From Halobacteriovorax marinus (lineage in GTDB: Bacteria; Bdellovibrionota; Bacteriovoracia; Bacteriovoracales; Bacteriovoracaceae): a DNA stretch of 64,000 nucleotides. Each line of letters starts with the position of its first letter. Position 1 is the stretch's first letter. The stretch is taken from contig MAAO01000015.1 of NCBI GenBank assembly GCA_002163155.1, forward strand, positions 62,001-126,000, given 5' to 3'. The notes under the pieces are model-generated. The model searched no databases and was not told the DNA's origin. It was given only the letters and a program-made list of their open reading frames with translations. The position numbers and the translations under genes were made by a program. Shown here one piece after another: positions 1 through 64,000 of this stretch.

Positions 1-1
1 A

Positions 2-301
2 CAATTAACCATTCTTAAATGGAATCTTTTGATTAAAAGTTACGGTGAAGTTCAAATTAAAGGTAATAATTCCATAAAAAGAAAGATAGAGCTCATTACA
101 GATATTAAAAGTTTTAAAAAAGAACTAGCGGTGAATTCTTGCTCTAAGTGCCACTACCAAGGAGGACCAAGAGCAGTTCTAACTAAAGCAAATACAGAAA
201 CTATGAAATTCTTAGTGAAGAATAAGGCAATGCCTCCCTGGCCATATGAGCTGACAAAGAAGGATAAGAAAGATTTAAATAAGTTTATTCATGGATTCTA
301 A
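2..301 (+). CDS. C-terminal part of a c-type cytochrome-like protein (cut by left edge)
   Basis: The reading frame is open to the left edge without a stop, so this is taken as the 3' end of a longer gene. A TTG at 29 could serve as a start but nothing supports it. The visible ~100 residues hold one CSKCH heme-attachment motif and a later Met in 'AMPPWPYE', the usual arrangement of heme ligands in small mono-heme cytochrome c domains; the end is lysine-rich. It would act in the periplasm, probably in electron transfer or as the cytochrome domain of a larger enzyme. Its stop overlaps the stop of the convergent ABC ATPase gene. The missing N-terminus prevents a more exact call. Confidence 0.55.
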   Translation, partial: QLTILKWNLLIKSYGEVQIKGNNSIKRKIELITDIKSFKKELAVNSCSKCHYQGGPRAVLTKANTETMKFLVKNKAMPPWPYELTKKDKKDLNKFIHGF

Positions 302-1272
302 ACTTCAGTTTGATAGATTCTCTTGATCACTTCCTCAATAGGTCGCTCATGAACAGAGAGATCAATGAGAGAGTGTTTCCCCGCAAGATTAGTGATTAAT
401 TCAGGAGCTTTAATAATATCCGTATTAAACTCCACCATAATCTTCTTCCCATCTCTTCTAACTAATTCACAGCCAACAGGCAGATGAACCTCTTCGTCAT
501 TTTCAAGATCGAGTTCTAGGTTCTTATAATTTCCAAAACGTCCCTTTAAAGAGGCAATGGAGTCATCGTGAATAAGTTTTCCATTATCAATAACCATCAC
601 TCTTTTACATAACGATTCCACATCATCTAGGTCGTGAGTAGTTAAGAGAATAGTTACTTTATCTTCTTCATTAATTTTTTTTAAGAATTGTCGAATACTA
701 TCCTTCGCCATCACATCTAAACCAATAGTAGGTTCATCGAGATAGAGAATTTCTGGATCATGTAAAAGAGCAGCGGCGAGTTCACAGCGCATCTTCTGTC
801 CAAGACTAAGTTTTCTAACAGGCGTATGTAGAAACTTTTCTAAATCAAGGATATCAATAAAGTTATCGATATTTTTCTTGAGCTTAGAAGAGGGAACTTT
901 GTAGATTTTCCCAAGAAGATCAAAGGATTCAATAGGTGGAAGATCCCACCACAACTGAGTTCTCTGACCAAAGACCACACCAATCTGTTTAGCGTTTTCC
1001 TTTCTATTTTCAAAAGGCGTAATTCCATTCACAGAGATACTTCCCCTGGTTGGAACTAGAATCCCCGTTAACATTTTAATTGTTGTAGATTTACCGGCAC
1101 CATTTGGTCCTAAGTAACCCACACACTCTCCACGCTGAATTTCAAAGTTCACATCAGCTACCGCCTTCACAGTGGTGTGCTTTCTCGAAAAGAGATTCTT
1201 AGTCGCCCCCACCATTCCAGACTTATGTGTCATGATTTTAAATTCTTTTTCTAAGCCACTTACTTTAATCAT
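298..1272 (-). CDS. ABC-2 type exporter, ATP-binding subunit
   Basis: 324 residues with a full nucleotide-binding domain: Walker A GPNGAGKST near residue 54, signature LSLGQKMRCELAAA, Walker B ILYLDEPTIGLD and switch His in TTHD. The N-terminal stretch before the core and the ~90-residue C-terminal tail match the subgroup of ABC-2 ATPases (COG4586 type) that always pair with two dissimilar permeases. The start ATG follows directly after the stop of the upstream permease (TAAATG), so translation is probably coupled. It is the last gene of a three-gene operon with the permeases at 1273 and 2080. Substrate is unknown; relatives are annotated loosely as drug or polysaccharide exporters. Confidence 0.93.
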   Translation of the reverse strand: MIKVSGLEKEFKIMTHKSGMVGATKNLFSRKHTTVKAVADVNFEIQRGECVGYLGPNGAGKSTTIKMLTGILVPTRGSISVNGITPFENRKENAKQIGVVFGQRTQLWWDLPPIESFDLLGKIYKVPSSKLKKNIDNFIDILDLEKFLHTPVRKLSLGQKMRCELAAALLHDPEILYLDEPTIGLDVMAKDSIRQFLKKINEEDKVTILLTTHDLDDVESLCKRVMVIDNGKLIHDDSIASLKGRFGNYKNLELDLENDEEVHLPVGCELVRRDGKKIMVEFNTDIIKAPELITNLAGKHSLIDLSVHERPIEEVIKRIYQTEV

Positions 1273-2076
1273 TTAACTACCTGTACTTTGATAATGTTTA
1301 ATTCCAAACTTCCAAAACTTCAAGGCCGCCGCTAGAAAACACAGGGCCACCAGAGGAGTTATATATTGAAAGAACTCAGGAGAATTTAAGGGTTCATGTT
1401 TATTGAAGAGAATAACTGTTGGATAATAACTGACAAATCCCACAGGAATAATAAAGAGAAAAATATTTCTAAGCCAAGGCTGATAAATAGAAACAGGATA
1501 CTTACTCATCTCCATTCCGCCGTAAGTAAAGGCGTTAAAGAGTTCAGCAGATTGAATTGTCCAAAAAGTAAATGTGGCCCCTATGAGAAATAGTGCAAAG
1601 TAGACAATCATGAGAGAAAAAAGAGTTGAGCAAATAATCCACAATTCAAATCCACCTGGATCAATTCCTCGCATATAGAGTGAAACAACTAGGGCAATCA
1701 CTCCTTGAATCAGTCTACCTACTCTATGCAACGCAAATGAATAAGGAAGAATATGTACCAAAGGAGATATGGGTCTTATTAGATACCTATCAAAATCTCC
1801 CGTGCGTACAAATTCAGGAATATGATTTAAACCAGAAGCTAAAAGTTGTGCGATTCCCATAGCGATAGTTGTTAATCCATATAGATAGACAACTTCCCAA
1901 AAGGACCATCCTCCCACACTCTCAAAGGTTTCAAATATAATATATATTCCACAGATATTCACAAGGGTCAGTATCGCCATGCCTAACATTTCGTAGAGGT
2001 ACGACGAGCGATAAGACATTTGTCCTAAGGTGTAGGCCTTAAGTAGTGTGAAATAAATAGAGATATTCTCTCTCAC
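1273..2076 (-). CDS. ABC-2 type exporter permease (second)
   Basis: 267 residues, about six hydrophobic segments, N-terminus containing 'YRSSYLYE', typical of the COG3694-type permease paired with COG4586 ATPases. The chosen start is GTG, with a strong GGAGGAT ribosome site that lies inside the last codons of the upstream permease gene; the gap is three bases. It forms the inner-membrane channel with the 2080 permease, powered by the ATPase at 298. Nothing in the sequence reveals the cargo. Confidence 0.9.
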   Translation of the reverse strand: MRENISIYFTLLKAYTLGQMSYRSSYLYEMLGMAILTLVNICGIYIIFETFESVGGWSFWEVVYLYGLTTIAMGIAQLLASGLNHIPEFVRTGDFDRYLIRPISPLVHILPYSFALHRVGRLIQGVIALVVSLYMRGIDPGGFELWIICSTLFSLMIVYFALFLIGATFTFWTIQSAELFNAFTYGGMEMSKYPVSIYQPWLRNIFLFIIPVGFVSYYPTVILFNKHEPLNSPEFFQYITPLVALCFLAAALKFWKFGIKHYQSTGS

Positions 2077-2079
2077 AAC

Positions 2080-2889
2080 TTATCCTCCATGTAACACCAC
2101 CTTCTTGTCACCAATAGAAAGTATTTTCAAACAACTCGCTGTTAAAACTACAGCCCAGAGAATTTGCCCTATGAAGTTATGCAAAAGCTCCTGATTGGTT
2201 TGAATTCCAAGATAAATCTGTGAGGGAGCATTAAATGTGTACGCGAAAGGCAGAATTTTAGTAATTTTCAATATCCAAGCGGGAAAGTAATTGAGAGGGA
2301 TTAATAGTCCTGAGAAAAAAGTAAAGAAACCATACATGCAAACTTTCAAACCTCGATCACTATCAAACCAAAAGGCGGTAGATTCGATGAGAAACATAAT
2401 CGAGACAGCAATCCAGAATCCTAAGAAGATACTTAGAAAGAAAAGTGGCATGCTGAGAAAACTCGTAGGCAGTCGTAGTAAACCAAAAAGAGAACCAATA
2501 ATAAGAATGGGAAAGAATCTAAACATAAAGTAATAGAAGAAAATCCCAACTCGCTTGGCCATATAAATAAGATAGAAGTTTAGAGGACGATTCAGCTCAA
2601 TAGCAATTTGCCCTGAAATAATATGCTCACTTAGTCCCATACTTCCAAGGTGAGGCATGAGAGTAAAAAATGACTGAGTGAGAGTTAAATAAGTCAGGGT
2701 ATCTATAATGGCCAAACCCGCCACCACATCTCTATTTTCATAACAAGCAATGAAGACACCGGCCCTAATAAATAGGAAGACGAAGTTGGTAAAGAGTCCC
2801 GACCAATTGGCAATTCGGTAAGCGAGTTGTTTCTTGTAACTCGTTTTTGCGAAGGCGAGTAATGCAGGAAAATTTAAGTTATTGAGCAT
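2080..2889 (-). CDS. ABC-2 type exporter permease (first)
   Basis: About 269 residues with six predicted membrane segments; similar in plan to COG4587-type ABC-2 permeases ('YRIANWSGLFTNFVF' near the N-terminus, where the family has a conserved amphipathic stretch before TM1). First gene of the exporter operon. A GTG three bases upstream of the chosen ATG is possible; no strong Shine-Dalgarno sequence is seen for either. The 140 bases upstream, shared with the divergent FliM-like gene, are AT-rich and should hold both promoters. Confidence 0.88.
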   Translation of the reverse strand: MLNNLNFPALLAFAKTSYKKQLAYRIANWSGLFTNFVFLFIRAGVFIACYENRDVVAGLAIIDTLTYLTLTQSFFTLMPHLGSMGLSEHIISGQIAIELNRPLNFYLIYMAKRVGIFFYYFMFRFFPILIIGSLFGLLRLPTSFLSMPLFFLSIFLGFWIAVSIMFLIESTAFWFDSDRGLKVCMYGFFTFFSGLLIPLNYFPAWILKITKILPFAYTFNAPSQIYLGIQTNQELLHNFIGQILWAVVLTASCLKILSIGDKKVVLHGG

Positions 2890-3029
2890 CACAAACCAGA
2901 TTTTACATAGTTAAAGGCTATTTTTTTGCCTAAGATATACAGTTAAGTAGTGTAATATACTTATAATAAGACAAGTACACTTATTTAGAAAAGCTCTATA
3001 AAAAACAATTCTCTATTTAGGAAAGAGTC

Positions 3030-3665
3030 ATGGGCGCACGAAAAGATAAATTGAAACCAACTATAGAAAAACCAATTGATATCTATAATTATAGTGGCAA
3101 AGATAGTGATATGCCCGTGCTGGAAATTCTCAACGAGAGAATTCGCAGAAGTTTTCAACTCTCCCTATCTACTCATTTAAGAGTTTCAACTAATTTAACT
3201 TTCACCCAAGAGAAGTATCAATTTAAAGACTGGCTCACTGAGAACACACAAACGAACTGCATGTTTATTATTACCCTTCAATCTGTAAACGCTCCCATAC
3301 TACTTAAATTTGACCGTAACTTTTCATATGGAGTTATCGATATTTTGACCGGGGGAACAGGAAGAGACTACAGAGCAGGCAGTGATAAAGAAATGACAAC
3401 ACTAGAGCTCTCCCTCTTAAAAGATCTAGGTTGTAAGTTTATAGAAGATCTCAACACATCCCGTACATCGGTTCAGGAAATTAAGGCCAATTTTTTGAAA
3501 ATCGAAGAAAATCCTCAATTTGTAGGGATTGTTTCTCCAGACTCTAGAATTATCAACGTAAAATACGAAGTCGAATATGGAGGAAACACCGGAATGATAG
3601 AAGTTCTCTATCCCTACTCGACTCTCTTTCCTTTAAAAGATAAACTCTTTTCAAAACACACCTAA
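3030..3665 (+). CDS. FliM-like protein lacking the C-terminal SpoA domain
   Basis: 211 residues that follow the N-terminal and middle (CheC-like) domains of the flagellar switch protein FliM: an N-terminal 'ILNERIRRSFQLSLSTHLR' helix, the GG-containing loop 'IDILTGGTGRDYRAG' around 105-120, and 'ENPQFVGIVSPDSRII' followed by 'YEVEYGG.TGMIEVLYPYS' near 160-200. Normal FliM is about 330 residues and continues into a FliN-like SpoA domain that builds the C-ring floor; here the protein ends at 211, after the middle domain. No other flagellar gene is nearby. It could still bind FliG or act as a phosphatase- or switch-modulating paralogue. The frame is intact, so it is not an obvious pseudogene. 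Confidence 0.8.
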   Translation: MGARKDKLKPTIEKPIDIYNYSGKDSDMPVLEILNERIRRSFQLSLSTHLRVSTNLTFTQEKYQFKDWLTENTQTNCMFIITLQSVNAPILLKFDRNFSYGVIDILTGGTGRDYRAGSDKEMTTLELSLLKDLGCKFIEDLNTSRTSVQEIKANFLKIEENPQFVGIVSPDSRIINVKYEVEYGGNTGMIEVLYPYSTLFPLKDKLFSKHT

Positions 3666-3683
3666 AATAAAAGAGGAAAATAC

Positions 3684-3983
3684 ATGATTGAAATGCTCGT
3701 AGGACTTGAAGTCACTGATGACAAAAACTATACAAATTACCGAGAGGAAATGACACCAATTCTAACTAAAATTGGTGGAGGATTTGGCTATGACTTTAAA
3801 ATTTCTGAAGTTCTAAAAAATGAAAGTGATAAGAATATAAATAGAGTCTTCACCATCTTCTTTCCAAGTGAAGAAGTCATGGATAGCTTCTTTGGTGATA
3901 CTCATTACCTAGAAATTAAAAAGAAGTTCTTTGAAAATGCTGTGAGTTCAACAACAATCATGGCCTCATATAAAAGAGACTAA
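3684..3983 (+). CDS. Small DUF1330/ABM-like protein
   Basis: 99 residues beginning 'MIEMLVGLEVTDDKNYTNYREEMTPILTKIGGGFGYDF'-like in pattern: a beta strand, 'Y..YR..M.PIL...GG', and a later 'FPS.E...SFF....Y' segment. This matches the dimeric alpha/beta-barrel plan of DUF1330/NIPSNAP-type proteins, whose biochemical role is usually unknown. A ribosome site (AGAGGAAA) sits upstream and the gene begins 18 bases after the FliM-like gene, so the two may share a transcript. Confidence 0.6.
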   Translation: MIEMLVGLEVTDDKNYTNYREEMTPILTKIGGGFGYDFKISEVLKNESDKNINRVFTIFFPSEEVMDSFFGDTHYLEIKKKFFENAVSSTTIMASYKRD

Positions 3984-4021
3984 GACAGTCTTCTTTCAAA
4001 GATTAAATTAAATAAATGACA

Positions 4022-4079
4022 ATGAGCCCAATGTTACACTAGAGATTAGTTATTTCTTCCATGGAAACATTAGGCTCAT
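4022..4079. promoter_or_regulatory. Near-perfect inverted repeat directly upstream of a start codon
   Basis: Left arm ATGAGCCCAATGTT and right arm AACATTAGGCTCAT are complementary at 13 of 14 positions and are separated by about 30 bases. The right arm ends four bases before the ATG of the binding-protein gene and covers the place where a ribosome site should be. It could be a transcription-factor operator or an RNA hairpin that hides the translation start. There is no T-run after it, so it does not look like a terminator of the gene before. Confidence 0.6.
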
Positions 4080-4083
4080 AATA

Positions 4084-4935
4084 ATGATTCAAAAGATTAT
4101 TCTAATTTTTCTCATATCCTTTACAAGTTATTCAAACTCAAAAGTTGAAGAGATCATTATCGCGCAAGAGCTAGATACTGAAGAAGTGAATGTCTATTTT
4201 CATAAACTACTACATATGGCCCTTACTAAAACTATTTCAGATTATGGTGATTATAAAATAAAGAAGGTCTACGGTATAAAACAAAACAGAGTCCTTGATC
4301 TCATTAAAAAAGGAATTGTGGATATTTTTTTCACAATGACGAGTAAAGAAAGAGAAGCACAGACACTACCAATACGAGTTCCGTTATTAAAAGGGCTTTT
4401 AGGAGTAAGAGTCTGTCTTTTGAGAAACGCTAAGGAACATATATTTGCTGAAATACAAACTCTTAATCAATTTAAAAAGATGAACTTCTCCATAGGACAA
4501 GGTTACGATTGGCCAGACACTGAAATTCTGCGAGCAAATGGATTAAAAGTCGTTACTGGTCCTAGTCACAAGAGTTTATTTAAAATGCTCATACGTGACC
4601 GTTTTGATTGTTATTCACGGGGGGTTACTGAAGCTCTCATTGAAATAAAAACATTCAAACAATATTCAATGCAGATTGATCCTTACCTATTATTTCGGTA
4701 CAAATCCCCCATGTATTTCTTTGTCTCTAAAAAGAATACGAAACTCGCCAAGAGAATTGAAAAAGGTCTCTTAACGGCCATTGAAGACGGAGACTTTGAG
4801 AAACTTTTTCACAAGCACCACGGTCAACATCTTAAAAATTATAAGTCTAGAAGCAGAAGAGTTTTTGATTTAAAAAATCCACTCTTACCAGTGAAAACTC
4901 CCATTCATAATAAGAAACTATGGCTTGAACTTTAA
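4084..4935 (+). CDS. Periplasmic solute-binding-type protein (SBP family 3-like)
   Basis: 283 residues. A signal peptide occupies roughly residues 1-20 ('IILIFLISFTSYSNS'). The rest follows the plan of family 3 extracellular binding proteins that lack a transporter partner: 'RVLDLIKKGIVDIFFTMTSKERE' (the loop where a ligand is judged), 'SIGQGYDWPDTEIL', and 'LIRDRFDCYSRGVTEALIEI' near 180. Such orphan proteins are common in predatory and marine Gram-negatives and may be sensors or scavenging proteins. No permease or ATPase gene is adjacent. Translation start lies against a large inverted repeat, suggesting regulation at this point. Confidence 0.7.
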   Translation: MIQKIILIFLISFTSYSNSKVEEIIIAQELDTEEVNVYFHKLLHMALTKTISDYGDYKIKKVYGIKQNRVLDLIKKGIVDIFFTMTSKEREAQTLPIRVPLLKGLLGVRVCLLRNAKEHIFAEIQTLNQFKKMNFSIGQGYDWPDTEILRANGLKVVTGPSHKSLFKMLIRDRFDCYSRGVTEALIEIKTFKQYSMQIDPYLLFRYKSPMYFFVSKKNTKLAKRIEKGLLTAIEDGDFEKLFHKHHGQHLKNYKSRSRRVFDLKNPLLPVKTPIHNKKLWLEL

Positions 4936-4946
4936 CTTTTAAAGTG

Positions 4947-4977
4947 AAAAAAGACAGGAGGAGAAACTCCCCCTGTC
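4947..4977 (-). terminator. Rho-independent terminator of the ArsR operon
   Basis: Read on the minus strand: GACAGG-G-GGAG, TTT loop, CTCC-TCCTGTC, then TTTTTT. A strong stem with a U-tract eight to ten bases after the small cysteine-rich gene; it closes that transcript. Confidence 0.85.
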
Positions 4978-4985
4978 CCAAATAG

Positions 4986-5102
4986 CTATTTTTGTTTGTC
5001 GAAGAATTCAGCAACGTGACGTAGTAGTCCTGCTACTTTCGTAGGTGAACAATCACAACAACAGTTACAATCACATTTACTAGTTTCTTTTTCCTTACTC
5101 AT
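4986..5102 (-). CDS. 38-residue cysteine-rich peptide downstream of ArsR
   Basis: Small frame with ATG three bases after the ArsR stop and a terminator just beyond its own stop. The peptide starts MSKEKETSK and then has the cluster CDCNCCCDC: six cysteines in nine residues, followed by an amphipathic tail ending in EFFDKQK. The cluster resembles a minimal metallothionein-like or metal-thiolate site. The ribosome site AGGAGTAA lies at the end of the ArsR frame, so the two are very likely co-translated. Function is inferred from context: a metal-binding or metal-relay peptide under ArsR control. The homologue range cannot be judged here. Confidence 0.7.
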   Translation of the reverse strand: MSKEKETSKCDCNCCCDCSPTKVAGLLRHVAEFFDKQK

Positions 5103-5105
5103 GAT

Positions 5106-5435
5106 TTACTCCTTGGGTGAATCTAAGTGTTCAATGTAGTCTGCCAATTTCCTCAATTCTTCAGCGACTTTCTTTCCATTAATCGAGTACAAGACTTCCT
5201 TGCCCTTCTTAGTGGAAGAAAGAATCTCCGCTTTCTTTAAATGAGTTAAATGACGGGATACAACTGAGAGATCTACATCACAACATGTTGAGATTTCCTT
5301 CACATTGGATTCTTGTCTTCCGGAATGACAACAATCACAAAGGTGTTGGAAAATGGCCAAGCGATTTCGATCCCCCAAAGCTTTAAAAACTTTTCCGAGA
5401 ATATTTAAATTTGGTTTAGAGCAACATTTCTTCAT
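5106..5435 (-). CDS. ArsR/SmtB-family metal-responsive repressor
   Basis: 109 residues from the chosen ATG. A TTG 36 bases further up is in frame but would lie across a putative operator. A winged helix is evident: 'VFKALGDRNRLAIFQHL', recognition region 'STCCDVDLSVVSRHLTHLKKAEI', and wing 'GKEVLYSI'. Cysteines are plentiful: CC near the N-terminus, CDCC in the alpha2 region, and a CC pair at the start of the recognition helix, the position of the metal-sensing ELCVCDL motif in ArsR. That supports thiophilic metal or metalloid sensing. It is the first gene of a two-gene operon with the cysteine-rich peptide. Confidence 0.9.
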   Translation of the reverse strand: MKKCCSKPNLNILGKVFKALGDRNRLAIFQHLCDCCHSGRQESNVKEISTCCDVDLSVVSRHLTHLKKAEILSSTKKGKEVLYSINGKKVAEELRKLADYIEHLDSPKE

Positions 5436-5445
5436 ACATCTATAC

Positions 5446-5493
5446 TTGCATGAATATGCAATTGATTGCAAGACATATTTGCATACAAATGCA
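5446..5493 (-). promoter_or_regulatory. Putative ArsR operators: two TTGCAT-N4-ATGCA palindromes
   Basis: Two dyads with the same arms: TTGCAT-GAAT-ATGCAA at 5446-5461 and TGCAT-ACAA-ATGCA at 5480-5493. Centres are 33 bases apart, close to three helical turns, just upstream of the ArsR ATG. ArsR/SmtB proteins bind dyads in their own promoters, so self-repression is the likely reading. Their position also argues against the upstream TTG start. Confidence 0.6.
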
Positions 5494-5687
5494 TATATAC
5501 TTCATATTGCCACAGCTTGTGGTCTATCAAAGTGCCGATTTGGAGCTATAAAGTGAACTAACAGTCTGAATTCAGTAAGAATATTCTTACGTTCTATAAT
5601 CTTAAGTTAGTATAGAACTCAATAAACTTTCTCAAGAATTAACCGAAAAGTATTGAGTAAATTCAAATATTTAAGGACTGTCTAAAC

Positions 5688-8600
5688 GTGAGAAAATTAA
5701 TAAATATTAATCTATTAACTTGGTCATTGATTTTTACTCAAGTTCTCTGGCCCTATGAAGCTATCGCCAAACAAAACTTAAACGTGGATCAAGAAATTCA
5801 AAACCATGTCATGGCCTTGCAAACAGCGGCCGCTAATCACGCTTCCAAAAGACACTTTGAAAATATAAGAAGTAGAACTGCTGCTCTCGCCAAGAAAATT
5901 AAATCTAAATATCCAAAGAAGGCCAAGGAATTAGAAGATAAAATCCTGCGTCCTATGGCGGGAATGATTAAGGCGAAGGCATCACTCAAGGGTTGTAACC
6001 TTGAAGGACTCTCTGGCGGTATTGGTCTCTCTAGCTTTAAAGGTATTAAGGCCTGTGAAGGAGAGATCTACACTAGTATTGATGTAGATAGTTTTATTTC
6101 AGGAATGGATAAAATATTAGATGAAGCTAAGGGAAATAAATCGACTGCGAAAGATAGAAAGAACTTTGCTGATCTTGTTTATTCTAAAATGAGAAATAGT
6201 GTTATTTCAAAGTACTGGGAAAATAAAGCAATGTTTCAGGGCGAGATGCCTGAAGACTTACAGAAAGCAATTGTAGATGCCCATGGGACAAAAACTATAG
6301 GTTCTGCCTCTACAGGCATGGGTATGGGTTACACAAGTGGAACACAAGAAGTCAGCGCTGGTAAATTTCGAGGGAACCTGGATAAGGAACTTTTAAAAAG
6401 ACTCGCTCTCATACAAGAGCGAACAAAGGGCTTCTCCAAAAAAGATAGAGAAGCCAATAAGAATAAGTATTTTCAAAAAACCAAGGATGACTATAGAGGA
6501 TTAGCTAAGCACTACGATAGAAGTTTCAACATGGAAAGCATGACGAAGATTCTTGATAAGAAGTTTAATCCACACCTTGGAACCTGGCTTGAACCCAACC
6601 GCCCAAAAGTCACCAAAGAAGAAAAGCAGGCCTATGCTTGGGCCAAACATCAAGTGGAAACGAGACAGAGAGCTGCGAACTCTAAACCCGTAAATTTTGA
6701 TGATGACTTTGGAGGTAGTGCTCTAATGATTATCGAACAAAGCGCTCTGGTAAAACCAAAGACTAATGCCTATGACATGCCTATCCTAGGTGCAAAGAAA
6801 ACTGAAACAGCAAATGAAACCGCTAGTAAGGTGGCCATGAAGGTGGCGACTTATATGGAACACAACAAGACGCCTAGTTACCAACAAAGAAATTCAAAAT
6901 ATGCTCCAAGTAGCTTGGGGTTTGACGCTAGATTTAACGAAACTTTAGGCAAGAGAACTCCTAGCAGTACCTTAGACTTTCCAGAAATAGGATCAAGTTC
7001 ACAGGTTTCTGATTATGACACTGTGGTTGTCAATAACGCCATGGAATACTACGGACTTATACCAAAGAAGAATTCAAATAATCCCTATCATAAATTAGAT
7101 GATGATCTAGCGATTGAGAGATCAAAAGAGAGTCCACTTAACGACGCTACTTTTCACTCGGCCATGCCTAGCCCTAGAAATGACTATGACGATGACGATA
7201 AGAAACAATTCATGATCGCAGAGAGAGATATTAGCCTCCACAATAATATTAATAACTACATGGCGCTAAAGCATGGTGTTTCAATAAAAAGAACTAGCAA
7301 GTCCGGTCTTCCTTATAGAGACAATGAAGAAGAATTAGAAGTTAATCCCATTTCAAAAAATAAGAGAAGAGAGTTAGCTAAATATAGAAAGAGAATCATT
7401 CAGGACATGAGTAGTGTTACAAGTGATGATGCAGAAATTGGAAAATTTGGTGTAACAGAAAAACTCGCAGAAGATTGGTTAAATAAGTTTGATAAGAATA
7501 TGGATAAGAATCTTAAACTCTATATGAAGACTTATGGTGGTGTTAATAAAGTTGCTAACACTGGTGACAATGGAATTAAAGTCCATAAGAATCACCCGGC
7601 GATTGTAAAATTAGGAGCTGCTGAAACAAAGAAATCAGGTTCTCCTTATGAGACTCCCCCAACTCTCATAGATCTCGTAAATAAAGCGGGTTCCAACGCC
7701 TACCTCGATATGGGTAAGAACCTTTCAGGAGTGGATCCAAGAATTACTAAAAATGGTCTCTCGTCTTATCTAAGAGATGAAGGAAAACAATCAGCGATTA
7801 AAAGAGATAAACATCAAGCAAGACTTGAGCGAGGAAACTTTCTTATTCACGAAGATAAGAAACTTAGAAATAGTACCTGGAGAGGATTGAATGAATCTGA
7901 ACTAGGTGACGAAGAAATGGATGCTAAAATGAAGCAGGCCTTTTCTGAATACTTTAAAGATAGTGAAACTCTCATGCAGAAACTAGATTCAGAATACACT
8001 TCTGAAAATTCTGGTGATTTCTTAAAAATGGCCATGAAGAATAATCCAGGAATCGTGGGACAAGTTCTAGCAGATCACCCCGAGTACGCGGGAATGACTT
8101 GTAACATTTCTAAAGAGGCCATTGCTGACCAAAAATCTGCACAGAAGTGGGATCGCATTCTCTCAACCGCGGGTCTAGTTCTAGCTGCGGGAAGTATTAT
8201 AATTACAGGAGGAACGGCAGCCTTAGTTCTTGCTGGTGCTGGTATGGCGATTGGTGCCAGGCAAGCGATTAAAAGCACAACGGATTACTTTGATTTAGAA
8301 AATGAATATCAACTAGCGAAACATCACTTAGAAGTCCTAGGACTCGGTAACGATGCCTCAGTTCAAGCGCAGTTAGAAAAAGCAAATGCTAGATTCTATG
8401 ACGCCATTATGGATGGAGCTCTACTTCCTTTTGAAGTCTTTGCTTTTACCCATGCGCTAAAAAGTGCGAAATCAGCTAAAGAGGCCAAAGCACTCATTAA
8501 TGCTGCCGCTAACAGCTCAGACGATGCCATTAGCATTGCCAAAAGTTCTAAACTAAAGCTAGATGAAGTGGCGACAGTTAAAGTAGCTAAAGTCGAATCT

Positions 8601-10232
8601 AAAACGACAACTTTCAATATGAGTGAACTCACTGACACTGTCCCGGTTAAAAGGGCCATATCTTCAAATCATTCAAAAGTGGCAAGGGCGCTACCTAGTG
8701 ATCCCGTAAGCCAACTCAATAGGAAATCAACTTCACTCTTTGAAGTCAAAGAAGGTACGTCTTTGAGAGGAAAACTTAAAACAGCTAAACCAATTTCCAC
8801 AAGCGGAGTAGATGTAATTAAACTGGCTAAGGGAAATAGTTTAGTTAAAGTGAAACAAGCTAGAACTTTTTCAGATAATACTAAAAAGGCGCTAAAGGAT
8901 TTAAGTAAGAAAGGCATGACTAAGTTTGATGACTTCTCATTAGATGTGGCCTCTAACTTAACAGACGCCGAAAGACTTGCCCTGATGGAAGTTAAGAGTG
9001 GGAAACCTCTCTCTACAGCACAGAAGGAACTTATTCTAAAAGCACACAACGTGGAGCTGAGCAAAGGTTTTGGAAACTACACACATGCAGGAAAACGCCA
9101 AAAAATGAAATATCTAAAAGAAGCTTTTCCAAATGATCCAGAACTAAGAAGATACGCTATGAAGAAAGGTATCACTGGTGGTTACGGTGACCTCTCTAAA
9201 GAAGCCGTCACTGCGAGAGCGGATAAATTTATTAAAGCTAATGGTTATGATTTAGATGATCTGGCTGACTTAAAACAATTTCCTGATGACTACGAAGCCT
9301 TCTTAGGTGAGGTGGCAAAACACGGAGATGATACTGCAAAGGCCACTGAACTCTTGGCCTTCACAGATGACTTAGATGTTATTCAAAAGATTTCCTCAGC
9401 CAGTGCTGAGAATGCAGAGATGGTAAAGTTTGTGAGAGCGAATGATATGGAAGCCTATAAGAACGCGCTTCGATCTGCAGAAAGTGGAGAGAGGTTTGCT
9501 CTCTCAGAACTTAAATCTTCCTACACTAGTTTAAAGAAGCAAGTTAAAGCAGTTGAGGGATCATTTGAATCTGGATTCACTAATTCATTTAAAACAGATG
9601 CCGCAAGTTATAAAGGAAAGAATTACACCAAAGGTGAGATGGAAATTAAAAGTGATCTCATGGCAGGAAAACTTATGGAACATCAAAGTCTAAGAAGAGA
9701 CGCTGATTATATGATGAAGACTATTGATGATCCTAATAAAGTTAAAGTCGATTTTACTGGAGACAGTTCAGTAAGAGCGAACGAAATCATGCAAGGTAAA
9801 AGAGGAGCTTACGATTCCGCCTCATCTGTTGATTTCAACTACGGCAGTATAGCCAGTGATTTAAAATCAGCGGAGAAAACTGACCTCGCTTCAAAGTTCA
9901 TCGAGGTGAAAGTTTCTAATTCAATTAATTCTGCCAACAAGGTTGAAACATTAAAAATACCACTAGGAAACGATCGAGTCTGGTTTGATAACTTTAAGAA
10001 GATAGAAAAGTCAGCCAGAGAAGGTAATGAAGTGGCACAGAGAGACTTAAGAAGATCGCTGCTGGAACTCTATAATGACAGTACAGGTAAGTCTGGAAGA
10101 CTACGCTCAAAGATTTCCACTTCAACTCATGACGATTTAATAGATGAATTTCTAGATATTAAAAACGGAAGGAAGACTGTGAGTGAAGAAAAATTTAACC
10201 AAATGATTGAAGAATACGGAAGCATCAAGTAA
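5688..10232 (+). CDS. Very large secreted protein of unknown family (1514 aa)
   Basis: Starts at GTG with AAGGA eleven bases upstream. Residues 1-28 form a signal peptide ('INLLTWSLIFTQVLWPYEAIAK'-type segment). The following ~790 residues are hydrophilic, lysine- and asparagine-rich with many charged helices. Around 822-860 lies one long apolar stretch rich in Ala/Gly ('GLVLAAGSIIITGGTAALVLAG'-like), then another semi-apolar helix near 915-930 ('ALLPFEVFAFTHAL'). The C-terminal ~550 residues are again charged and helical. The mid-protein apolar hairpin followed by a long C-terminal part recalls polymorphic-toxin or pore-forming architectures, but no known toxin motif is seen, so no function is assigned. 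It stands alone between the ArsR promoter and a terminator. Confidence 0.85.
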   Translation: MRKLININLLTWSLIFTQVLWPYEAIAKQNLNVDQEIQNHVMALQTAAANHASKRHFENIRSRTAALAKKIKSKYPKKAKELEDKILRPMAGMIKAKASLKGCNLEGLSGGIGLSSFKGIKACEGEIYTSIDVDSFISGMDKILDEAKGNKSTAKDRKNFADLVYSKMRNSVISKYWENKAMFQGEMPEDLQKAIVDAHGTKTIGSASTGMGMGYTSGTQEVSAGKFRGNLDKELLKRLALIQERTKGFSKKDREANKNKYFQKTKDDYRGLAKHYDRSFNMESMTKILDKKFNPHLGTWLEPNRPKVTKEEKQAYAWAKHQVETRQRAANSKPVNFDDDFGGSALMIIEQSALVKPKTNAYDMPILGAKKTETANETASKVAMKVATYMEHNKTPSYQQRNSKYAPSSLGFDARFNETLGKRTPSSTLDFPEIGSSSQVSDYDTVVVNNAMEYYGLIPKKNSNNPYHKLDDDLAIERSKESPLNDATFHSAMPSPRNDYDDDDKKQFMIAERDISLHNNINNYMALKHGVSIKRTSKSGLPYRDNEEELEVNPISKNKRRELAKYRKRIIQDMSSVTSDDAEIGKFGVTEKLAEDWLNKFDKNMDKNLKLYMKTYGGVNKVANTGDNGIKVHKNHPAIVKLGAAETKKSGSPYETPPTLIDLVNKAGSNAYLDMGKNLSGVDPRITKNGLSSYLRDEGKQSAIKRDKHQARLERGNFLIHEDKKLRNSTWRGLNESELGDEEMDAKMKQAFSEYFKDSETLMQKLDSEYTSENSGDFLKMAMKNNPGIVGQVLADHPEYAGMTCNISKEAIADQKSAQKWDRILSTAGLVLAAGSIIITGGTAALVLAGAGMAIGARQAIKSTTDYFDLENEYQLAKHHLEVLGLGNDASVQAQLEKANARFYDAIMDGALLPFEVFAFTHALKSAKSAKEAKALINAAANSSDDAISIAKSSKLKLDEVATVKVAKVESKTTTFNMSELTDTVPVKRAISSNHSKVARALPSDPVSQLNRKSTSLFEVKEGTSLRGKLKTAKPISTSGVDVIKLAKGNSLVKVKQARTFSDNTKKALKDLSKKGMTKFDDFSLDVASNLTDAERLALMEVKSGKPLSTAQKELILKAHNVELSKGFGNYTHAGKRQKMKYLKEAFPNDPELRRYAMKKGITGGYGDLSKEAVTARADKFIKANGYDLDDLADLKQFPDDYEAFLGEVAKHGDDTAKATELLAFTDDLDVIQKISSASAENAEMVKFVRANDMEAYKNALRSAESGERFALSELKSSYTSLKKQVKAVEGSFESGFTNSFKTDAASYKGKNYTKGEMEIKSDLMAGKLMEHQSLRRDADYMMKTIDDPNKVKVDFTGDSSVRANEIMQGKRGAYDSASSVDFNYGSIASDLKSAEKTDLASKFIEVKVSNSINSANKVETLKIPLGNDRVWFDNFKKIEKSAREGNEVAQRDLRRSLLELYNDSTGKSGRLRSKISTSTHDDLIDEFLDIKNGRKTVSEEKFNQMIEEYGSIK

Positions 10233-10287
10233 TTTCAACAAGATAAGGCATGACACACATGAACACGTTCATATTCATAGTGTAAAA

Positions 10288-10311
10288 AGTCCCTACTTTT
10301 AGGGATTTTTT
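10288..10311 (+). terminator. Rho-independent terminator of the 1514-aa gene
   Basis: AAGTCCCTA, CTTT loop, TAGGGATT, then TTTTTT about 55 bases after the stop codon. Confidence 0.8.
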
Positions 10312-10369
10312 GCCATTCCCCTCTCCATTTAGTAGCATCCACAGGCGCTATAAATCAATTGGAGAGGCC

Positions 10370-10873
10370 ATGAAAAAGTTACTTTTACTTATTAGTTTAC
10401 TGCTTATTAGCAACCTAGCTCTAGCAGAAAAGTTTAAGATTTTAGATGTTACCAATGATGATAAAATAGAAGAAACTTATGAATTCATTATTGATGTTGA
10501 CGAAAATAATCTCATCACGCACTTCCTTAAAATTAGCTATAAAGACTCTATTGTAGACGAAAATGATTCGGATAAATACGATGTGTCTAAGATTGTAGAA
10601 GGTGGAATTGTACTTGAGAAAAGATTTGGTAAAGAAGTTATTAAACTAGCAACAAATAACTTTGTTCCAACAGTTGGTGCCACTATAGAAGTTGATTATC
10701 TTGCAAAGGGAATCTCTGGAAGAAGAAAATCTGTTTTTATAAAAATGAAAAAAGATAGTAATGAGACTTGGGGTCTTTACAATATGAACGATGAAGCTAT
10801 TTCATCTATGCATATCAAAGTGAAAACAACCTTTGGTCAACCGACAGGAATAAAAGAAGTAATTTTTGAATAG
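10370..10873 (+). CDS. Small secreted protein of unknown function
   Basis: 167 residues. The ATG at 10370 is chosen because GGAGAGG precedes it and because it begins a clean signal peptide (MKKLLLLISLLLISNLALA). The mature part is beta-rich with acidic patches ('DVTNDDKIEETYEF', 'DENDSDKYD') and a 'FVPTVGATIEVDYLAKGISGRRK' region. I do not recognise a family. It is a single gene with terminators on both sides. Confidence 0.75.
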   Translation: MKKLLLLISLLLISNLALAEKFKILDVTNDDKIEETYEFIIDVDENNLITHFLKISYKDSIVDENDSDKYDVSKIVEGGIVLEKRFGKEVIKLATNNFVPTVGATIEVDYLAKGISGRRKSVFIKMKKDSNETWGLYNMNDEAISSMHIKVKTTFGQPTGIKEVIFE

Positions 10874-10897
10874 GACTTAAGTCCTATTCTTTTTTCT
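10869..10897. terminator. Terminator between convergent genes
   Basis: AATAGGACTTAAGTCCTATT is a perfect palindrome followed by CTTTTTTC on the plus strand. It overlaps the last codons of the convergent serine hydrolase gene. Confidence 0.75.
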
Positions 10898-12446
10898 TTA
10901 AGAAATACTTCAAGCTTCCCTCAATCACTGAGAAGAACTTACCCTGATTGACAGCTTTTTTAGTATCATTTTGGGAAGCAATAAAACATGATCGCTCATC
11001 TTTACTCTTTAAGAGATAGGCCATAAAGATTACTCCAGGTTCACTCCCCCCTTTATATCCCGCATACTCACTTAAGTCTTTTGCAACAAATGGTGCATTA
11101 TAAGAAAGTATTTTTAAAACTTGCTCACTCTTTGTTTCATCTAATTTTTCAAGCAAACGACAAATATCAGTTGCCGAGGCAAACCACTCAATACTGCTTA
11201 TATACTTGGGAGTGTTTCCCCATGCTTGAATTCCTTTAATCAATTCTTCGCGAGGAACTTGTTTCAACTTATTCAACATAAGTAGTCTTTCATTTCTATT
11301 TGCTGATTTATACTTCTTTACATCAGTTTTTGAAAAGAGCGCTCTGGTTCTAAACATTTCCATGGTTGAGAGAAATGGTATATTACCGCTGTTTTCAACA
11401 CCCAGAGATTTAACAACCTTCTCAACACTTTCTTTACCAATTAAGTCTAAGAGGTGATCAGTGGCAGTATTATCAGAGATTTCAATCATCTTTCTCGCAT
11501 ACTCATAGATTTCTCGAGTCTCACCCGCTGGAATGTTTTGCATAACACCTGAAGGAAAGGATTTGAGCTCCTCTTTAATAGCTAGAGGTGTTTTCCAAGT
11601 AAGTTCACCTTTTGTAATTTTATCTTCAAGTGTGAGTAGAATAAATAATTTAAAGGCAGATCCAAGTGCAAAATCTTCACTAGCATTAATAGCAAAATTC
11701 AAATCTTGCCCGTACTTTTTAAAGTACATCATTTTTCTTCCGGGCATCTTTTCTAAAAGACTCTTTAATTGGGCATCACTTTTAATATCAACTTTAGGAG
11801 TATCTTCGCCTTTAAAGAGAAGTCCTGAAATAAGACGAGTTTTGTGATCTAGATTCAAAGAAAAGTTTAGTTTTTTTGAGTGTTCCGTTTTCAATGTCCC
11901 AGCATCACCGCTGCTGATTTTTAATTTATACGACTTGCACTCTCCATATTCAGCATAAATCCCCTTAGTAATTTGAGCAAACTGCTCTAGGGGCACGGCC
12001 TTAACAAAGGCTGGAGTAAAGTGTTTTTCATATTCAATTTTAGAATTCTTTTTAAAAAGACCACAAATATAACTAGCTTGTTTTTCAATCTCACCATCAA
12101 GGCTAGATGAATCTACAAATAGTAGTCCTGTGATCAACTCACTACTACTTATATAAATAGAGAGGTTATTGATAATTTTAGAAGTTTGAACTTTTACCAG
12201 TGCTGACTTATTTTCTAAAACTTCAAAAGTGACTTTCTCACACTTTCCAAAATCTTCTCTAAGTCCTTTAAAAAAATCATTGTGACTATTAATAGGAAAG
12301 GCCTTTCTAAAACTCTCCCCAGCGTTACTTATATATTCACTCTTAGAAATACTTTCATTATAACTCTTACAAATAAAATCAGAGCTCTTTTGAAAGTCAG
12401 CAAATGTACTAGTCATTAGAAATAAAAATAAGAGTATTACTTTCAT
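10884..12446 (-). CDS. Class A beta-lactamase-like serine hydrolase with two N-terminal accessory domains
   Basis: 520 residues with signal peptide (1-16). Residues about 20-110 and 118-212 are two similar units, each with a Cys near the start, a 'GKCE/GECKSY' segment and an 'ISGLLF' end, resembling DUF3887-like modules. The C-terminal ~290 residues form a beta-lactamase2-type serine hydrolase: SxxK as S263-A-F-K266, SDN at 324-326, and KGG at 465-467 replacing KTG. All three catalytic boxes are present, so an active acyl-serine enzyme on peptidoglycan or a beta-lactam is plausible, though true class A lactamases have about 260 residues. The start overlaps the stop of the YkgJ-like gene by one base (TAATG). 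Confidence 0.85.
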   Translation of the reverse strand: MKVILLFLFLMTSTFADFQKSSDFICKSYNESISKSEYISNAGESFRKAFPINSHNDFFKGLREDFGKCEKVTFEVLENKSALVKVQTSKIINNLSIYISSSELITGLLFVDSSSLDGEIEKQASYICGLFKKNSKIEYEKHFTPAFVKAVPLEQFAQITKGIYAEYGECKSYKLKISSGDAGTLKTEHSKKLNFSLNLDHKTRLISGLLFKGEDTPKVDIKSDAQLKSLLEKMPGRKMMYFKKYGQDLNFAINASEDFALGSAFKLFILLTLEDKITKGELTWKTPLAIKEELKSFPSGVMQNIPAGETREIYEYARKMIEISDNTATDHLLDLIGKESVEKVVKSLGVENSGNIPFLSTMEMFRTRALFSKTDVKKYKSANRNERLLMLNKLKQVPREELIKGIQAWGNTPKYISSIEWFASATDICRLLEKLDETKSEQVLKILSYNAPFVAKDLSEYAGYKGGSEPGVIFMAYLLKSKDERSCFIASQNDTKKAVNQGKFFSVIEGSLKYFLKKKE

Positions 12447-13051
12447 TATAATTCCTTTAATTTTTCACCCATCTCCAAGAGAGCAACAGGCATAGGTAAT
12501 TTATCCCAATGAAATGAAAATATTTTTTTTAAGTACTCATTAGACTTTTCTTCAGCTTGTTCAAAACTATCTTCTCTTTCCTGCAAGAGAGGAATATCAG
12601 AAGCACAACTCTCCCCACCCTGGGCACATTCAGACACAGGATTAAAAGCGAGGCAACCAAATGGTTTTGACTCAGGAGCAATGGAGCAACCCTTAGGACC
12701 CTTATTATAAAAAGGACAAGTGTAGGTTCTTCTAAAACTGCTACCAAGACCTGTTTGTATTTCATAATCCAGACGATTGTTTCGTACAACTTCTTTAAGC
12801 TCTAAAATAAGTTCATCGTTCCACATACCTTGCTCTTGTAAATACAGATATAATTCAAGGGTTTGGATGGCATCTGTTTGCATGGAGTTTGAGATGAAAG
12901 TACAACACTTCCCCGTACAGGAAAAACAGTTAATGCTCTTAGAACTTAGCTCATCCATGGCACCATTTAAAATAGATCTTCTTGACTCGCTATTAGCAAG
13001 ACTGAGTTCACTGGTGAGGTGGTGATAAATTTTTTTTGCTTTTAAATTCAT
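12446..13051 (-). CDS. YkgJ-family cysteine cluster protein
   Basis: 201 residues with the cysteine pattern of the Zn/Fe-chelating YkgJ (CxxCxxxCC) domain: 'CFSCTGKCCTF' near residue 38-48 and, after ~70 residues, 'CPFYNKGPKGCSIAPESKPFGCLAFNP'-type spacing. It is probably an iron- or zinc-binding oxidoreductase or metal-insertion factor of unknown substrate. Two extra cysteines follow ('ECAQGGESC'). Cotranscribed with the serine hydrolase downstream. Confidence 0.85.
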   Translation of the reverse strand: MNLKAKKIYHHLTSELSLANSESRRSILNGAMDELSSKSINCFSCTGKCCTFISNSMQTDAIQTLELYLYLQEQGMWNDELILELKEVVRNNRLDYEIQTGLGSSFRRTYTCPFYNKGPKGCSIAPESKPFGCLAFNPVSECAQGGESCASDIPLLQEREDSFEQAEEKSNEYLKKIFSFHWDKLPMPVALLEMGEKLKEL

Positions 13052-13170
13052 AATTTAGAGATTTATCCTATTAATATCGATATGTTAAGTGAGATAGGAA
13101 CCAGAAGAACTTATTACAGAGTGACAAAGCTTAATAATTTAAGTTAGATAGGTAGATATTAGGAGATTCT

Positions 13171-13404
13171 ATGAGTGTTAAAGAAATTGTAATAAGTATG
13201 TTAACGGTAATGACTTTAGTTTTCATACTCTATAGGCCATTTAGAAAAAGAGAACAAAAGACTAATAAATTAGAGATTCTCTACTTTGAAGCACTTAAAG
13301 AGAAAGCTAAGAATATTGAAGAATTGGGAATGGATTACTATCAGGCGATTGGACTAACAGCTGAAGCTGCTAAAGTTCAAATTCAAGACGATGTGACTGC
13401 ATAA
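13171..13404 (+). CDS. Small single-span membrane protein
   Basis: 77 residues with a ribosome site AGGAGATT. One transmembrane segment (residues ~4-22), then RPFRKRE and a charged helical tail ending in 'AAKVQIQDDVTA'. The topology suggests a cytoplasmic tail after an N-out anchor. Family not recognised. Confidence 0.65.
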   Translation: MSVKEIVISMLTVMTLVFILYRPFRKREQKTNKLEILYFEALKEKAKNIEELGMDYYQAIGLTAEAAKVQIQDDVTA

Positions 13405-13430
13405 AAAAGTTGGGCCATATATTATGGCCC
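13403..13430 (-). terminator. Terminator of the YceI gene
   Basis: GGGCCAT-ATATT-ATGGCCC stem at 13412-13430; on the minus strand it is followed by AACTTTTTT. It also sits after the convergent small membrane protein gene. Confidence 0.75.
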
Positions 13431-13441
13431 ATGTATTCAAA

Positions 13442-14020
13442 TTATTTCGCGCTTAACTTAACTTTTAAAACAACATCATCATGAATCATCTTGTCTCCAA
13501 GATCTGTGAAGTATGATCCAGAACCGTACTTAATTCCATAATGAGTTCTATTAAACTTAATTTCCGCATCAGCTACAACACCATTTTTTCCATGATTGAT
13601 ATTGGCCCTAAACATAATAGGCTTTGTGATTCCTTTAATTGTTAGGTCTGCAGTAACATCAAAGTGACCACCTTTACCAAGTCTAGCGCTCTTAACAACA
13701 AGCTTTGCTGTTTTGAATTTAGTTACAGAGAAGAAGTCGTCATTATTTAAATGTGCGACAAATTTCTTATTGTACTCGGCTGATTTTACATCATCACAAG
13801 TAATCGTTCCCATATCAATAACTAACTCACCACCTACAAGCTCTCTATCTTTAAAAACCAAGTTTCCTTTTTTCAGTTTGATGTGACCATCGTGACTACC
13901 AGTAACTTTAGTTGCGATCCATTTAACTTTAGAAGTTTTGGTATCAACATTCATTGTTCCCTTTGCTGCAAAAATTGCAGTTGAACATAGGGCGATAATT
14001 AAGATTAGTATTTTTTTCAT
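13442..14020 (-). CDS. yceI: YceI-family periplasmic lipid-binding protein
   Basis: 192 residues: signal peptide (1-18, cleavage after IFAA), then the lipocalin-like YceI fold with 'VDTKTSKVKWIATKVTGSHDGHI', 'GELVIDMGTITCDD', 'FFSVTKFKTAKLVV' and 'DLTIKGITKPI'. Members bind long polyprenoid or fatty chains in the periplasm and are often induced by base or stress. A single gene with its own terminator; GGAGATC ribosome site upstream. Confidence 0.93.
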   Translation of the reverse strand: MKKILILIIALCSTAIFAAKGTMNVDTKTSKVKWIATKVTGSHDGHIKLKKGNLVFKDRELVGGELVIDMGTITCDDVKSAEYNKKFVAHLNNDDFFSVTKFKTAKLVVKSARLGKGGHFDVTADLTIKGITKPIMFRANINHGKNGVVADAEIKFNRTHYGIKYGSGSYFTDLGDKMIHDDVVLKVKLSAK

Positions 14021-14176
14021 TTGATCTCCTTTAGTGAGTCATAAGCATAGATCGATTTTCCACTTAGAACAATGGCCATCAATGAAATTCACAGAGAATT
14101 GACATTGTCTAAGTAGTTGTCTTGCGATGTGTCTATAACGGGCTGAAAACACTCTCCCTTTGCGCGATTTCATACA

Positions 14177-14488
14177 ATGGAGTATTCTAACTCCATGGAA
14201 AATTTAAAAGAAAAATTAACAGGTGAAAGAGAAAAGGCTAGATGGCTCATGCTTGAAGAGCACAATAAGCGTGAAGCCTTGCTCATCGTTGCCACTGACT
14301 TAGACTTAATAGATGTTGCCGTTGCCGTGGCCTCTGATGACGTTAAACTCATCAAAACATTGCTTGATTCAGAACAATTGAAGCGCCCCGATGAGACAAT
14401 GGTCAAATTATTTGAAGAGGAAACAGATTTTAATTTCAACTTCGTCATCATTCAACCCTACGTATTAGCGCAAAAAATAGAGGAATAA
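14177..14488 (+). CDS. DUF2288 family protein
   Basis: 103 residues. The central 'REALLIVATDLDLIDVAVAVASDDVKLIKTLLDS' and C-terminal 'FNFVIIQPYVLAQK' segments match the DUF2288 pattern (short cytosolic proteins of unknown role). A minus-strand frame over the same bases has only low-complexity serine-rich content and is rejected. An internal ATG six codons in is an alternative start. Followed three bases later by a lipoprotein gene. Confidence 0.75.
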   Translation: MEYSNSMENLKEKLTGEREKARWLMLEEHNKREALLIVATDLDLIDVAVAVASDDVKLIKTLLDSEQLKRPDETMVKLFEEETDFNFNFVIIQPYVLAQKIEE

Positions 14489-14491
14489 TTT

Positions 14492-14959
14492 ATGAAGAGA
14501 TACCTACTACTAATTACAACCCTACTTCTCACCACTTCGTGTATTGATAATAAAGAGCCTACACATCTTGGTGTTGGAGTTAGAAAACTTGGAAAAGTCA
14601 GCGGCTTTGCATTGGCTCCTTGTCAGAAAAGTAATTGCGTAAATTCACAACCAGAATTAACTGATGAGAAGAGATTAATAGATCCTATTAAAATTATTTC
14701 AACTAAGGACTTGGCCTTTGAAAAAATTATGGGGATAGTTCTAAAAGATCAAAGTCTAAATATTATTTCGAGTACTGATACTTATATTAAAGCTAAGCAA
14801 GTACAGTTTGGGAAAATTATTACGGATGTAGAATTCTTCTTTGCAAAGAGTGGTCAAATTCACATGAGAGCTGAAATGCGTGGAGTTCCTCACGATCTAG
14901 GAAACGGCCGTAGACTCGTTGAGAGTATCAGATTTAAATTTCACCAAAACGATTACTAG
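14492..14959 (+). CDS. Lipoprotein of unknown function
   Basis: 155 residues; type II signal peptide with lipobox LTTSC (Cys17). The residue after Cys is Ile, which does not indicate inner-membrane retention, so outer-membrane location is likely. A short CQKSNC segment lies near residue 45. The rest has a beta-strand pattern ending 'RLVESIRFKFHQND'. Likely cotranscribed with the DUF2288 gene. Confidence 0.75.
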   Translation: MKRYLLLITTLLLTTSCIDNKEPTHLGVGVRKLGKVSGFALAPCQKSNCVNSQPELTDEKRLIDPIKIISTKDLAFEKIMGIVLKDQSLNIISSTDTYIKAKQVQFGKIITDVEFFFAKSGQIHMRAEMRGVPHDLGNGRRLVESIRFKFHQNDY

Positions 14960-15489
14960 TCAGAAATTTTTTCAAAAGAGTTCGGATTTAAGAACTCTTT
15001 TGAATACTTCTCGTAGCCTTTATAGTGCTGTCCATACTGCTTTAGCTCACTCTCAGTAAGACTTCTTTTTACAATTGCCGGAGAACCTACAATGAAACTC
15101 CCTGGAGGATAAACTCTTCCAGGAGGAACAGTAGAGTCGGCAGCGACGAGAGAGTTCTTTCCAATCACCGCTCCATCTAAAATAGTTGAACCCATTCCAA
15201 TTAAACAATTATCTTCAATGGTACAAGCATGAAGAGTTACACAGTGACCAACGCTCACACCCTTGCCGATAATAAGGGGAAACTCTTCAACAACGTGTAA
15301 CATGCAAAGGTCTTGAATATTTGTTCCCTCACCAATGCGAATATCATTAATGTCACCTCGAACAACAGTTCGAAACCAGATACTTGAATTTCTTTCTAAG
15401 TAGACTCTGCCAATGACATCAGCAGAGGGAGCTATGAAAACATTTTCTTGAATACTTGGGGAGTGTTGAGCAAATTTATACAAGGGCAT
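14956..15489 (-). CDS. Gamma-carbonic anhydrase family hexapeptide-repeat protein
   Basis: 177 residues of left-handed beta-helix repeats. The family hallmarks are visible: 'SIWFRTVVRGDINDIRIGEGTNIQD', 'LHVV' and 'GHCVTLHACTIEDNCLIGMG', giving the three zinc-ligand histidines at the usual places. It ends with the C-terminal helix that packs on the trimer. Members (PaaY/YrdA/CaiE type) bind zinc and may be carbonic anhydrases or thioesterase-like; activity of individual members is often unproven. Its 3' end overlaps the lipoprotein gene by a few bases. Confidence 0.92.
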   Translation of the reverse strand: MPLYKFAQHSPSIQENVFIAPSADVIGRVYLERNSSIWFRTVVRGDINDIRIGEGTNIQDLCMLHVVEEFPLIIGKGVSVGHCVTLHACTIEDNCLIGMGSTILDGAVIGKNSLVAADSTVPPGRVYPPGSFIVGSPAIVKRSLTESELKQYGQHYKGYEKYSKEFLNPNSFEKISD

Positions 15490-15524
15490 AGAAAACCTAT
15501 CCTTGAAAAATTAAGCCTTGGTGT

Positions 15525-16010
15525 TTACCAAGGCAGTTTTGAGATGTAAGCAGAAAGATCTTGAAAGTCTTTTGTTCCCAATTTCTTTATGTAAGGAAGC
15601 ATCGCTTTATTAACTCTAACTCCACTTTTCATTGCACTTAGTTGCTTAGTTAAGTACCAGGCCATTTGCCCACCAATTCTTGGAGCTTTCTGAGATTTCT
15701 TTCCCTGACCTCTTTTTCCGTGGCAAACAACACAAGCTTTATAAAGCTTACTTCCGTGAACCAACTGAGGTGTATCTAAAACAACAAGTGGACCAGCAGG
15801 AACAACTACTTCTTCCACTTTAACAGGATGAAGAGCGGCTAATCTCATTTCTTCTAATTCTTTCATCTCAACTATGTGAGCTTTATAAATCTTTTCTTGT
15901 TTCTCAAAACTAAATTGTTCGTTAGAAACAGGAAATTTCTTATAATTCGAAAAATTTATAGCAATTATTAGTGCCACTAAAACAACACAAAAAGTCACTA
16001 ACCTAGTCAT
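15525..16010 (-). CDS. Membrane-anchored monoheme cytochrome c
   Basis: 161 residues. One N-terminal membrane anchor (residues ~5-20), a charged helical linker, then a class I cytochrome domain with CVVCH at 93-97, 'RIGGQMAWYLTKQL' and a probable distal Met ligand near 137. The arrangement is that of small electron-shuttle cytochromes next to terminal oxidases, though no oxidase is nearby. Confidence 0.88.
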   Translation of the reverse strand: MTRLVTFCVVLVALIIAINFSNYKKFPVSNEQFSFEKQEKIYKAHIVEMKELEEMRLAALHPVKVEEVVVPAGPLVVLDTPQLVHGSKLYKACVVCHGKRGQGKKSQKAPRIGGQMAWYLTKQLSAMKSGVRVNKAMLPYIKKLGTKDFQDLSAYISKLPW

Positions 16011-16101
16011 GAGTTCTCCAGACTTTAAAGTAATTCAAAATTAATTTGAGTAAGTGGTCAAAGTATATATTATCACATCACTATTGGCAATAATTACGCA
16101 C

Positions 16102-16647
16102 TTAGGCAAAGCTCTTTTCTAATTCAACAGATAGCTCTTCTATGGAATCGACTATAGTAATCAGCTCCAAGTGCTCATCCGAGAGAAAACCTTCTTTATT
16201 GATATGCTGAAAGTGCTTTATCAGGTGGTCAAAGAAGCCGTTGAAGTTCAATAGGAAGCAAGGTTTCTCGTGGTACTTAAGCTGCGCCCAAGTGAGAATC
16301 TCGCATAATTCGTCCAGTGTTCCAAATCCACCAGGTAGGGCAACAAAGGCATCGGACCAGTTATACATCACTTCTTTTCTAGCGTGCATTGAGTCAACCA
16401 CCTCAAACTTAGTTAAACCTTCGTGGGCAACTTCCCAGTCCACCAGAGATTGAGGCATCACTCCCCAAACTTCTCCATTTTTCTTTAAAACTTTATCGGC
16501 CATGGCACCCATGACCCCAATAGAGGCTCCACCATAAACAAGTCCATGATCCTGCTCAACTAATAAGTCAGCCACATCGTTCGCCATTTCTATATAGGCC
16601 TTACTCTTTCCTGCGCTTGATCCACAGAATACACATATTTTCTTCAT
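16102..16647 (-). CDS. LOG family protein (nucleotide phosphoribohydrolase)
   Basis: 181 residues with the Rossmann start 'VFCGSSAGKSKAY', 'GLVYGGASIGVMGAMAD' and the family motif PGGFGTLDELCE. LOG enzymes cleave nucleoside 5'-monophosphates to the free base and ribose phosphate (cytokinin activation in plants; purine nucleotide turnover in bacteria). Ends ten bases downstream of the TlyA gene start region; likely in one operon with TlyA upstream. Confidence 0.92.
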   Translation of the reverse strand: MKKICVFCGSSAGKSKAYIEMANDVADLLVEQDHGLVYGGASIGVMGAMADKVLKKNGEVWGVMPQSLVDWEVAHEGLTKFEVVDSMHARKEVMYNWSDAFVALPGGFGTLDELCEILTWAQLKYHEKPCFLLNFNGFFDHLIKHFQHINKEGFLSDEHLELITIVDSIEELSVELEKSFA

Positions 16648-16656
16648 GAGTTCTTC

Positions 16657-17418
16657 CTATAAGTTTTCTAAAAATTCTTTTCCAATTTGATGAGCAGAAA
16701 GCTCTTTATCAAAGTAGAAAAAGTATTCAGTGTTTCCAGTTTTACCTTTTATGGGAGAAACAATGGCCGATGAAATAAAGTAACCTTTACTATCACACCA
16801 ATCAAAGAGAGAGTAGAGCGCATTTAATCTCGCTTCGTCATCTTTAACTATTCCACCTTTACCAATATTTTCTTTACCAACTTCAAACTGAGGCTTTACT
16901 AGAGTAATTACCTTTCCATCGTTTTTAACTAATGAAAAAATAGAATCAAGTGTGAGCTTTAAAGAGATATAAGAAAGATCAACTACAGCCAGATCTACTT
17001 TCTCTGAGAGCTCCATCTCGTTTCTAATATTTACACCTTCATGATTCTCAACGCGACTATCATCTCTTAAAGACTGCGCTAATTGATCGTGTCCCACATC
17101 AATGGCAAAGACTCTCGAAGCACCATTCTTCAGGACGTAATCAGTGAATCCACCAGTGCAAGCACCCACATCGGCCACAACCAGATCAGTCACGTTCACT
17201 GAAAATGACTGAAGCGCCCCTTCAATCTTATGGGCACCACGACCCACAAAGAGAACTTCTTTTCTCACCTCAAGACCCTCTCCAGAGACAATCATTGAGG
17301 CCTTCTTAACAAGTGAGTCGTTATAGAAAACAACGCCTTCCTTAATAAGATGAGCGGCTTGAGATCTTGAACTTGATAGGTTCATTGAGACAAGAATTTT
17401 ATCTACGCGATCTTTCAT
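16657..17418 (-). CDS. tlyA: TlyA family 2'-O rRNA methyltransferase
   Basis: 253 residues: N-terminal S4 RNA-binding domain (residues ~3-60, 'RVDKILVSMNLSSSRSQAAHLIKEG'-type), then the FtsJ-like methyltransferase with 'GRGAHKIEGAL', SAM motif 'VADVGACTGGFTDYVLKNGA', 'VDLSYISL' and 'LVKPQFEVG'. TlyA methylates ribose C2' in 16S and/or 23S rRNA. The catalytic K-D-K-E type residues appear kept. Adjacent to the LOG gene, same strand. Confidence 0.93.
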   Translation of the reverse strand: MKDRVDKILVSMNLSSSRSQAAHLIKEGVVFYNDSLVKKASMIVSGEGLEVRKEVLFVGRGAHKIEGALQSFSVNVTDLVVADVGACTGGFTDYVLKNGASRVFAIDVGHDQLAQSLRDDSRVENHEGVNIRNEMELSEKVDLAVVDLSYISLKLTLDSIFSLVKNDGKVITLVKPQFEVGKENIGKGGIVKDDEARLNALYSLFDWCDSKGYFISSAIVSPIKGKTGNTEYFFYFDKELSAHQIGKEFLENL

Positions 17419-17419
17419 T

Positions 17420-17848
17420 TTAATAGAGAGTTGGAGTAATTTTGATGATGACTTCTTGACTAGTGTCTCCAGTAAAAACTAATTTCTTTTCAGTATTTAG
17501 AGGAATCGTAAAATCATTTTCAGTGATGCTCTTTAGAAGATCACCCTGAGAATTATAAATATTTCCAGTGATGGCGACGAGTGGACTTGGCCCGAAGTCA
17601 TTTAAGTTTTGAACAAAGAAAACCTTGAACTCTACACCAACGCCATTTTTCATAGTGACAGTAAATTCCTCACCATTTTCTAGCAATTTAAGTTCGTGAA
17701 CCTCACTAATGAGTATATGTCCTTCATCGACACCAAGTCCCTTCTTATGAACGATGCCTAAATTCAAAATAATAGTGGCATTCGCACTGATCATAGAAAA
17801 TAGAACAAATAGAGATAAAATTAGCTTTAGAATTCTTTTATTTTGCAT
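17420..17848 (-). CDS. Secreted protein of unknown function
   Basis: 142 residues with a signal peptide (about residues 8-24, 'ILSLFVLFSMISANA'). The mature protein is predicted all-beta ('GIVHKKGLGVDEGHILISEVHELKLLENG'-like with many alternating Val/Leu/Thr). I do not recognise the family. It ends one base before the TlyA start, so the two overlap in transcription. Confidence 0.65.
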   Translation of the reverse strand: MQNKRILKLILSLFVLFSMISANATIILNLGIVHKKGLGVDEGHILISEVHELKLLENGEEFTVTMKNGVGVEFKVFFVQNLNDFGPSPLVAITGNIYNSQGDLLKSITENDFTIPLNTEKKLVFTGDTSQEVIIKITPTLY

Positions 17849-17871
17849 AGAGCTAGTTTATTATCTTTGTA

Positions 17872-18261
17872 ATGAAAAAGCTAAATTTAAAGCACATGTG
17901 GTTGGTTTTTGGTCTAATTTATATTGGATTCATTTTCTATTTCTCACTTAGATACGAAAAACCTTCAAAACCAGTATTTGAGCACTTCGATAAGATACTT
18001 CACTTCAATGCCTACCTATGTCTCATGGGATACTTTGCGCTTATATACGAGAAGGCTAATCACTTTAAAGTCATGTGCTCTTTCATCGTTATGGGAATTT
18101 GTATTGAGTTTTTACAAATGGCCTCAGGATATAGATCCTTTGAACTCTTAGATATGGTGGCCAATACTAGTGGCCTGATCTGTGGAGGTATTGTTTCTAG
18201 AACTTACTTCCCAAACCTTATCGCAAAGATCGACTCATTCCTCTATGCTGATAACGCCTGA
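17872..18261 (+). CDS. VanZ-like membrane protein
   Basis: 129 residues, four hydrophobic segments: 'WLVFGLIYIGFIFYFSLR', 'FDKILHFNAYLCLMGYFAL', 'VMCSFIVMGICIEFLQM' and a last segment near 95-112. The 'DKILHF.AY..MG' and 'GI.IE.LQ....R.FE..D..AN..G' patterns are the VanZ/YfnJ core. Role of this family is unclear; linked to envelope or teicoplanin resistance in Gram-positives. It is divergent from the secreted-protein gene and overlaps the convergent dapF end by 27 bases. Confidence 0.85.
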   Translation: MKKLNLKHMWLVFGLIYIGFIFYFSLRYEKPSKPVFEHFDKILHFNAYLCLMGYFALIYEKANHFKVMCSFIVMGICIEFLQMASGYRSFELLDMVANTSGLICGGIVSRTYFPNLIAKIDSFLYADNA

Positions 18262-19038
18262 AAATATTTTTGCCGCTTTTCCACAAAGATAGACCTTATC
18301 ATCTTCAAAGAGAATATTTAAAAGTCCACCAGGTACCTCTACAGAAACCTTAGACACTTCTTTATAGAATTTTCTATAAGCAAAGGCGCAAGCAACTGCT
18401 CCAGTTCCACAGGCGAGGGTCTCGTCTTCTACGCCGCGCTCATAAGTGCGTACCTTTAAGCTTCCCTCACCGAGCACTTCAACAAAGTTTGCATTGCAGC
18501 CACCTTCGAATCTCTCATCGTAGCGAACCTTGGCTCCCGCCTCTTTAATATTTACAGCTTCTGCACTCTCCACAAAGAAGACACTGTGAGGAACTCCGGT
18601 ATTCATAAAGTAACTATGCTTGTTCTCATAGAGATCACTCACATCCACTTTCTCAATATCAAAGAGCTGCACCATCTCTAATTTCACTTCACCATTTTTT
18701 AAAAGTGAACTGGTGTAAACACCATCTCTTGTTTTAAAAGTGAAGTTCACCTTATCAAATTGAATTTTCTGAGCGAAAGTTGTCAGCGCTCGCGCACCAT
18801 TTCCACACATACCTACTTCTCCACCATCGGCGTTTAAGTAGACCATTTCAAAATCAAATTTATTGCTATTATTAAAGAAGAGAACACCGTCAGCACCAAT
18901 ACCAAAGCGTCTATCACAGACTTTTTGCCATAGCTTAGTATCGCTTGGATCAAAGGAGTTTGTTCTGTTATCAAGGACAACGAAATCGTTTCCAGTGGCA
19001 CAGTATTTGTCGAAAGATATTTTAGCGCTCATAGTCAT
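18235..19038 (-). CDS. dapF: Diaminopimelate epimerase
   Basis: 267 residues. Both catalytic cysteines are in their motifs: 'GGEVGMCGNGARAL' (Cys78) and 'DETLACGTGAVA' (Cys210). It interconverts LL- and meso-diaminopimelate in lysine and peptidoglycan synthesis in the cytosol. Length agrees with the family (~270-280). An ATG two codons in is an alternative start. Supports a DAP-type peptidoglycan, hence Gram-negative envelope. Confidence 0.96.
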   Translation of the reverse strand: MTMSAKISFDKYCATGNDFVVLDNRTNSFDPSDTKLWQKVCDRRFGIGADGVLFFNNSNKFDFEMVYLNADGGEVGMCGNGARALTTFAQKIQFDKVNFTFKTRDGVYTSSLLKNGEVKLEMVQLFDIEKVDVSDLYENKHSYFMNTGVPHSVFFVESAEAVNIKEAGAKVRYDERFEGGCNANFVEVLGEGSLKVRTYERGVEDETLACGTGAVACAFAYRKFYKEVSKVSVEVPGGLLNILFEDDKVYLCGKAAKIFSGVISIEE

Positions 19039-19111
19039 CTCATTTTTTTAAATTCAGAATTTACATTATAAACAGAACATCTTATATTATGAAGCTAAAC
19101 TAACAGTTTAA

Positions 19112-19188
19112 GGGTCTGTAGCTCAGTTGGTTAGAGCCCCGCGCTCATAACGCGGTGGTCGAGTGTTCAAGTCACTCCAGACCCACCA
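19112..19188 (+). tRNA. tRNA with CAU anticodon (elongator Met or tRNA-Ile2)
   Basis: Full cloverleaf: acceptor GGGTCTG/CAGACCC, D-arm GCTC...GAGC with AGTTGGTTA loop, anticodon stem CCGCG/CGCGG with loop CTCATAA, T-arm GAGTG-TTCAAGT-CACTC, discriminator A and encoded CCA; 77 bases. CAU can read Met, or Ile after lysidine modification by TilS; the sequence alone does not decide. The 3' end is the left boundary of the accessory array that follows, a usual place for integration. Confidence 0.93.
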
Positions 19189-19237
19189 TTTTACATTGAA
19201 CGAACTCTCAACCCCAGCGGCTCGAGTCCTCAATGTT

Positions 19238-19266
19238 TGAAAAGCCTCCTTTTTAGGGGGCTTTTT
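19238..19266 (+). terminator. Terminator after the tRNA
   Basis: AAAGCCTCC, TTTTT loop, AGGGGGCTTTTT: strong stem with U-tract, about 50 bases after the tRNA. It takes the same place in the first module that the R-linked hairpins take in later modules. Confidence 0.8.
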
Positions 19267-19441
19267 CATGCCTAAAATGAAGAAATGGAGTAACTCAACT
19301 TCAGGAAACTCGACAACACCACCAAAAATTTCACAATCATTTGTCATAGATTTAATATCTTATTTCTTCAGTTCAATGAAAACTGCTTCTTATAATTTAG
19401 TATATTTCCATCTTCTTGCACTTAACGCTGAGGAGGATTTT

Positions 19442-19996
19442 ATGAACGTAAAAGATAAAAAATTACTGGAAGTCACAAACAACATTTACATAATCAGGGA
19501 GCAAAAAGTTATGCTTGATAGAGACTTGGCCCTCATATATGGAGTCGAAGTTAAAAGGCTTAATGAGCAAGTAAAACGAAATATTGAAAGGTTTCCAGAA
19601 GAGTTCTGCTTTAGGCTAACATCAGAAGAGTTTTTAGATACAAAGTCGCAAAATGCGACTTTGGTTAGCCCAACATCCCGAAACTACAAGCCACCTTTAG
19701 CATTTACCGAACAGGGTGCCTATGCTCTATCATTTGTCCTGAGATCTAAGAAAGCTGTTGAAACCGGCATTTTCATTGCTAAGGCCTTCACACACTTAAG
19801 AAGATTTATACTCAAAAATGAAAATTTAATGATGGAGCTAAAAAACAATGAACACTTATCAAAAACGTTTTCTAACTTTGAGAAACGAATTGAACAGGAT
19901 CTTGTCGTGTTATATAAAAATACATCAAAATTTGAGAAAAGATTTAAATCCCTTGAGGATGAAATGAAACAATTAAAGAAGTTGATTAAGAAGTAA
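19442..19996 (+). CDS. ORF6N-domain (phage antirepressor-like) protein, intact copy
   Basis: 184 residues; the ATG at 19442 has GAGGAGG upstream. Residues ~12-95 are an ORF6N DNA-binding domain: 'IIREQKVMLDRDLALIYGVEVKRLNEQVKRN', 'RFPEEFCFRLT', 'FTEQGAYALSFVLRSKKAVE'. A helical coiled-coil tail follows ('NFEKRIEQDLVVLYKNTSKFEKRFKSLEDEMK'). Such domains occur in phage and plasmid regulators and toxin-antitoxin-like genes. It is the first plus-strand gene of the tRNA-anchored modular array and has a frameshifted relative at 21575. Confidence 0.88.
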   Translation: MNVKDKKLLEVTNNIYIIREQKVMLDRDLALIYGVEVKRLNEQVKRNIERFPEEFCFRLTSEEFLDTKSQNATLVSPTSRNYKPPLAFTEQGAYALSFVLRSKKAVETGIFIAKAFTHLRRFILKNENLMMELKNNEHLSKTFSNFEKRIEQDLVVLYKNTSKFEKRFKSLEDEMKQLKKLIKK

Positions 19997-20015
19997 TATT
20001 TTCGGTCAACACTAA

Positions 20016-20043
20016 AAAGCCTCTATTTAATCGTAGAGGCTAT
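20016..20043 (+). terminator. Module hairpin after ORF6N gene
   Basis: AGCCTCTA, TTTAATCG loop, TAGAGGCT, then ATTTTC. Same loop sequence as the other module hairpins (TTTAATCGA). Confidence 0.75.
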
Positions 20044-20059
20044 TTTCTTTGTTCTAAGT

Positions 20060-20431
20060 TTAAGAGCTAATTTTCGCAACTTGACCGCCGACGACTTTCC
20101 AGCCTCCATCTACCTGACTCCAGATTCGAGTATAGGCGTACTCTCCATCTATTTTTTGATTACTATATGTCCCTTCAAGTAACATTTTACATGCAACAAT
20201 AACAAAATCACTAAAGACTCTTACCTCTCTTTTAATACAACTTAATTCTGTCAAATTTTGGATTCCTGATCTATGAGCAGCTAGGTCCATTTTCTTTGTT
20301 GCAACGTCTCCCATAGGTAGAGTAAATATTAAGTTATCGTCAATTAATTCATCTAACTTCGATAGATCGCTATTAAGCATTGCAAGTCTAAGTTCTTCTT
20401 CTTTGTTAATTACTTCTTCTGATTTATTCAT
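20060..20431 (-). CDS. DUF4440/SnoaL-like (NTF2 fold) protein
   Basis: 123 residues from the ATG preceded by TTGGAGG. 'LRLAMLNSDLSKLDELIDDNLIFTLPMGDVATKK', 'EVRVFSDFVIVACKM', 'YTRIWSQVDGGWKVVGGQVAKIS' is the standard DUF4440 pattern. Members are small NTF2-fold enzymes or ligand-binding proteins of varied role. Cargo of the first module; transcribed toward the ORF6N gene. Confidence 0.88.
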   Translation of the reverse strand: MNKSEEVINKEEELRLAMLNSDLSKLDELIDDNLIFTLPMGDVATKKMDLAAHRSGIQNLTELSCIKREVRVFSDFVIVACKMLLEGTYSNQKIDGEYAYTRIWSQVDGGWKVVGGQVAKISS

Positions 20432-20498
20432 TATTACCTCCAAGCTAAACTTAGTACTCTATTAATCGTAGAGACTTTTTTATTTCAAGTTTAATTTT

Positions 20499-21149
20499 TT
20501 ATAAAACCATCTTGTCTTTTAACTTTTCTCGTTCTTTTTTTGAAAGAATAATCTCTTTAGTGATTGCATTACCGGTTTCTTTGTTAAAAAAAGTATTAGG
20601 AAGATATGACTTTATAACTTTTCCAATTAGAATCGTTTTAATCATTTTGAAAATTAAAATAATTGGAAATTTTTGATGAGTATCATCTGGAAGTTTTCCC
20701 TTTCCGTACTTCCCCATGCCACGACAAATAATTGGTCCAAGTAATTCATCTTTCGATAATTCAGTATTTTCAAAGTCAATAAAGGTCGTGAACAATCCGA
20801 CAAATGAAATTTTAAATGAAAGAGTATTAGCAATTGGCATTTTACAACAATCAGCATACCAACGCTTTAATCCCTTAGGACTCATTTGCATACATTTTAA
20901 ATGTTCTCTTCCTACAGTAACTTCAACTTGCTTTGGTGTTATCTGAAATATATGTGTACCACCGTTTTCATCCAACGACTCTTTTGACTTACCAAGATAG
21001 TGAGCAAATGCTTGGCAGTCAACACACATACAGACAATATGGTTTCCTGCTTTAGGAGTAATATTTTTGGCAATACCTTGAATTTTTCCACAAGTGCATT
21101 TTAATGGGATTGTTTCTACATCTTCTTCAATTGCTATCTTCATTTGCAT
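20499..21149 (-). CDS. GFA/CENP-V-like zinc protein (DUF6151 type)
   Basis: 216 residues. N-terminal cysteine sets 'CTCGKIQG', 'CMCVDCQAFAHYLG' and later 'WYADCCKMPIANT' match the zinc-binding GFA/CENP-V fold of the DUF6151 group. The C-terminus is longer and basic. Likely a glutathione-dependent or zinc enzyme with unknown substrate. Start ATG at 21149; the upstream R1 repeat begins about 40 bases away, so its promoter or leader may lie in R1. Confidence 0.8.
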   Translation of the reverse strand: MQMKIAIEEDVETIPLKCTCGKIQGIAKNITPKAGNHIVCMCVDCQAFAHYLGKSKESLDENGGTHIFQITPKQVEVTVGREHLKCMQMSPKGLKRWYADCCKMPIANTLSFKISFVGLFTTFIDFENTELSKDELLGPIICRGMGKYGKGKLPDDTHQKFPIILIFKMIKTILIGKVIKSYLPNTFFNKETGNAITKEIILSKKEREKLKDKMVL

Positions 21150-21190
21150 ACAATCATCCTTATTTCTATCGCCTGAATGTAACTAAACCT

Positions 21191-21370
21191 GTTTCCTCAC
21201 TAAGCTTAATCAACATTTTAAGTTATTGAAAGTTCATTCTCTATATTGAACTTAATAGAATAGTATCACTGAGGAAAAACTTTCTTCAATAGGGAAACTA
21301 GAATTATATCAAGAACTAACTAGTGAGAAAGAAAAGTTCGTTTATATGATCGGATGGATCACTATTTAAA
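21191..21370. repeat. R1: 180-bp array repeat
   Basis: Begins GTTTCCTCACT, has an internal CACTGAGGAAA at about 21268 that pairs with the first motif, then AGTGAGAAAGAAAAGTTCG and a tail GGATCACTATTT that is a decayed form of the GACCACCATTTT end seen in R2 and R3. Within it AAGTTCA...TTGAACTT can fold into a hairpin. No coding frame. It lies upstream of the minus-strand GFA-like gene and at the left edge of the second module. The 425-base gap at 21150-21574 is this repeat, a terminator hairpin and a short leader. Confidence 0.75.
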
Positions 21371-21394
21371 CCTTCGGCCAGTAGGTTATGAAAA

Positions 21395-21427
21395 AAAACT
21401 TCTTTTAATCGAGAAGGCTTTTTTGTT
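21395..21427 (+). terminator. R1-linked terminator hairpin
   Basis: AAAACTTCTTTTAATCGAGAAGGCTTTTTT preceded by TTCGGCCAGTAGGTTATG; the same TTCG-CCAGTAGGTTATG lead-in occurs at R4. Confidence 0.7.
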
Positions 21428-21574
21428 TTAATAGATTATAAATCCAAAGTTAGCCAAAAAAATCTACTCAACTTACCAAAAAATATATAGCTTAATTTAA
21501 GCTCCTTTAATTTCAAACAATTACTAATTCCTAAATTAGCATGACCTTGCACTGTATTTTACAGGAGGGTTTTT

Positions 21575-22128
21575 ATGGTTAAAAAAGACCAAGGGTTATT
21601 TGAAGTTACAAACAACATTCACATTTTTAGGAATCAAAAAGTTATGTTTGATCGTGATCTAGCTGAACTGTACGGTGTGGAGATTAGATCGATTAACCAA
21701 GCCGTCAAAAGAAACCTGGACCGATTTCCCTCTGATTTTTGTTTCAAACTAAATTTCAGTGAGTTAGCTGAGTACAAATCACAATCTGTGATTAGTGAAG
21801 CCATAAGCACCCGAAAAGGCGTCACGCCAACAGTGTTTACCGAGCAAGGAGCTTATGCCCTGTCATTCGTCTTGAGATCTCCAAAAGCCGTAGAAATGGC
21901 TTATTCATTGCAAGAGCTTTCACTTACTTAAGAAGATTCATTCTCAAAAATGAAAATTTGATGATGGAACTAAAGAACAATGATCATCTTTCAAAAACTT
22001 TTTCCAACTTTGAGAAGCGCATCGAACAAGATTTAATTGTACTTTACAAAAATACATCTAAGTTTGAGAAAAGATTCAAATCACTTGAGGACGAAATTAA
22101 ACAATTAAAAAAAATCATTAAGAACTAG
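21575..22128 (+). pseudogene. ORF6N-domain protein, frameshifted copy
   Basis: The first 118 codons match the 19442 product ('IFRNQKVMFDRDLAELYGVEIRSINQAVKRN', 'FTEQGAYALSFVLRSPKAVEM') and then hit a stop. One base appears missing after GAAATGGC at about 21901; in the next frame the expected 'FIARAFTYLRRFILKNENLMMELKNN...' continues to a stop at 22128, matching the tail of the first copy. So a single-base deletion broke a gene that was otherwise full length; the AGGAGGG ribosome site is intact. A sequencing error is also possible. Confidence 0.8.
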
Positions 22129-22147
22129 AGTTTTTATCAAAACAATT

Positions 22148-22177
22148 AAGCCTACTTTTAATCGAGAAGTATTTTTT
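22148..22177 (+). terminator. Module hairpin after ORF6N pseudogene
   Basis: AAGCCTACTTTTAATCGAGAAGTATTTTTT: imperfect stem but the same loop and U-tract as the other module hairpins. Confidence 0.6.
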
Positions 22178-22191
22178 ATTATAAAGAATGC

Positions 22192-22773
22192 TCAATTATT
22201 TATATCATACTGATATAAAGCCGCTGAGCACTTACAAGGTTGAGTGTGGCAGCCAGGGCAATTGAACGGATACTTAATTGCACTTTCTTTAAAAAACTCA
22301 TCAACGTCACTTATCAAATGAAAGCCCAATTTATTAAATACTCTATCTGAAGTATGGCTCAATCCACTAAGCCAAGATATACCTAGGATGAGATTACACT
22401 TGTTATTTTTAAGCCAGTCCATGCGTCTCTTAGATATAAGTTGTCCTATTCCCTTTCCTTGAAAATCTTCACGAACACAGAGAGTACACAGAGAACCGAC
22501 TTTATGGCCCTTAAGCCTCTCTAAAATATTTTCTTCAAAAGGAACATAATAAGAAAATTCCGTAATCATTTCGGCACAACCAACACTAACTAAATCACCA
22601 TCAACAAAAGCTCCCAGGGCCAAAGCATCTTGCCGCTCTATTCTACTAACAAGATAGTTCATGTTAAAAAGGCCATCCCCTTGAGTTCTATTCATCAATA
22701 TTAAAGCTTCTTCAAGGATCTTAGTGTCCTGAGAATGAAGTTCTTTAATTTCTATATTATAATCAGAGTTCAT
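22192..22773 (-). CDS. GNAT-family acetyltransferase with Cys-rich tail
   Basis: 193 residues. The acetyl-CoA motif A is seen as 'LCVREDFQGKGIGQLISKRRMDWLK' near 95-120. The C-terminus carries 'CPGCHTQPCKC', an uncommon four-Cys tail that could bind a metal. Cargo of the second module. Substrate unknown. Confidence 0.88.
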   Translation of the reverse strand: MNSDYNIEIKELHSQDTKILEEALILMNRTQGDGLFNMNYLVSRIERQDALALGAFVDGDLVSVGCAEMITEFSYYVPFEENILERLKGHKVGSLCTLCVREDFQGKGIGQLISKRRMDWLKNNKCNLILGISWLSGLSHTSDRVFNKLGFHLISDVDEFFKESAIKYPFNCPGCHTQPCKCSAALYQYDINN

Positions 22774-22817
22774 ATTTCCCTACGTAATTCAAGAGTCATA
22801 AAAGTATAGCAAACATC

Positions 22818-22996
22818 TTTCCACACTAAGCTTACACAACAAGTTAAGTAACTGAAAGTTCATTCTAAAAAGTTGAATTTTAGATATCAATACTAGTGAG
22901 GAAGAATTCTCTTCAATAGAAAAACCACAATTAATTCAGAGATTAATGACTGAGGAAGAAAAGTTCGTGTATATGATCGTATAGACCACCATTTTA
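22818..22996. repeat. R2: 179-bp array repeat
   Basis: Begins TTTCCACACTAAG, contains TCTAAAA-AGTTGAA-TTTTAGA (a perfect 7-bp hairpin), AGTGAGGAAG, ACTGAGGAAGAAAAGTTCG, and ends AGACCACCATTTTA, almost the tRNA 3' end plus flank. Another TTCCTCACTAA copy follows at about 23019. No coding frame. The 22774-23138 gap is this repeat and its terminator. Confidence 0.75.
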
Positions 22997-23034
22997 CCAT
23001 CTAGTACTTGAACTTTTGTTCCTCACTAAATACT

Positions 23035-23068
23035 AAAAAGCCTTCTTTTAATCGAGATGGCTTTTTTT
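23035..23068 (+). terminator. R2-linked terminator hairpin
   Basis: AAAAAGCCTTCTTTTAATCGAGATGGCTTTTTTT: strong stem, U-tract, same loop as at R1 and R4. Confidence 0.75.
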
Positions 23069-23138
23069 ATTTTCAATTTCTTTAATGTAAAAGAAGGCAA
23101 AATATATAGCAGAGAATTGAGCTGATTTGATTATATTA

Positions 23139-24050
23139 CTAGTCAATAAAATTTAATATAACTTTCTTTTTTTCGCTGCCTACAAATGCAACTAACTTAC
23201 CTTTTAATTTAATTTGATAAGAAACCCCATCAGTAACTCCTGTTCCACCAATAGGAGCATTTATTCTCCAGTTAGGTGATTTTTCAAAAAAATTCCAAAA
23301 GCTATCATAAACTAAATAGGAACAGTTTTGATCAAGTCTATAATTACATTGATAGTTTTCGGCCATAACCTTTTCCAAATCAAAGGGAAGATTAGATACA
23401 TTGTGCTCTATATTTGGATAATCTTTTAGAGCTCTGAAGTCATCATCAGTTATAAGCCAAGCAATAAATCCTCTGACATCAGTATTGTTAAAATGATCTA
23501 TCAAATCTTTACCATCTCTTTTTGGTGTATAAACAGAATTAACACTAATGTTAATAGTAAGTGGTTTACTATAGTTTTCAAAATGGTTCTTAATTAAATG
23601 AGCAATAGCATTCGTTAGACATCCTTTGAAATCGGTACCTTCAGGAAAAGCATCATCAGGATTTACTCCAGCCCCTAGAAAACCACCTGCCACAGTAAAT
23701 TCTGCACTTTTACTAGTTAGATTGTTTTCACCACCATATGAGTAAAATTGATCCGTAGGGTTTTCATCCTCTAAATACCAATTAGGAAGTGGCCCCCCTA
23801 ATTTTAGTGAATCGTCCTCAGAACTGAGGTAATAAACTTTCCTATTTTTATTTTTAAATCTACTAATTAAATGATCAAGTGCTTTTTTTCCTCGTTTCTT
23901 CTTATTGAATACAGATGATGCGTGCACTACAATTAGTGGGTGAACACCAACATCATGATATGAAACAAATGTTGCAATATTGGCAAGACTTGTTGAACAC
24001 AGGGTTAATAATAAAAGTATCGTAGGTATTATTTTTTTTTTATAAAGCAC
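23139..24050 (-). CDS. Secreted protein of unknown family
   Basis: 303 residues from GTG with AGGAAA upstream. Signal peptide about residues 8-23 ('ILLLLTLCSTSLA'). The mature part begins 'NIATFVSYHDVGVHPLIVVHASSVF' and has a strand-helix pattern with 'VYYLSSEDD', 'GGFLGAGVNPDDAFPEGTDFKGC', 'DVRGFIAWLITDDDFRAL'. Cysteines at 'GC', 'QCNY' and 'NCSY' could form disulfides in the periplasm. Family not recognised. Only secreted cargo in the array. Confidence 0.75.
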   Translation of the reverse strand: MLYKKKIIPTILLLLTLCSTSLANIATFVSYHDVGVHPLIVVHASSVFNKKKRGKKALDHLISRFKNKNRKVYYLSSEDDSLKLGGPLPNWYLEDENPTDQFYSYGGENNLTSKSAEFTVAGGFLGAGVNPDDAFPEGTDFKGCLTNAIAHLIKNHFENYSKPLTINISVNSVYTPKRDGKDLIDHFNNTDVRGFIAWLITDDDFRALKDYPNIEHNVSNLPFDLEKVMAENYQCNYRLDQNCSYLVYDSFWNFFEKSPNWRINAPIGGTGVTDGVSYQIKLKGKLVAFVGSEKKKVILNFID

Positions 24051-24349
24051 TTTAATTTCCTAAATAACCAAATCATTTTTTAAATAAATGGTTTTTAATT
24101 TCTAATTACTCTTATTATCCCAGCTTTTAAGGTTTACTTCACTAGACTGTGAACAATTTCCATAGGGCATGATCTTTTAGACAGGGCACTGTTATTTTAA
24201 TACCTTAGGAGTTTTTTTCCAATTACAAAATGTGTTCTAGTCACCAGCTAAAATATTTTGCCAACCAAGTAAAGACTCTAATAAATTCAAGCTACTATAA
24301 AACCTAAGGTCTTCACTTTCTTGCAATTAGCATGGAATAAGGAGGGTTA

Positions 24350-24820
24350 ATGAATAATTTTAGAATTGAGAAACCGTTTGAAACAAAACCACCAAGACTA
24401 AAAGACCTAGTCAACCAGCACATTATGGGAGACGTCTGGATAAGGGATACACCTTTTGGTCCAGTAACTGACTCACTAAAAATTGCTCAGCACTTTGATA
24501 TGACTCATTTTCATCTGCTGAGAGCGATTGATAAATGTAAGGAGGAATTATCCATTCAATCCAAATTTGGATTGAATGAAAACATTATAGAAAACAGTTA
24601 CTTAGGTGGAGCAAAAGGTAGAGAAAGAAAGGCGAGAAAAGTTGATATTACAGAGTTTGGTCTGATGCTCTTGCTACTATATATCAACACTCCTAAAGCA
24701 AGAATGATCTCTGCAGAAATTTTATATAGGTTTTTTATCCTCAAAAGCTATGTCTCAGGCTTAAGTGAGAACCAAATAGGGGCCCTCAAAGGTTACTACC
24801 GTCAGAAAATAGATGAATAA
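24350..24820 (+). CDS. Rha-type phage regulatory protein, copy 1
   Basis: 156 residues. 'DTPFGPVTDSLKIAQHFDMTHFHLLRAIDKC' followed by 'ENSYLGGAKGRERKARKVDITEFGLMLLLLYI' corresponds to the phage Rha (pRha) regulator plan, in which a first segment recognises DNA and the 'GR..K.Y.I/MT..GF.LL' motif closes the domain. AAGGAGGG ribosome site. It sits where ORF6N sits in earlier modules. Two further copies lie at 25655 (intact) and 28903 (broken). The 300 bases upstream hold no other gene and no R repeat. Confidence 0.82.
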   Translation: MNNFRIEKPFETKPPRLKDLVNQHIMGDVWIRDTPFGPVTDSLKIAQHFDMTHFHLLRAIDKCKEELSIQSKFGLNENIIENSYLGGAKGRERKARKVDITEFGLMLLLLYINTPKARMISAEILYRFFILKSYVSGLSENQIGALKGYYRQKIDE

Positions 24821-24842
24821 GATCAGCAAATTGTAAGATAGC

Positions 24843-24872
24843 TAAAGCCTTCTTAATTGAAGGCTTTTTTGT
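24843..24872 (+). terminator. Module hairpin after Rha copy 1
   Basis: AAAGCCTTC, TTAATT loop, GAAGGCTTTTTT: near-perfect terminator, also terminating the convergent GNAT gene. Confidence 0.85.
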
Positions 24873-24874
24873 TT

Positions 24875-25294
24875 CTATAACTCATAGAGTTTTAACATCA
24901 TTCCGGGTGATTCATTTGGACATATATCAAAATCATAACTTTTATAAAGTCTCTTCCCTTGTTCACTTGAGATTAACTTTATAACCTTTATATCTTCTGA
25001 CTTACATTCGGAAACAATCCTTTCCATTAAGGCCTTTCCGACACCTTTTTTTTGATAAGTTGGTTCAACCATCATATCTACAATTAAAGCATAAACATTA
25101 TGATCAGAAATTAAACCTGCATAACCAACTGGAGTTCCTTCGACGTAGGCTAAAAAGTTTTTCCACCTGTTCTTAAAGATAGACTCCATTTTTTTAGAAT
25201 CGTTATCATTCCATCCCCAATCGCAAGACTTCCAAACAACTTTAATATCTTTCTTAGCATCTTCAAATTGAATACTTTTTATATCTACGTTCAT
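24875..25294 (-). CDS. GNAT-family acetyltransferase
   Basis: 139 residues from the ATG after GAAAGG. 'VDMMVEPTYQKKGVGKALMERIVSEC' is motif A with the Q/R-x-x-G-x-G/A pyrophosphate loop. A longer frame upstream would run into repeat R3, so the inner ATG is chosen. Cargo of the third module; R3 starts 16 bases upstream of the ATG. Confidence 0.88.
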   Translation of the reverse strand: MNVDIKSIQFEDAKKDIKVVWKSCDWGWNDNDSKKMESIFKNRWKNFLAYVEGTPVGYAGLISDHNVYALIVDMMVEPTYQKKGVGKALMERIVSECKSEDIKVIKLISSEQGKRLYKSYDFDICPNESPGMMLKLYEL

Positions 25295-25310
25295 AACTAT
25301 AACCTTTCTT

Positions 25311-25490
25311 GTTTCCTCACTAACCTTACACAACTTTATAAATTGTTAGAAATACATTCAAAGATAACTTTGAATTAAGAACAATATCTCTGAGGAAAAT
25401 AACCAAATCAAAGAAAAACCAGAATAATATTGAGAACTTACGAGTGAGGAAAAAAGGTTCGCGTAAGCGATCGAATGGACCACCATTTTA
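25311..25490. repeat. R3: 180-bp array repeat
   Basis: Best-kept copy: GTTTCCTCACTAACC at one end, perfect hairpin ATTCAAAG-ATAA-CTTTGAAT, CTGAGGAAAA, then GAGTGAGGAAAAAAGGTTCG, GCGTAAGCGATCGAATG and GGACCACCATTTTA. TTTCCTCACT and AGTGAGGAAA are a perfect 10-bp inverted pair about 120 bases apart. A weak CTAG hairpin with TTTTTTG follows at 25494-25520. Together with the leader this fills the 25295-25654 gap. Confidence 0.8.
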
Positions 25491-25654
25491 AAAAACTAGT
25501 TTTCGGACTAGGCTTTTTTGTTTCTAATAGATCAAAAACTTCCTACTCCACTACTCAATAAGTTCACTTCCATACTATTTAGTCTTTAGATTCTCGTCAT
25601 TTACAAATCTCTAAACTTTCAACCTCTTGCTTAATAAAGCAGAAGGAGAATTTT

Positions 25655-26125
25655 ATGAACAGTTTTAGAGTTGATAAACCATTTGAAACTAGACCACCAA
25701 GGTTAAAAGATTTAGTAAGCGATCATATCATGGGCGATGTATGGGTTAGAGATACTCCATTTGGCCCAATAACCGATTCCCTTAAGATCGCCGAACACTT
25801 TGAGATGGAACACAAGCATTTACTAAGGGCGATTGAGAAGTGTATAGATGAGCTAGGTACAGAGACCAAATTTGGACTTTGTTCAAACTTCATTGAAAAC
25901 AAATACTTAGCCGGTCCTGAAAAGCGAAAAAGAAGCTATAGAAAAGTTGATATTACAGAGTTTGGGCTTATGCTACTCCTTCTTTACATCAATTCACCTA
26001 AAGCCCGAAAAATATCAGCTGAAATCCTGTACCGCTTCTTCATTCTTAAAACTTACTTATCTGGTTTAAGTGAAAACCAAGTTGGTGCTCTCAAGGGTTA
26101 TTATCGAAAAAGGATGGAAGAATAA
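25655..26125 (+). CDS. Rha-type phage regulatory protein, copy 2
   Basis: 156 residues, strongly similar to the 24350 product throughout ('SFRVDKPFETRPPRLKDLV', 'DSLKIAEHFEMEHKHLLRAIEKC', 'VDITEFGLMLLLLYINSPKARKISAEILYRFFIL'). AGAAGGAGA ribosome site. Identical module position. The strong copy-to-copy likeness implies duplication of a module followed by slow divergence. Confidence 0.82.
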   Translation: MNSFRVDKPFETRPPRLKDLVSDHIMGDVWVRDTPFGPITDSLKIAEHFEMEHKHLLRAIEKCIDELGTETKFGLCSNFIENKYLAGPEKRKRSYRKVDITEFGLMLLLLYINSPKARKISAEILYRFFILKTYLSGLSENQVGALKGYYRKRMEE

Positions 26126-26147
26126 TGCCAGCAATATATCGATCAGA

Positions 26148-26173
26148 TAAAGCCTTCTTAATTGAAGGCTTTA
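26148..26173 (+). terminator. Module hairpin after Rha copy 2
   Basis: AAAGCCTTC, TTAATT loop, GAAGGCTTT; the U-tract after it is short. Confidence 0.65.
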
Positions 26174-26220
26174 ATGTGAATTTGAATTTTATAAAACTAA
26201 ACTCTGGAGCAGGCTCATTT

Positions 26221-26757
26221 TTAACTTAAATTAACTTTTGGAAAGTCTATTGGAACATCAAATGCAACGTTAGTGTAATTTGTAAAAATATTAAGAGCTA
26301 CATGAGCAAGGATTTCAGCAACTTCTTCATCATCAAAGCCAGCGCTTTTCAATTCATCAATATCCGACATAGAAATAGAAGCTTTCTTTAATACTAATTT
26401 CTTAGAAAAAGTAAGTGCGGCTTGAACTCGAGGATCACTTGACTCCCCTGCTTGAGCACTTTTCATCTCTTCTGCCGAAACGCCTGCTTTTTCACCAAGA
26501 AGAGTGTGAGCAGAAAGACAATATTGACAACGATTGATCTCTGCAACATGGACAGCTATTTGCTCACCAAGCTTCGCTCCTAATTTTCCAGCTCCCAAAG
26601 CACCAAACGACGTCCACATGCTCTTAAGTGCAGCTTCAGAGTTACCGATGACTTTAAACATATTAGGTATTGTTCCAAATGCGCTTTTAATTTCTTGGAA
26701 GATCTCGTTGTGAGATTCTGTTATTTCGTTAAGTTCTTTTAATTGAATTCTAGACAT
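26221..26757 (-). CDS. AhpD-like carboxymuconolactone decarboxylase family protein
   Basis: 178 residues with the redox motif CQYCLSAH (Cys77, Cys80, His84), preceded by 'EQIAVHVAEINR'. The family includes alkylhydroperoxidase AhpD, which reduces peroxiredoxin-type partners or hydroperoxides. Third gene after the thioredoxin-like and His-rich lipoprotein genes at 27619 and 26835, all reading away from the HxlR regulator; together they look like an oxidative-stress or reactive-compound response unit. Confidence 0.9.
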   Translation of the reverse strand: MSRIQLKELNEITESHNEIFQEIKSAFGTIPNMFKVIGNSEAALKSMWTSFGALGAGKLGAKLGEQIAVHVAEINRCQYCLSAHTLLGEKAGVSAEEMKSAQAGESSDPRVQAALTFSKKLVLKKASISMSDIDELKSAGFDDEEVAEILAHVALNIFTNYTNVAFDVPIDFPKVNLS

Positions 26758-26834
26758 TTTATTCTCCTATGAAAGTGTTGGTTTAAGATACACTTTCGAT
26801 TTTAATTTATAGATAGTTACAAGATTTACAAAAT

Positions 26835-27602
26835 TTATAGACTCCTTCCAGGAAGTGATAAATCTCCTGAGGCTACATCAAAAATATTTTTCACGCATAG
26901 TAATGGCGCGTGAACCTGTTGATTTATTCTAAGCCCCGCAGTTACACCGTCAAAACTGAATTGCTTAGGAAATCCTAGATCTTTTAAAGGTACTCTAACT
27001 AGAACCTCACCATTCTTCATGGTGAAGTCATACCCTGGGCTATCAATAAATAGTGGTAACCCTGGCCATGTTTTCGGAAGTTTTGGTTTTACCCCGTTAG
27101 GAATATCTCTAACTTTCAAGCTTCCTTTACCACAGGCATTATCTGGAACTAAAACAACCCAGTGACTGTGCCATTTATCTCCATCATTTTTTTTATTTCC
27201 ATCACCATCTTCATCGTAAAGAGGAGTATCATCAAAGTCAGGATGTATGGTTAAAGCAAGAGCTAGGATTCCAGAATCTTTCTCAAACCCTACAGTCGAG
27301 CTATTTAGAGTCGTTGGCCAAACATAACTATAAACACTAGCTCCTGCTAACTTCCCATTCTTTTTTGGAGTCTTTCCGCCGACCTTTTCTTTTACTTCTT
27401 GCTGAAAAACAAGATGGCCTCCATCTGTTATGACCTTTACATGTAAGATATCAAATTCAGGCATTATCTTTGAAGACTCTTTCGCCAGTATATGACCTTT
27501 GTGTTTGTGAGAATGTTTAGAGTGCTCATCCATCGTGTTATGAGAACATGAGAACATGATCAAAGTTAATCCTAGAAGTAGGCTTAGTTTTTTAAATTTC
27601 AT
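26835..27602 (-). CDS. His-rich lipoprotein of unknown function
   Basis: 255 residues from the ATG preceded by AAAGGAGA. Type II signal with lipobox 'LIMFSC'. The mature N-terminus is packed with histidines (HNTMDEHSKHSHKHKGH), fit for metal binding. The rest has beta-strand character with 'LTIHPDFDDTPLYDEDGDGNKKNDGD' and 'KWHSHWVVLV', a run of acidic residues that may bind calcium. Family not recognised. Between the AhpD-like and thioredoxin-like genes. Confidence 0.75.
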   Translation of the reverse strand: MKFKKLSLLLGLTLIMFSCSHNTMDEHSKHSHKHKGHILAKESSKIMPEFDILHVKVITDGGHLVFQQEVKEKVGGKTPKKNGKLAGASVYSYVWPTTLNSSTVGFEKDSGILALALTIHPDFDDTPLYDEDGDGNKKNDGDKWHSHWVVLVPDNACGKGSLKVRDIPNGVKPKLPKTWPGLPLFIDSPGYDFTMKNGEVLVRVPLKDLGFPKQFSFDGVTAGLRINQQVHAPLLCVKNIFDVASGDLSLPGRSL

Positions 27603-27618
27603 ATTTTTTCTCCTTTTT

Positions 27619-28086
27619 TTATCCAACTTTTTTGTTGTTAATAAGTTCGTTAATAAATATTTCTAATTTTTCTTGATCTATCAGACCAAAATGTTTTAAT
27701 TTTAGACTTCCGTCTCTATCAATGATGATCAGGCTAGGAGTACCTTCAAGCTGATATGCCTTCATTGTTTCTGGCATCCACTCCCCCTCTAATCTTTTGT
27801 CAATAGCGACAGGAAAAGGAAGTCTCCACTCAGATATAAATACTTTGAGTGCGTGGGGTTGCATTGCTTCATGATTTTCAAAAACAGAATGTAGCCCAAC
27901 AACTTTGACATCATCTGAATTAAACTTGCTATAGAGCTCTTGTGTCTGAGGGATTCCTTTATAAACACAACCTGGGCAGAGCATTTGAAAAACATGAATT
28001 ATTTTAATAGAACTATCTTTGACCTTTAATTCAAACCCCTCTGGAGCATTTACCCATTTATCAATAACTAGTTCTTTTGCTTTCAT
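27619..28086 (-). CDS. Thioredoxin-like/TlpA-type protein
   Basis: 155 residues without a signal peptide. The active-site motif is 'MLCPGCVYKGIPQ' (Cys37, Cys40), followed by 'VKVVGLHSVFENHE' and 'YQLEGTPSLIIIDRDG' (cis-Pro loop), as in TlpA/AhpC-TSA-like redoxins. First gene of the three-gene set divergent from HxlR. Cytosolic location is implied by the lack of a signal. Confidence 0.87.
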   Translation of the reverse strand: MKAKELVIDKWVNAPEGFELKVKDSSIKIIHVFQMLCPGCVYKGIPQTQELYSKFNSDDVKVVGLHSVFENHEAMQPHALKVFISEWRLPFPVAIDKRLEGEWMPETMKAYQLEGTPSLIIIDRDGSLKLKHFGLIDQEKLEIFINELINNKKVG

Positions 28087-28158
28087 TTTTACCTCGATTC
28101 AAATATAACTATGAGCAGTCATTTAAATTCATTATCGTTATTTATTGTCTATAAACAA

Positions 28159-28194
28159 GTACTTACAAAACGGTGAGTAGTTACCAAACGGTAC
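28159..28194. promoter_or_regulatory. Putative HxlR operator: tandem ACTTACAAAACGGT / AGTTACCAAACGGT
   Basis: Two 14-base direct repeats (28161-28174 and 28179-28192), 18 bases apart, framed by GTAC at both outer ends. They lie in the short space between the divergent redoxin operon and hxlR-type gene, overlapping a possible upstream GTG. HxlR-type regulators bind pseudo-dyads in such places. Confidence 0.5.
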
Positions 28195-28208
28195 ATCTTG
28201 GGGAAATT

Positions 28209-28535
28209 ATGGAAGAAAAAAAATCAAAAAAAGTAAGTGTTAAATTCATGGTTGAAGATATCATTGGCTGTAAATGGTCCATTTCAATTTTAGATTTACT
28301 TAATCACGGTATATGTCGACCTGGTGCTATGAGAAGAGAGATTGATGGTCTTACCACTAAAGTTTTAAACGAAAGACTAAAGAAGTTGCTTCGTTATAAA
28401 ATTGTAATAAAACATGAATATGATGAAGTTCCACCGAGAGTTGAATATAAGTTTACGGAGTTTGGTACTAAATTTCTAAGGATCGTGAATGAAATTCAAG
28501 CTCTACAACTCGAGATAAACCCAAAGGAAGAATAG
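28209..28535 (+). CDS. HxlR-family transcriptional regulator
   Basis: 108 residues from the ATG preceded by GGGGAAAT. Winged helix with 'IIGCKWSISILDLLNHGICRPGAMRREIDGLTTKVLNERLKKLLRYKIV' and 'VEYKFTEFGTKFL', typical of HxlR. Cys21 lies where YodB/HypR-type members sense electrophiles by thiol chemistry, and Cys36 could pair with it. Divergent gene context (redoxin, AhpD) fits a thiol-switch repressor. An upstream GTG start is less likely because it overlaps the operator-like repeats. Confidence 0.9.
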   Translation: MEEKKSKKVSVKFMVEDIIGCKWSISILDLLNHGICRPGAMRREIDGLTTKVLNERLKKLLRYKIVIKHEYDEVPPRVEYKFTEFGTKFLRIVNEIQALQLEINPKEE

Positions 28536-28623
28536 AAAAGCTTGACCCTCCTAGCAGCTAATATATTTGACCTGCTAGAATGAGTTTCTAAATTATATTA
28601 TCCACCAACAAGTATGACTGCAC

Positions 28624-28750
28624 TGTTTCCTCACTTTCTTTCACTCTATTTATTAGTAGTCGATAACTCATTCGATAATTCGTAAGAACTAAACTTACAT
28701 CACCGAGGAAGAACTTCTTAAAAACAAAAAACAGAATTAAATTACGAACT
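28624..28750. repeat. R4: truncated array repeat
   Basis: Has GTTTCCTCACT and ACCGAGGAAGAACTTCTT like the other R copies, but runs from AATTAAATTACGAAC straight into TTTCGACCAGTAGGTTATG; the AGTGAGGAAAAA...GACCACCATTTTA end is missing. Since R1 carries the same CCAGTAGGTTATG follow-on after its end, a deletion inside R4 is the simplest reading. No gene on the minus strand is directly preceded by it. It fills the 28536-28902 gap together with its terminator. Confidence 0.65.
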
Positions 28751-28772
28751 TTCGACCAGTAGGTTATGAAAA

Positions 28773-28804
28773 AATCCTTCTTTTAATCGAGAAGACTTTT
28801 TTGT
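28773..28804 (+). terminator. R4-linked terminator hairpin
   Basis: AATCCTTCTTTTAATCGAGAAGACTTTTTT with the CCAGTAGGTTATGAAAA lead-in also seen at R1. Confidence 0.7.
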
Positions 28805-28902
28805 TTCAAAAAAGAACTAATTTAAATCCATTGCTCTCAAAAATAGAACCTCACTCATAAAGTTGATACTTCACTTAGTTCACATTTAACTAAGGAAATA
28901 TT

Positions 28903-29362
28903 ATGAATGACTTTAGAATAGATAAACCATTTGAAACAAAGTCTCCCAGACTAAAGGATCTAATTAATGAACATGTTATGGAAGATGTTTGAATTAAAGA
29001 TACACCTTTTGGTCCAGTTACTGATTCACTAAAAATTGCAGAACACTTTGATATGTCACACGCGCATATGCTTAGGGCCATTAATAAATGTAAGAGTGAG
29101 CTTGGAACAGAATCCAAATATGGATCATGTAACAATCTTATAGAAAACAACTACTTACTTGGTCCAAAAGAACGACAAAGGAAGTACAAAAAGGTGGATA
29201 TTACTGAGTTTGGCTTAACTCTTTTACTTCTATATATAAACTCACCAAAGGCTAGGAAAATATCTGCTAAAATTCTTGATCTTAAATACTTATCTTGATG
29301 GATTAACTGAAAAACAAATAGGAGCACTCAAAGGATATTACAGAAAGAGAATGAATAATTAA
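28903..29362 (+). pseudogene. Rha-type phage regulatory protein, decayed copy
   Basis: Aligned to copies at 24350 and 25655 it starts with ATG after AAGGAAA, reads 'DFRIDKPFETKSPRLKDLI' and then has an in-frame TGA where the others have Trp (DVW/DVWV). The next segment 'DTPFGPVTDSLKIAEHFDMSHAHMLRAINKC...VDITEFGL' is intact; near 29270 about five codons (YRFFI) are lost and a frame slip follows, after which 'DGLTEKQIGALKGYYRKRM' finishes the gene. Three lesions show genuine decay, not one sequencing error. Confidence 0.85.
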
Positions 29363-29370
29363 TTTTTAAA

Positions 29371-29396
29371 TGCCTCTTTAATTAGAGGCTTATTTT
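29371..29396 (+). terminator. Module hairpin after Rha pseudogene
   Basis: GCCTCT, TTAATT loop, AGAGGC, then TTATTTTT. Confidence 0.6.
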
Positions 29397-29420
29397 TAAC
29401 AAGTTTTAGAACTAGATTTC

Positions 29421-29855
29421 TCAATCAAGTACTAATCTTAAATACGAATCGGAATTGTTATCCATTTGAGATTCTGTTTTAAAACCATATTTTTTATAGA
29501 AATTTATAGCTCGTTCATTTTTCTCTCTACAGTTTAAGAACAAAGGTCTTTGTTCAGTTAACTGAACTACTGCATCCAACAAGGTTTTACCTAGCCCCAT
29601 TCCCTGAGCACTAGTATCAACATATAACTGATGAATTAAATTTTCTGAGACTAGCAGAGATACAAACCCCAATATTTTATCTTCTACTACAGCGACTAAA
29701 ATCTCTTCACCCTGAGTATCTTCTTCAAAGTCAGAGATTGAAAATGTATTCTTAGGCATCCAATCAAAAGTCTCTATATTTAAGCGACAGTACATCTCAG
29801 CTAGAACAGACGTATCCGAATCTTTTACGCGTCTTATTTCAACTTCACTATCCAC
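29421..29855 (-). CDS. GNAT-family acetyltransferase
   Basis: 144 residues, start GTG with AAAGGA upstream. Motif A 'LYVDTSAQGMGLGKTLLDAVVQL' and motif B 'CREKNERAINFYKKYGF' are clear. Cargo beyond the Rha pseudogene. Substrate unknown. Confidence 0.9.
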   Translation of the reverse strand: MDSEVEIRRVKDSDTSVLAEMYCRLNIETFDWMPKNTFSISDFEEDTQGEEILVAVVEDKILGFVSLLVSENLIHQLYVDTSAQGMGLGKTLLDAVVQLTEQRPLFLNCREKNERAINFYKKYGFKTESQMDNNSDSYLRLVLD

Positions 29856-29896
29856 ACTTCATTCCTTTCACGATATCTATATGCCTCTATTAGAAT

Positions 29897-30703
29897 TTAT
29901 ACACTTTCCATTTTCTTATGAAGCACCTTTTTAAATACCTTACCAAAAGATGCTGTATTTGCCTTTCTTGTTTGTATGTATTTTCCGGAATAAAAAAGAA
30001 GTTTATTAATAAACCCAGGAATAAACAATAATTTCATCCTCCTCGCATCCAAAGAAGTTCTTGCTACATCACTTGCCAAGGCAGGTTTTATTGGAACCCC
30101 AGAAAAACTAATATCAGGAGATAAATTTGTTTTAGTAAAACCAGGAGCAACGATAGACACATTAATATTAAATGGTTTAAATTCTGAGGCCAACCCCTCA
30201 GCTAATATCAAAACGTATGACTTAGTTGCTGCGTAATTTGCAATTAATGGTATTCCCTGAAATGCGACAATTGATGAAACAAATAAAATTTCACCTTCTC
30301 CACTCTTTTTCATTAAATTACCAAAGTGATGACTAAGGGACAACGGTGCCTGGCAATTTAAACTAAGGGACTTATTCATATCTTCAATATCAATATCTAG
30401 AAAATTTCCAGAGTCTTCCTTACCGGCATTATTGATTAAAAGTGAGATGACTAAATCTTTAGTCTGTTCAAATATTCTTTCTAAACCCGATTTCTCCGTA
30501 AGATCTGCAACAATTATTCTAACTTTAACTTTATAGTGATCTTCTAATCTTTTTGATTCTTTGATTAGTAGTTCTTTATTTCTAGCTACAAGTATTACAT
30601 TTCTTTTTTGCTTACAAAGCTCTTCAGCAAATGCCAATCCTATTCCAGAGGAACTACCGGTAACCAGTGCCCATTCTTCGTTCTTTGTTTGTATTGCATT
30701 CAT
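29897..30703 (-). CDS. Short-chain dehydrogenase/reductase
   Basis: 268 residues with the classical SDR pattern: TGSSSGIG near the N-terminus, 'LLINNAGKED', catalytic Ser in 'FVSSIVAF' and 'YAATKSY' (Tyr and Lys). Probably an NAD(P)-dependent oxidoreductase, DltE/YqjQ-like by the 'VTGSSSGIGLAFAEELC' start. Substrate unknown. GGGAGAAATAA ribosome site. Confidence 0.93.
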   Translation of the reverse strand: MNAIQTKNEEWALVTGSSSGIGLAFAEELCKQKRNVILVARNKELLIKESKRLEDHYKVKVRIIVADLTEKSGLERIFEQTKDLVISLLINNAGKEDSGNFLDIDIEDMNKSLSLNCQAPLSLSHHFGNLMKKSGEGEILFVSSIVAFQGIPLIANYAATKSYVLILAEGLASEFKPFNINVSIVAPGFTKTNLSPDISFSGVPIKPALASDVARTSLDARRMKLLFIPGFINKLLFYSGKYIQTRKANTASFGKVFKKVLHKKMESV

Positions 30704-30738
30704 TTATTTCTCCCATTTAGTAGTTAATTCTATAGATG

Positions 30739-32007
30739 TTAAGATGGAAAACAATTTCCAAACTTAAGTAAATGTTTTGGATTTCCTAAGATAAAAAGTC
30801 GTCCTGTAATAATCATCATGAAGATATTTGTTTCACGTGCCAAAAGTGAGAACCAAGATTTTGTATTTACAAATATTCTAATTTTAGGTTTTTGAGATGG
30901 ATTATTTATTATTGCGATTTTCTTATCTTTTATTTCAATATATATTTTTTCTTTTTCACTACCCCTAAAATTAAATTCATAGAGACAGTCGATACCTTTC
31001 GACTGACCTCTTTGAAAGACGTTACCTATCGAGTGTTTAAATGTTGCGATACTATCCGGAATAAGTGAATTATGAACAATTCTCACTTTTTTATGAGGAA
31101 ACCTTTTAGAGACGTGTTGATGAGCATCACTGTTTTTTACGACATAGACAGGCTCTATCTTATCTCGAAGAGGTTTTAGGTAATTAACCTTGAATGCTTT
31201 CTTATCATCATTGTACTCTCCAATAATCTCATCCCCAGCAGGGCATACGGCCATACAATATGCGGCCTTATAGTTCGCACCACCGGAAAGACTTTGCCAC
31301 CAAGAAACTAACTCATTGTCCTCTACCTTGGTACGAAACTCTTTTTTTGATTTAGACTCAATAATATCTTCTACAAGCGTACCAAAGCCTCCCATGAACT
31401 CTCTATAATTGTGGGTATAACAGGAACTAAAATTAAAATGTCCATCAGGAGAGATCGCCCCAACAGGGCAGGAAGCTACACATAACTTACAATCAAAACA
31501 TGGAGAATAATCTAGCGCTTTTGAGAGACTATTTTCCTGAAGTTCAATATCAGTAACGACTGTACCAAGAAAAATAAAGTTACCAAACTTAGGATGAATG
31601 ACATTACGATTGATACCCATAACACCCATTCCGGCAGCCTCAGCGACTAATTTATGAGAGATGTACCACATCTTCCGGGGCCATTCGTTAGTTTCCATTG
31701 GAAATCCCATAGCACCGGCCATACTAGCTTTATATCCTCTTTCTACTAATTTTCGAGCAATCTTTCTCTCTATTGAATCAACATCATGAGCGCCTTCATG
31801 AAACTCCATATTGGCGATACTTCTTGTGGGTGTGCGTACAGGATTGGGGTTAACTTTTATAACAAATGAAATAAGAGATTTAGCATAAGGAAATCCTTTT
31901 AAAATTTGCTCCCTATCAGGGCTTATCTTATCGTTGTATACACTGATAACTCCTGCATCATCAGCTCCACACTCAAGGGCAATTTTTTTTAATTCTTCCA
32001 AGATCAT
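30739..32007 (-). CDS. 4Fe-4S double-cluster protein with C-terminal SCP2-like domain
   Basis: 422 residues from the ATG preceded by GGAGATAG; a longer GTG start would cross a MarR-type operator. The N-terminal half resembles the epoxyqueuosine reductase-like group and has 'CFDCKLCVASCPVG' and 'AAYCMAVCPAGDE', enough cysteines for two 4Fe-4S clusters. From about residue 320 the protein continues 'YEFNFRGSEKEKIYIEIKDKKIAI', 'FVNTKSWFSLLARE', 'MIITGRLFILGNPKHLLKFGNCFP', an SCP2/sterol-carrier-like lipid-binding domain. The fusion suggests an Fe-S enzyme acting on a hydrophobic compound. Downstream of and likely controlled by the MarR gene. Confidence 0.8.
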   Translation of the reverse strand: MILEELKKIALECGADDAGVISVYNDKISPDREQILKGFPYAKSLISFVIKVNPNPVRTPTRSIANMEFHEGAHDVDSIERKIARKLVERGYKASMAGAMGFPMETNEWPRKMWYISHKLVAEAAGMGVMGINRNVIHPKFGNFIFLGTVVTDIELQENSLSKALDYSPCFDCKLCVASCPVGAISPDGHFNFSSCYTHNYREFMGGFGTLVEDIIESKSKKEFRTKVEDNELVSWWQSLSGGANYKAAYCMAVCPAGDEIIGEYNDDKKAFKVNYLKPLRDKIEPVYVVKNSDAHQHVSKRFPHKKVRIVHNSLIPDSIATFKHSIGNVFQRGQSKGIDCLYEFNFRGSEKEKIYIEIKDKKIAIINNPSQKPKIRIFVNTKSWFSLLARETNIFMMIITGRLFILGNPKHLLKFGNCFPS

Positions 32008-32022
32008 ACTATCTCCATTAAC

Positions 32023-32034
32023 GTGTATATACAC
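32023..32034. promoter_or_regulatory. MarR-type operator GTGTATATACAC
   Basis: Perfect 12-base palindrome between the MarR stop and the Fe-S gene start. Close in sequence to the second site at 32470 (GTGAGTATACAC). Confidence 0.6.
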
Positions 32035-32051
32035 ATATAGAACTATTTTTT

Positions 32052-32468
32052 TTAACTTTCTAATTTATCTAAGATTTTCAAAAGTTGATTCCAGTCTTTC
32101 TTTCCTATTTTATCGATTACGCTCAATTGAACTTCTTCCCAAGCATCTTGATTTCTTTTCAATTCTTTAACACCTTTTGAGCTAATTTTAATAATTTTCT
32201 CTCTCGCGTCCTCAGAAGACTCAATGAACACAAGACCATCGCGTTCGAGGGGTTTAATATTTCGAGTTAAGGTCGTGCGTTCCATTTTGAGTTGATTGGC
32301 AATGGTTGTAATCTTGCCACCATCAAATGCCTTAATAGTTTGCAGGAGTGAGAACTGTAATGCGCTGACCTTCGAATCGTCAAAAGAAGAGTTATAAAGC
32401 CTAGTGATCACCCTACTGGCGATTCTTAGTTTATTACAAGTACAATTTATTACATTTATTGGATCCAT
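32052..32468 (-). CDS. MarR-family transcriptional regulator
   Basis: 138 residues from ATG at 32468. 'CTCNKLRIASRVITRLYN' begins the dimer helix, 'FSLLQTIKAFDGGKITTIANQLKMERTTLTRNIKPLERDGLV' is the winged helix, and 'DAREKIIKISSKG' the wing. Gene pair with the Fe-S/SCP2 protein, 44 bases apart. The palindrome over its own ribosome site suggests autorepression. Confidence 0.92.
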   Translation of the reverse strand: MDPINVINCTCNKLRIASRVITRLYNSSFDDSKVSALQFSLLQTIKAFDGGKITTIANQLKMERTTLTRNIKPLERDGLVFIESSEDAREKIIKISSKGVKELKRNQDAWEEVQLSVIDKIGKKDWNQLLKILDKLES

Positions 32469-32469
32469 T

Positions 32470-32485
32470 AGGTGAGTATACACCT
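32470..32485. promoter_or_regulatory. MarR autoregulatory operator AGGTGAGTATACACCT
   Basis: Dyad with AGGTG/CACCT arms, two bases upstream of the MarR ATG and over the ribosome site. Shares GTATACAC with the site at 32023. In contrast, the rest of the 32486-32699 gap holds only a GGTGC...GCACC stem and AT-rich sequence. Confidence 0.6.
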
Positions 32486-32699
32486 ATTCTTACAAAACGT
32501 CTACACTCTAAAGTTTAATAGTCAGAGACATGCACCGAAGATAAGGTGCTCTTGGGCACCAAGACCTAAAACGTCCCCAATAAAACGCCCCTTGCGCCAC
32601 GTCAAGTTACTGCAATCTTAATACCTTCATATGGCATAAACTTTGCTACCATAAACGTAGTTCTAAAAAATAATAAAGCTGTTACTAAAGGGAGAAACA

Positions 32700-33314
32700 A
32701 TGAAGGTATTTTTAATTTCAATGATAATAGGTTTAACATCCAATAGTTTTGCCGGAGTTAGTGATGCGAGTAGCATGATTCAAATGAATTCTGGCCTTTG
32801 GGAAGTTTCTTGTAAAAATGGAACTAACGAACAGGTATCGACTGGAGATATTTTAAACGATGATATTTGTGACTATGGTGGTGGTGGATCAATGAATAAT
32901 TGCTTTACAACGGTAACTGCAAATCTTCCATCTTACGATTACAATGATCAAGATGAAGTTACAGAAATCATGAACTCATGCCGTAGGGCCGGTGATGGAG
33001 CATCTGCATGTTTCGAGCTTATGACAAATAAAATACCTGCTTATGAGTATAATGAAAGAGGGGAAGTCCTTGAGATTTTAAATTCTTGCCAAGGAAGCAC
33101 TCGTTATACTTCACAATGCTTTACCAAATTGACAGCTTCTATACCAAGCTATGAAATTAATGAAGTAAATGAAATTGCGGAAGTTATAAAAGCATGTGAG
33201 AGAGCTGACTCTTATACGATGAGCTGTATAGAAATTATTTTCAATTCTACTCCTTCATATGATCGCAACGAAAGAGTTGAAGTCGTAAAGATTGGAAATT
33301 CTTGTAAATATTAA
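32700..33314 (+). CDS. Secreted protein of four 36-residue Cys repeats
   Basis: 204 residues; signal peptide 1-18, ribosome site GGGAGAAA. After a linker with a GGGGS stretch, four repeats follow with exact 36-residue spacing: first cysteines at 68, 104, 140, 176 and second cysteines at 94, 130, 166, 202. The pattern is C-F-x2-[LV]-[MT]-x4-[IL]-P-[AS]-Y-[ED]-x-N-[DE]... ending [SA]-C. Each pair (C-X25-C) could form one disulfide. I do not recognise the family; a helical solenoid is likely. It takes the plus-strand place before another set of minus-strand cargo. Confidence 0.8.
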   Translation: MKVFLISMIIGLTSNSFAGVSDASSMIQMNSGLWEVSCKNGTNEQVSTGDILNDDICDYGGGGSMNNCFTTVTANLPSYDYNDQDEVTEIMNSCRRAGDGASACFELMTNKIPAYEYNERGEVLEILNSCQGSTRYTSQCFTKLTASIPSYEINEVNEIAEVIKACERADSYTMSCIEIIFNSTPSYDRNERVEVVKIGNSCKY

Positions 33315-33318
33315 AATT

Positions 33319-33349
33319 GAAAAGCCTTCTTAAATGAAGGCTTTTTTAT
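33319..33349 (+). terminator. Terminator after the Cys-repeat gene
   Basis: AAAAGCCTTC, TTAAAT loop, GAAGGCTTTTTT: same kind as the module hairpins after the Rha genes. Confidence 0.85.
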
Positions 33350-33360
33350 TTCAACGGATA

Positions 33361-33729
33361 TTAGTTCTTAAAAAACAAACCTAACTTATTCCCGTTTAGG
33401 TCTCTAAAATATGCAGCGAACACACCAGGGATTCTCTCTCCAGGCTCACCTTCACAGCAACCTCCCAGTTCCAGAGCTTTATCATAAGCTGCTTTAACTT
33501 TTTCATTTGATGATACAGTTAGACCTACCATGATTCCATTTCCTGAAGTTACAGGTTTTGAATCATAAGGCAGAGAGACAGCAAAACCTGTTTTATCTTC
33601 ACCGAAGCTCCAAACAATAGCTCTTTCAGTAGTACGAGACTTCTTGGCCCCAAGTATTTCTAAAATTGGATCGTAAAACTTTTCAGCCCTTTCCAAATTA
33701 TCAGTTCCTAAAATAATATTACTAATCAT
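33361..33729 (-). CDS. VOC/glyoxalase-like protein
   Basis: 122 residues from the second ATG (AAAGG lies eight bases before it). 'IILGTDNLERAEKFYDPILEILGA', 'WSFGEDKTGFAVSLPYD', 'HVA-like GIMVGLTVSS' and 'YFRDLNGNKLGLFF' give the betaalphabetabetabeta VOC fold. Metal ligands of glyoxalase I are not all apparent. A common cargo gene in accessory regions. Confidence 0.88.
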   Translation of the reverse strand: MISNIILGTDNLERAEKFYDPILEILGAKKSRTTERAIVWSFGEDKTGFAVSLPYDSKPVTSGNGIMVGLTVSSNEKVKAAYDKALELGGCCEGEPGERIPGVFAAYFRDLNGNKLGLFFKN

Positions 33730-33776
33730 AATCATAACCTTTATTGTTCTCTGAAGATATTCTCTCTATATTGCAA

Positions 33777-34334
33777 TTATTTGAAAAGCTTATTCAAAGC
33801 TGAGTGATCAATTGAACCACTCTCAGTAATCTCTATGAAATAAGGTAGCTGCCAACGTTGAGTTTTCTTGCCTGAATCTGAGAATACTTTCATTCCTTTG
33901 TTTCCCCTATCTTCACTCCATGGTGGAAATACACGAAAACCTGTTTTGCCCTTACTATCTTTTTTGGAAATTATATTTTTTGCGATCAATAGCGAAACAG
34001 GAAAAATAAAAAGCCCAACCCTTTGACTAGGCCCTTGAACTTTTATAAATAAGTAATCAAGTTGCTCAAAGTTTAAAGGAATTGGTTTATTATTAATTTC
34101 ACTAGAAGAAGATGGACGCTGCCACAGCGTTAGAAATGCCCCGGGTCTATCGGGCGTAACCTTACCTTGTCGATAAGTAATTTTCTTTTTGTTTAAGCTA
34201 AAGCTAAGAGCACTATACTTCGAATTTTCTGGTACTGAATCTATGATTATGTCACTAGTGATTATGTAGCCGGCAGGTACAAATTCTTTCTTTAAAAAAA
34301 TCTCTAACTCTTCACTATATGCAATCTCTTTCAT
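33777..34334 (-). CDS. MepB family protein
   Basis: 185 residues. 'YSALSFSLNKKKITYRQGKVTPDRPGAFLTLWQRP', 'FIKVQGPSQRVGLFIFPVSLL' and 'GFRVFPPWSEDR..G.KVFSDSGKKTQRWQLPYF' match MepB, a small cytosolic protein linked to the Staphylococcus mepRAB operon, of unknown activity. The downstream neighbour of DUF1801 (start adjacent to its stop). Confidence 0.9.
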   Translation of the reverse strand: MKEIAYSEELEIFLKKEFVPAGYIITSDIIIDSVPENSKYSALSFSLNKKKITYRQGKVTPDRPGAFLTLWQRPSSSSEINNKPIPLNFEQLDYLFIKVQGPSQRVGLFIFPVSLLIAKNIISKKDSKGKTGFRVFPPWSEDRGNKGMKVFSDSGKKTQRWQLPYFIEITESGSIDHSALNKLFK

Positions 34335-34784
34335 TTATCCATTCCCTTCAAATTCGAAGAAGTTTTTATAGTCATTAAGATTATAAGTTAAAGCAATTTC
34401 AATACACTTTGCAAGCTTCTTTACAGGTGTTTTCTCTTTTAAAGCAAATGAAAGACTTCTATTACCGCCGTATTCAAAATCATCAGGAAAGAGCTCTTTA
34501 AAAATTGAAACAAGTTTTGTATTGCAGTTAAAGTACATGTGATATCTCTCAGGATCACTTTTTTTCCAATCGATACGAATGGTACTACCACTCTTCGATT
34601 CTAAGGTGACAAAACTTGGTTCGTTCCATTTTAAACACTCATCAAGAGTGCCAACACCTTTAGTCTTAGCTGCAACTTCGAGGATGAGATTTCTTAGATC
34701 TAAAAGTTTACTTCGGACATCTTCAGGATAACTTGAAAACTTCTGTGAAATCTTATTATTTTGAAAGGGTTTATATTTATTCAT
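34335..34784 (-). CDS. DUF1801 family protein
   Basis: 149 residues from ATG with GGGGAAAG upstream. 'YPEDVRSKLLDLRNLILEVAAKTKGVGTLDECLKWNEPSFVT' and 'RIDWKKSDPERYHMYFNC' are typical of DUF1801 (YdhG-like fold, wHTH-like, of unknown role). First gene of a set with MepB; R5 lies just upstream. Confidence 0.88.
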   Translation of the reverse strand: MNKYKPFQNNKISQKFSSYPEDVRSKLLDLRNLILEVAAKTKGVGTLDECLKWNEPSFVTLESKSGSTIRIDWKKSDPERYHMYFNCNTKLVSIFKELFPDDFEYGGNRSLSFALKEKTPVKKLAKCIEIALTYNLNDYKNFFEFEGNG

Positions 34785-34822
34785 AGAATGAACTTTCCCC
34801 AACAATATACACTCATAAGCTT

Positions 34823-34920
34823 TGCTCCCTAGTAAGAAATACTATTCTTCTCACAAAGTTAACACACTACAAAAGGTAAATAAAATATTTTAGCCACTTA
34901 CGAATGAGAAAAGGTTTACC
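34823..34920. repeat. R5: degenerate array repeat
   Basis: Shares CACTTACGAATGAGAAAAGGTTTACC with ACTTACGAGTGAGGAAAAAAGGTTCGC of R3, and begins TTTGCTCCCTAGTAAG, a decayed TTTCCTCACTAAG. It is shorter and lacks the tRNA-like end. As with R1-R3 it lies directly upstream of a minus-strand cargo gene. Ends within the last codons of the next gene on the minus strand. Confidence 0.45.
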
Positions 34921-35497
34921 TTCCCTTCAGTGACAATTTTAAAATCTTATCTAGCTGCTTTTCTTTAAAATTTTCTGTTGAATTTCTAACTGGTCCAATA
35001 ACAGTAGATCTAACAGGAGAAATACCAGAAAAGTTAAGTGTCATATCTTTAAGTGCCCGATGGGATGGCCTTCCATATCTAAGACGATAATAATATCCAG
35101 GTTGATCTAAAGTGGAAATAATATGAGCAGATTTTCCAACGAGTAGCTTATCCCACCATACAGAATCTTCTCTTTTTTCAAAGGCAAAGCCTGGCAAGAA
35201 AGTACGATCGAAGAAACCTTTAAACTTTGCAGGTAGTGAGCCCCACCAAACAGGGTGAATAATAACTATGTGATTACTCCATATTATTTTTTCTTGTGCC
35301 TCCATCAAACAAGGCTCTAGCTCTACTCGTTTGGAGTAGCCATATTTTAGATTTGAATCAAATTCAATGGCCCCCATATCAATGGACTTAACTTCAAAAT
35401 TAGTCTTCTCTAGACCTTGTAAATAAGTGTCATAGATAGAACGACAGAAGGATTGATCAGGACTAGGGTGTCCATTTATAACTAATATTTTCTTCAT
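34916..35497 (-). CDS. NAD(P)H oxidoreductase, flavodoxin-like fold
   Basis: 193 residues: 'VINGHPSPDQSFCRSIYDTY', 'IVIIHPVWWGSLPAKFKGFFDRTFLPGFAFE', 'ISTLDQPGYYYRLRYGRPSHRALK', the NQO1/MdaB/KefF family. These FAD/FMN enzymes reduce quinones or nitro compounds with two electrons. The divergent-direction AraC gene lies upstream on the same strand. Single enzyme; GGAGGTTTAA ribosome site. Confidence 0.93.
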   Translation of the reverse strand: MKKILVINGHPSPDQSFCRSIYDTYLQGLEKTNFEVKSIDMGAIEFDSNLKYGYSKRVELEPCLMEAQEKIIWSNHIVIIHPVWWGSLPAKFKGFFDRTFLPGFAFEKREDSVWWDKLLVGKSAHIISTLDQPGYYYRLRYGRPSHRALKDMTLNFSGISPVRSTVIGPVRNSTENFKEKQLDKILKLSLKGR

Positions 35498-35563
35498 TTA
35501 AACCTCCAAGAACTACATTCTAGAGGCGTTAGGTGATAAATGATTGGAAATCTACGACAACTT

Positions 35564-36502
35564 CTATCTCATTTCTAAAGGTGTTTTATTTAAGTACTTC
35601 ATTGTGAAGTTGTTTAGGCTAGATTGATCGTATAAGCCTAATTCGAGAGCTATATCACTGAAGTCCAGAGGCGAATTGATTAAATATTTTAATTTTTCAA
35701 TTCTACAATCAATGGTCAGATCTCCAAAACTTATTCCCTTCTTCTCAAGCTCACGCTCAATTCTTCTAAGAGAAACACTATTTCTATTGGAGAACTCTCT
35801 TAGGCTAATTTTATTTTTACCAAGGTTAGTACTAATATATGTTCGTAACTCTTCTATATATTTTATGTTTGGAATGAAATAAGAGATTAATCTTTTTTTC
35901 ATTAACCTATACTCTCCTTCCGAATATAATGGATTTTTAAAAGTAAAATCCTCATTCTTAAATATTAACTTACTTTCTTCTGCTCCAAATTCATAATCCA
36001 TTTTTAATGATTCGTAAATTTCAATATTCTTCGGTTTCTCGTATGAAAAAATTATTTTTTCAGGACTGATAGTTTCTGAAAACGTTTGATTTATATAATT
36101 TAAAAAAGCAAAGATATGCACATCATGAACCTGCCTACTTATCTCTTTAAAGGAATTTCTATTAAGTTTTATTACAACTTCAGTAAAATTACCTATTACT
36201 TTTGACTTAATAATAAGTTCTTTACATAAATGACCTTGAAACAGAGACATGAGTTTCATCATTTTTTGAATAGTAAGTGATCTGGAAACAAGCTCACCAA
36301 AGACACCGATATCAGAGAATTCAAAAACACGACCAAGGTAAATTCCAATATTTTCATCTGTTTCAACAATTAACTTCTGATAAAGTTGTATAATTTCACT
36401 TTCAGAGTACTGTTCACTTTCTGGTAGCTTATCTAAGCATATTCCAAGTTTTTCAGAGCAGTTAACAATGGAGAGATAAATTTCTTTTGATACATAGGAC
36501 AT
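35564..36502 (-). CDS. AraC-family regulator (OruR/ArgR-like)
   Basis: 312 residues. The N-terminal ~200 residues have the PF12625-type plan ('YLGRVFEFSDIGVFGELVSRSLTIQKMMKLM', later 'VHDVHIFAFLNYINQTF'). The last ~85 residues hold two helix-turn-helix units: 'ISLREFSNRNSVSLRRIERELEKKGISF' and 'FSDIALELGLYDQSSLNNFTMKYLNKTPLEMR'. Probably activates the adjacent reductase gene downstream on the same strand, by proximity. Confidence 0.9.
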   Translation of the reverse strand: MSYVSKEIYLSIVNCSEKLGICLDKLPESEQYSESEIIQLYQKLIVETDENIGIYLGRVFEFSDIGVFGELVSRSLTIQKMMKLMSLFQGHLCKELIIKSKVIGNFTEVVIKLNRNSFKEISRQVHDVHIFAFLNYINQTFSETISPEKIIFSYEKPKNIEIYESLKMDYEFGAEESKLIFKNEDFTFKNPLYSEGEYRLMKKRLISYFIPNIKYIEELRTYISTNLGKNKISLREFSNRNSVSLRRIERELEKKGISFGDLTIDCRIEKLKYLINSPLDFSDIALELGLYDQSSLNNFTMKYLNKTPLEMR

Positions 36503-36609
36503 GATGAGTATTATATTCGAGAACTCCCAAATGGAATACTCGTTTTTTCGGGCTTTTTTTATATTTAGACTTCGATTAGAATAACTCTATAGAAAACATG
36601 GAGATCAAT

Positions 36610-37011
36610 ATGATTCAATATAGTACAGACACTTTACTTCTAGAAAATCTTGATATGAATGGCTTCTTTGTTGACTGGCCTAATCCCCCGAACATCAAAA
36701 ACTTTAAAAGAATCTTATTAGGTAGCTATAAGTGCGTAATTGCTTTCGAAGAGAATAAACTTGTTGGATTCATCAACGCTATTTCAGATGGTGTACTATC
36801 TGCTTACATCCCTCTTCTTGAAGTTCTTCCTGAATATCAAAGTAAGTGTATTGGGAAAAAGTTAGTTGAACACATGAAAGAAGAACTTAGTCATCTATAT
36901 ATGGTAGATCTCTTATGTGATGAGAAATTGGTCCCATATTACGAAAAACTTGGAATGAATAAGTCTCAAGGTGTTCACATCAGAAATTACGATAGGCAGT
37001 CAGCTGAATAA
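36610..37011 (+). CDS. GNAT-family acetyltransferase
   Basis: 133 residues from the ATG with GGAGATCA upstream; an ATG four codons before is also possible. 'LLEVLPEYQSKCIGKKLVEHMKEEL' is motif A, with a Cys in place of the usual Gly before IGKK. 'LLCDEKLVPYYEKLGM' is motif B. Substrate unknown. Confidence 0.88.
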   Translation: MIQYSTDTLLLENLDMNGFFVDWPNPPNIKNFKRILLGSYKCVIAFEENKLVGFINAISDGVLSAYIPLLEVLPEYQSKCIGKKLVEHMKEELSHLYMVDLLCDEKLVPYYEKLGMNKSQGVHIRNYDRQSAE

Positions 37012-37036
37012 CTTAAATATTTCAAAGGATAAGAAA

Positions 37037-37858
37037 ATGCATATTAATGAATACGGAAGTGGCAAAAAGACTCTTATTCTAGTTCACGGTGGCCCATCAC
37101 TATTTGGCTATATGAAATCACTAGGGGATCAACTCTCACATAAGTATAAAATCGTTGATTATGCACAACGCGGTACCTTTGAAACTCCTCGTACAGATAA
37201 CGATCAACTCTCCTTTGATTCACACATTGAAGATTTAAGACAAATAATTGAAACATATAATAAAGAACAACCTGTTACTCTCATTGGACACTCCTGGGGT
37301 GCAGATCTAGCTCTTCTAACTGTTGCAAAACACCAAGGTCTAGTGGAGAAAGTCATCTCTCTTGGTACTGCTTCTCTAGAAGAAGAAACAGGTGATATCT
37401 TCGCAAATAATATCCAGGCGAGACTGAGCGCTGAAATTAAAATAAAACTAGAAGATATTGATGAGCGCTACAAAACGTCAAAGACAATTGATGAGATGAA
37501 TCTCATAATGCAAGAGAGATTGGCCTTAACAGGACCTGTCTATCATCTTGACCCGCTAACTGAAGAGATGCTGCCTGAATCTAAATGGAACTTTAATAGT
37601 TTTAGCTTTAGCATAGATTCAATCTGGGAGTTAATTGAGAGCGGAGAAGTTCCAACTCTTCTTAAGGAAATCAAAGAGCCGGTAATTGCAATTCATGGAG
37701 ACTATGATCCCATTCCTCTTAAAGAGACTTTTAAATTCCTAGAAGAAAATATCCCAAGAATTAAGACAATTGAAGTTCCTAAGTCAGGTCACTTCCCATG
37801 GTTAGAAAAAACTTCAAAGGACTTCTTTATAGAAGTGTTGCTAGAGGAATTAAAGTAA
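37037..37858 (+). CDS. Alpha/beta hydrolase (proline iminopeptidase-like)
   Basis: 273 residues from ATG with AAAGGA upstream. 'LVHGGPSLFGYMKSLG' oxyanion loop, nucleophile 'LIGHSWGAD' (Ser86), acid 'HGDYDPIPL', base 'SGHFPWLE' near the end; 'DYAQRGTFE' echoes the 'DQRG.G' of prolyl aminopeptidases. Cytosolic. Follows the GNAT gene by 25 bases and is likely cotranscribed. Confidence 0.92.
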   Translation: MHINEYGSGKKTLILVHGGPSLFGYMKSLGDQLSHKYKIVDYAQRGTFETPRTDNDQLSFDSHIEDLRQIIETYNKEQPVTLIGHSWGADLALLTVAKHQGLVEKVISLGTASLEEETGDIFANNIQARLSAEIKIKLEDIDERYKTSKTIDEMNLIMQERLALTGPVYHLDPLTEEMLPESKWNFNSFSFSIDSIWELIESGEVPTLLKEIKEPVIAIHGDYDPIPLKETFKFLEENIPRIKTIEVPKSGHFPWLEKTSKDFFIEVLLEELK

Positions 37859-37859
37859 T

Positions 37860-38318
37860 TTACTTCTTTTTCACCCACAGAGTCTTCTCAACCCGTGCCA
37901 CTAGGTTTTGATCTTCATCTAAGACATCTACGCTAAACTTTGGCTCATAAGGTTTACCATCTTTTGTATTAGCGAGAATATCTTCCACTTCAGCAGGCGA
38001 GATTTCAAATAGTGCACTCACCTTCCCTTTGCCAGGCTTTTTAAATTCAATAGAAGCACTCTTATCCCAAACCAGGTAATCCTTGCCAATTATTTGCATC
38101 AGCATGAGCATGTAAAAGGGATCACACATTGAATACAGAGATCCACCAAAGTGAGTGCCCACGTAATTGGCATTAAGTGCACTCAATTTCATAGTGACTA
38201 GAACCTTAGTTCCCTCTTTATTTAATTTCTTAGATTTTACTCCTGCCCCGAGATAGGGAGGGTAGATATTTAAAATTTGAAATAAGTATTTAGAAAGTAA
38301 TTTCTTTTTAAGACCCAT
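37860..38318 (-). CDS. DUF4442 hotdog-fold thioesterase-like protein
   Basis: 152 residues. 'LNIYPPYLGAGVKSKKLNKEGTKVLVTMKLSALNANYVGTHFGGSLYSMCDPFYMLML' and 'VWDKSASIEFKKPGKGKVSALFEIS' give the DUF4442 hotdog plan (acyl-CoA thioesterase-like, PaaI relatives), with the GTHFGG at the helix start. Stop lies two bases from the stop of the alpha/beta hydrolase (convergent). Confidence 0.88.
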   Translation of the reverse strand: MGLKKKLLSKYLFQILNIYPPYLGAGVKSKKLNKEGTKVLVTMKLSALNANYVGTHFGGSLYSMCDPFYMLMLMQIIGKDYLVWDKSASIEFKKPGKGKVSALFEISPAEVEDILANTKDGKPYEPKFSVDVLDEDQNLVARVEKTLWVKKK

Positions 38319-38335
38319 AACTCTTACCTAATGTT

Positions 38336-38824
38336 TTAAAGTTCAATTCTCATAGGATGACACTCAAAAGGGAGCCCTCCGATCTGTACTTGAATATTTT
38401 CTTTGTATTGAATAGCTCCGATACTTTCGTAAAATTTCTTAGATGTCTTTGTCGAATCTAGATAGATTTCTTTAAATCCAAGCTCTTTTGAAACTTGCTT
38501 CATTTGAGTGATAATCTCTTTTCCAAGACCAAGACCTAGAACACAGGGTGTGAGATAGAGCGCCCCTATTTCTGCTGACTTCTTTTCTTTAGAAATAAAA
38601 AGCAGTCCGTAACCTTCTATTATATTATCTCTTTCCACAACCCAGACATTTTGTTCTGCAATTAATTGTCTCTTTGCTTCGTAATTGTACTCACGTCTAC
38701 CCCAAGCATCTATTTGCTCAGAGCTATAATCTCTTGCGCAAATCTCTACGATAGATTTCATATGAGCTGTATGAATTCCCTCTTCGTCTCCAAACTGGGC
38801 CCGTCTTACTATGGCGCTAGACAT
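38336..38824 (-). CDS. GNAT-family acetyltransferase
   Basis: 162 residues from the ATG preceded by CAGGGGAA; a longer upstream frame lies in the end of the EamA gene. 'ALYLTPCVLGLGLGKEIITQMKQVSKELG' is motif A, 'LDSTKTSKKFYESIG' motif B. Overlaps the EamA stop by eight bases; likely translationally linked. Confidence 0.88.
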   Translation of the reverse strand: MSSAIVRRAQFGDEEGIHTAHMKSIVEICARDYSSEQIDAWGRREYNYEAKRQLIAEQNVWVVERDNIIEGYGLLFISKEKKSAEIGALYLTPCVLGLGLGKEIITQMKQVSKELGFKEIYLDSTKTSKKFYESIGAIQYKENIQVQIGGLPFECHPMRIEL

Positions 38825-39677
38825 GTTTTCCCCTGCGATAAAGAACATTTCCTACAACAGATAGTATAACTAGTGTCATCCCAATAAAAGCATACTGCGT
38901 TGGCAGTTCATCAAAGAAGAAATATCCTCCAAGCGACGCCCAAATTAACCCGAAATAACCAGCCAGACTTACTATACTAGCGTCGCCAAGCTGATAGGCC
39001 CTAGTCATAAAGTATTGAGCGGTTTGTACAAATACTCCCACACCTAAGAGATAGAGCCACTCCATCCCGCTGGGGGTAACCCAACTAGAAATAGCAAAAG
39101 GGAGTGTTACTGGAATAATAATAAGTGGAAAGTAGAAAATAATAACTAGAGGGTGTTCCGTTTCTTTCATTTTTCTAATGGCAGTATAAGCTCCTGCCGA
39201 AAACATGGCCGAGCCTAGTCCAAGAACATAAGGGAAAAGATCTCCTGTTCCTGAAAAACCTTTTATGAGAATAATACCAGCAAAAGCTCCCACATAGAAG
39301 ATGACCTGTTTAGGATAGAAAATTTCCTTTAAAAGAATAGCCGTTAAGAGAGTCGTAAAAATTGGGGAAAGATATTGAATGGTTACTGCCGTAGCGAATG
39401 GCAACTGTTGCAATGTTGTAAAAAACAAGAAGAGGGCACAAGTTCCACACACTCCCCTAGTAATAAGCATAGTTTTATCTTTACCCCAAGGTGAAACTTT
39501 TGCGAACTTCAATTGAATCAAACAAAGAAACATGGCCACAAAACCACGAATAAAGACGACTTGAACTATGGGAATTTCGCCACATAACTTCACCATCATT
39601 CCCATAAGGAAGAAGAAGAAGCTGGCAACGGTCATATGAATAACACCACGATTCTGCGGCGAGAGTTGAGCAAACAT
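38817..39677 (-). CDS. EamA/DMT-superfamily transporter
   Basis: 286 residues with ten hydrophobic segments in two EamA repeats ('VIHMTVASFFFFLMGMMVKLCGEIPIVQVVFIRGF' first; 'SAGAYTAIRKM', 'YFGLIWASLGGYFFFDELPT' second). Inner-membrane exporter or importer of metabolites (RhaT/YdcZ group); substrate not evident. Heads a two-gene unit with GNAT. Confidence 0.92.
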   Translation of the reverse strand: MFAQLSPQNRGVIHMTVASFFFFLMGMMVKLCGEIPIVQVVFIRGFVAMFLCLIQLKFAKVSPWGKDKTMLITRGVCGTCALFLFFTTLQQLPFATAVTIQYLSPIFTTLLTAILLKEIFYPKQVIFYVGAFAGIILIKGFSGTGDLFPYVLGLGSAMFSAGAYTAIRKMKETEHPLVIIFYFPLIIIPVTLPFAISSWVTPSGMEWLYLLGVGVFVQTAQYFMTRAYQLGDASIVSLAGYFGLIWASLGGYFFFDELPTQYAFIGMTLVILSVVGNVLYRRGKHV

Positions 39678-39688
39678 GCCCTAGTTTA

Positions 39689-40129
39689 TCATGATTGTTT
39701 AATATAGTAACTATTCACACTATCGAGTGTTAGATCCTGATTCTTAAAGTGATCCATTAAAAAGAGTTCTAGACCTTGTAGCTTTCCAATTTCTAAAACT
39801 CCACAGACTACACCTTTAATTAAGACAAAGAGAAAATTACTCATATTACTCTCAGTAATTACTTTCTTCTTTTTCTTACTGGTCCCAAACGCAGAATCTA
39901 AGAGAGATTGACTGACACTCTTTTGTTCACTACCAAGTGAGCCTACAATACCTTGAGCGGTTTCAATGGATTCCACCTCAACCTTGTTAAACTCTAAACC
40001 ATGTGTCTTTGTAGTGTAGCCATAAGGGCAATGTAGGCATGTCGTCTGACAACAAGTCTTACGATTGAGTAAAAATTGACTTGTGTAAACTGTGTTACCA
40101 GCTGAATTTGTATAAGTTAAATCAGACAA
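39689..40129 (-). CDS. Protein with DUF5522-like Cys motif
   Basis: 146 residues. The N-terminus 'YTNSAGNTVYTSQFLLNRKTCCQTTCLHCPYGYTTK' follows the short DUF5522 pattern (CC..xC.HCPYG). The C-terminal ~100 residues have no clear match ('GVVCGVLEIGKLQGLELFLMDHF'). Adjacent to the DOPA-dioxygenase-like gene (four bases apart) on the same strand. Could be a metal- or Fe-S-binding protein. Confidence 0.7.
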   Translation of the reverse strand: MSDLTYTNSAGNTVYTSQFLLNRKTCCQTTCLHCPYGYTTKTHGLEFNKVEVESIETAQGIVGSLGSEQKSVSQSLLDSAFGTSKKKKKVITESNMSNFLFVLIKGVVCGVLEIGKLQGLELFLMDHFKNQDLTLDSVNSYYIKQS

Positions 40130-40132
40130 GTC

Positions 40133-40468
40133 TTAATCCTTACTAAATATTTTAGTGTTTAATTCCAATAACTCACCCATCCAAATTGAATGCTCTGTGT
40201 GATCCAAAAGGTCATCGCCAGTATTTGGATGAGAGAAAATCGTAAGTCCTTTGCGGTTCAATGAAACCCAAGCAAGGATCTCTCCAAACTTATCAGTTGG
40301 AATAGAAAGTTGCACACTCCAGCGAGGATGTGGACCAACATTTTTTTCGTGAAATCTTCCAATAGAAATATCGAATTCTGACTGGGCCTTAAGTCCAACT
40401 TCCTTGGCAATATTGATAGTAGATTCGTCGTAATATAAGTGAATGTGAAAATCTTTAATTTCTTGCAT
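40133..40468 (-). CDS. DOPA 4,5-dioxygenase family protein
   Basis: 111 residues. 'DFHIHLYYDESTI', 'IGRFHEKNVGPHPRWSVQL', 'LTIFSHPNTGDDLLDHTEHSIWMG' keep the three conserved His-containing motifs of the short DOPA-dioxygenase family. Bacterial members are small cytosolic proteins, often of unknown substrate. Upstream on the minus strand a CCTTTATAACA/TGTTATAAGG inverted repeat lies at about 40472-40515. Confidence 0.88.
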   Translation of the reverse strand: MQEIKDFHIHLYYDESTINIAKEVGLKAQSEFDISIGRFHEKNVGPHPRWSVQLSIPTDKFGEILAWVSLNRKGLTIFSHPNTGDDLLDHTEHSIWMGELLELNTKIFSKD

Positions 40469-40555
40469 AACCCTTTATAACACTTTGGTTGAATAAGTTC
40501 CAATCTGTTATAAGGTCTCAACTACTCGAAATCACAGGATGGTAAACGGATTCTA

Positions 40556-41887
40556 TTAAGCACATTTCTTTAGACTAAAGCTTAGAGTTGTCCCTTTACT
40601 AGCATTACTCTTTGCCCATAACTCACCACCGTTTTCGTGTACAAAGTCCTTACAGAGAGAAATCCCTAGACCTGTCCCTTTTTCATCCTCAGTACCATCA
40701 GTGGTGTAGAATTCATCTCTTTTAAAAATCTTCTCTATGGCATCTGCGTTTATTCCAACACCACTATCGATCACGCTCACAATGATCATTGATGACTTAT
40801 CTTCAACTTTAATCAAGATACTTGAGTTTAAATTGGAAAACTTAATTGCATTATTAATTAAATTTCTTAAAACTGTATCTATCATATTAACGTCAAAGTA
40901 AGCGAGATGACTTTCCTCTACTTGCATTAATAAAGAAATATTTTTTATTGCCACTGACTCCTTGAATAGTTCAATATTCTTTCCTATGAGTTTCTTTAAT
41001 GAATTTTCAGTTGGTGAAAAATTTAGCCTATGAGTTTCAATCTGACTCCATGACAACAAATTTTCCAATAGATCAAAGGCTTGATGTGAAGCTTTGAAAA
41101 TTGAATGGCAAATGTCATCTAACTCCTCTTTTTCGTAGGTATTTCTCTCTGTGTGAAGTAATTCTGAATAGTATAAGAGAGAATTGAATGGCGTTCTTAG
41201 GTCATGAGAAATGATTGAAAACATTTTAATTTTGTACTCATTTGCATGCTTTAGTTCAACGACCAGCTTTTCTTGCAGCTTGAAGAATCTAAACTCCTTT
41301 CTTCTAAAACCATTCATTCTTTTGGATATATAAAAACCTAAAACATTGCTAAGAAAGAAGGTTAGATAGGTCACACTCGATCCTAACTCACTAAATTGAA
41401 ACTTTTTGAGATAGATAATGCAAATATACCCTATGGTAAAAGTCGTGGCCGCTAGGAACTGGTTTTTTAAGGAGGTAATAAAAACAAAGTAGAAGGTTAA
41501 AATAATAAAAGCATTTATTATTGTATGTTGCGTATAATGTGGAGGCCGAGTGCTAGTAATAAATAAAACGAGTACTACTAAGAAGAAGAAGTAACTCCCC
41601 AGTAACCGGTCATGTACGTTTGGACTCGTGGCCTTATACACTCCCCAACTAATCACTAAACTAAATGCCACAAAGACAAATCTACAAGTAAGTAACTGAT
41701 AAAATTGAATCGTATCACCAAAGAGAATATAGTCCGATCTTAGAAAAAAGAGTGTCGGAATGATCATCAATAAAATCCCAGGGATACTTGGATATTGATA
41801 ATGATGTATATTTGCGAGTCGAAACTCCAACTCATCTTCTTTGGAAGTAAATTGAGCAAACAATGTTAGTAAATTTTTAAAATCCAT
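40556..41887 (-). CDS. Membrane sensor histidine kinase
   Basis: 443 residues. Six hydrophobic segments at residues ~35-190, then HisKA with 'MFSIISHDLRTPFNSLLYYSELLH' (His228) and HATPase: 'LRNLINNAIKFSN' N box, 'DSGVGINAD' G1, 'GTGLGISLCKDFV' G2. Membrane input domain resembles 7TM/6TM sensor type with no large periplasmic loop. No response regulator gene is adjacent, so it is an orphan in this window. Start ATG with sequence similar to strong initiators is not clear. Confidence 0.9.
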   Translation of the reverse strand: MDFKNLLTLFAQFTSKEDELEFRLANIHHYQYPSIPGILLMIIPTLFFLRSDYILFGDTIQFYQLLTCRFVFVAFSLVISWGVYKATSPNVHDRLLGSYFFFLVVLVLFITSTRPPHYTQHTIINAFIILTFYFVFITSLKNQFLAATTFTIGYICIIYLKKFQFSELGSSVTYLTFFLSNVLGFYISKRMNGFRRKEFRFFKLQEKLVVELKHANEYKIKMFSIISHDLRTPFNSLLYYSELLHTERNTYEKEELDDICHSIFKASHQAFDLLENLLSWSQIETHRLNFSPTENSLKKLIGKNIELFKESVAIKNISLLMQVEESHLAYFDVNMIDTVLRNLINNAIKFSNLNSSILIKVEDKSSMIIVSVIDSGVGINADAIEKIFKRDEFYTTDGTEDEKGTGLGISLCKDFVHENGGELWAKSNASKGTTLSFSLKKCA

Positions 41888-42003
41888 ACTCTCATATCGG
41901 AAGAAAAAAAACTCATTTGAATAATGAACTTAGTTCACTATTTGTGTAACCTAGTATTTATCGATCATTTCATCATGTAACTATTATTAATTTTTTCTAA
42001 AGT

Positions 42004-43362
42004 TTATGCAGCTGCTTTAATTGACTTTATCGGTAGAAAAATATCTATTTTTGTATAATCATTTTTAATAGAATTTATATCTATTGTGCCATCGTGATTA
42101 TTGATCACATCGTAAACAAAAGATAAGCCTAGGCCCATGCCTTCGCCTGGATCCTTTGTTGTAAAGAAAGGATTAAATACTGTTTCAATAATACTCTTAT
42201 CAATGCCAAATCCGTTATCTCTTATCGAGATACTCAAGTTTCCTTTAACTTTAGTAACTTTAACAAGAATTTTAGCATGAAAGCTTTTCCCCTCCGACAA
42301 GCTCCTCTTGTGTAGAGTATAAAAGGCATTATCAAATAAGTTTATCATGGCGAGATTTAAATTTTCTTTATTCACAAATGAGATAATCTCCTTTTCCACA
42401 TCTTCAACAATTTCTACTTCTACCCTATTTCTTGCTCGCATAGCATGATATGAGATTTGAAGGGAGCCGTGGATCAGTTCGGAAATATTGACCTGCTCAC
42501 TACCCTTTCCTTCAGCAGAGTGTTGATTAATCATTGAATTTATAATTTGATTAGCAATGGTAGAATGTTTCGTAATAACTTCGGTAAAAGAATCTATATC
42601 AGAGAGCTGTATTGAAAGAGTGGTATCTGGTTCCCTATTTTTTTGATCCTCCCTAATTTCTTCAATTTGTTCTTGTATCACTCTAGTGTAGTTAAGAATT
42701 AAATGTAGAGGATTTTTTAATTCGTGGGCGATACCTGCTGTGACAGCTCCTAAAGAAGCTAGCCGCTCTTGTAAAATTATCGTTTTCTGAATCGTTTTAA
42801 CTTTTTGCAATGAATTTTCTAACTCCCTATTCTTTTCAAATAATTCAAGACTACTTTGAATTCTAGAGAAATTACTCTGAACAATATTGCTAATAATGTT
42901 CAGCTGTAGCATCTCATTTTTAAGAAAGCCTGACTTGAGATCTGTACCAAAGATGATAATGGCATTTTCTTTATTTGAAATTGATATTTTTGAAGCAAAA
43001 ACACCCTTCATCTCTTTCCATAACTTATCAAATTCATTCTGTTCTACCAGAGTATAAATAGTTTTCTCACTAAGGTTTGTTAAGTCATGCTTGTTACTAA
43101 TTAAATAATTTAAAATAGCAGAATGCTGTAAATCCTCTTCTCCAAATTCACCTTCAATCCCAAAAGATGTTTTAACAGTAATCAAATTACTCTCTGAATT
43201 AACAAAAATAATAAAGAGTTTTTGAAAATCAATGACCCATTTAACTTTACTTTTTAATATTGATATAACTTTTTCATAACTACTCGCAGTAGAAATATTG
43301 TTGAGCAGTTCTAACAAACTCGTGTATTTAGAAATTTCTGCTTGCTGTACAAAGTGCTTCAT
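42004..43362 (-). CDS. Soluble histidine kinase, GAF-like N-terminal domain
   Basis: 452 residues without a membrane segment. Residues ~15-165 resemble a GAF-type sensor ('LLELLNNISTASSYEKVISILKSKVKWVIDFQKLFIIFVNSE'). A helical linker leads to HisKA 'GAVTAGIAHELKNPLHLILNYTRVI' (His213) and HATPase with 'NLFDNAFYTL', 'DNGFGIDKSI', 'GEGMGLGLSFVYDVI'. The start ATG overlaps the stop of the AhpD-like gene (ATGA), so it is cotranscribed with the AhpD pair; sensing of redox or peroxide state by these proteins is inferred. No regulator or response regulator follows. Confidence 0.9.
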   Translation of the reverse strand: MKHFVQQAEISKYTSLLELLNNISTASSYEKVISILKSKVKWVIDFQKLFIIFVNSESNLITVKTSFGIEGEFGEEDLQHSAILNYLISNKHDLTNLSEKTIYTLVEQNEFDKLWKEMKGVFASKISISNKENAIIIFGTDLKSGFLKNEMLQLNIISNIVQSNFSRIQSSLELFEKNRELENSLQKVKTIQKTIILQERLASLGAVTAGIAHELKNPLHLILNYTRVIQEQIEEIREDQKNREPDTTLSIQLSDIDSFTEVITKHSTIANQIINSMINQHSAEGKGSEQVNISELIHGSLQISYHAMRARNRVEVEIVEDVEKEIISFVNKENLNLAMINLFDNAFYTLHKRSLSEGKSFHAKILVKVTKVKGNLSISIRDNGFGIDKSIIETVFNPFFTTKDPGEGMGLGLSFVYDVINNHDGTIDINSIKNDYTKIDIFLPIKSIKAAA

Positions 43363-43958
43363 GCAGCAATTTTAGGTCTAAGACCAGTTTGAAGATCTTC
43401 TTGATCTAAATATTCTTGAATTTCTTCCTCTACTGAGAGTCCCATGGATTGGGCCATATTCACTGCAGTATTTGATAGTATAGTTATTCCTATAATATCT
43501 ACGATTTCTTCCTCTGTGATTCCTTCTGCTTTTAAGTCATCATAAGTTTCATCAGCAATACTTCTTGGATTCGAAATTAAAGACAATGAAAATTCCAAGA
43601 TCAATCTAACTCTTCTAGGATTTACATCCTCTACATTTTTTAAAATTGAACTTAGATTGTCATTTGATACTTCAAGCATATTGCAAACAGCTAAATGAGT
43701 TGATGAGCAATAATTACATCCCTTGTGAATAGCAATCGTAAGAAAAATCATTTCTTTTATATTTTTAGGTATAGTCCCCTCTACTAATAATTTTTGGTAA
43801 CCATCCCATATTCCAGCAAAAAGACTTTCATGAAATGCCAGCGCCTTAAAGAAATCAGGAATAAAAGTAACATTAAACTTGGTTTTAATGTCGGAGTACA
43901 TCGCCTCTACTCTTTCATCCGCCATACCTTCTTGAGTTAGTTTAAAATAAGTTTCCAT
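43359..43958 (-). CDS. AhpD-like protein (copy A, next to kinase)
   Basis: 199 residues from the ATG preceded by AAGGTGAA. Redox motif CNYCSSTH (Cys81, Cys84, His88), with 'KEMIFLTIAIHKG' before it. Belongs to the carboxymuconolactone decarboxylase family. It is more distant from the single AhpD-like gene at 26221. Pair with copy B at 43975. Confidence 0.88.
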   Translation of the reverse strand: METYFKLTQEGMADERVEAMYSDIKTKFNVTFIPDFFKALAFHESLFAGIWDGYQKLLVEGTIPKNIKEMIFLTIAIHKGCNYCSSTHLAVCNMLEVSNDNLSSILKNVEDVNPRRVRLILEFSLSLISNPRSIADETYDDLKAEGITEEEIVDIIGITILSNTAVNMAQSMGLSVEEEIQEYLDQEDLQTGLRPKIAA

Positions 43959-43974
43959 TTCTTTCACCTTATAG

Positions 43975-44550
43975 TTAAGCAACTTTTAGTTCTATATTCT
44001 TACCTTCTAGATATTCCTTAATTTCATCATCAGTTTGAACTTTTAGAGCAAGACTAGTTTTAACAATACTAGAAGAAAATGAGGCTACAGCAATGGCCTC
44101 TATGATCTCAGCCTTGGAGAGGCCTACTTTCTCTAACTCCTTAATATCAACGTCAGTAACACCGCGTGGACTTTCCATGACTTTAATAGAAAACAACAGG
44201 ACTTTACGAACTAATAAATTCTTAATTAATGAAATATCAGTAACGAGGTCTTCAGCTTCGCCAATATCTAAATCATGTAATTTTGCATAATGTATTGAAG
44301 CACAATAGTTACATTTTAAACGAAGAGCCAAAGTTAGAAAAATCATTTCCTTTAAAGAGTTGGGAAGTTTCCCCTCATGAAGTAATTTCTTATTCATTAA
44401 ATAGAGACCACTAAGAACGTCTTCATTGTTTGACAATACCTTGAAGAAATTCGGAACAAAATCAACTCCAAATAACTCCTTAATATCATTTTGGATATTT
44501 ACTACTTCAGAAGAAAGCTTTTGACTGTCGACGATTGCGATTCTGGCCAT
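43975..44550 (-). CDS. AhpD-like protein (copy B)
   Basis: 191 residues; start chosen at the second ATG because GGGGGA lies eight bases upstream. Motif CNYCASIH (Cys80, Cys83, His87). About one third identical by eye to copy A over the whole length ('FKVLSNNEDVLSGLYLMNKKLLHEGKLPNSLKEMIFLTLALRLKC'-like), so the pair arose by duplication. First gene of the three-gene operon. Confidence 0.88.
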   Translation of the reverse strand: MARIAIVDSQKLSSEVVNIQNDIKELFGVDFVPNFFKVLSNNEDVLSGLYLMNKKLLHEGKLPNSLKEMIFLTLALRLKCNYCASIHYAKLHDLDIGEAEDLVTDISLIKNLLVRKVLLFSIKVMESPRGVTDVDIKELEKVGLSKAEIIEAIAVASFSSSIVKTSLALKVQTDDEIKEYLEGKNIELKVA

Positions 44551-44706
44551 TCCCATTCCCCCGATTAATGAAGCTGTACTTTATTATATCTCGTACCAAT
44601 TTTTTTATCAATTTGAGGGTCTTTAGAAGTTCTTATAGAATGCAATCAATCTCGTGGTTTTTTTTAGAAGGCTAAATTAATTTCAAAAAATTAAATTTCT
44701 TGTTAG

Positions 44707-45246
44707 CTATTTTTTACTGAGATACCCATATTCATAAAGCGCCATCCATCCAACTTCAGGATCACTACAATCACCTTTTCTCACTTGTGAGAAGAAATCA
44801 TCTATAGATTTGTATACGACTTCAATATATTCAGTTTCATCTAAATCAAGTTCAGTTACCTTCCGGCAGGATTTTGCCAAGTAGGCATAACGGGTTATCG
44901 TTGAGTACGCACACTCAAGTGGAGTTCCTAGAAGAGTCCAATCTTCTGACATAAAACCAGTCTCTTCTAATAACTCTCGCTTAGCCGCGTCCAAGGGAGT
45001 CTCATTACCGTCTATTCCTCCCCCCGGAAGTTCATCAAGTATTTCACTTGGGCCGGGTCTATACTGTCTAGCGAGTATGACTTGTTCGTTACTATCAATG
45101 GCCATCACAGCAACTACGGCTCCTTCTTTTTTAAGAGAGAAAATACTATGCTCACCATTTGGTAACTCGTAGGTCACATCTTCAATCGCCCTAAAGGGTG
45201 AATGCCTATAGGTTTCTCTCTTAAGTACTTTCCATTTATCTAACAT
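44707..45246 (-). CDS. NUDIX hydrolase, ADP-sugar pyrophosphatase-like
   Basis: 179 residues from ATG; NUDIX box is 'GGGIDGNETPLDAAKRELLEETG', a complete GX5EX7REUXEEXGU. 'AVMAIDSNEQVILARQYRPGPSEILDELPGG' before it resembles the ADP-ribose/NUDT5 group, hydrolysing nucleotide sugars. 'YEVVYKSIDDFF' near the end fits this family. 5' region up to 45428 (about 180 bases) holds no gene. Confidence 0.92.
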   Translation of the reverse strand: MLDKWKVLKRETYRHSPFRAIEDVTYELPNGEHSIFSLKKEGAVVAVMAIDSNEQVILARQYRPGPSEILDELPGGGIDGNETPLDAAKRELLEETGFMSEDWTLLGTPLECAYSTITRYAYLAKSCRKVTELDLDETEYIEVVYKSIDDFFSQVRKGDCSDPEVGWMALYEYGYLSKK

Positions 45247-45428
45247 ATGAAACTCTCTCAATTTTAATTATGAAGTTTAATTCTAGAGAATATTTCTGAG
45301 CTTGTTTAGAGCTAAACGCCTTAAATCTTTAGTTTTTCAATGAAGAAAAATAGTAAAGTATTTTACTCAAGAAAAACCTCTAAGTAGCCGATAAGAGACT
45401 AAACAATTGTTTTTTTCTCGGAGAAACT

Positions 45429-48400
45429 ATTAAGTTACAATTTGTTAAAAGTATATTCCTCTTTATATTTATTTTGAGTGGTATGAGCTCTTTCGCTCAA
45501 AACTTCAATCAGAGTATATTTATCGATAAACCTATCGTGCTACCTCCTGTAGATATAAGTGATCTAGTGACTAAAAATGAAACTACTACCACTATAGAAA
45601 TCCCCCTCGTTGACGGCAATGGGAACCCAGTGACAATTATTCTTGAGGAAGCAGAAGATGGAACAACGACAATAACTGTTCCTGGAGAGGGATCAGTTGG
45701 TATTGTTCAAAATGGTGACACTACAACCATTTCGATACCTGGAAAAGGTGATATTAATATCATCAATAATGGAGACGATGGTGGTTTTGATTTTGAAATT
45801 TCACCAGAAGGGATTAATGGCGCAGACAATATTACTTGTAAAATAAAGGGCCAAAGTAAGAGTACCTGTGCCATCGAACCCTTTGTCACTGTTGTAGGAA
45901 ATAAAGTTCTAAGAGCTGACAAATTAGAAGTGGCCTATAGTGAAGGTGAAAATCTCAAAATTCTTGAAGGTACAGCGACTAACTTAACACTAGCAGATGA
46001 TGAAAATGTCACTGAGTTTGGCGGGTCTGAAACAGAGTTTGGCGACTCTGTTGTTGGTTTAAAAATGAATTCTAGTAGTAGCGATAGTAACTCCCTATTT
46101 CCCATTCCAACACCACAAGAATTTAAAGATAGTGATCGTCTAGAATTTAGTATCGATACAGATAGGATGGTTCATCGTATTCCAGACCCTAATAATCCTG
46201 GGAAGAAGCTCACCCAATTCGAAGTTAAAGATAGCAAAGGTATTCAAGCTCACTTAGTCATTGAAGAAGATCAAACTCTGGCATCTGTGAGTACAGAAAG
46301 TGGTCTGACTTACGATTCAGACCCAGCTAATGAGAACGCTGGAGTCACTGTCGATACCAACTCTCCCATTCATGCTCAATTTGCCCTAGATTCTTCAGAG
46401 GAAACTCCGCAAGCGAGTCTCTCCATCGTCATGAATGAAAATAACGCTAAAGGTGAACAATCTCAAATTGAAGTCATTGATAAAGACAGCTCAGATGGGA
46501 GCACCACTTTTAGTGCTAAGGGAAGAACGGGTATTAATATCCATCAAATGTTTAAACCCGAAAGAAATGGAGAAGTTCAAAAATTTGATACCAATCACCC
46601 TGCTTCCATAGAACTTTTTAGTGAAGAACTACAAGTGACTGAAATGGATGCGAAAGGGAATTTAAAATCTCAAACAAAAGTAGAAGGTTTTATCGCAACA
46701 GGAAAGACTGATCCAGAAAATGGCTCAACTAAATTAAGAATTCATACAGATAAAGTGACTGACAAGAGATATAAAGATGGAAAACTAAAATCAGAGACTG
46801 AAGTTTCTGGAAATGTTGCTCTTCTTTTAAGAGATACTCCCGAAAGAAGAGATGCAAAATTCCAAGCTGATTACGCCTACTACAGCAATGGAGATGTATC
46901 TGCTGAAGCCAGTAATGGAATCTTCTTTAGCGAGGATCGTTTTAAAGATTCTACAAACGCTCCCACAGTAAATGGAAAAAAGCTAAGAAGTGAGTTCAAT
47001 GCCAGTGGGAGCGAAGTGACATTTACCGACTCTAATAACGGTAATAGCGCAAATATGACTGGTGGATTTTCTCTTAATCAAAAGAGCTACTTCAATGGTG
47101 ATAAAGATTATTCCTTTGCTGGAAGTGGCGGACAATTTAGTAGCGATGATCACGTCGTTGATATAAATAGTCCTGTGGCCATAAATGTAAGGGAGACAAA
47201 AGCTACAAAGACTCAAGAAGTCGTTTTTCACGCTCAGGATATATCGGGGACAGATAAAAAATCGAATGATCAATTCACCCTTAAAAACTCACTCACTTAC
47301 TTTAGTAAGGATAGTAGCGCTGGAAAAGGTAAAGAGATTCTAAGTATTAATAGTCAAACTGATAAGCTTACCTACAAGAGTGGAGACGGCAATCGACTTG
47401 TTTCAATAAAGAATTTAAATCTAGCAGGAACAAAGAATGAGAAAATTCAATACGGTAGAGTTAGTTTTAGTGAAGGTCTCTTTCTAAGTGATATAAAAGA
47501 TTCCAGTAAATCAAAAAAAGATCCAACAGAAGAAGATTTCAAAAAGAAAGTAAAACTTCTTAACACTGAAGTTATCTTTCATATAGATGAATCTAATCCA
47601 GACCATAAAATTACTAGTGGTGTTCTCACGAGTGAACATATGAGTGCATCGAACCTTGACTACAGTGTTGATCTTGAGGTTTTAAACGATGGTGGAGCAC
47701 CTGAAAAGTTTAAAATCATTTACTACCAAGACGGTCCAGTCAAAACTTACAAGATATTTAATGAAAATGGTAAACGAGTCAAACTAAGTGCACTAGATAA
47801 AGATGGAAACACTTATGAAGTTCTTACTCAGTCGATTACCTACTTTGAAGATCCAAACTTTAAACAATTCATGGGTAAAGAGATAAGTGGCAGTGTAAAA
47901 ACTGTTGATGGAAATGATAATAAAGTACAAAGTTTCAGACTAGGTGAAGTCGCTGGCATTGAGAGTATTGATGGTAGTTTTAGGCAATTACACATAACAG
48001 AAGGCGAAGTTTCAGAGCAAAATATAAGTAAGGGATCTGAAATGCAGGCCTCATTCTCAAACCTAAACTACATCCAACAAGATAAAGTTCAAATGGGAAG
48101 TGTTCACTTTAAAGAAGTAAAATATCTAAGTGATGCCAATCCTGATTCCGGAAAATATGGGCAACAGATTAGACTCATTAATTCGGACATCGTATTTGCC
48201 ATTGATGAAACAGATCCAAATAAAGTAGTAAGAAATGGATCCCTCAGTGCAGAAAGTTTAAAGTTCAATGATCCAGAATATAGTGTTGATGTAAAGATTC
48301 AAGATGGAGAGGCAGGAAAGGATCGTTTCAAGCTCGTTTTCTTTGAAGAAGGTGAAACAAAGTACTACAAAGTCTTTCAAGAAGAGGATAACGGAAAGCT

Positions 48401-51400
48401 TGTAGAAATCAGTGCAAGCGATCTTGAATCAAATTACTCAGTCCTCTTTAAATCAATAGAATATTTTCAAACAGATGAATATAAACTATTCCTTGCGAAA
48501 GAAGTAAGTGGAAGAATCGAAACAATTGATGGAGACTCAAAAGTTGTACAACAATTTGATCTTGGTGACATTCAAGCCTTTGAAAGTAGTGATGGAAAAC
48601 AACAATCGGTATCTGTAACTGGTGGAAGTGTGAGTCAGACTGATCAAACTGAAGGAACTTATGCACAAGTGAATTTCTCAAACTTTGCCTATAATAAAAA
48701 TGACAAACTACAAGCAGGAAGTGTTCATTTCGAAAAAGTACAATACCTAAGTGACATAAGTCCAAAATCAGGTAACGCCGGTAAGAAACTCATTATCTTA
48801 AATAGTGATATTGTCTTTAACTCAGATGAGAGTGATTCAAATAACGTGATCAGAAATGGTCTAGTAGTAACAGAAAATATTCAATACGCAGATCCTGAAT
48901 ATAGTGTTGATGTGAAAATAAAAGATGGAAAAGCTGGAGAAGATAGATTTAAATTAATGTTCTATGAGGAAGGAAACACTAAATTATATAAGATTCTCAG
49001 TGAAAATGAGGATGGTAAACTGGTAGAGATCAGCGCCAAAGATAAGGATGACAAACAATATACAGCTCTATTTGAATCGATAGAATATTTTCAAAGTGAT
49101 GATTATAAACAATTCCTTGGAAAGAAAGTCAGTGGAAAATTAGAACAAGTAGATGGAAAGGATAAAATTGTTCAACAGTTCTCACTCGATTCAATTGCCG
49201 CTTACGAAGGCAAGGATTTTCAAGGTGCCAATATCAGCAACTTATCCCTTAGCCAAATTGATAAGAATGGAACAATTAATGCCAATATCGCTGATATAGA
49301 ATTTCAAAGCCAATCAAATATCAAAACTGGAAGCTACGTTGATATCCAACAACTCAAGGCCTTTGATGGAAAAATTGATTATCAACAAATAAAGAATGGA
49401 AGTCTAAAAGCAGATGCCAAGTTTACCTTTGGTTCTGTCATGGCGCAAAAATTAACCCAGAGAGATGGAAAAGAGATTACAGTCTTTAATGCTAAGGATC
49501 TATCTGTGGTGGCCATTAGTTATGATAACGATGCCAAAGTTTCAGGAGGAGTTGGAAGCGTTTCTTATTTTGATGACGAGAGAATTCAAACTGTAGATAT
49601 AAAAGATATCCAAGATCTCACGTATGAAGATATTAAGTCTGGTGCCCTTGCAGTAGTTAATGGTGATCGGATAACTCGTGTCGTAGACAGGGATGAGAAC
49701 GGAAAAATCAAAAGCTCTTATCTTCTAATAGACAACACGGTCCTAAACTATAGCGATAAGGAAAACGAAATTGAAGCCAATATCAAAGTTGGCGTCCTAG
49801 AAGTCTTACAAGATAAGTTAAATGATCAAAATATAATTTTAAAAGCTGATGTTGAAGGCGTGATCTCCACGACAAAGAGTGTGGGTGGCCAGTTAAGTTT
49901 TGCCCTGAAGGGTGAAAAACTTGTGTATGACTCTACTTCATCTACCTCAGAAGATGGATCAAGAATATCTAATAGTTTTGAAATTCGCGCGCTAGAAGGT
50001 GGCCGTTTAGATAACTTGAAACTTGAAGCGGGTCCTAGTTTTCTAAAAGATTTTATTTCTATTAAAGCAAAAGGGAGTAAGTCCGGCGGAAAATCTCTTA
50101 GGTTCTCTTTTCAACAAGATAAAAAACAGGGAACTTATTATCTAAGGGCGGAATTCAAAGAAGGAGATATGGTTAAGATCAAACTCTATCCCTTTACTTT
50201 GGAATCAAAGAAAGAAGGTAAAGATGCCGTAGCTGAAATACTCATCACTCCTAAAGGTCAAAACTATATGAATCACCTAGAGATTATCTCTAGTGTCGCA
50301 AATATGCATGAAGTGACTGATTGGCTCAGTATTGGCGATGAATCCATTGGTCTTCGCGGTGCTATCACTAAGAACACAGCGATTGAAGTTTTTTACTCAA
50401 AAGAGGACTTATGGGGCGTGCAACGTTTCTCAGGTTTTCCTGACAATAGCACCACTAGAAAAGCTAATTCCTATGGGATTGGACTAGTGAGAAAACAAGA
50501 GAGCGGAGCTGAAAACACTTACGGTCTGCTATTATCCGGAGACAGTGAATTAGAGTATCAAACCAATGGTGATGGTGTGCTTAAGTTCTTTGGACGTGAT
50601 ATGGATAAGGATGGAAGTATTCCAACCACTATGAATGTCTACTTCAAGAGAAAAACGGCATATGGTGATACTCATTTATTTAACCTCGGTTACTCTGCAT
50701 CTAGACATTTCATTGACGAAGAAATGATTAATAAAGATGCTAGATTCTTCCAAGGTGGTCGTGGCCTTGGAGGCGGGTCTCTCACTTACGCTTTTACCAC
50801 CAATCCAACAGAAAACTCTAAGTTAACATTTTCCGTTGGTGCTTATAATAACTTTAGTGAACCTGCGGCAAAGATTTGTTTTCAAGGAAAATTTGATTTA
50901 AATAACCTAGGAAGACACGCAAAGAAGTCTGGTGCAGTGATTAGGAAGTTAAATGAAAAGTTAAAACGTGAAGATGAAATACGTAAGGAAAATCTCTCTA
51001 GGGTTAGACTCTCTATCGTAAGAGATCAAATTGAATACTTAAACAGTACTTATCCAGGTGTTGTAGTCGCCTTTAAAATTCAAGATAAGCTAAATGAAAT
51101 TTTTCTAGATCCCCTATCAATCCCGAATGATTCAAATGAAATCATCAATCATCCTAAAGACCTAAAGAGAGTGTTTGGGCTTACTGAAAAGGAAATAAAG
51201 GATTATAACTATATGTTAGATCACTTATCTGATGCTCGCCTAAAAGAGACATTTGATGAATTTGAAATGACAGTTGATCTTGCGGATGGTAACTCATCTA
51301 CTAGTAAGAAAGTTGGAAAGGTTCTTGATTATCACTTCAAACAAGTGGAACAAGCAAAGAAAACTTATCATTTCACTGAAGTATCAGACGTTATGACTAA

Positions 51401-51479
51401 GTGTCAGCGCTACGTTAAAGAATTTAAAGAACTTTCACCCAGTCAACAAGCTCCAACTTGTCATATGAAAGTCAATTAA
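45429..51479 (+). CDS. Very large secreted repeat protein (2016 aa), ATT start proposed
   Basis: The frame is open from 45384 (after TAA at 45381). No ATG, GTG or TTG occurs before TTG at 45474, yet the codons at 45429-45474 spell a full signal peptide (KLQFVKSIFLFIFILSGMSSFA). An ATT at 45429 is placed five bases after GGAG, so ATT initiation is proposed. After the signal the protein is beta-strand rich with Asp/Ser/Gly-rich segments; three ~207-214-residue repeats lie at about 670-1290, then a 'NTYGLLLSGDSELEYQTNGDGVLKFFG' region near 1690-1720 and a helical C-terminus (1820-2016, 'KEFKELSPSQQAPTC'). No beta-barrel end or LPXTG is seen. Possibly a surface or periplasmic structural protein; family not recognised. 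Confidence 0.85.
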   Translation: MKLQFVKSIFLFIFILSGMSSFAQNFNQSIFIDKPIVLPPVDISDLVTKNETTTTIEIPLVDGNGNPVTIILEEAEDGTTTITVPGEGSVGIVQNGDTTTISIPGKGDINIINNGDDGGFDFEISPEGINGADNITCKIKGQSKSTCAIEPFVTVVGNKVLRADKLEVAYSEGENLKILEGTATNLTLADDENVTEFGGSETEFGDSVVGLKMNSSSSDSNSLFPIPTPQEFKDSDRLEFSIDTDRMVHRIPDPNNPGKKLTQFEVKDSKGIQAHLVIEEDQTLASVSTESGLTYDSDPANENAGVTVDTNSPIHAQFALDSSEETPQASLSIVMNENNAKGEQSQIEVIDKDSSDGSTTFSAKGRTGINIHQMFKPERNGEVQKFDTNHPASIELFSEELQVTEMDAKGNLKSQTKVEGFIATGKTDPENGSTKLRIHTDKVTDKRYKDGKLKSETEVSGNVALLLRDTPERRDAKFQADYAYYSNGDVSAEASNGIFFSEDRFKDSTNAPTVNGKKLRSEFNASGSEVTFTDSNNGNSANMTGGFSLNQKSYFNGDKDYSFAGSGGQFSSDDHVVDINSPVAINVRETKATKTQEVVFHAQDISGTDKKSNDQFTLKNSLTYFSKDSSAGKGKEILSINSQTDKLTYKSGDGNRLVSIKNLNLAGTKNEKIQYGRVSFSEGLFLSDIKDSSKSKKDPTEEDFKKKVKLLNTEVIFHIDESNPDHKITSGVLTSEHMSASNLDYSVDLEVLNDGGAPEKFKIIYYQDGPVKTYKIFNENGKRVKLSALDKDGNTYEVLTQSITYFEDPNFKQFMGKEISGSVKTVDGNDNKVQSFRLGEVAGIESIDGSFRQLHITEGEVSEQNISKGSEMQASFSNLNYIQQDKVQMGSVHFKEVKYLSDANPDSGKYGQQIRLINSDIVFAIDETDPNKVVRNGSLSAESLKFNDPEYSVDVKIQDGEAGKDRFKLVFFEEGETKYYKVFQEEDNGKLVEISASDLESNYSVLFKSIEYFQTDEYKLFLAKEVSGRIETIDGDSKVVQQFDLGDIQAFESSDGKQQSVSVTGGSVSQTDQTEGTYAQVNFSNFAYNKNDKLQAGSVHFEKVQYLSDISPKSGNAGKKLIILNSDIVFNSDESDSNNVIRNGLVVTENIQYADPEYSVDVKIKDGKAGEDRFKLMFYEEGNTKLYKILSENEDGKLVEISAKDKDDKQYTALFESIEYFQSDDYKQFLGKKVSGKLEQVDGKDKIVQQFSLDSIAAYEGKDFQGANISNLSLSQIDKNGTINANIADIEFQSQSNIKTGSYVDIQQLKAFDGKIDYQQIKNGSLKADAKFTFGSVMAQKLTQRDGKEITVFNAKDLSVVAISYDNDAKVSGGVGSVSYFDDERIQTVDIKDIQDLTYEDIKSGALAVVNGDRITRVVDRDENGKIKSSYLLIDNTVLNYSDKENEIEANIKVGVLEVLQDKLNDQNIILKADVEGVISTTKSVGGQLSFALKGEKLVYDSTSSTSEDGSRISNSFEIRALEGGRLDNLKLEAGPSFLKDFISIKAKGSKSGGKSLRFSFQQDKKQGTYYLRAEFKEGDMVKIKLYPFTLESKKEGKDAVAEILITPKGQNYMNHLEIISSVANMHEVTDWLSIGDESIGLRGAITKNTAIEVFYSKEDLWGVQRFSGFPDNSTTRKANSYGIGLVRKQESGAENTYGLLLSGDSELEYQTNGDGVLKFFGRDMDKDGSIPTTMNVYFKRKTAYGDTHLFNLGYSASRHFIDEEMINKDARFFQGGRGLGGGSLTYAFTTNPTENSKLTFSVGAYNNFSEPAAKICFQGKFDLNNLGRHAKKSGAVIRKLNEKLKREDEIRKENLSRVRLSIVRDQIEYLNSTYPGVVVAFKIQDKLNEIFLDPLSIPNDSNEIINHPKDLKRVFGLTEKEIKDYNYMLDHLSDARLKETFDEFEMTVDLADGNSSTSKKVGKVLDYHFKQVEQAKKTYHFTEVSDVMTKCQRYVKEFKELSPSQQAPTCHMKVN
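47439..49320 (+). repeat. Three long in-frame repeats inside the 2016-aa gene
   Basis: Units start near 47439, 48081 and 48702. Shared lines are 'GSVHF.[EK].[VQ]YLSD', 'N[ST]DIVF..[DE]E[ST]D', 'DPEYSVDVKI.DG.AG.[DE]RFKL.F[FY][ED]EG.TK.YK', 'KLVEIS', 'S[IY][ET]YF[EQ]' and '[KQ]QF.LG/LD'. Units 2 and 3 are close to 60% alike by eye; unit 1 is more diverged, giving a recent duplication of one domain. Confidence 0.8.
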
Positions 51480-51482
51480 GAA

Positions 51483-51959
51483 TCAATCAACGAGTTTCTT
51501 AGCTTCCTCTAACCACTTTCTATTATTAGCGAGGCAACAGCTCCCTTGCGGATTGCTCTTCTCACAGAAGCAACCAGGATCTTTCATTTTAGCCTTTATG
51601 TCTTCTATTACGGTTGACTCTCCTGTTGCTCTGAGCTCATCAAGAACACTCTGCCTGGTGTGATTAAAGCAGTAACAAACAGGCACATCAAGTGAGGAAT
51701 CCTTAGCTGTGGCCTTAACTTTTAAATCACCTATTTTAAAGAAGTGATTAGCGTCATTTGAAAAATAAGAGACTTCACAACTTCCTTCTCTGCACCAGTG
51801 ATAAGTGTTATTCGATCTAATGAGACTTAGAAGATTTTCCTCTAAGAGATTTGTGAGGGTCACCATTTGAACTTTCGCCCCCCTATTGCTGCACATAGGA
51901 CATATTGTACTCTGTTCAACACTTTTTTCATTTTTAGAATTTGTTTCACAGCACTTCAT
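51483..51959 (-). CDS. CopZ-like Zn/2Fe-2S protein
   Basis: 158 residues: N-terminal 'CETN', then 'CPMCSNRGAKVQMVTLTNLL' and 'YHWCREGSCEVSYF', 'VPVCYCFNHTRQSVLDELRATGES' and 'DPGCFCEKSNPQGSCCLANN'. This matches the N-terminal zinc-plus-[2Fe-2S] module of archaeal and bacterial CopZ-type copper chaperones (without the HMA domain) plus a BFD-like motif. Likely a cytosolic metal or electron partner for copper handling. Gene is minus-strand, single. Confidence 0.85.
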   Translation of the reverse strand: MKCCETNSKNEKSVEQSTICPMCSNRGAKVQMVTLTNLLEENLLSLIRSNNTYHWCREGSCEVSYFSNDANHFFKIGDLKVKATAKDSSLDVPVCYCFNHTRQSVLDELRATGESTVIEDIKAKMKDPGCFCEKSNPQGSCCLANNRKWLEEAKKLVD

Positions 51960-52098
51960 GTAACTTCTCCAAGTTTCACCATATATCCATTATAACCCCA
52001 AATAGGTTTGACCTCTAAGCATTTACAATTAATAAGAGACTTGATGCCTATAAATGTAACTTGTATAATACAATTACTAACAAAATAAGGTCGTATCT

Positions 52099-52470
52099 AT
52101 GAATAAATTAAACTTATTAGTATTCATTCTTCTAGGAAACCTTCTCTTTTCCTGTGCAACAACTAGAAGTGGGATAGATCTTATTGATAACTCTGAAGTT
52201 AAGCCAACAGTCTATGAGATAGGACGAAGTTGTTTGGATGAAGAAGTTCAGGAGAGCGAAGTACCACTAGACGGTACTATATACTTCAGAGTAATGACCT
52301 GGAACAGTGGCACCATTACCTTAGATAAATTTGAGTATAAAACAAATAGAGAACCATCTAACTTCTTCATCGATTGCATTGAAAAAGAACTTGAATCAAT
52401 AAGAGTGAAAAGAATTGTAAAGACAAAGGAAATAATTATAAATATAAAAGTAGGAACTGCACTTCGCTAG
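52099..52470 (+). CDS. Lipoprotein with TonB/AgmX-like C-terminal segment
   Basis: 123 residues; lipobox 'LLFSC' (Cys19). The body has 'GTIYFRVMTWNSGTITLDKFEYKTNREPSNFFIDCIEKELESIRV', which follows the 'V.....G....V......V......F..C[IV]...L...' run of TonB-like/AgmX/PglI C-terminal domains found in lipoproteins of related bacteria. Its role could be envelope linkage; binding partner unknown. Confidence 0.65.
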   Translation: MNKLNLLVFILLGNLLFSCATTRSGIDLIDNSEVKPTVYEIGRSCLDEEVQESEVPLDGTIYFRVMTWNSGTITLDKFEYKTNREPSNFFIDCIEKELESIRVKRIVKTKEIIINIKVGTALR

Positions 52471-52477
52471 AAAGGTT

Positions 52478-52852
52478 CTACTTACTAGCTTTAAAATCAA
52501 GTGAAATTGAATTCACACAATGTCGAGTGTTCTTAGCCGTCAGCCCCTCTCCTCTAAAGACATGCCCGAGATGACCACCACATTTTTCACAAACAATCTC
52601 AACTCTCATTCCATCAGCGTCAGGTACTTCTTTAACTTTTCCAAAAATTTCATCATCAAAGCTTGGCCAGCCACAACCTGACGAAAACTTATCATTAGAA
52701 AGGTATAATTCCTCTCCACATTGCTTACAAGTGTAAGTCCCGGCCTCACTGTGCTCATTAAAAATACCTGTATAAGGAGCTTCTGTTCCCTTATTTAGAA
52801 TGACGGCCTTTTCTTGTTCAGTTAATTCTTTATATGACATAGTTTTTTCCAT
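52478..52852 (-). CDS. msrB: Peptide methionine-(R)-S-oxide reductase
   Basis: 124 residues. '[26 protein letters not shown]', '[12 protein letters not shown]' zinc cysteines (two CxxC), and active site '[11 protein letters not shown]'. MsrB reduces methionine-R-sulfoxide in proteins. Start ATG at 52852 has a weak ribosome site; the ATG four codons later is also possible. Stop lies just beyond the convergent lipoprotein gene. Confidence 0.95.
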
Positions 52853-52909
52853 TGAGCTCTAACTCGTTTTTGAATAGACTTATTAAATAATATTTACCAA
52901 GGAAATACA

Positions 52910-53530
52910 ATGTACAAACTGCATGGATATCAAACTCAAAATAATAAGAAAGTACTCTACGTCGTTGAAGAGCTAGGTCTTCCGTATGAATTTAACTTTG
53001 TGAATCTCTTCAAAGGAGAACATAAAACTGAAGCTTTCCTAAAGATGAATCCTCTAGGAAAAGTTCCTGTACTTGAGCACGATGACAAATATCTCTTTGA
53101 ATCAGGGGCCATCTGTAGATATTTGGCCAATCAAGAATCCAACTCTCTCTTCCCTGAAGATAAGTTCCAAAGAGCACTAGTAGATCAATGGATGGAGTTC
53201 TTTACCAATCATCTAGGTTTTTGGCTAAACACTCTCTTTTATCAAAAAGTCATAAAGAAAATGGCAAATTTAGGTGAGCCAAATAGTGAAAAGTGCGCAG
53301 AGGCGAATAAATTTCTTCAGCCTCAACTAAAGGTCCTAGATGGCGACTTGGAAAAAGGTAAATACATTGTTGGCAATGAACTCACTATTGCTGATCTCGT
53401 GGCCTTCGCCTACATTGAACAAATGGATGCTCTAGAGATGAGCTTATCTGATTATCCTAATGTCTTAAAATGGAAAGAGGAAATTTCTCAGAGAGATTCT
53501 ATCAAGAAAGCGAACGCTCACTTTAATTAG
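52910..53530 (+). CDS. Glutathione S-transferase family protein
   Basis: 206 residues: thioredoxin-like N-domain 'YQTQNNKKVLYVVEELGLPYEF', 'FLKMNPLGKVPVLEHDDKYLFESGAICRYLA' (GSH-binding cis-Pro loop and 'ESGAI'), then an all-helical C-domain 'LVDQWMEFFTNHLGF', 'VGNELTIADLVAFAYIEQMDAL'. Typical bacterial GST of detoxification type. Ribosome site AAGGAAA. Confidence 0.92.
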   Translation: MYKLHGYQTQNNKKVLYVVEELGLPYEFNFVNLFKGEHKTEAFLKMNPLGKVPVLEHDDKYLFESGAICRYLANQESNSLFPEDKFQRALVDQWMEFFTNHLGFWLNTLFYQKVIKKMANLGEPNSEKCAEANKFLQPQLKVLDGDLEKGKYIVGNELTIADLVAFAYIEQMDALEMSLSDYPNVLKWKEEISQRDSIKKANAHFN

Positions 53531-53537
53531 TTTTATA

Positions 53538-53567
53538 TTGGTTCCATTTTTTAGGAAATGGAACCAA
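53538..53567. terminator. Inverted-repeat terminator between convergent genes
   Basis: TTGGTTCCATTT, TTAGG loop, AAATGGAACCAA: perfect 12-bp stem. Short U-tract only on the plus side (TCTTTTA), so bidirectional role is moderate. Confidence 0.65.
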
Positions 53568-53572
53568 GTCTT

Positions 53573-53836
53573 TTATGAATTAAGTTTGTCTTTCATTTTT
53601 TCTTTTGCTTTTTCAACAGCAGAAAAGTCTAAACCTAATTCTTCAACAGCTTCTTTAATAAGGTTTGGGCTGGTCATAATCAGACCCATAATTTTTTGAA
53701 GCTTTTCAGCTGGTATACCAAGTTTTTGAACAACTCCCATGGCCATCATTGGATTGCTCGTAAGTGTTTCAAAAAGTTCCTTGATTTTCTCTTCGCTTAC
53801 ATTTAGTTCTTTTAAGATTTGAATAATTGGATTCAT
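53573..53836 (-). CDS. Small helical protein (DUF2999-like)
   Basis: 87 residues, all helical: 'QILKELNVSEEKIKELFETLTSNPMMAMGVVQKLGIPAEKLQKIMGLIMTSPNLIKEAVEELGLDFSAVEKAKE'. The pattern MNPI..-..L....NPM.AM...-.LGIP..KLQ resembles DUF2999, known mainly from Vibrio and Shewanella, of unknown role. Recognition is from pattern memory, not search. Confidence 0.6.
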   Translation of the reverse strand: MNPIIQILKELNVSEEKIKELFETLTSNPMMAMGVVQKLGIPAEKLQKIMGLIMTSPNLIKEAVEELGLDFSAVEKAKEKMKDKLNS

Positions 53837-53952
53837 TGTCGACCTCTTTTATCAATTTAATCGTTTGTTACTTAAAGATAAATTACCACTTTCTCCCAAT
53901 AAATCTACATTCTGATGACACTTTTAACAATCTTTTACTTTATATTAGAAAA

Positions 53953-54597
53953 ATGAGAAAACTAAAAATCTATCTAACCGTTTTTACTGGACTAATAGTC
54001 CTATCTTTTAATACTTCTGCTGGGCAATGGAAACAAATAGCGGAGGAAGATAATATTACAGTCTTTAGCAAAGAAGCTAAGAATGCCATCATCCCCTTTA
54101 AAGCGACTGCGATTATTAATTCAAATTTACAAGATGTTTTAGCGGCGCTTAAAGATACTGAATCAAAAAATCTCTGGTCTCCGAAATTAAAATTTGTAAA
54201 AATCCACAAGGTTGTTAATGAAGGAGAATATCTCTTTTCTGAATTCTATAAAACACCATGGCCTGCCACAGATAGAGAGTTTCTCTTAAAAGGAAGAATT
54301 GAAAGAGTTTCCAACTCACAGTACCGAATAAGTGCAGCATCTATTGAAAATATTAAACTAGCAAATGATGATTATATTCAAGCACAAGTCGACTATCTAA
54401 ATATTACCATTGACGAAGTCTCTCCTACTCAGACAGAGATTCAATTTGAATTTCTTGGTGATATGAAAGGTTGGATGCCAATTTGGTTAACAAATTTAAT
54501 TCAAAAGAAATGGCCTCTAAGATTTATTCAGGGACTAAGAAAACACCTTACTAAAGGAAAGCTCAAAGACACTCAAAACCTAATCACTATAAAATAA
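53953..54597 (+). CDS. START-domain lipid-transfer protein, periplasmic
   Basis: 214 residues from the ATG that begins the signal peptide ('KIYLTVFTGLIVLSFNTSAG'); an upstream frame has no supporting features. 'WKQIAEEDNITVFSKEAKNAIIPFKATAIINSNLQDVLAALKD', 'FSEFYKTPWPATDREFLLKGRIE' and a C-terminal 'MPIWLTNLIQKKWPLRFIQGLRKHLTK' helix follow the START (StAR) fold that carries one lipid. Periplasmic location follows from the signal. Role in lipid trafficking inferred. Confidence 0.8.
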   Translation: MRKLKIYLTVFTGLIVLSFNTSAGQWKQIAEEDNITVFSKEAKNAIIPFKATAIINSNLQDVLAALKDTESKNLWSPKLKFVKIHKVVNEGEYLFSEFYKTPWPATDREFLLKGRIERVSNSQYRISAASIENIKLANDDYIQAQVDYLNITIDEVSPTQTEIQFEFLGDMKGWMPIWLTNLIQKKWPLRFIQGLRKHLTKGKLKDTQNLITIK

Positions 54598-54641
54598 GAC
54601 ATTGATTGATTATCTTCAATAATGTTACTACAATTCAATTA

Positions 54642-54746
54642 ATGAAAAAGCCAATAAACAAACCACGTGTAATATTCAAACTAGTACTGCTCATTATAGT
54701 GCTCGCCTTCTGGTATATCCTCTACAACGAGATGTTGGCACGCTAA
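54642..54746 (+). CDS. 34-residue single-span membrane peptide
   Basis: ATG...TAA frame of 34 codons: MKKPINKPRV then FKLVLLIIVLAFWYILY then NEMLAR. A positively charged start and one hydrophobic segment give a clear membrane topology. No strong ribosome site is seen, so expression is uncertain. A TGCTC-TTAATT-GAGCA hairpin lies directly after it and overlaps the next start. Confidence 0.4.
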   Translation: MKKPINKPRVIFKLVLLIIVLAFWYILYNEMLAR

Positions 54747-54762
54747 TTGCTCTTAATTGAGC

Positions 54763-56391
54763 ATGGACACTAAAAACAACACTAAATACATTCTTTTTGT
54801 AGCATTTCTTATGCAACTGTCTACTTTTTGTACATTTGCAGAGGAAATTAATGACGAGCACACTCTCAAGTATCACGAGAGCTGTGAGTACAATAAGACT
54901 CTAGTTGAAAAATTCTATTATAAGAATAGCCGCTACGATATTGATTGCCACAGAAACTACCATCACTACAATGCTAGTGCCTATAAAAAATACTATAATG
55001 ATAAGGCTTCTAAAGTAAGGATCTCTAACTTCAATGTATGGCATCCTGGAAAGAGTAACACTAGATTTAAAGACTATAAGTTAGTGGCCTCAATCATTAA
55101 TCGTTTTGATATTACAGCTGCACTGGAATTATTAGCTCCAGTTGGAGAAGAGAATACTATCAATAAGAGAATTGTATCCATGGCGACTCCTCTCTCTAAA
55201 GAAGTTAAAGCGCTGCGATTAGAATCACTATTAACTCAAGACATAGAAGAGAAAATTCTTATTTCCAAGAAGATTTCTGAACTCAATAAGAAATTGAAAC
55301 AACTTTCAAAAGCCTATAAGAAACCAGGTTATATGAAGCTCTTTGAAGAGCTTAAAAAACTCGATGCCTCTTGGTCCTTAATACTTACCGCAAAGGGAGA
55401 GGCCGCGAAGAAGAGTGATGTACAAGAACTAACTGGTTTCTACTACCGAGCGCGTGTTGTTAAACCGATGGGTAATCCCTACTGTAAAGAATTTGTCACT
55501 AAAGTTGGATCACCTTGGGCCTGTATTCCTCATTTCTCAGAGAGTGATATGGGAAAGAATATGAGAGGGTCTTTTTCTAGAAGACCATTTCTCGCAAGTT
55601 TTGTTGCAGGTAAATTTGATTTTATGATGCTTGCTACTCATGTGGTTTTTAATTCACCTACAAACAAAGAAAAGAGAAAAGAAATTCTTAATAACTCATT
55701 TGGAGTTGATGACATTAAAGATTTTGAAAATAGTAAAGGAATTGATGCGAGAATATACGCTAGATTTGCAGAAGTTAAAATGACAGTAGACTTCATGAAA
55801 ATGCTAGCTACTAGGTATGAAGAAAAAGATGTCATCTATGCGGGAGACTTTAATCTAGAAACGAAGAATCCATTTTGGCCACAAGTTCTAGGCGAGAGTT
55901 CGTATAAAGTTCTTGTTGCTGATAAAACAAGTTTAACAGAGAGAAAATATGTTGATGGCAAGAGAACAAATGGTCTCGCTTCTAACTACGACCATTTTCT
56001 CTTTGATACTAATGAAGTAACTGAATGTGATCAAGACAGTGCTAAAGTTTTTGACTTCATCACTGATCGATATGTAAGGAAAAAGTTTGAACAACAATAT
56101 ATAGTAAGAAGACCTGATCCTATTTCAGGCGTCTTGTATGAAATTGTAGCTAATGCCGAAGAAATGATTGAAGTGAAAGTAAAAGCGCAAAGAGAGTTTC
56201 TTGAAAACGAAACAGAAGTACTACGAAACAAAATTGTTAAGAGGTATTCACCTGCAGAAGTTGAACAAGGTCTCTTTGATTTTAAGAGTAGAATCTTTGG
56301 AACTCAATTAAGTGATTTCACTTATTACCGCGTTTATAAAGAAGTTGTCTCAGATCATGCACCAATTCATATGAACTGTTCAACTAAGTAA
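54763..56391 (+). CDS. Secreted endonuclease/exonuclease/phosphatase-fold protein
   Basis: 542 residues from ATG 54763 (TTG at 54757 also possible). Signal peptide ends near AEE. Catalytic signs of the EEP superfamily are 'RISNFNVWHPG' (N of motif 1), 'AGDFNLETKN' (D-x-N), 'NYDHFLFD' and 'VSDHAPIHMNC' (final D-H). A long middle insert (~residues 110-240) and a C-terminal helical extension are unusual. May cleave extracellular DNA or act on phosphorylated lipids; the protein is secreted or periplasmic. GDSL-like elements are absent. Confidence 0.82.
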   Translation: MDTKNNTKYILFVAFLMQLSTFCTFAEEINDEHTLKYHESCEYNKTLVEKFYYKNSRYDIDCHRNYHHYNASAYKKYYNDKASKVRISNFNVWHPGKSNTRFKDYKLVASIINRFDITAALELLAPVGEENTINKRIVSMATPLSKEVKALRLESLLTQDIEEKILISKKISELNKKLKQLSKAYKKPGYMKLFEELKKLDASWSLILTAKGEAAKKSDVQELTGFYYRARVVKPMGNPYCKEFVTKVGSPWACIPHFSESDMGKNMRGSFSRRPFLASFVAGKFDFMMLATHVVFNSPTNKEKRKEILNNSFGVDDIKDFENSKGIDARIYARFAEVKMTVDFMKMLATRYEEKDVIYAGDFNLETKNPFWPQVLGESSYKVLVADKTSLTERKYVDGKRTNGLASNYDHFLFDTNEVTECDQDSAKVFDFITDRYVRKKFEQQYIVRRPDPISGVLYEIVANAEEMIEVKVKAQREFLENETEVLRNKIVKRYSPAEVEQGLFDFKSRIFGTQLSDFTYYRVYKEVVSDHAPIHMNCSTK

Positions 56392-56521
56392 GTAGTCATT
56401 CCTCCTCTTTCGAACTAAAACGCTCAAGAAAGGATGGAAAAAGGGTTAAAGTTTCAACAACTTGAACAAAATGATTGTAAATAGTAAATTATATTAGTCT
56501 ATAAAAAGTGAGTATTTTCAG

Positions 56522-57541
56522 ATGATTGGAGCTAAATCCTACACAATTGGTTTTCAAATTGGCCACGTGGCTACTTGTGACTTTTCAAAACTTATTCCCG
56601 TTAAAAATGCAGATATACTAAGGCTGGGTCGCGCCGGAACTGTTGACGAGAGACTCGTAACTTTCCTTGGTAAGAAAATGGGAATCGAAAATAGATACCA
56701 TTGTCCCAAAGATTTAAATTCGCTAGATTTAGCAAGAGATGCTCTAAAAGCTCTTATTGAGGCTGAACCTAGTATTGTGGAAGAAGCGGAATTTCTTATT
56801 CTCGCTGGAATCTCAAATCCAATGCCAACTGTTTGTACTTCTTCACTGCTCGCTGGTGAATTTGGTTTTAAACACACAAGTTGTTGGGATCTTAAATCAG
56901 GATGTAGCACAGGTATCCTTGCCACTATGCAAGCACTTGATTGGCTAAATCTTGGTGCCAAGAAAGGTGTCATTATTTGTACAGAAACACTAACAAAATT
57001 TGCAAACCCAGAAGCACTACAAATGAGTGCGAGTACGGGAGATGGAGCTGTGGCATTTTCTATTCACGCATCAAGTGATTGGGAAGTACTCGGAGCCGTT
57101 CACGGAACCGATGCAGAATATCTCAAGGCCATGTATGTTCCAGGAACTTTTCCAGTTGAGGAAAACTTTAATCCTATGGATTACGTATTTGCCTTTGACG
57201 GTAAGGCAGACACTATCGAAAAGATGGGTTACCACTGGCAAAAATCATTACAAGATCTTTTAGAAACTTCAGGTCTCAAAGGTGAAGAGGTTGATCACTA
57301 TATAGCTCATCAAGTTGATGGGAAGAAGAATTTAGCTTTTGCGAAATCAGCAGGAATTAAAGAAGAGAATGTTGCCCTACACTTTAAAGATTTTGGAAAT
57401 ATGGGCTGCCCTACAGTTTTTAAAAATTACAAGAACTGGACGGAAGAAAAAGGTAAAGAATTTAAATCTGGCGAAACACTTGTGCTCCATGCAGTTGGTG
57501 GCGGGATATCGTGGGCCGGAATTTGTTTAAGAAAGAAATAA
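56522..57541 (+). CDS. Ketoacyl-ACP synthase III homologue 1
   Basis: 339 residues with the KAS III/FabH triad: Cys128 in 'DLKSGCSTGILA', His263 in 'IAHQVDGKKN', Asn293 in 'FGNMGCPTV'. 'HAVGGGISWAGICL' at the end matches the FabH-type closing region. It condenses an acyl-CoA with malonyl-ACP or catalyses Claisen/esterification steps in secondary metabolism. First gene of a tight six-gene set. Confidence 0.9.
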   Translation: MIGAKSYTIGFQIGHVATCDFSKLIPVKNADILRLGRAGTVDERLVTFLGKKMGIENRYHCPKDLNSLDLARDALKALIEAEPSIVEEAEFLILAGISNPMPTVCTSSLLAGEFGFKHTSCWDLKSGCSTGILATMQALDWLNLGAKKGVIICTETLTKFANPEALQMSASTGDGAVAFSIHASSDWEVLGAVHGTDAEYLKAMYVPGTFPVEENFNPMDYVFAFDGKADTIEKMGYHWQKSLQDLLETSGLKGEEVDHYIAHQVDGKKNLAFAKSAGIKEENVALHFKDFGNMGCPTVFKNYKNWTEEKGKEFKSGETLVLHAVGGGISWAGICLRKK

Positions 57542-57550
57542 GAGGATACT

Positions 57551-57802
57551 ATGAGTGAAACAAAGACATTTGATTTTCTAATCAAGATTATTAGTTCAAA
57601 CGAAGATCTTGAGCCTCTTATTCCCATAAGTGATATTGCTCTAGAAACAAGAATTCAAGAAGATTTAGGTTTTGATTCACTGGCCACTATGGCGATTGTT
57701 TACGAAATCCAAGAAACATATGAAGACTTTGATGAAACAGTTATGGCCGCGTGCCAAACAATTTCTCATGTAGTCGATAAAATTAAAGAGCATGAATCAT
57801 AA
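57551..57802 (+). CDS. Acyl carrier protein-like
   Basis: 83 residues; the 4'-phosphopantetheine site is 'DLGFDSLATM' (Ser43), preceded by 'ALETRIQED' and followed by a helix 'VVDKIKEHE'. Ten bases after the KAS III gene. It would carry the acyl chain for the neighbouring enzymes. Confidence 0.9.
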   Translation: MSETKTFDFLIKIISSNEDLEPLIPISDIALETRIQEDLGFDSLATMAIVYEIQETYEDFDETVMAACQTISHVVDKIKEHES

Positions 57803-59147
57803 TTTTACAGAAACATTCTTAAAGGCGAGCTTCTCAATAGATGGAATTTCCATTTCTAAAGAAGACGCCTTAAATCTATCAAGAGAAGTGCGAGAGCTTA
57901 TCTCAAATGAACTCAAGGACCCGAGTATTGTCTATTTACAAGATGATAATCCCCTAAGGTTTTGCCTTACTTTCTTTACACTCTTAGATTTTGGTCACGC
58001 CCCCATTGCCCTAGCTCCAGATTTCAACCAAGTTCAAAAAGATCATTTCTTATTAAATAAGAAGAGAAGTTGGCTTGAGAATGGATCATTTATAAAAATT
58101 GCAATTAATGGAAAATCAGAAATAGAATTTGAAAACTCCTATGCTTGTCTAACTTCGGGAACAACTGGCTCCCCGAAAGTTTGTTGGCTATCAACAGATG
58201 GTGCGCGCTTCAATGCAAGCGCTCATGCAAAATCACTAAAACTTTCAAAAGATCATACACTTTTACAGTCACTACCTCTCTACCATTCATTTGGAATTGC
58301 TTGTTATCTATGGACAGTACTGGAACTTGGCTGTCAGCTGGATTTCAACACTGTTTTTCTAGGTATGAAAGGGCTTACAAAAAGAGTTGATGCAAAAACT
58401 TTAAAGAACGCCGTTCTCTATGCTAGCCCCGCGCAATTAAAATTTATGTTACGTGAAAAAGTAGCTAAGCCCGTAACTGGAGTTGATATCATCAGTTTTG
58501 GTGGCGGGGAAGTTCTAAGCGCTGACGTAATAAAACTAGAAGATAAATTTGAAGATATAAAGTCATTCGTAACTTATGGCCTTACCGAGGCGGGACCTAG
58601 AGTTTCCACAGGACCTATAGATAAAGAAAGAGAGTCTGGTTTCATTGGATGTGCCTTTAAAGAAATTTCTGTCAAAGTTCTTACTGACGCAGATGAATTA
58701 AAGTCATCAGGACTTGGTAAACTATGTATAAAATCCCCTAGTCTCAAACAAAATCAAGATGAAGACGAAACTAGAGATGGTTACTATATCACTAGAGACC
58801 TAGTTCAAATCACTGACGATGAAATCTTCTTTCAATCAAGAGAACATGATCTTATAAAAGTCGGTGGTGTTAGTATCTACGCAAAAGATATTGAAGTTGT
58901 TGCTAGAGAATTCGAAGGACTTAAAGACTGTCTCGTATTCTCAAAAGAACACAAGATGTACGGAGAAATTCCGATTCTCATCGCAGAAGGCGAAGTTGAT
59001 AAAACTGAATTACTAATTTTTCTAAAAGACAAATTAGCAGTCTTACAAATACCAAAGAAAATACACATCGTGTCTGAATTCCCAAGACACAGCTTAGATA
59101 AAATAAATAGAAAGAAATTATTTGAAATTATTGAGGAGTCATCTTGA
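57792..59147 (+). CDS. AMP-dependent acyl-activating ligase
   Basis: 451 residues, shorter than typical acyl-CoA synthetases. P-loop 'LTSGTTGSPKVCW' at 120-132, 'FVTYGLTEAGPRVSTG', hinge 'REHDLIKVGGVSIYAKDIE' and catalytic Lys near 437 in 'HSLDKINRKK'. It makes acyl-adenylates and passes the acyl group to CoA or directly to the ACP. Start overlaps the ACP stop by 11 bases. Confidence 0.92.
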   Translation: MNHNFTETFLKASFSIDGISISKEDALNLSREVRELISNELKDPSIVYLQDDNPLRFCLTFFTLLDFGHAPIALAPDFNQVQKDHFLLNKKRSWLENGSFIKIAINGKSEIEFENSYACLTSGTTGSPKVCWLSTDGARFNASAHAKSLKLSKDHTLLQSLPLYHSFGIACYLWTVLELGCQLDFNTVFLGMKGLTKRVDAKTLKNAVLYASPAQLKFMLREKVAKPVTGVDIISFGGGEVLSADVIKLEDKFEDIKSFVTYGLTEAGPRVSTGPIDKERESGFIGCAFKEISVKVLTDADELKSSGLGKLCIKSPSLKQNQDEDETRDGYYITRDLVQITDDEIFFQSREHDLIKVGGVSIYAKDIEVVAREFEGLKDCLVFSKEHKMYGEIPILIAEGEVDKTELLIFLKDKLAVLQIPKKIHIVSEFPRHSLDKINRKKLFEIIEESS

Positions 59148-60127
59148 GCAAGGTATGGATTAAAGATATAGCGTTCTACGTTCCTGAAAGAAAAGTCACC
59201 AATGATGAGATCATCGAAGCGCATAGCTTAAAGATGAAAGCAGCATGGATTGAAAAGAGAATTGGAATTACTCACAGACGTTGGGCAAGTGAAGATCAAG
59301 CCGCGAGTGACTTAGCAGTAGAGGCCGCAAAGAAGTTGAATCTTAAAAGTTTCAAAGGAAGTATCTGGGTTTCTACAATATCTCAGGATTACTACACTCC
59401 ATCAACTGCATCCATCGTTAAGGCCAAATTAGGTTTAACTGATGATCTTCCCGCCATGGATGTGAATAATGCCTGTGCCGGACAAATCTTTGCTCTAGAC
59501 TGTGCCGTTTCGAGATTAAAAACTAATGATGAAAATGAGGCACTAGTTTTTGCCACTGAAGTGCGAAGTCGATTTCTCAATATGAAAGATAGAAGAACAG
59601 TATTTCTCTTTGGAGATGGTGCCGTGGTTTTTCATTTAGAAAAATCAGATGATGCCCCCGGAGAAGTTGAGTGGTGTATCTGTAAAACGATACCGAGTCA
59701 TGATTTAGAAATTCTAGTACCTGATGGTGGATCACAAAATCCATATAAAGAAGAAGCTGAGAAGTTTCATCCCTATATAAAAATGCAGGATGGAGAAAAA
59801 ATCTTTCAGGCAACCACAGAATCTCTATTAGATATTATTGATGAAGCGCTATCAAAAAATAATCTCACTGTTGACGATTATGACTACTACGTTTTCCACC
59901 AAGGAAATGGGGCTATCATATCTAAAGTTTGCGATAAATTAGGGATCCCAAGTGAAAAGACTTGGGTAAACTTCGGGACCTATGGAAATACATCTTCAGC
60001 CAGTATGGGAATAGCCCTAGCAGAAGCCCATAAGCTTGGAAAAATCAAAAAAGGAAATAGAGTTCTTGTCATGGCGATGGGAGCAGGTTTTCATATTGGA
60101 ATGGCCTCCATCAAATGGGGAATTTAA
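59144..60127 (+). CDS. Ketoacyl-ACP synthase III homologue 2
   Basis: 327 residues, TTG start with GAGGAG upstream, four-base overlap (TTGA) with the ligase. Triad Cys111 ('MDVNNACAGQIF'), His252 ('YVFHQGNGAI'), Asn282 ('TYGNTSSASMG'). Closer to canonical FabH than homologue 1. Two KAS III genes in one operon point to two different condensations. Confidence 0.9.
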   Translation: MSKVWIKDIAFYVPERKVTNDEIIEAHSLKMKAAWIEKRIGITHRRWASEDQAASDLAVEAAKKLNLKSFKGSIWVSTISQDYYTPSTASIVKAKLGLTDDLPAMDVNNACAGQIFALDCAVSRLKTNDENEALVFATEVRSRFLNMKDRRTVFLFGDGAVVFHLEKSDDAPGEVEWCICKTIPSHDLEILVPDGGSQNPYKEEAEKFHPYIKMQDGEKIFQATTESLLDIIDEALSKNNLTVDDYDYYVFHQGNGAIISKVCDKLGIPSEKTWVNFGTYGNTSSASMGIALAEAHKLGKIKKGNRVLVMAMGAGFHIGMASIKWGI

Positions 60128-60137
60128 GAGGTATATG

Positions 60138-60857
60138 ATGAAAACAATTTTAATCTCTGGAATTAGTAAAGGTATTGGCGCTCACTTAGCGAGTCATCTA
60201 CTAGAAGTGGGTCATAGAGTGGTTGGTATCGGCAGACAAGGTAATGATAACCTTGAAGCGCATGATAGTTTTAAATTCTACCCTTGCGATTTACTAGAAC
60301 TCGATTCTGTAAAAGAAGTAAGTAAAGCGATTGGAAAAGAAAATGAGATAGATCTCTTCTTTCACAACGCCATGTACACTCCAAAGCATAAACCTTTTCT
60401 AAGATATAAAGATGAAGATCTGATTAAAGCATTTACGGTATGTAGTGCTTCAGCTCTAACTATAATAAATAGTATTGTGACTCCTATGCGTAAGAATAAG
60501 TTTGGTCGAATACTCTTTCTTGGAAGTATTATTCAGGAAACAGGAAGTGTAGGGCAGCTTGCTTATTTAACGGCGAAGTCTTCACTTGATGGACTCACAA
60601 AGGGTCTATCCCTTGAGCTTGCGACTTCAGGCGTGACTTGCAACCTACTCTTACTAGGTCCTGTAGAAACAGATAAGCTCAAAGACAATTTAAGTGAAGA
60701 GGCCTACGAAAATATTAAAAATACTATTCCTACAGGTGAGTTTGTAAATGTTGAACACATCTCTGGTTTAGTAGATTTCTTTTTAACTCCCGCGAGTACT
60801 CCTATAAATGGAGTGACTCTCCCTGTTGCAAATTCCATGCATCTAAGGAAGTTATAA
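60138..60857 (+). CDS. SDR family ketoreductase-like
   Basis: 239 residues. 'ISGISKGIGAHLASHLLE' replaces TGxxxGIG; 'LFFHNAMYTP', Ser in 'FLGSIIQET' and 'YLTAKSSLDG' (Tyr-Lys). An ATG three bases upstream (60135) is possible; AAGAGG fits 60138 better. Probably reduces a beta-keto acyl-ACP made by the KAS III pair (FabG-like). Confidence 0.88.
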   Translation: MKTILISGISKGIGAHLASHLLEVGHRVVGIGRQGNDNLEAHDSFKFYPCDLLELDSVKEVSKAIGKENEIDLFFHNAMYTPKHKPFLRYKDEDLIKAFTVCSASALTIINSIVTPMRKNKFGRILFLGSIIQETGSVGQLAYLTAKSSLDGLTKGLSLELATSGVTCNLLLLGPVETDKLKDNLSEEAYENIKNTIPTGEFVNVEHISGLVDFFLTPASTPINGVTLPVANSMHLRKL

Positions 60858-61817
60858 GTGAATATCCTTTTAACTGGTGCCAGTGGATTACTGGGTGCTC
60901 ACCTTCTTGAAGTAGGGCTAAACCTTGGTCATAGCTTTAAGGCCATTTCGAGAAAAGTCTCTAAGAGAAGCTTTCTCTCAACTGTACTGGAAAGAGAAGA
61001 GATCGAATGGATTGAAGCTGATTTAACTAACCAAGAATCTTGGCCACAGGATCTTTTTAAAGATGTTGATCTCGTCATAAATTGTGGTGGACTCGCCAGT
61101 CCTTTTCTTGAAGATCAAGACAAGATGAGAGAGCTTAATATTACGGCGACAAAGAATCTATTTGAACTTGCAAAGAAGTCAGGAATTAAAGAGTGGGTAC
61201 AAATCTCATCCGTCTCTACTCTCTCTGATGGAAGTACTGATATGGTTAATGAATCTCATATTGGCTCCTTTAGAAAAACGCCCTATGCCGAAAGTAAATT
61301 TGAAATTGACCAATGGTTAGAAACTCAAAACGATATGTCGCTCTTAACTATTCATCCTTGTTACATGCTTGGAAAGTGGGATGCAAGACCATCTTCTGGT
61401 TCACTCATTCTCGCTATGAGAATGGGGAAATTTAAATACTTTATCGAAGGTAATAAGAACTTCGTCTCTCCTACTGATGTGGCGATGGGAACTTTCAAGG
61501 CCATAGAGAAATCTTGTTCCGGACACTACGTTCTAGGCGGTGAGAATAGATCTATAAAGGAATTTGCTACAGAAGTTATCAAGAAGCTCAACTTAGAGCT
61601 AGATAACTTCTCATTCTATTCAAAAGAAGGTTTTTCAAAAATTGAATTATCTGAAAGAGAGAAATGTATCGTGGCAGAGTTTTGCCAAGCCTCAAGTGTC
61701 GATATAGCGAAAGCTAAGAAAGATTTCGGCTATGATCCTAAGATGACTTTTTCTCAGCAATTAGAAGAGGCCATTGATTTCTTTCTAGAAAAGAGATTAT
61801 TGAGAATTAAAAAGTAA
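60858..61817 (+). CDS. Extended SDR (NAD-dependent epimerase/dehydratase-like)
   Basis: 319 residues, GTG start one codon after the upstream stop. 'LLTGASGLLGAHLLE' nucleotide-binding loop, 'VQISSVSTLSDGSTDMVNES', 'YAESKFEIDQWLE' (Tyr-Lys), 'HPCYMLGKWDARP'. Close to 3beta-HSD/OleD-like reductases. Last gene of the operon and ends at a bidirectional terminator. Confidence 0.88.
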   Translation: MNILLTGASGLLGAHLLEVGLNLGHSFKAISRKVSKRSFLSTVLEREEIEWIEADLTNQESWPQDLFKDVDLVINCGGLASPFLEDQDKMRELNITATKNLFELAKKSGIKEWVQISSVSTLSDGSTDMVNESHIGSFRKTPYAESKFEIDQWLETQNDMSLLTIHPCYMLGKWDARPSSGSLILAMRMGKFKYFIEGNKNFVSPTDVAMGTFKAIEKSCSGHYVLGGENRSIKEFATEVIKKLNLELDNFSFYSKEGFSKIELSEREKCIVAEFCQASSVDIAKAKKDFGYDPKMTFSQQLEEAIDFFLEKRLLRIKK

Positions 61818-61834
61818 GTCGTCTGACTTACTTT
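61811..61834. terminator. Convergent terminator
   Basis: AAAGTAAGTC, GTCT loop, GACTTACTTT: perfect 10-bp stem between the two convergent transcripts, overlapping both gene ends. Confidence 0.7.
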
Positions 61835-62547
61835 CCCTTCCCATAGAAACTTGGAACACTTTCACCTGCAACAAATTTATCTTTTCTAGATAATGCACTT
61901 GAATGACCAACTTTAAAGTCGTTAGGAATTGTAGTTCCCGGGTTTATTGTCACATCGGCGCTAATAAAGGCATTATCACCAATTGAACAATCTGGGCCTA
62001 TTCTCGTCCAGGCCCCAACTAAGGCATTCTCACCAATTGAAATAGGACCAAGCACTAGCTTACCTTTATTAATATAGTGACTCACAAGAGAAGTGTGCAT
62101 CCCTACAGTAGCTCCTTTTTTAATCGTGAGAAAATAAGGATCGTGTAAGTGAGCATAAGAAGAAAAAGCATGAGCAAAAGAAATCTTAGCACCACAACAC
62201 TTAAGAAAGATTGTTCTTAGAATTCCAATTGAGAAGATAAAATGTTTTATGACTGGATATCCCCAGACTCTTGAGAACTGAAAATTAATGAACCAAAAAG
62301 TTGCATTCTTACTGCTCATTGAATGAGCCCCTACTTTTGGTTTAGGTATTACAAATCCCATAATGCAAAGAACAACAAAAGCATTGAGAAGAACACAAGG
62401 GATAAATGCCCAATCCGGTAAACCTAAACCCATTTCTAATTTTGTCAGTGCTGTTGTCCCTGCAAAGAAGGCCGTCCATAAGATAATCATGATGACGTCA
62501 AAGATTAGAAACTTTCCAATAGTTGTGGGTTTATCATTTTTTGACAT
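61828..62547 (-). CDS. Membrane hexapeptide-repeat acyltransferase
   Basis: 239 residues. Two N-terminal membrane helices (residues ~12-33 and 48-66), then a left-handed beta-helix: 'GATVGMHTSLVSHYINKGKLVLGPISIGENALVGAWTRIGPDCSIGDNAFISADVTINPGT'. The unit resembles the C-terminal membrane-plus-LbH domains of some NRPS-like proteins and acyl/acetyl transferases. GGAGAACTAA ribosome site. Likely modifies or transfers the acyl product of the facing operon, by location. Confidence 0.8.
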   Translation of the reverse strand: MSKNDKPTTIGKFLIFDVIMIILWTAFFAGTTALTKLEMGLGLPDWAFIPCVLLNAFVVLCIMGFVIPKPKVGAHSMSSKNATFWFINFQFSRVWGYPVIKHFIFSIGILRTIFLKCCGAKISFAHAFSSYAHLHDPYFLTIKKGATVGMHTSLVSHYINKGKLVLGPISIGENALVGAWTRIGPDCSIGDNAFISADVTINPGTTIPNDFKVGHSSALSRKDKFVAGESVPSFYGKGK

Positions 62548-63999
62548 TTAGTTCTCCTTTTTTACTAGTATAGCAGGCAGTAAGATTAAATCAGTAATAA
62601 GAGCTACGCCCAAGACTACAGAGGCAAGTACTCCAAAATTTCTATTCGGTATAAAGTCAGCAAGTAAGAATGATCCAAATCCAACCATTAGAATAATCGT
62701 TGTCAGAGTTAATGATCCCGCTGTCTTTGAAAATATATCATTCAATGTATCATTGGCACTCATGCCCTTATCAGTTTGATTCTTAAAGTGCATCAAAAAG
62801 TGAATAGTATCATCAACCGCTATCCCCAAACAAACAGAAGAGACGATAGCCGTTGTAAAGTCTACTGTCTGTCCAATCATCGCCAAAATACCAAAGTTAA
62901 ATACGATGGGAACAACATTTGGAATAAGTGATATGAGACCCAGTTTAAATGATCTAAAAACCAGAAATAAAATGGCAGTAATTATGATCAGAGATAAACT
63001 TAGGGACTTTAGAAAAATCGAGATCACATAATTAACCATTTTCTGAGTAAGAGCGATTTTTCCTGTAATAAAAATATCTAGTCCAAGCTCCTTAGCTTTT
63101 ACTTCTATCTCTTCCATAATTTTCACACCATTCACAGAATCTTGAATGGTCCACAGAACTGAGAGTCGCATACTCCTTTGATCAATTGAAACTAAGTCAT
63201 TGAGACTTTTACCAGGAGGTACAGAGAGGTTATAGAAGAAAATTTGTTCAGCCACTTGTTTATCCGTAGAAGGAATAATTAGAGCTGATTCCCGACCTTC
63301 ATTAAAAGCTTTATTAATTTGTTTTACAGTATTTATAATACTACTCGTTGAAGTAATTCCTTCTTGTGCCACAAGCCAATTTTGTAATTTCTCAACGCGA
63401 CTTAAGAATTCAACTTTATTAATTCCGTTCTCTTTACCACTATCAATTATTATTTGTGGCCCAGCGAAGCCTCCCATATTAGCAATGATAAATTCATTGG
63501 CACTACGTATTTTGGTACCAACTTTAAAATTCCGATAAGGGTTAGAGTTAATTTCATTTTGCAGACCAAAGTAAATAAAGATACCAATGATGATACAAAA
63601 AGTGGATATGATCGAGATTCTCCATTTTTGTAAAAATCTTATATACGCATCAGGTGTCCAAGAAAATTTTGGCAACATAGAGTTTGCCTTTCCCGAAGGA
63701 AAGAGAACAAGGGCCGGAATCATCAACGTGTGACTAAATAACCACGCTCCCATAACTCCAATTCCAGATATTAATCCAAAGTCCTGTAAGGGTACTAGAT
63801 CTGCCGTCATTAAACTAAAGAACCCAATAGCAGTAGTAATAGAAGTCAGAAGAGTTGGGATGAGGTTTTTCTGCAAGGATGCTCTTATGGCATCCAGATT
63901 TTCTAATCCCTTAGCTCTATACTTATAATATGTATCCAGAATGTGAACAGAGTCGGCAATTCCAATGGCCATTAAAATAATGGGAATGATAAAGGAAAT
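62548..63999 (-). CDS. RND/MMPL-superfamily transporter, C-terminal portion (cut by right edge)
   Basis: The frame is open to the right edge ('ISFIIPIILMAIGIADSVHILDTYYKY...'), so the N-terminal part lies outside. The visible ~483 residues hold two RND-type membrane blocks (after 'GIADSVHIL' and after 'LSLSLIIITAILFLVFRSFKLGLISLIPNVVPIVFNFG' to 'VCLGIAVDDTIHFL') and one large periplasmic loop (~residues 125-310). It belongs to the MMPL/HpnN-like exporters of lipids and hydrophobic products. The hexapeptide acyltransferase follows directly on the same strand. Confidence 0.88.
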   Translation of the reverse strand: MSFIIPIILMAIGIADSVHILDTYYKYRAKGLENLDAIRASLQKNLIPTLLTSITTAIGFFSLMTADLVPLQDFGLISGIGVMGAWLFSHTLMIPALVLFPSGKANSMLPKFSWTPDAYIRFLQKWRISIISTFCIIIGIFIYFGLQNEINSNPYRNFKVGTKIRSANEFIIANMGGFAGPQIIIDSGKENGINKVEFLSRVEKLQNWLVAQEGITSTSSIINTVKQINKAFNEGRESALIIPSTDKQVAEQIFFYNLSVPPGKSLNDLVSIDQRSMRLSVLWTIQDSVNGVKIMEEIEVKAKELGLDIFITGKIALTQKMVNYVISIFLKSLSLSLIIITAILFLVFRSFKLGLISLIPNVVPIVFNFGILAMIGQTVDFTTAIVSSVCLGIAVDDTIHFLMHFKNQTDKGMSANDTLNDIFSKTAGSLTLTTIILMVGFGSFLLADFIPNRNFGVLASVVLGVALITDLILLPAILVKKEN

Positions 64000-64000
64000 A

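Follow-up and report, generated by a model that had tools for sequence, protein, structure and literature searches.

The window, meaning here the whole 64-kb stretch of Halobacteriovorax marinus DNA that was analysed, contains a compact two-gene unit that is read along the minus strand from 5494 down to 4951. Encountered in that direction are two operator dyads, a gene for an ArsR-type regulator, an open reading frame (ORF) for a cysteine-rich peptide, and then a terminator. These features, along with the associated signals, are as follows:

5479..5494, no strand assigned: start-distal operator dyad, TTGCAT-ACAA-ATGCAT, its centre 33 bp from that of the proximal dyad
5466..5471, minus strand: putative -35-like hexamer TTGCAA between the dyads, picked by eye from the promoters of 18 loci; its -10 would overlap the proximal dyad
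5446..5461, no strand assigned: start-proximal operator dyad, TTGCAT-GAAT-ATGCAA
5106..5435, minus strand: arsR, ArsR/SmtB-type repressor of 109 aa, with its ATG at 5435 and its stop ending at 5106
5109..5114, minus strand: AAGGAG, the peptide's Shine-Dalgarno, which overlaps the final codons of arsR
4986..5102, minus strand: ORF of the cysteine-rich peptide, 38 aa, with a cysteine cluster (C10-C18) followed by an amphipathic helix (residues 20-37)
4951..4979, minus strand: intrinsic terminator at the end of the two-gene unit

The terminator (4979-4951) consists of 13 pairs followed by a U-run, with a 41-nt fold of -20.7 kcal/mol and a z of -4.55 against shuffled controls. The unit moreover is closed, as the long ORFs that flank it, 4084-4935 and 5688-10232, are on the plus strand. 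A preceding sequence-only reading of this DNA had described regulator, paired dyads, peptide, and strong terminator as forming one unit, an observation which holds for the minus strand. A leader-peptide or attenuator role for the small ORF was considered and rejected, since this ORF is located after arsR and before the terminator, with no same-strand gene behind it. Elsewhere in the window, the ORF at 5688-10232 encodes 1514 aa with no Pfam match, the product of 10884-12446 (520 aa) has a long N-terminal part ahead of a beta-lactamase family domain (PF13354, 77.1 bits), and 298-2892 contains adjacent genes of an ABC transporter, one for an ATPase and two for permeases of ABC2_membrane_6 type.

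The regulator passes the NCBIfam ArsR/SmtB cut-off (NF033788, 64.1 bits versus 55) as well as that of PF12840 (36 versus 27), though it does not reach that of PF01022 (18.2 versus 22). Its AlphaFold model (pLDDT 87.5) displays a winged-helix fold with a C-terminal alpha5, residues 87-104, which is the helix that helps to pair subunits in ArsR/SmtB proteins. The best PDB matches of that model are CzrA and CadC; taking sequence and fold together, the regulator's closest relatives of solved structure are CzrA, SmtB, and CadC. Orthologues were sought using a profile of nine ArsRs against 129 genomes of the family (Bacteriovoracaceae-type), 45 of which were matched at E 1e-10; among the matches, 18 places stand apart at 125 bits or more, with the next found at 80. 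In these 18 close orthologues, Cys 33 and Cys 35 are kept in 17, and Cys 51 and Cys 52 in all. A C-terminal CC is present as well in 12 of the 18 but is absent from the window's ArsR. In an ArsR tree of 34 selected rows, which leaves 19 of its 31 inner branches open, the peptide-bearing ArsRs cluster (2 changes versus 11.4 upon shuffling).

A small cysteine-rich ORF is found directly 3' of arsR in every one of the 18 orthologues, at offsets of -8 to +20 nt relative to the stop of arsR. The window's version, MSKEKETSKCDCNCCCDCSPTKVAGLLRHVAEFFDKQK, read from 5102 to 4986, has the 38 residues originally reported for it, with six cysteines over the nine residues of CDCNCCCDC, that is, a high cysteine content (6 of 38) arranged as CxC and CC motifs. 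Sixteen of the 18 peptides also have in common a C-terminal helix block, with consensus VA.FLRHVAEFFDK; these peptides are 33-53 aa long with 4-8 cysteines that are loosely spaced. The other two, at L029 and L043, stop after their cysteine part and have no helix, with that of L043 (1766-1900) possessing 11 cysteines in 30 aa. A profile of the 16 helix-bearing peptides, when run against the 129 family genomes along with 368 genomes of the phylum, returned only the 16 genomes it came from, with no copy away from ArsR; since the profile was built from those same peptides, this result speaks to absence elsewhere rather than serving as independent recall. Searches of plasmids for ArsR and of plasmids and phages for the peptide yielded no match, and a search of viral contigs for ArsR yielded one weak ArsR of 38% identity. 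Outside of the family, an ArsR like that of L043 is followed by a 33-aa, helix-less peptide with 12 cysteines (L071, 1819-1920), and no cysteine-rich peptide was found after the ArsRs of L072 and L074. The divergent ArsRs of L043 and L071, with their helix-less peptides of 11-12 cysteines, may be viewed as representing a second peptide type built on the same plan.

Could such a short ORF, matching no annotated family, simply be a chance or otherwise non-functional reading frame? Its brevity and its lack of family matches are what one would expect of such a frame. The peptide, however, is conserved at all 18 loci, is preceded at all 18 by its own ribosome site, and shows a pooled pN/pS (three same-genus pairs) of 0.19, versus 0.18 for ArsR, though one pair taken alone, L031/L032, gives 0.38 for the peptide. 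We consequently reject this explanation, given the conserved frame and the pN/pS, and view its probability as negligible. The earlier proposal had named as its own refutation the lack of a conserved peptide frame in relatives, and instead that frame is kept throughout, with a pN/pS as low as that of ArsR.

The manner in which the two genes would be expressed appears to favour the peptide. Across the 18 loci, the 18 nt preceding the peptide start form duplexes with the anti-Shine-Dalgarno at energies between -5.4 and -11.4 kcal/mol, and the 18 nt preceding the ArsR start at energies between -3.2 and +2.2 kcal/mol. That is, a strong ribosome site (AAGGAG in the window) precedes the peptide at all 18 loci and none precedes ArsR. 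Translational coupling of the two genes, as had also been suggested, fits with the 3 nt separating arsR stop from peptide start in the window and with overlap at 5 of the 18 loci, but fits less well with gaps of up to 20 nt at other loci and with every peptide having its own Shine-Dalgarno. A consensus scan for a sigma-70 promoter at this site found none. By eye, however, many of the 18 promoters have a -35-like TTGAAA, TTGACA, or TTGCAA between the dyads, along with a -10-like hexamer lying within the proximal dyad or immediately behind it, a position which would place the transcript start near the ATG, i.e., a leaderless arsR. Given a strong peptide ribosome site, a weak ArsR site, and this seemingly leaderless arsR, the peptide should be made in excess over ArsR and probably is the main product of the operon. 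Folding energies of the 60 nt 3' of the peptide reach -17 kcal/mol or below in 16 of the 18 loci, with the shuffle control pertaining to the window locus only.

The proximal dyad (5446-5461) reads TTGCATGAATATGCAA and the distal dyad (5479-5494) reads TTGCATACAAATGCAT; both have the same inner arms, TGCAT and ATGCA, with centres 33 bp apart. The pattern TGCATN4ATGCA occurs twice in the 64 kb versus an expected 0.07, and none of 100 shuffles reached two, so the initial report of identical-armed dyads, 33 bases apart over the arsR promoter, stands. In 16 of the 18 orthologous promoters there are two dyads of the TTGCA-N6-TGCAA type, neither having more than one mismatch, and with centres 31-41 bp apart; the promoters of L035 and L043 have one dyad only. 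The strict pair pattern is found in 16 of the 129 family genomes, 14 of which are ArsR-bearing with the match at the ArsR promoter, and the remaining two (G077 and G022) of which are unrelated. A looser core pattern matches 18 of 129 genomes, 12 with ArsR and six without (G022, G064, G067, G075, G077, and G102), and those six ArsR-less matches indicate that the looser core by itself has a background. Within the window's own genome the operator pair occurs once, at this locus, and TTGCATN4ATGCAW occurs nowhere else, though single or weaker operators may exist. A wide regulon was tried as an idea and dropped, as sites with two mismatches number 162 in the genome versus 94 in a reversed control and are not readable as a target list. 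One relative, G026, has the strict pair at its ArsR promoter and at a second place as well (C13; L188:801-1547), there before a SAM methyltransferase whose best NCBIfam match is UbiE/MenG (80.6 bits, below cut-off); this UbiE-like enzyme is a probable second target of the paired operators in that relative.

Regulation of a small cysteine-rich protein by an ArsR/SmtB repressor has precedent in cyanobacteria, with the SmtB-SmtA and AzuR-NmtA systems, in which the repressor controls a metallothionein (PMC8790569). The resemblance extends to inverted-repeat operators near the promoter, but according to that source smtA and smtB are divergent and azuR and nmtA are unlinked, whereas here there is one operon with the repressor first; their operators, furthermore, are 12-2-12 versus a 6-4-6 core, present twice, in the present case. 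The peptide also differs from SmtA and NmtA in carrying an alpha5-like helix and in matching no metallothionein model, the latter being so for all 16 helix-bearing peptides with regard to NCBIfam and Pfam; nor did searching those databases with the peptide return anything convincing. The suggestion of a minimal metallothionein therefore survives as to composition and regulation, both of which fit, but not as membership in a known metallothionein family. Also weighing against a thionein-like role are how few cysteines the helix-bearing peptides have and how loosely these are spaced, the lack of the helix in the peptides of L029, L043, and (outside of the family) L071, and a lack of enrichment of acr3 and over-cut-off ArsM in peptide genomes. 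A different comparison is with CopL-type cysteine-rich metal-binding regulatory peptides (NCBIfam NF033807), which similarly are small proteins tied to a metal response, but that model matches only 2 of the 16 peptides, with a best E of 0.052, and CopL-type peptides are not known to be paired with an ArsR. No paper describing an operon that joins an ArsR to such a cysteine-rich peptide turned up in the literature searched, and a search combining 'Bacteriovorax' with 'metallothionein' gave 0 papers.

AlphaFold predicts residues 20-37 of the peptide to be helical with a confidence near 86, versus near 55 for the first 20 residues. When 15 residues of this helix are scored against every window in the 18 ArsRs, the best match, unexpectedly, is to alpha5, with a score of 26.9 versus 9.6 for the next unrelated window (mean -13.5, sd 8.3), and the core in common is A..LR.[LV]A[DE]. 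Against the best C-terminal windows of other ArsRs, five sister ArsRs score 19-24 and five others 2-12. This resemblance suggests that the peptide may also bind its regulator, and it lends indirect support to the earlier suggestion of a metal donor for the sensor, which had been made without knowledge of the helix.

It could be instead that this is an ordinary small thiol peptide whose helical tail only pairs with itself or touches the membrane, the likeness of that tail to alpha5 being a convergence of short amphipathic helices. The best PDB matches of the peptide profile are in fact designed antiparallel coiled coils, and some hydrophobic positions of the peptide have no counterpart in alpha5. 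Such convergence nonetheless strikes us as improbable, as just 1 of 3000 hydrophobicity-preserving shuffles reached the observed alpha5 score (p about 0.0003; this null was drawn from eight of the 16 peptides and eight of the 18 ArsRs) and as the likeness is limited to the peptide's own ArsR clade and its sisters rather than extending to other ArsRs. A second alternative is that regulation of ArsR, rather than detoxification, is the primary role of the peptide, with its helix replacing or bracing alpha5, i.e., as an anti-repressor, co-repressor, or metal donor, and with the cysteine cluster only carrying the signal. That the likeness is clade-specific, that the peptide is never found away from ArsR, and that a single operator pair in the window's genome leaves little else to regulate are all as would be expected of a regulator; less readily so are cysteine-only versions at two family ArsR orthologues as well as at L071, and that helices score no better with their own ArsR than with swapped partners (27.44 versus 27.45, p 0.52). 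We view this alternative as rather unlikely. The equivalence of own and swapped pairs means also that no lineage-specific co-evolution of helix and ArsR is visible, and on that basis a recent gene conversion between alpha5 and peptide was rejected. Related, and only slightly less doubtful, is the idea of a detached, cysteine-tagged ArsR dimer helix which, once induced, replaces alpha5 in an ArsR protomer or braces the dimer, such that the metal-loaded form switches the repressor in trans; no such switching by a detached helix was found for ArsR proteins in the literature searched.

As to what ArsR might sense, sister ArsRs with similar half-sites are followed by ArsM (L084, L086), ACR3 (L085), or HgcA (L081), each over cut-off. 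In the last of these, a Myxococcota MAG contig (JASJCT010000158.1; L081:243-2110), the sister ArsR is followed by HgcA (432.5 bits, cut-off 275) and then by a ferredoxin-like ORF that resembles HgcB. ArsR-like genes are described upstream of hgcAB, with one responding to arsenic, in PMC7438021 and PMC10349881. Our sisters before hgcA or arsM (L081, L084, and L086) have SVVSRHL, LR..AD, and TTGCA..GCAA-like sites in common with the present ArsRs, but regulators of that type control methylation or efflux genes, and no cysteine-rich peptide was seen after the sister ArsRs, L081-L086. The window locus itself is beside neither hgcAB nor arsM, such neighbours occurring only with the sisters. From this kinship and neighbourhood, arsenite or a similar soft, thiophilic ligand is the leading guess.

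Across the 129 genomes, ArsM-like proteins that fall below the ArsM cut-off are encoded by nine of the 18 peptide genomes versus 12 of the remaining 111 (Fisher p 0.0003, with no kinship correction); the nine examined are 348-371 aa long, are found in the window's genome (C12:168568-169278; L238:2542-3618) and eight peptide-bearing relatives, and in one case, G091, adjoin ArsS. Over-cut-off ArsM is not enriched (1/18 versus 6/111), nor is acr3 (4/18 versus 53/111, Fisher p 0.07). Within the window's genus, four congeners do not have the arsR-peptide unit by ArsR and peptide profile searches, and all four have acr3, the reverse of the window's genome, but this pattern is anecdotal; compensation for missing arsenite efflux was rejected as an explanation of the unit.

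The reading that we favour, and hold to be reasonably probable, is of a self-regulated, thionein-like two-gene unit. ArsR would sit upon the two dyads over its own promoter, repressing both arsR and the peptide gene. It would be released once its cysteines bind a thiophilic metal(loid), for which As(III) or some comparable soft ligand is the likeliest candidate. The peptide would then accumulate by way of its strong ribosome site, ArsR having almost none, and its cysteine cluster would bind the metal(loid) as a metallothionein does. The C-terminal helix in turn would allow the peptide either to self-pair or to attach to a subunit of ArsR and, in the latter case, metal might pass between peptide and ArsR, or the induced peptide might tune the repressor.

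An arsR-peptide operon thus is conserved within a bacterial family related to known predators, and it defines a small-protein family which is matched by no Pfam or NCBIfam model and whose members, being short, may be missed by gene callers. The peptide operon is the regulator's only visible paired target in the window's genome and, with one repressor, one operator pair, and one product, function here should be unusually testable. The ligand of this ArsR clade matters beyond the family as well, since related ArsRs adjoin arsenic and mercury methylation genes. Should the alpha5-like helix bind ArsR, then the sensor would be informed directly by its own metal buffer and, should the detached-helix idea be correct, then a metal buffer and a feedback signal would be combined in a single 38-residue molecule.

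Follow-up and report, generated by a model that had tools for sequence, protein, structure and literature searches.

An ATT codon as the most likely start of a giant secreted protein gene in Halobacteriovorax marinus

A gene for a giant secreted protein in Halobacteriovorax marinus is most likely initiated at an ATT codon, located at position 45429 of the analysed DNA stretch of 64,000 nucleotides (the window). Judged from the sequence, we estimate the probability that this gene is translated from AUU, probably at a fraction of the rate of an AUG start, at roughly 75%. The codon follows a Shine-Dalgarno (SD)-like motif at a suitable distance and opens a complete signal peptide, no usable standard start is present, and ATT or ATC starts are in use elsewhere in the genome and the genus. 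The first-pass annotation had described a secreted protein of 2016 residues, and the frame from ATT indeed comprises 2016 codons with zero internal stops. The main coordinates are summarized in Table 1.

Table 1. Features of the start region of the giant gene and other genes with ATT, ATC or CTG starts in the same genome. Plain numbers are window positions; all others are given as contig and position.
Feature	Position	Strand	Start or site	Basis or remark
In-frame stop, upstream bound of the giant ORF	45381..45383	+	TAA	sequence
Weak hairpin, overlaps first half of the GGAG SD	45388..45421	+	CCGA...TCGG	folding, non-significant
Shine-Dalgarno-like motif	45420..45423	+	GGAG, spacer 45424-45428 (5 nt) to ATT	sequence, genome SD usage
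Proposed start codon of the giant gene	45429..45431	+	ATT	geometry, signal peptide, orthologues, parallels
Signal peptide	45429..45497	+	IKLQFVKSIFLFIFILSGMSSFA, likely cleavage SFA/Q	sequence, orthologue alignment
First standard in-frame start	45474..45476	+	TTG	no SD; most of signal peptide lost
Giant ORF, 2016 codons	45429..51479	+	stop 51477-51479	large secreted repetitive protein
Metallophosphatase-like lipoprotein	C6:46935		ATT after TAAGG	name by eye, no Pfam match
APH/SrkA-like kinase	C1:561828	-	ATT	
TetR regulator	C1:833062		ATC after CTAAGGA	ATC retained in G002 (two species)
HI0933-like flavoprotein	C1:876786		ATC or ATA	Pfam domain from residue 7
DTW-domain protein	C1:1024448	-	CTG	
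Secreted 1122-aa protein	C12:135601-138966	-	ATC AAG TTT after AAGGA	
Secreted ~216-aa protein	C1:546946-547593	-	GGAGG, five bases, ATT	

The signal peptide and the absence of an alternative start carry more weight than the SD motif. Starting at ATT, a normal signal peptide followed by Q is encoded in full, as had been recognized before, and its peak hydropathy over 11 residues (2.75) is just below the 90th percentile of 1,782 genes (2.82). All codons from 45384 to 45471 were checked and none is ATG, GTG or TTG, which bears out the earlier statement that these are missing between the stop at 45381 and the TTG at 45474. The only standard starts nearby, this TTG and an ATG at 45483, are both located inside the signal peptide and are poorly placed. 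From neither of them is a normal signal peptide obtained, and the peak hydropathy drops to 1.27 in both cases, in agreement with the expected cost of a start at TTG.

The GGAG motif was likewise found five bases before the ATT, as described. For a simple start model, 785 kb and later 1.98 Mb of this genome served as training data (total of 4.55 Mb in 16 contigs, with a GC content of 35.7% in the first 785 kb). The genome uses SD sites, since GGAG is properly placed before 20% of the first ATGs, compared to 1.5% in a control stretch. The ATT reached an SD score of 5.35 (GGAG, spacing of 5), and this value was equalled or exceeded by 45% of the genome's chosen starts versus 5.5% of upstream non-start codons. 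As the stretch contains six near-cognate codons, an SD this good would arise by chance in approximately 29% of cases, so that the SD by itself argues only modestly for ATT. Taken together, the geometry favours ATT 45429 without proving it. The leader hairpin would pair the first bases of GGAG; at -9.6 kcal/mol (z of -1.64) it was matched in stability by 13 of 200 shuffles and is not significant at a strict level. Folding of the wider leader region was non-significant as well (z of -0.89), and the leader had no match in Rfam.

The giant gene stands alone between two opposite-strand genes, a NUDIX gene upstream and a CopZ zinc-domain gene downstream. Its protein gave no significant match in Pfam, NCBIfam or PDB sequences. 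By eye, three internal repeats of approximately 200 residues are visible in the ORF. Foldseek matches of residues 1240 to 1880 to outer-membrane barrels (LptD, TonB receptors) were discarded, because they carry no evidence at a mean pLDDT of 45 for the model of this segment. Relatives of the protein are patchily distributed: of the 128 other genomes of the family, five contain one (6 of 129 including its own). All four other genus genomes lack the gene according to the family search, and a contig scan found no close orthologue.

Since the genus mates are without the gene, the suggested check of orthologues for an ATG at the same place was restricted to distant ones with 18 to 27% overall identity in the alignment. 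In the three with complete 5' ends (G123, G095 and G086), an ATG heads the aligned signal peptide, and all distant orthologues share Q24, the residue that follows the cleavage site. It follows that the start lies at or near the ATT, and that ATT is not the rule in the family. As the distant orthologues use ATG, the ATT of the giant gene may be a recent change. Such a change could have been a start loss, i.e., a recent point mutation of an ancestral ATG that weakened or killed expression and left an incipient pseudogene. Besides the ATG of the distant orthologues, this would fit the complete absence of the gene from the genus mates, by which it looks dispensable. However, the frame of 2016 codons is intact, and ATT or ATC starts are tolerated at other loci of the genome, in two cases with conservation between species. 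We therefore regard a start loss as unlikely, although it is the best of the alternatives to initiation at ATT.

Sequence comparison clearly indicates further ATT and ATC starts in this genome. The parallel to infC that had been drawn earlier extends to this organism, as its own infC reads GGAGGTGATTT-ATT-AAA, and many relatives from the whole phylum also have ATT or ATC at this position of the gene. The named infC records nearest to it, at 82% or less, come mostly from Bacteriovoracaceae and Halobacteriovorax genomes, and many of these are metagenome assemblies. Screening of 1.98 Mb revealed seven further ATT, ATC or CTG starts besides infC and the giant gene. With 1,788 ORFs of 100 codons or more, these nine genes amount to approximately 0.5%. 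This figure was checked by hand, covers 43% of the genome and is a minimum, no census. The kinase has its ATT exactly at the ATG position of four genus mates (72 to 77% identity). The lipoprotein extends over 130 codons without a standard start, and its genus mates (48 to 55% identical) begin with ATG. For the flavoprotein, 23 codons are free of standard starts and the domain begins well before the first of them; the Pfam domain of the DTW protein also starts well upstream of the first standard start, and its genus mates have ATG. Clear conservation of the secreted 1122-aa protein in relatives is limited to its C-terminal third.

The secreted protein of approximately 216 residues was compared across five genus species. 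The block GGAGGCGCCTATT, which contains the SD and the ATT, does not differ between the five even at third codon positions, while the DNA for the signal peptide directly after it diverges. A promoter-like block upstream is invariant or nearly so. In this genome, the gene has no standard start for 59 codons. In two of the species (G003 and G004), an ATG lies in frame a few codons before the block, and the ATT reading is therefore most secure in the other three. These findings also bear on a sequencing or assembly error, by which the ATT at 45429 would in truth be an ATG. Such an error is conceivable, as one T/G exchange within AT-rich sequence would suffice, but similar starts recur in the assembly and one of them is identical in four other, separate genomes. 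Due to this recurrence, the case does not depend on one uniquely odd base, and we consider an error improbable.

An unbiased test was less conclusive than the individual genes. When the codons that follow a strong SD and precede the first standard start were counted, ATT occurred 7 times versus 3.8 expected (p of 0.09) and ATC 4 times versus 1.4 expected (p of 0.06). In this underpowered spectrum, ATT and ATC were marginal and not singled out, which does not prove an enrichment over chance, and hence the case for such starts rests on individual genes with orthologues. A reciprocal orthologue comparison against 400 kb of the genus mate G001 gave just 8 and 10 usable pairs and was uninformative. 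Within these 400 kb, likely non-standard starts with a strong SD were seen for three genes named by eye: ATT for a glycosyltransferase-like gene (C1:364551, +) and a small secreted protein (C1:173125, -), and ATA for a TadE-like protein (C1:181617, +).

Four candidates from the screen of the H. marinus genome were rejected, namely C1+233775 (frameshift), C1+718334 (good ATG downstream), C1+1392243 (gene fragment) and C1+791146 (ambiguous start position). At the first locus (C1 ~233735-233775, +), the frame of an N-terminal membrane segment meets a 414-codon ORF at a run of ten A's, which may reflect a frameshift, transcriptional slippage or a sequencing indel. The last one (C1:791146, +) is a 460-codon, secreted-looking ORF without a standard start, the 5' end of which overlaps a terminator-like hairpin of the upstream gene.

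Two further readings place the start of the giant gene elsewhere. Translation from TTG 45474 or ATG 45483 would give a protein without a signal peptide. Although TTG is the first standard start, it has no SD and the ATG only a weak one (GAG), and either start would cost the protein its signal peptide, while the orthologues retain one; this reading is very unlikely. A start in another frame at ATG 45340, just upstream, followed by a frameshift into the ORF, is hardly credible, as this short frame of 15 codons ends at TAG 45385, 41 bases before the ATT, no SD or slippery site was seen by eye, and an N-terminus foreign to signal peptides would be added.

Initiation at ATT 45429 hence remains the best reading. 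The GGAG would position the ribosome at the AUU, which would be read by the initiator fMet-tRNA, so that the first residue would be methionine. AUU pairs with the initiator tRNA with a third-position mismatch and is disfavoured by initiation factor IF3. Being poorly decoded in the P site and selected against by IF3, the codon would probably allow protein synthesis at only part of the rate reached with AUG. By analogy, it is plausible that the ATT throttles the giant gene and makes its expression dependent on initiation factors, as had been proposed. A low level of the giant protein is probable with regard to published reporters in other bacteria, and such a low output might be of adaptive value.

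The best-known precedent is infC, which encodes IF3, starts at ATT, ATC or ATA and is autoregulated. The giant gene shares with infC, including the copy in its own genome, the AUU, a purine-rich SD and the lack of a standard start nearby. However, infC carries a much longer SD (GGAGGTGA) and has a known reason for its start in feedback, whereas the SD of the giant gene comprises four bases and no feedback is known for it. In Staphylococcus aureus, non-canonical starts outside infC were described for cvfC1 (AUU) and ccpN (AUA), and the natural AUU of cvfC1 gave approximately 10% of the AUG reporter level in poor medium (PMC13009471). The giant gene resembles these two in having a non-canonical start outside infC, but it is known from sequence alone, whereas their starts were mapped by ribosome profiling, have an extended SD and are conserved. 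In Streptomyces, the GTC start of sigR is repressed through IF3 (PMC5472188). A rare start codon serves there as a regulatory handle, as it may in the giant gene, but codon and gene type differ, and the IF3 effect was demonstrated for sigR. In Listeria monocytogenes, translation of rsbW increased in the order ATT, ATA, ATG, and less than 0.3% of the core genome has non-canonical or flexible starts (PMC13068326). ATT thus lowers translation there as well, and such starts are fixed in a small share of the core genes; however, the rsbW changes were laboratory-selected, while the ATT of the giant gene is a natural wild sequence. In a reconstruction covering 36 genome triplets, one AUG-to-AUU switch was found among 61,358 AUG starts (PMC5622118).

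A non-standard start is a known but uncommon way to hold protein output low, and the giant gene would add another case. Most likely, it is one of several genes in this group with ATT, ATC or CTG starts, and the recurrence of such starts in the genus is a more useful result than the giant gene itself. Gene finders limited to ATG, GTG and TTG truncate such proteins, and the giant one would be called cytoplasmic. A small conserved set of ATT and ATC starts in the genus would provide a natural system in which to study how IF3 discriminates between start codons outside E. coli. As a tentative and rather doubtful extension, the AUU and AUC starts of the genus, that of the giant gene included, might form a conserved, deliberately weak class instead of scattered mutations, enriched in secreted or regulatory genes and responsive to IF3 levels, for example between growth states. 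The Bacteriovoracaceae are kin of the predatory Bdellovibrio. If these starts are regulated, translation-factor levels would be tied to the cell surface in a group related to predatory bacteria.
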